Part shown: positions 1 through 14,793 of the stretch, one piece after another
How the letters are laid out: each line of letters begins with the position of its first letter
How positions within the stretch are numbered: the first letter of the stretch is position 1
DNA from: Candidatus Zhuqueibacterota bacterium
GTDB taxonomy: Bacteria; BS750m-G25
Length of the DNA stretch: 14,793 nucleotides
Reading direction: 5' to 3'
Assembly: GCA_016783505.1 (NCBI GenBank)
Contig: JADHWK010000052.1
Location: 1-14,793, forward strand
Program-made: the position numbers and the translations under genes
Notes under the pieces: generated by a model
The model's input: only the letters and a program-made list of their open reading frames with translations
The model's database searches: none
What the model was told of the DNA's origin: nothing

Positions 1-1
1 T

Positions 2-115
2 ATTGACTTCGATAAGGGGCTTCTTTCCGTACTCACCCCCCTACCGGAAGAGGCCGCAGTAGGTGCTATCGCCCTCAGTGACTTAAGGATTACCCGGGAA
101 GGAAAACAACTTTAA
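2..115 (+). CDS. 3' end of an unidentified gene, cut by the window edge
   Basis: One plus-strand frame is open from the left edge to a TAA at 113-115, giving 37 residues that begin IDFDKGLLSVLTPLPEE and end ITREGKQL. No start is visible, so only the C-terminus is present. The pattern I-D-F-x-K-G...L-T-P...L-R-I-x-x-x-G-x-x-L resembles the C-terminal end of Clp1/Grc3-like polynucleotide kinases as I remember them, but 37 residues cannot support a function. It converges on the minus-strand membrane-protein gene ending at 213, with 97 bases between them. No clear terminator hairpin is seen in that gap. Confidence 0.5.
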   Translation: MDFDKGLLSVLTPLPEEAAVGAIALSDLRITREGKQL

Positions 116-172
116 ATCTCACCAATCCCCTCGAAAATTCTAAAAATAGACACAGCAGATGGGGAAGACATT

Positions 173-196
173 TATCCAACTATCCAATTATCCAAC
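173..196. repeat. Three tandem copies of an 8-mer (TATCCAAY)
   Basis: TATCCAAC, TATCCAAT and TATCCAAC lie head to tail in the gap between two convergent genes. The last base of each unit is C or T. It is too short to be a mobile element and is probably a slippage repeat. It is recorded because another short 8-mer tandem repeat occurs in the gap at 9939-9954. Confidence 0.6.
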
Positions 197-212
197 CTTT
201 TACAAACAAGCC

Positions 213-719
213 TTATTCAAATCTCCAGGCAAGTCGCCTGACCAGCAGGGGAACCAGGACAAGCTGGCTAACTAATCCCGGAAGTCCTATGAGCACCATC
301 CCCTTTATGTAGATCAGGATGGGAATTTCGATGCCCAGAAAAGCCCCGAAGAGGGCCACCATCAGGCCCAGAACAACCCGTCCGGCCAGCATGGCCAGGG
401 GCAGGGTAAGCCAGATCGTTACTCCCCTGTCCTTCCCCAGAAACCCGCACACAACCCCGTAGGTAGCCATTTCGGGCACCATCAGCACCGCCGTAGGGAT
501 AAACGGGGGCATGCCCGTAAGCAAAGCCCCTAATAAAGGACTGAATAATCCCACCAGCAATCCCCCAGACCAGCCGAGTAAAAAACCCGCCAGAAAAACG
601 GGTAAATGCATGGGAAGAAAAATGCGACCTACCTGGGGGCCAAGGAGATGGAAGAGAAAGGCCAGGATCACCCCAAGGGAGGTGAAGGCAGCCAACATGG
701 CCAAAAACCGAGTGCTCAT
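213..719 (-). CDS. ECF transporter S-component-like membrane protein
   Basis: The 168-residue protein is almost entirely hydrophobic, with about five or six membrane segments and a short basic C-terminus (VRRLAWRFE). Length, the N-terminal helix followed by a G/P-rich loop (FLPMHLPVFLAGFLLG) and the L-L-T-G-M-P-P-F stretch fit the small substrate-binding (S) subunits of energy-coupling-factor vitamin/metal importers. In that family the S subunit gives specificity and works with a shared EcfT/EcfA module, which is not in this window. The substrate cannot be read from sequence. The gene lies 42 bases after the phospholipase D gene on the same strand and may be co-transcribed. No Shine-Dalgarno is evident before the ATG at 719. 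A generic small membrane protein remains possible. Confidence 0.72.
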   Translation of the reverse strand: MSTRFLAMLAAFTSLGVILAFLFHLLGPQVGRIFLPMHLPVFLAGFLLGWSGGLLVGLFSPLLGALLTGMPPFIPTAVLMVPEMATYGVVCGFLGKDRGVTIWLTLPLAMLAGRVVLGLMVALFGAFLGIEIPILIYIKGMVLIGLPGLVSQLVLVPLLVRRLAWRFE

Positions 720-761
720 CGTAATTCGAGGAAAGATTTGGGATAGACGATCAATGGGATA

Positions 762-2726
762 TTATTTCAGCAGGGTCATCTTTCCTGCTTTGATAAAATT
801 ATTAATTTCAATAACATAGAAGTATATTCCTGAAGGTTGATAATCGGAATCCCAAACTTCTTGGTATATTCCCCTTCTTTTAAACCCATTTACCAGAACA
901 GAAACTTCTTGACCCAGTGAATTATAAATTGTGATACGGACCCGGCAATGCTTCGGAATTCCAAAAGGAATGATGGTTGAAGAGTTAAAGGGATTGGGGT
1001 AATTCTGACTCAGCCAGAACGCTGAGGCCTTATCTTTTTTTTTCTCCCGGACGGTTTCTTCTCCCCCGGCTTCATAAAACCGGGCCTTAAATTCCTGAAT
1101 ATACAGGTTAGCGATGTTGGAGTCGTGGATGATCAAAGTGTTTTCGTCGTTCTCGTTTTCTGCCGCCGATGTCCAGTTGTGAGAACCGGTGATGAGGATG
1201 GGATCGGAATCCGGATGCTCCCCGTCAATGATCATGTATTTATGGTGCAGCAGGCCATTCCCAATACCATCAACGAAGACCTCTGCCGGGGGATTCCAAG
1301 GGTTCCCCCCTCCCTGGCCCGAAAGGTCCCAGTATTCACTATATTGTCCCCAATAGGGATCTAAGGCTTGCGAAGAATCAAAAACTGCCTGCACCCGGAA
1401 ATCTGGATAGCTATCATCGTCATCCCATTTGACCTTCATGCCATCAGAGATTCCCTGTCGGGTAAAGGTATATATGCAAAAGAAGATCTCATAATCAGCG
1501 GTGGCAATTGCATCAAGGATACGTTGGGTAACGTCATCGGTGGGGGACATGTATTGTTCGATCAGAATGCTGTCCACAGTGAAGGAATGAGGGGTGTTAT
1601 CCGACTTTCGACTGCCGAAGCGGGAATCGGCGGGATCGGGGCTGAGCGTTGAGGAACCCCACATCTCCTCAAACTCCTGGGTATAGGCGGCGGCCAGGGT
1701 GCTGCTCCGGAATTCAACGACGTTATTGGCGTCGTATAAATTACCCCCATAGCTAAAATTAAAGGAACCGGTGAGCACCCAATCATCCTCTGGATCATCC
1801 CCCAGGCGGTGATCCACCACCAGAAACTTGTTGTGCATAATGCCGCCCCCAGTATTCTGTCCAAAGCTATCGTCTATCACGGGAATACCGGCATTCTCTA
1901 AGGCTTGTACCTCGGCATTGCCCCTTTTGGTATCATCAGTAATAAACCGCACTTCGACCCCCCGGTTGAGGGCGGCGATCAGGGCATCCCGCACATCCCA
2001 TAGGGTGAGATTGTAGACGCAGCAATCAACGGAATACTGGGCAGAGTCAATCCGGGCGGCGACCTTTTCCCCTAAGTCTACACCCCCATCGGCCTCCTGA
2101 GTGGTGGCGAAATCTGCCTCCACGCTTTTACTGAAATAGACCCTGATAATTCTCACCCCTCCCAGTCCCTGTGGGGTGGGAACGGATAAATCCTGAAAGT
2201 CAACAGAACAGTCATCGGTGTCCTCCCCGTGGGGGTTGCGTTCGATGGAATGTCCCTCGGGAACCCCGGGATGGGCGATAACCCCGGAGAAGCTCCCGTT
2301 TTCATAGGTAACCACGTCCACGTACTGGGCATGATCCTCCTGGCCTAACAGAATTTCATCCCCACCGTTGTTCAGGGCAAAGGTCATCTCGACGTCAGGG
2401 GTAAAACCAAAGGCCTGGGCGAAAGCGGTGCTGTTCTTGGCCACCAATAGATAACCCTGAGCGGGAATCACCGTTCCCGGGGGAAACTGTCCATAGCCCT
2501 CGTAACCCGTAGTGTCTTCCTCATCCCCAAAATACCATCCGCTGAGGTTCACATCGTCCTCGGTGGGGTTGTAAAGCTCCACAAATTCGGCCTCATCAGA
2601 ACCGGCTACATCGTAGTAGACCTCATTGATAACGACATGGTCGGCGATGTCCCCCAGAATTTCATGGTGAAGACAAAAAAGCAGGGAAAGGATTGTCAGG
2701 AATCTCATTATGTGATTCTTTTTCAT
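762..2726 (-). CDS. Secreted phospholipase D-family protein with lamin-tail domain and T9SS sorting tail
   Basis: Numbered from the first possible Met (2732), the domains are: signal peptide (about 3-27); lamin-tail-like domain (about 32-150, with INEVYYD...EFVELYNP and LSGWYF); two PLD domains; and a C-terminal type IX secretion sorting domain (about 574-656, NYPNPFN...YNSLGQEV...PSGIYFY). Both HKD motifs are intact: H300/K302/D307 with a following GSFN, and H496/K498/D503 with GSHN. An active phosphodiesterase fold is therefore expected, acting on phospholipid or nucleic acid outside the cell. The start at 2726 (third codon) is preferred because GAGG (2736-2739) lies 9 bases upstream of it but only 3 bases from the 2732 ATG. 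It follows the SPOR gene through a gap full of overlapping hairpins. The substrate is not determined; a secreted nuclease is as plausible as a phospholipase. Confidence 0.85.
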   Translation of the reverse strand: MKKNHIMRFLTILSLLFCLHHEILGDIADHVVINEVYYDVAGSDEAEFVELYNPTEDDVNLSGWYFGDEEDTTGYEGYGQFPPGTVIPAQGYLLVAKNSTAFAQAFGFTPDVEMTFALNNGGDEILLGQEDHAQYVDVVTYENGSFSGVIAHPGVPEGHSIERNPHGEDTDDCSVDFQDLSVPTPQGLGGVRIIRVYFSKSVEADFATTQEADGGVDLGEKVAARIDSAQYSVDCCVYNLTLWDVRDALIAALNRGVEVRFITDDTKRGNAEVQALENAGIPVIDDSFGQNTGGGIMHNKFLVVDHRLGDDPEDDWVLTGSFNFSYGGNLYDANNVVEFRSSTLAAAYTQEFEEMWGSSTLSPDPADSRFGSRKSDNTPHSFTVDSILIEQYMSPTDDVTQRILDAIATADYEIFFCIYTFTRQGISDGMKVKWDDDDSYPDFRVQAVFDSSQALDPYWGQYSEYWDLSGQGGGNPWNPPAEVFVDGIGNGLLHHKYMIIDGEHPDSDPILITGSHNWTSAAENENDENTLIIHDSNIANLYIQEFKARFYEAGGEETVREKKKDKASAFWLSQNYPNPFNSSTIIPFGIPKHCRVRITIYNSLGQEVSVLVNGFKRRGIYQEVWDSDYQPSGIYFYVIEINNFIKAGKMTLLK

Positions 2727-2735
2727 AATCATAAA

Positions 2736-2791
2736 CCTCTAAAGAGGTAACTCCGAGTAACAATAAACTGAGTTACCCCGAAGTTTCGGGG
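2736..2791 (-). promoter_or_regulatory. Three overlapping hairpins ahead of the PLD gene (possible attenuator/RBS control)
   Basis: Read as minus-strand RNA, three inverted repeats share bases. A is CCCCGAA/TTCGGGG (2776-2782 with 2785-2791, over the last codons of the SPOR gene). B is GGTAACTC/GAGTTACC (2746-2753 with 2770-2777). C is CCTCT/AGAGG (2736-2740 with 2743-2747) and contains the GAGG ribosome-binding site of the PLD gene. A and B compete for 2776-2777, and B and C compete for 2746-2747. The complementarity is seen directly; a regulatory function is inference. Confidence 0.45.
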
Positions 2792-3285
2792 TTTGTTTTT
2801 TTAACCCTTTTTATTATCTGAGTGCGAACCACCCAGGCATTGGTATACCCCAGTTCAAAGGCCTCTTCCTTAAGCCGCTCGGCATCCCGCCAGCTCTCAC
2901 AGTCTCCCAGCCTCACCTTATAGTTTGGGACATCGTATTCGAGATAGACTCCGGTTAGTTCCTGAAAGGTTGCTGACGCTTCAGCCTCCACTTCCCGGGC
3001 TGCATCCCCATCGGGGGAGGAGAAGATCTGAACCCGAAACCCGGGCACTAATCTTTCTTCATAACCAACCTCCACCGTATCCTGGGGTTGTTCCTCAGCC
3101 TTCTTTTCCATAATTCCCTCAAAGATATCGTCATCGAGAAGCAGGGGATCAATGGGCTGATGGACCTTAGGTGAAGGGGGTTCCTGCACCAACAGTGAAT
3201 CCTCCCTAGCTTCCTGACCAAAATTAGTGCCCGGAGGGAGAAAAACCAGGGTAATGATGAAAACAAGCAGGTATATACGATTCAT
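2773..3285 (-). CDS. Secreted/periplasmic SPOR-domain protein
   Basis: The 170-residue protein starts with a signal peptide (MNRIYLLVFIITLVFLPP, cleavage near residue 23), followed by a low-complexity acidic/proline linker (about 24-78) and a C-terminal SPOR domain (about 80-156: GFRVQIFSS...YKVRLGDC...ERLKEEAFELGYTNAWVV). SPOR domains bind denuded septal peptidoglycan, so a role in cell-envelope or division-site biology is likely. There is no lipobox cysteine, so this is an exported or N-terminally anchored protein rather than a lipoprotein. It is first of the minus-strand set and is divergent from the hdr operon. The TTGACT/TATTTT promoter lies only 8 bases from the ATG and no Shine-Dalgarno is present. 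The last five sense codons and the stop overlap hairpin sequence. Confidence 0.8.
   Translation of the reverse strand: MNRIYLLVFIITLVFLPPGTNFGQEAREDSLLVQEPPSPKVHQPIDPLLLDDDIFEGIMEKKAEEQPQDTVEVGYEERLVPGFRVQIFSSPDGDAAREVEAEASATFQELTGVYLEYDVPNYKVRLGDCESWRDAERLKEEAFELGYTNAWVVRTQIIKRVKKTNPETSG
2776..2802 (+). terminator. Rho-independent-like hairpin reading in the plus direction
   Basis: CCCCGAA, a two-base turn and TTCGGGG are followed by TTTGTTTTTTT. On the plus strand this has terminator form: a GC-rich stem and a U-rich tail. Both adjacent genes are on the minus strand, so no annotated transcript needs it. It may stop antisense transcription, or it may be a by-product of the Lys-Lys codons and the separate minus-strand hairpin role. 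Confidence 0.4.
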
Positions 3286-3293
3286 ACTTTGTA

Positions 3294-3322
3294 AAAATAA
3301 AGGATTTTAGGGATAAAGTCAA
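3294..3322 (-). promoter_or_regulatory. Sigma70-type promoter of the SPOR-PLD genes, nearly leaderless
   Basis: On the minus strand, TTGACT (3317-3322) and TATTTT (3294-3299) are separated by exactly 17 bases. Only 8 bases separate the -10 box from the ATG at 3285, so transcription would begin within a few bases of the start codon. This agrees with the absence of any Shine-Dalgarno for that gene. Confidence 0.5.
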
Positions 3323-3361
3323 GAGAAAAAACAAGGGGTTGACCAATTCTTACCCCCGGAT

Positions 3362-3390
3362 TTTTCCCCAATGCCTGGGAAAATTTTTCT
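3362..3390 (+). terminator. Hairpin with T-rich tail upstream of the hdr promoter
   Basis: TTTTCCC (3362-3368) pairs with GGGAAAA (3377-3383) around an 8-base loop, and TTTTTCTT follows. It has the form of a weak plus-direction terminator and would insulate the hdr operon from read-through, although no plus-strand gene lies directly upstream. It may be fortuitous in this AT-rich gap. Confidence 0.3.
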
Positions 3391-3428
3391 TATTTGGTTA
3401 ACGTTCTCTAAAATTCTTAATTTTTTTG

Positions 3429-3456
3429 TTGATTTTTTCCTTATATATTGTTAAAT
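3429..3456 (+). promoter_or_regulatory. Putative promoter of the hdr-nuo operon
   Basis: TTGATT (3429-3434) and TTAAAT (3451-3456) have 16-base spacing, and the predicted start of transcription is near 3463. The -10 hexamer lies inside the palindrome at 3448-3465. TATATT at 3444-3449 is an alternative -10, but its -35 would be a plain T run. The Shine-Dalgarno at 3476-3479 follows at a normal leader length. Confidence 0.5.
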
Positions 3457-3465
3457 TCTTAACAA
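3448..3465. promoter_or_regulatory. Rex-type operator overlapping the hdr promoter
   Basis: The site reads TTGTTAA-ATTC-TTAACAA, a perfect 7-bp inverted repeat with a 4-base spacer. It equals the TTGTTAANNNNTTAACAA consensus known for the redox-sensing repressor Rex in several anaerobic lineages. It covers the probable -10 box and start of transcription, the classic position for repression. Rex leaves DNA when NADH is high, so the operon would be induced under a reduced NAD pool. No rex gene is in the window. Confidence 0.8.
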
Positions 3466-3485
3466 ATTGATTTGTGGAGAAAGGA

Positions 3486-3893
3486 ATGAGAGCAGAGATA
3501 TCTACAAAGAATATCAGGAGTGAATTCGTTCAAAGGGTGGAGGAATTAAGCGGGCAGGATCTCCTTGCCTGCTATCAATGCGGTAAGTGCTCTGCTGGAT
3601 GTCCCATAGTGGAAGAGATGGATATTATACCCAACCAGGCCATCCGATTGGCCCAACTTGGATTAGAAGATGAGGTCTTAAACTCAAAAACGATATGGCT
3701 CTGCGCTTCCTGTTTTATGTGTTTTTCACGCTGTCCCAAAGGAGTAGATTTTTCAAAAATAGCCGAGGCCCTGCGGATGATAGCCATGGGGACGGAGATC
3801 GAACATTATGGTCCCCAGCAGGTGCCATGGGAGATCGCTGCTGAAGCCCCCCAGCAAGCCCTGGTAAGCGCCTTCCGAAAATTCAGTCTTTAG
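3486..3893 (+). CDS. hdrC: Heterodisulfide reductase subunit C (HdrC-like), two [4Fe-4S]
   Basis: The 135-residue protein carries two complete C-x2-C-x2-C-x3-C-P motifs (C29/32/35/39 and C73/76/79/83), matching the HdrC electron-transfer subunit that passes electrons from HdrA to the catalytic HdrB. The length is usual for soluble HdrC and there is no membrane segment. The ATG at 3486 is chosen over the in-frame GTG at 3474 because GGAG (3476-3479) lies 6 bases upstream of the ATG, while the GTG has no ribosome-binding site. It is the first gene of the operon, directly behind the Rex-type operator, and is separated from hdrB by 9 bases. It acts in the cytoplasm as part of an HdrABC-like complex. 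Confidence 0.9.
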   Translation: MRAEISTKNIRSEFVQRVEELSGQDLLACYQCGKCSAGCPIVEEMDIIPNQAIRLAQLGLEDEVLNSKTIWLCASCFMCFSRCPKGVDFSKIAEALRMIAMGTEIEHYGPQQVPWEIAAEAPQQALVSAFRKFSL

Positions 3894-3902
3894 GAGATGA
3901 CA

Positions 3903-4826
3903 ATGAAATTATGTTACTACCCGGGATGCACCTTAAAGGATAAAACCACCAATCTCGATCAAACGACTATAGCCGCTGCCGATGAGCTAGGCATTGAATT
4001 GGTTGAGCTCCCCAACTGGACGTGCTGTGGGGCCACTTATCCCCTGACCGAGGAAAAAATCGCCAATCTGGTACCCCAGATCAGGATTCTGTATAATGTG
4101 ATGGTGGAAGGGGATAATCGGGTAACCACAACCTGCGCCTTCTGTTACAGCACCCTGAAGCGCGCCAACCGGGCAATTCTAAATGACCCCATTAAGAGAA
4201 AACGCATCAACGCTTATCTGAAGGATGACAAGCGGATACCGGAGTACGATAAGGAAACCGTCTATAATTTTAAGGATTACAATGGCGAGGTAAAGGTCGT
4301 TCACTTTTTAGAAGTCTTGAGGGACGATGTGGGGTTTGAAAACCTTTCTCTGAAGCTAAAAAAGAATCTTGAGGGACTGAAGGTGGCCCCTTATTACGGT
4401 TGCAAACTATTGCGTCCCCCCGAAGAGATGGAGTTTGATGACCCGGAGAATCCCCGGATTATGGAGGATTTTCTTGAAAGCCTCGGATGTGAAGTTATAG
4501 ATTATCCCTTTAAAACCGATTGTTGCGGATCCTACCTATCCCTCTCGGCGCCCGATGCTGCCACTCGTGCCTCCCATTTGATATTGAACTCAGCAGTAAA
4601 AAATGGAGCCGATCTAGTCGCCTTAACCTGTCCCCTCTGCTATTACAATCTGGACAGGAGACAGGAGGATATCGGTAACCGGTTTATGGACTTCAGCCCG
4701 ATACCCGTCTTATTCTTTACCCAGCTCCTAGCTATTGCCCTGGGAGTTGAAGATGAAATTCTAGGTTTAGATCAACATTATATTGATCCATCCCCGTTAT
4801 TAAGGGAGAAGAAACTGGTAACTTAG
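3903..4826 (+). CDS. hdrB: Heterodisulfide reductase subunit B (HdrB-like), catalytic, two CCG domains
   Basis: The 307-residue protein has two full CCG domains, which in HdrB each hold a non-cubane [4Fe-4S] cluster where a disulfide is cleaved. Domain 1 is C9-x31-C41C42-x35-C78-x2-C81, an exact fit to the family pattern. Domain 2 is C167-x39-C207C208-x34-C243-x2-C246. All ligands are present, so the subunit should be catalytically competent. The start at 3903 is preferred over the ATG at 3897 because AGGAG (3892-3896) is 6 bases from the former and directly abuts the latter. The natural substrate in methanogens is CoM-S-S-CoB; a bacterium of this type should use another disulfide, and none is identified by the operon. 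Confidence 0.9.
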   Translation: MKLCYYPGCTLKDKTTNLDQTTIAAADELGIELVELPNWTCCGATYPLTEEKIANLVPQIRILYNVMVEGDNRVTTTCAFCYSTLKRANRAILNDPIKRKRINAYLKDDKRIPEYDKETVYNFKDYNGEVKVVHFLEVLRDDVGFENLSLKLKKNLEGLKVAPYYGCKLLRPPEEMEFDDPENPRIMEDFLESLGCEVIDYPFKTDCCGSYLSLSAPDAATRASHLILNSAVKNGADLVALTCPLCYYNLDRRQEDIGNRFMDFSPIPVLFFTQLLAIALGVEDEILGLDQHYIDPSPLLREKKLVT

Positions 4827-4883
4827 CTCGCCCAAATACAGATCGGTTCTTAGTAAATCCGGAACATCAAATCAGGAACTGCT

Positions 4884-6176
4884 ATGAAGAGAATAGGTAT
4901 CTTTGTTTGTCATTGTGGAATAAACATCGCTGGTGTCATTGATGTCAAAAGGGCTGCCGAGGAATTGAGTAGCTATCCGGGGGTAGAATTTTCTACCGAT
5001 TATATCTACATGTGTTCCGAACCCGGTCAAATCCTGGTTAGGGATACGATCAGGGAGAAGAAACTTGATGGGGTGGTAGTCGCCGCCTGTTCCCCAACCT
5101 TACACGAGCTTACCTTTCGCACCGCCTCGAGGCTGGCCGGTCTGAATCCATATCAATGTGAAATAGCCAATATCAGGGAGCAGTGTAGCTGGGTTCATGC
5201 GGATAAGGAAAAGGCTTTCCAAAAGGCCCTAAAGATCATTAAGAGTACCATTGAGAAAGTTAAATATAATGAATCATTAGAGCCCATCAGCGTTCCTGTC
5301 AACCGACGAGCCCTGGTCATTGGGGGGGGGATCGCCGGGATTCAGGCGGCCCTGGATATCGCCAACAGCGGCTATGAAACCCTGCTGGTGGAAAGGCAAC
5401 CCTCCATTGGGGGGCACATGATTCAGCTCTCCGAGACTTTCCCAACCCTGGACTGTTCCCAGTGCATCCTTACCCCGAAGATGGTGGAGGCAGGACAGCA
5501 TCCAAAGATAAAATTATTCACCTACTCCGAAATAGAAGAAATTGGGGGTTATATTGGTAATTTTAAGGTAAAGATTAGGAAAAAGGCCAGATCCATTGAT
5601 GAAGAAGCATGCACGGGTTGTGGAGAGTGCATGGTAGCCTGTCCGGTGAGGAACGAGCCTCAAATTCAGCCTATCCCCAAATACAGTGAACAGATTGAGC
5701 CCGGGGAACTTAAAATACTTGACAGAATTATGGCAGCCTATGCACCCACTAATCCTGGCGTCCCGGGCAAGGAGATGCTTATTCAGATATTGCAAGATGT
5801 CAATCTCGAATATCACTATTTGCCAGACTATACCTTGAAGTATATCTCTGAGAGGCTACAGCTCCCGCTTTCAGTCGTCTATCACGTAGCCACTTTCTAC
5901 ACAGCCTTCAGCCTGAAACCGAGGGGTGAGCATCTAATCAGGGTTTGCATGGGTACTGCGTGTCATGCACGTGGGTCACCGAGGGTTCTGGAAGAGTTGG
6001 AGAGGCAGTTAGAAATACCCCGAGGCGAGACAACACCCGATCTCCAGTTCACTCTGGAAACGGTCAACTGTCTCGGCTGCTGTGCCCTTGGACCTGTTGT
6101 AATGGTTGATAGTAATTATCACTCCATCACTGCTAATAAGGTAGGAGGGTTACTTAAAAAATATAGTAAATCATAA
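4884..6176 (+). CDS. Fusion: N-terminal half of HdrA + NuoE-like [2Fe-2S] thioredoxin-fold domain
   Basis: Residues 1 to about 265 match the first part of HdrA. They include the N-terminal domain with C9-x-C11, C44, C69 and C101, the FAD Rossmann motif GGGIAG at 147-152, the conserved DCSQCILTPKM at 190-200, and the first ferredoxin motif C243/246/249/253 followed by P-V. HdrA homology then stops. Residues about 275-430 are a complete NuoE domain (HYLPDYTLKYISERLQ...VATFYTAF) with [2Fe-2S] ligands C355-x4-C360 and C396-x3-C400. The rest of HdrA is in the gene at 8121. AGGA about 7 bases before the ATG supports the start. The protein should give half of the bifurcating FAD site plus the NADH-module [2Fe-2S] cluster. 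This is a fusion, not a frameshift: the ORF is intact across the junction. Confidence 0.88.
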   Translation: MKRIGIFVCHCGINIAGVIDVKRAAEELSSYPGVEFSTDYIYMCSEPGQILVRDTIREKKLDGVVVAACSPTLHELTFRTASRLAGLNPYQCEIANIREQCSWVHADKEKAFQKALKIIKSTIEKVKYNESLEPISVPVNRRALVIGGGIAGIQAALDIANSGYETLLVERQPSIGGHMIQLSETFPTLDCSQCILTPKMVEAGQHPKIKLFTYSEIEEIGGYIGNFKVKIRKKARSIDEEACTGCGECMVACPVRNEPQIQPIPKYSEQIEPGELKILDRIMAAYAPTNPGVPGKEMLIQILQDVNLEYHYLPDYTLKYISERLQLPLSVVYHVATFYTAFSLKPRGEHLIRVCMGTACHARGSPRVLEELERQLEIPRGETTPDLQFTLETVNCLGCCALGPVVMVDSNYHSITANKVGGLLKKYSKS

Positions 6177-6237
6177 TAGGTGCTAAAAAATTTGCTTCGT
6201 CAGACAAAAATTCCTTTTATGAAAACCGGGAGTAGAG

Positions 6238-8103
6238 ATGTCAAGACTTAATAGCATAAAAGAGCTAGATAAATTGAGCAAGGAGATTCTTAGCGGCAAG
6301 GACCCCAAGAGGAAGTGTATTACTGTCTGTGGTGGTACAGGTTGTATTGCATATGGAAGCCCGAATGTTGTGGACGCTTTTAAGAAAGAATTGAAGCAAC
6401 AAAAGCTTGAAGATAAGGTGGACATCCTGGTAACTGGTTGTCACGGATTCTGCGAAAGAGGTCCTTTAGTTGTAATTCGTCCTGAAGGAATCTTCTACCA
6501 AAGAATAAAGCCCGAGAATATTCATGAGATTATCAAAGATACGGTAATTGATGGCAAGATTCTCGATCATCTTCTCTATACTGATCCCATAACTGGCGAG
6601 AAAATTGTTTACGAGCATGAAGTACCGTTTTACAAGAAGCAAGTACGACTTGTCTTTGGCAACAACGGATTTATCGAACCCACGAGTATCACTGACTATA
6701 TTGGGATCGGTGGGTATAGCGCCCTTGCAAAAGTGCTCTCAGGTATGACCCCTGAGAAAGTAATTGATATTGTAAAAAAATCTGGACTCAGAGGACGGGG
6801 AGGGGGCGGTTTCCCAACAGGTGTCAAATGGGAGTCATGTCGAAAAGCAGAGGGCGATGTTAGATATGTCCTATGCAATGCCGACGAGGGAGATCCTGGG
6901 GCCTATATGGATAGAAGTGTATTAGAGGGAAATCCTCACTCTGTTTTAGAAGGAATGATTATAGGAGCGTATGCTATTGGCTCACATGAAGGATATATCT
7001 ATGTCCGACAGGAGTATCCATTAGCCGTAAAACACTTTGGAATTGCACTGGAGAAGACTCGTGAATATGGACTCCTGGGAAAGAATATATTGGGTTCAGG
7101 TTTTGATTTCGATATTACGATAAATAGGGGCGGTGGTGCCTTTGTCTGTGGTGAATCAACAGCTCTTATGGCATCTATTGAGGGGAATCCAGGCGAACCG
7201 AGAGCGAAGCATGTCCATACTGTTGAAAAAGGACTATGGGATAGGCCGAGTAACCTTAATAATGTAGAGACCTGGGCCAATGTGCCACTTATCATTAATA
7301 AAGGTTGGGAGTGGTATTCCAAAATTGGAACAGAAAAGAGCAAGGGAACAAAAATATTTTCTCTTGTGGGTAAAGTTAATAATACTGGGTTAGTAGAAAT
7401 TCCGATGGGCATGACCTTGCGAGAAGTCGTGTATGACATAGGAGGAGGAATAAGAGGAGGGAAGAACTTTAAGGCAGTTCAAACTGGCGGCCCATCTGGA
7501 GGCGTAATACCCGAGAGTCTTCTTGACCTTCCAGTTGACTTTGAACGCCTCACAGAAGCTGGGAGTATGATGGGCTCAGGTGGAATGATAGTGATGGATG
7601 ATAGTAACTGTATGGTGGATATTGCCAAATACTTTATCAATTTTCTAAAGGATGAATCCTGCGGCAAATGTACCCCTTGCCGCCAAGGGCTAATACAAAT
7701 GCACCAAATTCTAACGGATATTTGTCAAGGCCAAGGCGTAATAGAGGATTTGGCACTCCTTGATAAGCTGTGTTGGATTGTCAGTGAAACTTCCCTGTGT
7801 CAACTGGGTGCCACTGCTCCAAATCCAGTATTAACTACTATAAGATATTTCAGGGATGAATACCAGGCCCACATCATTGACCGGAAATGTCCGGGCGGGG
7901 TCTGTAAGGAGTTGATTCATTATTTTGTGGATGAAGAGAGATGCGTTAGCTTAGGTCACGGATGTGGAGCATGCCGGAGGAGTTGTCCCCAGCAAGCTAT
8001 CAGTGGGGAGAAGAACCAACTCCACCGTATTGACCAAAACAAATGTAACAAATGTGGAATTTGTTTGGATACTTGCAAATTTGAAGCGATTATTCTGGAA
8101 TAG
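6238..8103 (+). CDS. NuoF/HydB-like NADH-oxidizing FMN subunit with extra ferredoxin domains
   Basis: The 621 residues comprise, in order: an N-terminal thioredoxin-fold [2Fe-2S] domain (C31-x4-C36, C68-x3-C72); the FMN/NADH-binding core (GLRGRGGGGFPTG at 183-195, then NADEGDPGA); a SLBB region; the NuoF [4Fe-4S] site (C475/478/481 and C521); and a C-terminal two-cluster ferredoxin. This is the long architecture of bifurcating hydrogenase and related flavoenzyme B subunits, not the shorter complex I NuoF. It oxidizes NADH or reduces NAD+ at FMN. The first C-terminal ferredoxin motif is stretched (C569-x6-C576-x2-C579-x3-C583-P). GGAG 5 bases before the ATG sets the start. Codons look more A+T-rich than in the HdrA-derived parts of its neighbours. 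Confidence 0.92.
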   Translation: MSRLNSIKELDKLSKEILSGKDPKRKCITVCGGTGCIAYGSPNVVDAFKKELKQQKLEDKVDILVTGCHGFCERGPLVVIRPEGIFYQRIKPENIHEIIKDTVIDGKILDHLLYTDPITGEKIVYEHEVPFYKKQVRLVFGNNGFIEPTSITDYIGIGGYSALAKVLSGMTPEKVIDIVKKSGLRGRGGGGFPTGVKWESCRKAEGDVRYVLCNADEGDPGAYMDRSVLEGNPHSVLEGMIIGAYAIGSHEGYIYVRQEYPLAVKHFGIALEKTREYGLLGKNILGSGFDFDITINRGGGAFVCGESTALMASIEGNPGEPRAKHVHTVEKGLWDRPSNLNNVETWANVPLIINKGWEWYSKIGTEKSKGTKIFSLVGKVNNTGLVEIPMGMTLREVVYDIGGGIRGGKNFKAVQTGGPSGGVIPESLLDLPVDFERLTEAGSMMGSGGMIVMDDSNCMVDIAKYFINFLKDESCGKCTPCRQGLIQMHQILTDICQGQGVIEDLALLDKLCWIVSETSLCQLGATAPNPVLTTIRYFRDEYQAHIIDRKCPGGVCKELIHYFVDEERCVSLGHGCGACRRSCPQQAISGEKNQLHRIDQNKCNKCGICLDTCKFEAIILE

Positions 8104-8120
8104 GAGAAAGGGGAATTCAA

Positions 8121-9890
8121 GTGGGAACGTTCGTCATTGATGGGCAGGAGGTCCAGGCTGATCCGAACAAAACGGTATTAGAAATTGCTCAAGAGCTTGG
8201 CCTAAATATCCCAACGCTCTGTTACCATAAATCACTCTCTCCATACGGAGCCTGTCGGATCTGCACAGTTGAGATCATCTGGGGAAAAAGATCACGTCTC
8301 ATCACTGCTTGTACCTACCCCGCTTGGGAGGGGATGGAGGTTAAGACAAATTCAGAGAAGGTGATAAGAGCCCGGAAGTTGTTATTGGAACTGAAGCTTG
8401 CCGAAGCGCCGGGTTCACCGGAGATCAAGAAACTGGCACATGAATATGGTGTTGAAAAGACGGAATTCAAGGTTGTCGGAGATGAGGATAACAGATGCAT
8501 CATGTGCGGCTTGTGTGTGCGCATCTGTGAAGATGTTATGGGTATAGGTGCAATTGGGTTTAAAAATCGTGGAGATCGTCGGGAAATTACCCCCCCACTT
8601 GAGGAGTATTCCGATGTTTGTTCTACCTGTGGAGCCTGCGTTTATGTTTGTCCCACTGGAGCGATTAAACTCGAAGAGTTCACTGACAGAAAACCGATTC
8701 CAATCCCCTCTGAATTCGACGCGGGATTAACCTCAAGACCATGTATTTACACGCCATTCCCCCAAGCTGTGCCAAATAAGCCGGTCATAGATAGGGAAAA
8801 CTGCATGTTCTTTAAAACGGGGGACTGTAGAATCTGCGAATCGGTGTGTCAGCCTCAGGCAATAAAGTATGATCAAGAGGATATAATCATTGAGGAGGAG
8901 GTGGGGGCCGTGGTGGTGGCCACCGGTTTTGATCTTTATCCTATGATAAAGCTGGGCGAATACGGGGGTGGAAAGATCAAAAATGTCATTGACGGATTGG
9001 CCTTTGAGAGGATGCTCTCAGCTTCAGGACCCACTCAAGGCGAGGTCAGAAGGCCTTCTGACGGGGTGGTTCCCAAGGAGGTGGTATTCATCCAGTGCGC
9101 TGGTTCCCGGGATCCGGAGCAGAACCTGCCCTATTGTTCCAAGATCTGTTGTATGTACACCACCAAACACGCCATGCTCTACAAACATCGGGTCCCTGAT
9201 GGTCAGCCCTACGTATTCTACATTGACATGCGAACCGGGGGGAAGGGGTATGAGGAGTTCTACCAGCGGGCCATTGATGAGGATGATGTGGTTTTCCTCA
9301 GGGGCAAGGTGTCCAAGATATACGAGGAGGATGGTAAAGTAGTCGTCTGGGGGGCGGATACCCTGACCGGGAAAAAAGTAGAGATCAGGGCCGATATGGC
9401 AGTTTTGGCCATGGGGATCGTCCCTAGTGAAGGCACCGATGAACTTGTTAGAAAATTAAAGATCGGCTGCGGCGATGGAGGATTTTTAACGGAAGCCCAT
9501 CCCAAACTGCGCCCGGTGGAAAGCATGTCCGCCGGTTTCTTCCTGGCCGGTTGCGCCCAGGCACCCAAAGACATCCCCGAGGTAGTGGCCCAGGCCAGCG
9601 GAGCCGCCAGCAAGGTAGCCGCTCTCTTTTCGCAGGAAAGGCTATATCACGAACCTATTGTGGCGGTAGTTGATGAGGACATCTGCAGCGGTTGTAAGAT
9701 TTGTATTCCTATGTGTCCTTACGAAGCCAGAGAATTTGATGAGGAGAAAAAGATAGTTAGTGTCAAGGAGGTGCTGTGTGAGGGATGCGGAGCCTGTGTG
9801 GCGGCCTGTCCCTCTGGAGCCACCCAGCAGAGAAACTTGCGGGATGATCAGATATTCAAGATGATAGAAGCCGGGGTGGAGGTGACCTGA
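8121..9890 (+). CDS. Fusion: NuoG-like N-terminal iron-sulfur module + C-terminal half of HdrA
   Basis: Residues 1-190 resemble the NuoG/HydA N-terminus: plant-type [2Fe-2S] (C34, C45, C48, C64) and two [4Fe-4S] motifs (C126/129/132/136 and C167/170/173/177). From about 196 (SEFDAGL...YTPFPQAVPNK) the protein is the second part of HdrA: the C228-x7-C236-x2-C239-x3-C243 cluster, the FAD-domain strand VVVATGFDLYP, Q-C-A-G-S-R and Y-C-S-K-I-C-C at 325-344, the FAD-closing motif FFLAGCAQAPKDI, and two terminal ferredoxins (C522/525/528/532, C553/556/559/563). No H-cluster or molybdopterin domain follows, so it is neither a hydrogenase nor a formate dehydrogenase. The start is GTG, about 7 bases after a GGGG run. 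It is the last gene of the operon. Confidence 0.88.
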   Translation: MGTFVIDGQEVQADPNKTVLEIAQELGLNIPTLCYHKSLSPYGACRICTVEIIWGKRSRLITACTYPAWEGMEVKTNSEKVIRARKLLLELKLAEAPGSPEIKKLAHEYGVEKTEFKVVGDEDNRCIMCGLCVRICEDVMGIGAIGFKNRGDRREITPPLEEYSDVCSTCGACVYVCPTGAIKLEEFTDRKPIPIPSEFDAGLTSRPCIYTPFPQAVPNKPVIDRENCMFFKTGDCRICESVCQPQAIKYDQEDIIIEEEVGAVVVATGFDLYPMIKLGEYGGGKIKNVIDGLAFERMLSASGPTQGEVRRPSDGVVPKEVVFIQCAGSRDPEQNLPYCSKICCMYTTKHAMLYKHRVPDGQPYVFYIDMRTGGKGYEEFYQRAIDEDDVVFLRGKVSKIYEEDGKVVVWGADTLTGKKVEIRADMAVLAMGIVPSEGTDELVRKLKIGCGDGGFLTEAHPKLRPVESMSAGFFLAGCAQAPKDIPEVVAQASGAASKVAALFSQERLYHEPIVAVVDEDICSGCKICIPMCPYEAREFDEEKKIVSVKEVLCEGCGACVAACPSGATQQRNLRDDQIFKMIEAGVEVT

Positions 9891-9938
9891 TAATATTGAT
9901 CTTTAGGATCTGAAGGACTGGATCGGACAATTGAAGAA

Positions 9939-9993
9939 GGAAAGTCGGAAAGTCATGTTCCGAGACTTGGGGATCGGTATATTTCCGACTTTC
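9939..9993. repeat. 12-bp perfect inverted repeat with an internal tandem 8-mer
   Basis: GAAAGTCGGAAA (9940-9951) and TTTCCGACTTTC (9982-9993) are exact complements around a 30-base spacer. The left arm also contains GGAAAGTC twice in tandem (9939-9954). It sits in the 133-base gap between the hdr-nuo operon and the sensor kinase. It could end the operon transcript, but no U-run follows the stem. It could also be a regulator-binding site or a small dispersed repeat. Confidence 0.55.
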
Positions 9994-10023
9994 TACTTAT
10001 ATTAGTTTAGAATTAAATACGCA

Positions 10024-11955
10024 ATGAGACTCACATTACGGACAAAGTTAATCATTAGTTTTTTAGTCGTCGTCCTTATCACCGGTTTTTTTGCCACCTG
10101 GGTGGGGGTGCGCTTGATTGGATCTGGGATTATACGGCAAGCCCAGGATAAGGTGAGGGTTGATCTCAATTCTGCAAGACATATATACCAAGATAAATTA
10201 GAAGAAGTAAAGTATGTTGTCCGTTTCAATGTTAATAGATTTTTTATAAGGGATGTTCTTTTAGGTGGTGATATAGAATTTTTGCAAGATGAGTTGAGAA
10301 GGATTAGAGAAAGAGAAGCATTAGATGTTCTTACGGCTACCGATAAAAATGGAATTGTTGTTTTTAGAGCCAAGAACCCTGCGGTCTATGGGGATAGCCA
10401 AGCTGGGGATGAAGTGGTAAACTTTACCCTTTCTAATAGGGAAGTTGTGGCATCAACGGTGATCGTTAGCCGGGAGGAATTATTAAAAGAAGGGAACGAT
10501 CTTGCTGAGAGAGCCCATATAAAGTTAATCCCCACACCCAGGGCCAAGCCGAGGCCGGAAGGTGTGGAGACTTCCGGAATGATGATCAAGGCGGCGGCCC
10601 CTGTTTTCGACTATGGTGGTAATTTGTTAGGGGTTTTATACGGGGGTAAATTGCTCAACAGGGATTATGAAATTGTGGATGAAGTGAAGGAAACAGTCTA
10701 TCAGGGTCAGACCTATAAAGGAAAGGACATGGGGACGGCGACTATTTTTCAGGGGGACCTGCGAATTTCCACAAACGTCAAAAGGAAGGATGGCAGTAGG
10801 GCTATCGGAACCCGGGTATCCGAGGAAGTCAATAATCAAGTATTAGTTAAGGGATTGCCGTGGATCGAGAGGGCGTTTGTGGTCAACGATTGGTACATCA
10901 CTGCATATGAACCGATAAGGAATATCCGAGGAAACATTATTGGAATCCTATACGTAGGAATTCTTGAAGGGAAATTCGTGGATATGAGAAGGAGGACGAT
11001 GTGGATGTTTTTAGGTATAACCTTTGCTGGTATAATGGTTGCTACGATTGCTTCATACTTTCTGGCCAACGGGGTATTGAAGCCCATCAAGCATTTAGTT
11101 TGGGCCTCTAAACAAATTGCCGGGGGGGATTTGACCTACAGGGTAAAGCTCAAAACAAAGGGTGAAATTGGCGAGTTGGGTGAAGCATTTAATTTCATGG
11201 CCTCATCCCTTAAGGATAGGGATGAGCAGTTAAAGGAGAGGGCTAAACAGACCATAATGAAGTCCGAAAGGTTAGCCACCCTGGGGAAGTTGGCGGCGGG
11301 GGTGGCTCACGAGATTAATAATCCAATTAGTGGCATTTTAACCTATATTAAGTTGCTTTCTAAGAAATTAGAGAAAGGAGAGGATACTTCTGAATTTAAG
11401 CGTTACTTAACAATAATGGAGCGGGAAACAGCGCGAGTTGGCCGGACAGTTAAGAATTTGCTCGATTTCTCCCGAAAACAGGAACCTGATATAACCTCCA
11501 TTGACATTAATGAGGTAATAGAACAGAGTCTTCTCCTCCTAAATAAATCATTTACGATAGGAAATATAGATGTTAAGCGTGAAAGTATGGGTCATATACC
11601 AAAGATATTGGGTGACTTCGGTCAGCTCCAACAAGTTTTTATAAATCTCGTTCTTAATTCTATGCAGGCCATGAAAGAGGGTGGAAGGCTCCAAATAAAA
11701 ATCCGATCCGAAGAAAGTTCAGGAAGATTGTGTTTTGTTAGAATAGAGGTTTCTGATAATGGTTGTGGTATACCAAAGCGCAATATACCCAAGATTTTTG
11801 ATCCGTTCTTTACAACAAAGGGTGGGAAAGATGGTATTGGTTTAGGACTTGGACTTTCTATTGTTCAAAGCATTATTAATGCACATAACGGGCATATCCA
11901 TGTAGAAAGTAAAGTAAAAGAGGGAACCACTTTTACTGTTTGGTTACCTATTTGA
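10024..11955 (+). CDS. Membrane sensor histidine kinase with double-Cache domain, HAMP and HisKA/HATPase
   Basis: The 643-residue kinase has a first membrane helix (about 8-32) and a large extracytoplasmic region of about 290 residues that resembles a Cache_3-Cache_2 double-Cache ligand sensor (APVFDYGGNLLGVLYGG and YEPIRNIRGNIIGILYVG repeats). A second helix (about 327-348), a HAMP linker and a HisKA domain follow, with phospho-acceptor H429 in the AHEINNP motif. The HATPase domain carries N-box NLVLNSMQAM, DNGCGIP and GLGLGLSI. Double-Cache kinases bind small molecules such as carboxylates or amino acids; the ligand here is unknown. There is no clear Shine-Dalgarno before the ATG. Its TGA overlaps the next gene's ATG, so the cognate regulator is almost certainly the response regulator two genes on. 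Confidence 0.93.
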   Translation: MRLTLRTKLIISFLVVVLITGFFATWVGVRLIGSGIIRQAQDKVRVDLNSARHIYQDKLEEVKYVVRFNVNRFFIRDVLLGGDIEFLQDELRRIREREALDVLTATDKNGIVVFRAKNPAVYGDSQAGDEVVNFTLSNREVVASTVIVSREELLKEGNDLAERAHIKLIPTPRAKPRPEGVETSGMMIKAAAPVFDYGGNLLGVLYGGKLLNRDYEIVDEVKETVYQGQTYKGKDMGTATIFQGDLRISTNVKRKDGSRAIGTRVSEEVNNQVLVKGLPWIERAFVVNDWYITAYEPIRNIRGNIIGILYVGILEGKFVDMRRRTMWMFLGITFAGIMVATIASYFLANGVLKPIKHLVWASKQIAGGDLTYRVKLKTKGEIGELGEAFNFMASSLKDRDEQLKERAKQTIMKSERLATLGKLAAGVAHEINNPISGILTYIKLLSKKLEKGEDTSEFKRYLTIMERETARVGRTVKNLLDFSRKQEPDITSIDINEVIEQSLLLLNKSFTIGNIDVKRESMGHIPKILGDFGQLQQVFINLVLNSMQAMKEGGRLQIKIRSEESSGRLCFVRIEVSDNGCGIPKRNIPKIFDPFFTTKGGKDGIGLGLGLSIVQSIINAHNGHIHVESKVKEGTTFTVWLPI

Positions 11956-12497
11956 TGGAAAAGAATCCTATTTATGTTATATCAATCGGTGAGATTGAGC
12001 AAACGATTTTAGATTTTTTGTCGCGGAGAATAGAGTTGAGATTTAATTGTCCTTCCATTATCTTAGAGAGTATAGAAAAACCTCATTATGCTTTTGATAA
12101 TAAGAGAAATCAATTTTTTTCAAGCAGGATTCTAAAGGAATTAATACATATTATCCCCCTTGATGCATTAAAAATATTGGGGATTACTTGGGTTGATTTG
12201 TATATTCCTGTTTTAACCTTTGTTTTTGGACAAGCTCAGCTTGGTGGGAAAGCGGCTTTAATCTCACTTCACCGTTTATCCCCGAAATATTACGGTTCAA
12301 CAGCGAATAACTCTCTACTTCTGGAGAGAGCCGCTAAGGAAATAGTCCACGAGCTTGGCCATACATTTAGGTTAACCCATTGTCGGGATAAAATGTGTGT
12401 AATGCATTTTTCTGCTTCTATAAGAAATATAGATGTAAAAGGGGATATTTTTTGTGACAGTTGCTTAAAGATATTAGAATCGAGGAAAAAGAAATGA
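11955..12497 (+). CDS. Archaemetzincin-family zinc metalloprotease, Gly-to-Arg in zinc motif
   Basis: The 180-residue protein fits bacterial/archaeal archaemetzincins in length and C-terminal motif: H132-E-x2-H136-x5-H142-C143-x4-C148-x-M150 and a final C167-x2-C170. The first two His and H142 would bind the catalytic zinc, E133 is the base, and the four Cys hold the second structural zinc typical of the family. The family consensus has Gly three residues after the second His (HExxHxxG); here it is Arg139 (codon AGG, 12369-12371). The ATG at 11955 overlaps the kinase TGA (TGATG), so it is chosen over the in-frame TTG at 11940. The stop overlaps the regulator start. There is no signal peptide, so it is cytoplasmic. 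Physiological substrates of archaemetzincins are largely unknown. Confidence 0.88.
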   Translation: MEKNPIYVISIGEIEQTILDFLSRRIELRFNCPSIILESIEKPHYAFDNKRNQFFSSRILKELIHIIPLDALKILGITWVDLYIPVLTFVFGQAQLGGKAALISLHRLSPKYYGSTANNSLLLERAAKEIVHELGHTFRLTHCRDKMCVMHFSASIRNIDVKGDIFCDSCLKILESRKKK

Positions 12498-13855
12498 GAA
12501 TTAGAGAGACAACCCGTATTTTGGTAGTTGACGATGAATTGATTATGAGGGAATCATTGTCTGATTGGTTAAGAGAAGATGGGTATGGAGTAGAAGCAGT
12601 AGATAATGGATACAAGGCTTTGGAGAAAGTCAAAAAGGAGCGTTGGGATATATTGCTTGTTGATTTAAAAATGCCTGGAATAGATGGCATTGAGGTAATG
12701 CAAAGGGTGAAGAAAATAAATAAGGGTCTCCCCGTTGTCATAATAACTGCATATGCAACTGTTGACACTGCAGTTAAAGCGATCAAGGAGGGAGCTTATG
12801 ATTATATTGTTAAGCCATTTAATCCTGAGGAAATAGGACTTATCATTAGGAATATAATTGCACATCAAAACTTAATCAAAGAGAATATATACCTACGCCA
12901 GGAACTAAAAAAAAGATACGAGTTTAAAGACATTATCGGCAAGAGCCATAAGATGCAGGATGTTCTTGAAATGATTAAGACTGTTGCAAAAAGCAACACA
13001 ACCGTATTGATTGAGGGAGAAAGCGGTACTGGTAAGGAACTCGTTGCGAGGGCAATACACTCATTGAGTTTAAGAAATAAGGAACCATTCGTTGCTGTAT
13101 CCTGTGCTGCCTTGCCTGAAACTTTGTTAGAATCAGAATTGTTTGGATATGAAAAGGGTGCTTTTACAGGAGCAGTAGCAACAAGAATAGGAAATTTTGA
13201 GCTTGCGGATAATGGAACACTATTTTTGGATGAGGTTGGCGATACTAGTCTAAAGACGCAAGCAGATTTGTTGAGAGTTTTGGAGGAAAAAGAGTTCAGA
13301 AGGGTTGGTGGCACAAAATTAATTGAAGTTGATGTAAGAATTATTTCAGCTACTAATAGAAATTTAAAAAAATTAATAAATGAAGATAAATTTAGGGAAG
13401 ATTTATACTATAGGTTGAATGTTGTTTCTATTCATGTTCCTCCATTAAGAGAAAGAAAGGAAGACATACCTCTATTTGCTGAACACTTTTTAAAGAAGTA
13501 TTCAATTGAAAATAAAAAAGATGTAGAATGGATAGAAGAAGATGCTTTAAGCCTACTAATGAAATATGATTGGCCTGGTAATGTAAGGGAACTTGAGAAT
13601 GTGATAGAAAGAGCAGTTGTATTGGTAAAGCGAAATTTTATTGGCGTAGATGAGCTGCCGACATTTGTAAAAATAGCGGAAAAAGAAGAGTTTAAACCTT
13701 CGCTAAACAGGCCATTAAAGGAAATTGAGCGCGAGTATATATTTTGGGTTCTTAAAGCTAATCAATGGAAGATAAAGAAAGTCGCCACTATCTTAGGGAT
13801 AGATCGTACCACTCTCTATAATAAAGTAAAAAAATATAATCTCAAACAGAATTAA
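12494..13855 (+). CDS. NtrC-family sigma54-dependent response regulator
   Basis: The 453-residue protein has a receiver domain (1 to about 120, with the D-D-E acidic pocket, phospho-acceptor D57 in VDLKMPG and the conserved K in IVKPF). An AAA+ sigma54 activator domain follows (Walker A GESGTGKE at 175-182, GAFTGA loop at 222-227, Walker B GTLFLDE). A Fis-type helix-turn-helix closes it (KKVATILGIDRTTLYNKVKKY). The complete GAFTGA loop means it can contact sigma54 RNA polymerase. Its ATG shares ATGA with the archaemetzincin stop, and GAGG lies 8 bases upstream, so it is preferred to the TTG at 12461. No convincing -24/-12 sigma54 promoter is seen in this window, so its targets lie elsewhere or are not recognizable here. 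Confidence 0.95.
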   Translation: MRIRETTRILVVDDELIMRESLSDWLREDGYGVEAVDNGYKALEKVKKERWDILLVDLKMPGIDGIEVMQRVKKINKGLPVVIITAYATVDTAVKAIKEGAYDYIVKPFNPEEIGLIIRNIIAHQNLIKENIYLRQELKKRYEFKDIIGKSHKMQDVLEMIKTVAKSNTTVLIEGESGTGKELVARAIHSLSLRNKEPFVAVSCAALPETLLESELFGYEKGAFTGAVATRIGNFELADNGTLFLDEVGDTSLKTQADLLRVLEEKEFRRVGGTKLIEVDVRIISATNRNLKKLINEDKFREDLYYRLNVVSIHVPPLRERKEDIPLFAEHFLKKYSIENKKDVEWIEEDALSLLMKYDWPGNVRELENVIERAVVLVKRNFIGVDELPTFVKIAEKEEFKPSLNRPLKEIEREYIFWVLKANQWKIKKVATILGIDRTTLYNKVKKYNLKQN

Positions 13856-13865
13856 TCTACCATAA

Positions 13866-13903
13866 AGTTGAATATTTCAACTCAAAGTAGAAATTTTCTA
13901 CTT
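13866..13903. terminator. Two tandem hairpins between convergent genes
   Basis: AGTTGAA-TAT-TTCAACT (13866-13882) is followed by AAGTAGAA-ATT-TTCTACTT (13885-13903). Both are perfect stems with 3-base loops, in the 57-base gap between the converging response regulator and H-like genes. They are AT-rich with no long U tail, so they are likely weak bidirectional terminators. Confidence 0.55.
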
Positions 13904-13912
13904 CTTAATTCC

Positions 13913-14755
13913 TTAAACCAAAAGAAAATCCTTTATTAAACTTTCCCATTCTTCTTTATCTAACTTATCGGTCGTACGGATTAGAGTTCCACCATCTACT
14001 ACAGTGACACCGATATCTCTTTCAATCCTGTAACGCAACCTATCCACATCCCCCTCAAACCATACTTTTGCTTCTTCCCCAAATAAGAGATTTTTAAGAC
14101 TATTCTGTAAATTCGATGGTTCCATTGTAATCACCCATCTCATATAAGGATCTTCATTCAAAAGGGATACATCATCTTTGAGCTTCTCATTCGTATACCT
14201 AATTCTACCATCAATTGGAGAACATAGCCTTACATTCCTTTCTCCGCATTTAAGCCCAAAAAGAGGACTTTCCTTATGGATTCTTATGCCTTTCTCTGGC
14301 AAATCTATTCCAGTTACCTTACCCAATAGCTTATGAGCAAGATCATCTATTCCTAACCTAATAGTGCCATCTTTCCTGGTTTCAATCCAGATGTGCTTAG
14401 GATGATAGAAAAATTTCTCAACCAAAGCAAACCCTTCTATAAAACTCACCTTTCGCTCAGTCCGTGAAGCTGCGATACATATCGGTTCATAAGGGCATGC
14501 ATTGCATGCGTAGATACGACAAATTTTCCAAAAGCCTGGTGGGAAATATCTATGCTCCCCCCTTGCTTTATATTTTTTCATTTCCATATCTCCTCCCTTG
14601 TTTGCCTTTGCAATAGCCTTGTACTCTAGACAATCATTATGTTTTTCACTTAAGCATAAACTGAGCTTATCTGAGCTACTCGAAGGAATCATCTTCTTCA
14701 CTGGATAAGCTTCACAATATCTTACCAAAACCTCTTCTAAAAATGGACACTGCAT
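13913..14755 (-). CDS. GcvH-like (lipoyl H-protein) domain protein with Cys-rich N-terminus
   Basis: The 280-residue protein has three parts. Residues 1-48 form a Cys-containing segment (C3, C14, C34, C42; CPFLEEVLVRYC). A second motif follows, C79-x4-C84-x2-C87-x5-C93 (WKICRIYACNACPYEPIC), which may bind zinc or an iron-sulfur cluster. Residues about 113-240 resemble the glycine-cleavage H protein (YHPKHIWIE...LGIDDLAHKLLG...IDLPEKG...SPIDGRI). K169, in FGLKCG, is where the lipoyl-lysine would be, though the spacing to the SP-x-x-G turn is longer than in canonical GcvH (11 residues instead of 8) and Cys follows the Lys. Lipoylation is therefore possible but unproven. An AAAGGAGG ribosome-binding site is 5 bases from the second ATG (14755) and only 2 from the first (14758). 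No glycine decarboxylase genes are nearby. Confidence 0.75.
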   Translation of the reverse strand: MQCPFLEEVLVRYCEAYPVKKMIPSSSSDKLSLCLSEKHNDCLEYKAIAKANKGGDMEMKKYKARGEHRYFPPGFWKICRIYACNACPYEPICIAASRTERKVSFIEGFALVEKFFYHPKHIWIETRKDGTIRLGIDDLAHKLLGKVTGIDLPEKGIRIHKESPLFGLKCGERNVRLCSPIDGRIRYTNEKLKDDVSLLNEDPYMRWVITMEPSNLQNSLKNLLFGEEAKVWFEGDVDRLRYRIERDIGVTVVDGGTLIRTTDKLDKEEWESLIKDFLLV

Positions 14756-14793
14756 CATTACCTCCTTTCATAAAAAATATGGCAGGATACCCC

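Follow-up and report, generated by a model that had tools for sequence, protein, structure and literature searches.

The window analysed here, a contig of 14,793 nucleotides from Candidatus Zhuqueibacterota bacterium, carries the genes and features listed in Table 1. The coordinates and reading frames given in the initial annotation for the three genes between 4884 and 9890 were correct. For hdrC the upstream sequence makes ATG 3486 the likely start, with a GGAGAAAGGA site ahead of it, and the frame is also open from GTG 3474. Its product is 71% identical to HdrC of locus L083 and 64% identical to that of L169, an intact operon. HdrB matches TIGR03288 with an E-value of 4e-49, under that model's curated cut-off. 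A promoter scan of the window scored no better than shuffled sequence. The downstream histidine kinase is possibly a regulator that lies outside the enzyme; HK/RR54 pairs also adjoin the related loci L042, L092, L107 and L109.

Table 1. Genes and features of the window, with the basis of each assignment
Feature	Coordinates	Strand	Basis or content
hdrC	3486..3893	+	Fer4_8/Fer4_17 and CoB_CoM_SS_C matches
hdrB	3897..4826	+	two CCG domains (PF02754, two stretches); non-cubane cluster motifs intact
hdrA-N::nuoE fusion, 430 aa	4884..6176	+	HdrA ~1/3 to ~257, linker, NuoE/BfuC ~285-430
Inserted ferredoxin domain, first cysteine motif	5610..5642	+	aligned to Mt HdrA C246/249/252/256
nuoF/bfuB, 621 aa	6238..8103	+	Pfam domains and motifs
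nuoG-N(bfuA)::hdrA-C fusion, 589 aa	8121..9890	+	profile matches and predicted structure
Inserted ferredoxin domain, second cysteine motif	8802..8849	+	aligned to Mt HdrA C293/296/299/303
E296 (equivalent of Mt HdrA bifurcation residue E356)	9006..9008	+	alignment; role per PMC12054007
K349 (equivalent of Mt HdrA bifurcation residue K409)	9165..9167	+	alignment; role per PMC12054007
HdrA C-terminal 2x[4Fe-4S] domain, residues ~516-567	9666..9821	+	all eight cysteines kept
sCache_3/HAMP histidine kinase, downstream	10024..11955	+	Pfam
Sigma-54-type response regulator	12461..13855	+	Pfam

Composition of the split HdrA and its inserted module

The gene at 4884 had been proposed to join the N-terminal part of HdrA to NuoE, and that at 8121 to join the N-terminal module of NuoG to the C-terminal part of HdrA, and both assignments held. 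The first product matches residues 5-259 of 5odc_A (E 1e-93) and, from its residue 296 onward, NuoE/HydC (E 1e-40). In the second, residues 4-191 match BfuA/NuoG, with 9mqx_A the best match (E 9e-42), and from residue 192 the match is to HdrA residues 265-653 of 8rvu_a (E 2e-116). Residues 1-190 are thus BfuA-like, with one 2Fe-2S and two 4Fe-4S motifs, and residues 192-589 correspond to HdrA from position 257 to the C-terminus. The covalent wiring at both junctions is real. A structure predicted for the 589-residue fusion from a 75-row alignment (pLDDT 88) superposes on 5odh_A 257-647 over residues 192-580 (Z 33) and on Bfu/NuoG subunits from residue 1 to about 185 (Z 23 for residues 1-191 against 9mqx BfuA), so that each half is predicted to adopt the fold of its parent.

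As HdrA homology ends at about 257-259 and resumes at about 257, essentially nothing has been lost or duplicated, as had been claimed; the two pieces hold 257 and 398 HdrA residues. The break had been placed after the first ferredoxin motif, which is right, and it can be located more exactly: it lies inside the inserted ferredoxin domain and separates the two half-motifs. The first motif (C243-x2-C246-x2-C249-x3-C253) is the final HdrA element ahead of the break in hdrA-N::nuoE, and the second is formed by C228, C236, C239 and C243 of nuoG-N::hdrA-C. A whole HdrA was looked for in either piece and was absent from both. Likewise, no intact close hdrA was found in the window's genome, which is only 60% complete; besides the window's locus it carries another split copy (C61, 53%), along with HdrA genes of the Sec(TGA) type at 51% or below.

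The gene between the two fusions is NuoF-like, as first described, and more exactly encodes the NuoF of the electron-bifurcating Bfu type. It comprises an N-terminal thioredoxin-like 2Fe-2S domain, the FMN/NADH domain, ESCGKCTPCR (B1), CPGGVCK and a C-terminal 2x[4Fe-4S] domain. By motif alone, the BfuBC core is present with its clusters B1-B5, as is the 2Fe-2S of BfuC, with a longer first interval in the C-terminal 2x4Fe-4S of NuoF and CX4C...CX3C in NuoE; the clusters assigned to these motifs are in part presumptive. Residues 1-191 of the nuoG-N fusion supply the 2Fe-2S and distal 4Fe-4S of a BfuA subunit. The description of the insert as a 'NADH-dehydrogenase cassette' thus stands for the NADH module, but its clusters are those of a bifurcating Bfu (HydABC-like) core and not of plain complex I. 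It is the clusters beyond B1 that separate bifurcating Bfu from non-bifurcating NuoF (Schut 2022, PMC9304861).

The HdrA ligand positions (N-domain, Cys197, inserted and C-terminal ferredoxin domains) are Cys throughout in the window. The FAD site GGGIAGIQAA lies in the N-terminal half, and E296 and K349 in the C-terminal half. The window thus has the FAD site, E356/K409 equivalents and ligand cysteines of bifurcating (type I) HdrA, although not its single polypeptide of ~650 residues, HdrA being spread over two genes. Here and in every type 1 relative examined, both halves of HdrA are intact, as are the cofactor cysteines and the equivalents of E356 and K409. We conclude from these motifs that the cofactor ligands of both flavoproteins are all kept.

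In separate trees the two HdrA halves have the same nearest relative, the intact HdrA of L055/G321 (76% and 75% identity), whose operon has the ordinary order hdrC-hdrB-hdrA-mvhD. Because of this shared relative, it appears that one gene was split by insertion with almost nothing lost, which supports the proposed nested insertion, with an NADH/FMN cassette lodged in a single hdrA; two unrelated HdrA duplicates are ruled out on the same ground. We conclude that, as far as sequence comparison can tell, the ancestral hdrA of an hdrCBA operon has been opened inside its inserted ferredoxin domain, with one cysteine motif left on either side of the break. The gap is filled by nuoE, nuoF and the nuoG N-module; the upstream half runs on into nuoE, and nuoG-N leads into the downstream half.

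Distribution and origin of the split

The two-sided split had been put forward as not known to be a described enzyme class. We found no published description of an hdrA split around nuoEFG in the freely readable literature searched; it is, however, a recurrent architecture rather than a single oddity. The NuoG-HdrA junction was present in 10 of the 386 sampled genomes and in about 26 named contigs from many phyla. The architecture is common to several phyla with conserved gene order, and its uniqueness to the window's genome is ruled out by the same junction elsewhere and by the second copy in that genome. In most single-HdrA relatives the NuoG junction alone is fused, hdrA-N being a separate gene of about 290 aa; two-sided fusions occurred at four loci in the comparison. 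Some relatives carry a GltD domain in their NuoF in place of the C-terminal 2x4Fe-4S domain. Natural variants include split only, one-side fused, both-sides fused, GltD insert and tandem HdrA, the tandem form being that of Desulfatibacillum or Desulfobacteraceae relatives, and allow tracing of how such machines are put together. All named members of the split architecture are MAG or single-cell contigs, and MAG records titled chromosomes (CP070751, CP070787) have the same architecture. A chance match, frameshift or chimera is ruled out by the E-values, the open frames and the many independent genomes. Even though the window comes from a MAG of 60% completeness, as a single contig of 14.8 kb, an assembly chimera or decaying gene is extremely improbable, since the same arrangement recurs in independently assembled genomes and the window's frames are open and its ligands intact.

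On an HdrA tree (IQ-TREE) the split state requires at least seven changes. With AU-test groups that were partly picked after the tree was seen, a single origin of all split HdrA was rejected (p 0.00016), and the p-value was 1e-72 for a joint HdrA origin of the four two-sided fusions and 0.03 for that of the window and L073 only. Since the same cut is seen in many unrelated microbes, NADH units seem to have been plugged into the HdrA port again and again during evolution. A less probable but serious alternative is that an old split-hdrA cassette, or a few of them, spread, with resident HdrA replacing the halves or cassettes being swapped between hosts, so that many of the splits are only apparent. 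A joint cassette origin of the four loci fused on both sides is not rejected by the NuoF tree (AU p 0.63), and the cassette of the Spirochaetales locus L088 groups firmly with the tandem-HdrA locus L099 whereas both pieces of HdrA at L088 fall with the intact HdrA of the adjacent gene. Such exchange would, however, need joint replacement of both HdrA halves every time, and the split loci form no single cassette clade, with at least four changes on starred branches per split type. Neither the NuoF tree nor the NuoEFG tree pointed to a source for the window's own cassette.

Predicted electron transfer and alternatives

Electron bifurcation allows anaerobes to reduce ferredoxin using weak donors, and HdrA and Bfu are two bifurcating flavoproteins. 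Our main reading, to which we give a probability of roughly 0.6, is that the five genes at 3486-9890 encode one soluble complex in which a Bfu-type NAD(H) module is predicted to be coupled within a split HdrABC ('Hdr-Bfu'). The HdrA halves would assemble in trans. Since the break separates one cysteine motif of the inserted ferredoxin domain from the other, that domain, probably with its two [4Fe-4S] clusters, should be built from two chains, which would place the last NuoG-module cluster next to it. Electrons could then pass from NAD(H) to the FMN of NuoF, through the NuoF/NuoG Fe-S clusters to the inserted ferredoxin domain, and onward to the bifurcating FAD of HdrA, the HdrC/HdrB non-cubane clusters and a disulfide, for which a DsrC-like protein, a heterodisulfide or another acceptor are candidates. 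Ferredoxin, as third partner, would interact at one or both of two C-terminal sites, the 2x[4Fe-4S] domain of NuoF and the ferredoxin domain of HdrA. We infer an enzyme of the NAD(H)/ferredoxin/disulfide type with two flavin sites.

No mvhD was found in the window, although L169, the nearest intact operon, has the gene, and homologues occur elsewhere in the window's genome. The lack of this usual electron-input subunit from the operon fits the cassette having taken over input. Many relatives of the split locus retain mvhD and an mvhG-like gene, and the role may therefore differ between members.

The nearby loss of mvhD leaves fewer ports, and non-bifurcating HdrA complexes exist (PMC9430772), so HdrA and the NuoG module might merely wire NADH to HdrB in an NADH:disulfide reductase uncoupled from ferredoxin. 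We regard this as quite improbable, given that the window keeps both diagnostic residues of bifurcating HdrA and the extra NuoF clusters diagnostic of bifurcating Bfu, and that two ferredoxin-type outlets would be superfluous for a pure wire. Reverse or confurcating use, in which thiol and a low-potential donor drive NAD+ reduction via the Bfu module, is unlikely yet deserves more weight. The insertion site is the anticipated low-potential electron exit of HdrA (PMC12350162), and if electrons leave rather than enter through that domain, NADH could be the product and not the donor; the donors could be reduced ferredoxin or, in the many relatives with mvhD and the mvhG-like gene, MvhD-linked. 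Against it, the window's operon is without mvhD, and the sequence gives no direction.

Tentatively, the main reading can be widened to a widespread, undescribed 'Hdr-Bfu' class, with a ferredoxin domain whose [4Fe-4S] clusters are shared by two polypeptides, Bfu FMN and HdrA FAD bifurcating centres in series, and repeated hdrA splits at one point. A recurrent natural HdrA-Bfu fusion at the HdrA exit port marks where an NADH module can plug in, and the proposed double bifurcation, for which benzoyl-CoA reductase has been the case argued until now, becomes testable in a smaller system. It also poses an annotation hazard, since the two pieces will be labelled 'HdrA' and 'NADH dehydrogenase', as partial or duplicate genes.

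Comparison with known systems

In methanogen HdrABC-MvhAGD and Elp-Hdr (5ODC, 8RVU), with which the window's HdrA halves align end to end with all cofactor ligands kept, HdrA is one chain and electrons enter via MvhD, which the window's operon lacks. Type III HdrA (ANME-1, Bathyarchaeota and Moorella-like; PMC12054007, PMC9012536, PMC9430772) likewise has an NAD(P)H-reactive module within the inserted ferredoxin domain, a GltD/NfnB insert by which, it is proposed, NADH can take the place of ferredoxin at that site (PMC12054007); in Moorella, an HdrA interrupted by a GltD domain oxidises NADH, as cited in PMC9430772. Since archaeal type III HdrA takes GltD at the split point, the insertion site itself is already known, and L080, L082 and L083 use the same region. 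Type III HdrA, however, has one GltD domain in one polypeptide; the window has no GltD insert in a single HdrA chain but a three-gene NuoEFG cassette and hdrA in two genes.

With the Bfu family (HydABC-like; Schut et al. 2022, PMC9304861) the window shares the NuoE/F/G-like core, the Bfu Fe-S motifs and an A subunit feeding a third partner, but none of the types listed there has HdrABC as third partner via a split HdrA. Class II benzoyl-CoA reductase Bam(B-I), or Bam-Bfu, likewise has NuoEFG-like and HdrA-like modules in one complex and proposed double bifurcation; its HdrA-type module is not described as split in PMC9304861, and a Pfam scan of eight proteins of the window showed no W-pterin BamB-type subunit. 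The net reaction would most likely be reversible NADH/ferredoxin/thiol-disulfide coupling, the one proposed for FlxABCD-HdrABC (Ramos 2015, cited in PMC10553843). The Flx NADH module is unrelated to the window's, and HdrA in that system is intact; the operon's Pfam matches included no Flx-type NAD-binding subunits, its NADH module being Complex1_51K. Compared with FlxABCD-HdrABC, Hdr-Bfu would have a permanently tethered NADH unit and, in series, two flavin sites predicted to be of the bifurcation type.

The divided HdrA and its fusion partners

The window carries a five-gene operon, running from hdrC to the 589-aa ORF, with intergenic gaps of 3-61 bases. In the 430-aa protein, residues 3-256 correspond to solved HdrA (5odc_A 5-259, E 1.2e-93) and residues 296-428 match NuoE/HydC. 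In the 589-aa protein, residues 4-191 match the BfuA/NuoG N-module and residues 192-586 are HdrA (8rvu_a 265-653, E 1.5e-116; 5odc_A up to 648). Both fusions are therefore as the initial annotation had described them. HdrA homology ends right behind CTGCGECMVACPVR and restarts at PIPSEFD, so that about 653 HdrA residues are present, each once, and relative to the nearest intact HdrA (L055: ...CGVCVEKCPKKVPSEFERFLG...) no notable part is absent; the claim that the pieces make up one HdrA of about 660 residues, with little lost or duplicated, thus held.

Genes of the window
Feature	Position	Strand	Remarks
PLD-nuclease-like protein	762-2732	-	T9SS C-terminal sorting domain
hdrC	3486-3893	+	
hdrB	3897-4826	+	both CCG domains kept
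HdrA-N::NuoE fusion ORF	4884-6176	+	430 aa
NuoF ORF	6238-8103	+	621 aa
NuoG N-module::HdrA-C fusion ORF	8121-9890	+	589 aa
Archaemetzincin-family metalloprotease	11940-12497	+	between kinase and response regulator
281-aa protein	13913-14758	-	Cys-rich N-terminal part, then GcvH-like lipoyl domain

The inserted ferredoxin domain of HdrA has two CysX2CysX2CysX3Cys-type motifs (C246-256 and C293-303 in the reference Mt HdrA). Alignment with Mt HdrA shows that the upstream protein carries the first of these motifs and the downstream protein the second; the break had been put after the first motif, which stands, and can now be located inside the ferredoxin domain. Clusters in ferredoxin folds are usually held by three ligands of one motif plus a single ligand of the other; with the motifs on separate proteins, both [4Fe-4S]-type clusters of this domain would bridge two chains.

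The window and all aligned type 1 relatives (see below) retain the cysteines at the ligand positions of Mt HdrA, and likewise the equivalents of E356 and K409, the residues that tell bifurcating HdrA apart (PMC12054007). NuoF keeps the ESCGKCTPCR (B1) and CPGGVCK motifs together with its N-terminal thioredoxin-like 2Fe-2S and C-terminal 2x4Fe-4S domains; according to Schut et al., clusters beyond B1 separate bifurcating Bfu from complex-I-like NuoF (PMC9304861). In a structure predicted for NuoG::HdrA-C from a 75-row alignment (pLDDT 88.4), the HdrA part, residues 192-580, superposed on 5odh_A 257-647 with Z 33.3. Residues 1 to ~185 superposed on complex I NuoG and on 9mqx_A, which is the BfuA subunit of an aldehyde oxidoreductase that bifurcates electrons.

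Histidine kinase and sigma-54 response regulator pairs lie, in several lineages, beside the operons of the window (10024-13855) and of L092, L107, L109 and L042, which suggests shared regulation. The T9SS sorting domain suggests that the host is a relative of the FCB group.

Distribution and locus types

Like gene orders were found in other genomes. With a 201-aa query spanning the NuoG/HdrA boundary, 386 genomes sampled across the domain were searched; 10 of them gave continuous junction matches, and the window's own genome gave two more. A scan of named genomes gave about 26 junction contigs among the matches listed, where they came from Spirochaetales, Fibrobacterota, Planctomycetota, Desulfobacteraceae, Bipolaricaulota, Cloacimonadota, Armatimonadota, Calditrichota, GN15 and Neomarinimicrobiota, and also from contigs of MAGs or single cells that bear the labels Thermoplasmata and Altiarchaeales.

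The loci take two forms. Type 1 has the order hdrC-hdrB-hdrA(1-260)-nuoE-nuoF-nuoG::hdrA-C, and frequently includes mvhD and an mvhG-like gene. Most of these loci (L037, L038, L078-L082, L101, L102, L104) have hdrA-N as a gene of its own, ~290 aa long; the window and L073, L075 and L088 have it fused to nuoE. Type 2 has a tandem HdrA, the first copy of which has neither the N-domain nor the C-terminal ferredoxin domain; NuoE is in most cases joined to HdrA(144-260), and the NuoG::HdrA::HdrA protein has a length of ~1,090 aa. The own genome holds a second, differently built split system on another contig (L037, 2425-13701), in which several signalling-type genes (CBS/ATPase, PHP, histidine-kinase-like) separate the unfused hdrA-N from nuoE, and NuoF is fused to a GltD domain. 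At L073, a 408-aa HdrC-HdrB-like (HdrD-type) ORF (6155-7381) overlaps the end of nuoG::hdrA-C, in place of an upstream hdrC/hdrB.

Origin of the split

Nested insertion into a single hdrA, as proposed initially, is supported by trees made separately for the N- and C-halves: in both, the nearest neighbour of the window is the intact HdrA L055 (76% and 75% identity, respectively). The L055 operon is hdrC-hdrB-hdrA-mvhD, with HdrB 67% and HdrC 64% identical to those of the window. Given this shared relative and these identities, the window operon looks like an L055-like operon that has gained nuoEFG and lost mvhD.

Across loci, both repeated insertion and exchange are possible. A supported tree of 51 HdrA requires 7 changes of the split state, each of them forced by starred branches. 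The AU test rejected a single clade for the 14 split HdrA taken together (p 0.00016) and for the four two-sided fusions (p 1e-72), and did so weakly for the window with L073 (p 0.03). The cassette trees are less resolved than the HdrA tree and allow a joint cassette origin. The two HdrA halves of L088 join the intact HdrA of their own operon (bootstrap 87, SH-aLRT 97) and the L088 cassette joins a tandem-type locus, so that halves and cassette have partly separate histories.

Proposed mechanism and relation to known systems

In solved complexes the HdrA FAD is fed by MvhD and the high-potential electron is taken by HdrBC, the inserted ferredoxin domain being where the low-potential electron is expected to leave and FmdF to dock (PMC9012536, PMC12350162). 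As NuoG is tied to this port, the NAD(H)/FMN module would sit at the low-potential exit. Electrons of NADH may enter HdrA there, as has been proposed for GltD-type HdrA, or the Bfu core may receive the low-potential branch of HdrA. In the reading that we favour, this is an NAD(H)/ferredoxin/disulfide enzyme that would work reversibly through two flavin sites arranged in series.

The site of the split is also where another HdrA at L080, L082 and L083 has a GltD domain. Such inserts are known from ANME-1 and Bathyarchaeota (PMC9012536, PMC12054007) and from Moorella (PMC9430772). At L082 (2333-5734) and L080 (13774-17196), the HdrA portion of the GltD-inserted protein forms a sister branch to that operon's split HdrA, so GltD insertion and nuoEFG splitting are found side by side in close paralogues. 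The 1,477-aa protein of L083 (6107-10540) consists of an HdrA part, a GltD insert, an HdrA C part and a second HdrA, a layout similar to that of Moorella HdrA. Elsewhere in the own genome (L040), two HdrA genes (6303-8840 and 10576-13668) contain TGA in frame at the position of Cys194/197 and probably encode selenocysteine HdrA; one is fused to MvhD and one is a tandem HdrA.

The component parts are already known, as are the insertion site and the idea of an NADH-linked Hdr. In the open literature searched, we found no account of a multi-gene Bfu cassette splitting hdrA, of the two-sided fusion or of its recurrence. The published precedent for Bfu and HdrA in one complex is the Bam complex, as a proposed association (PMC9304861).
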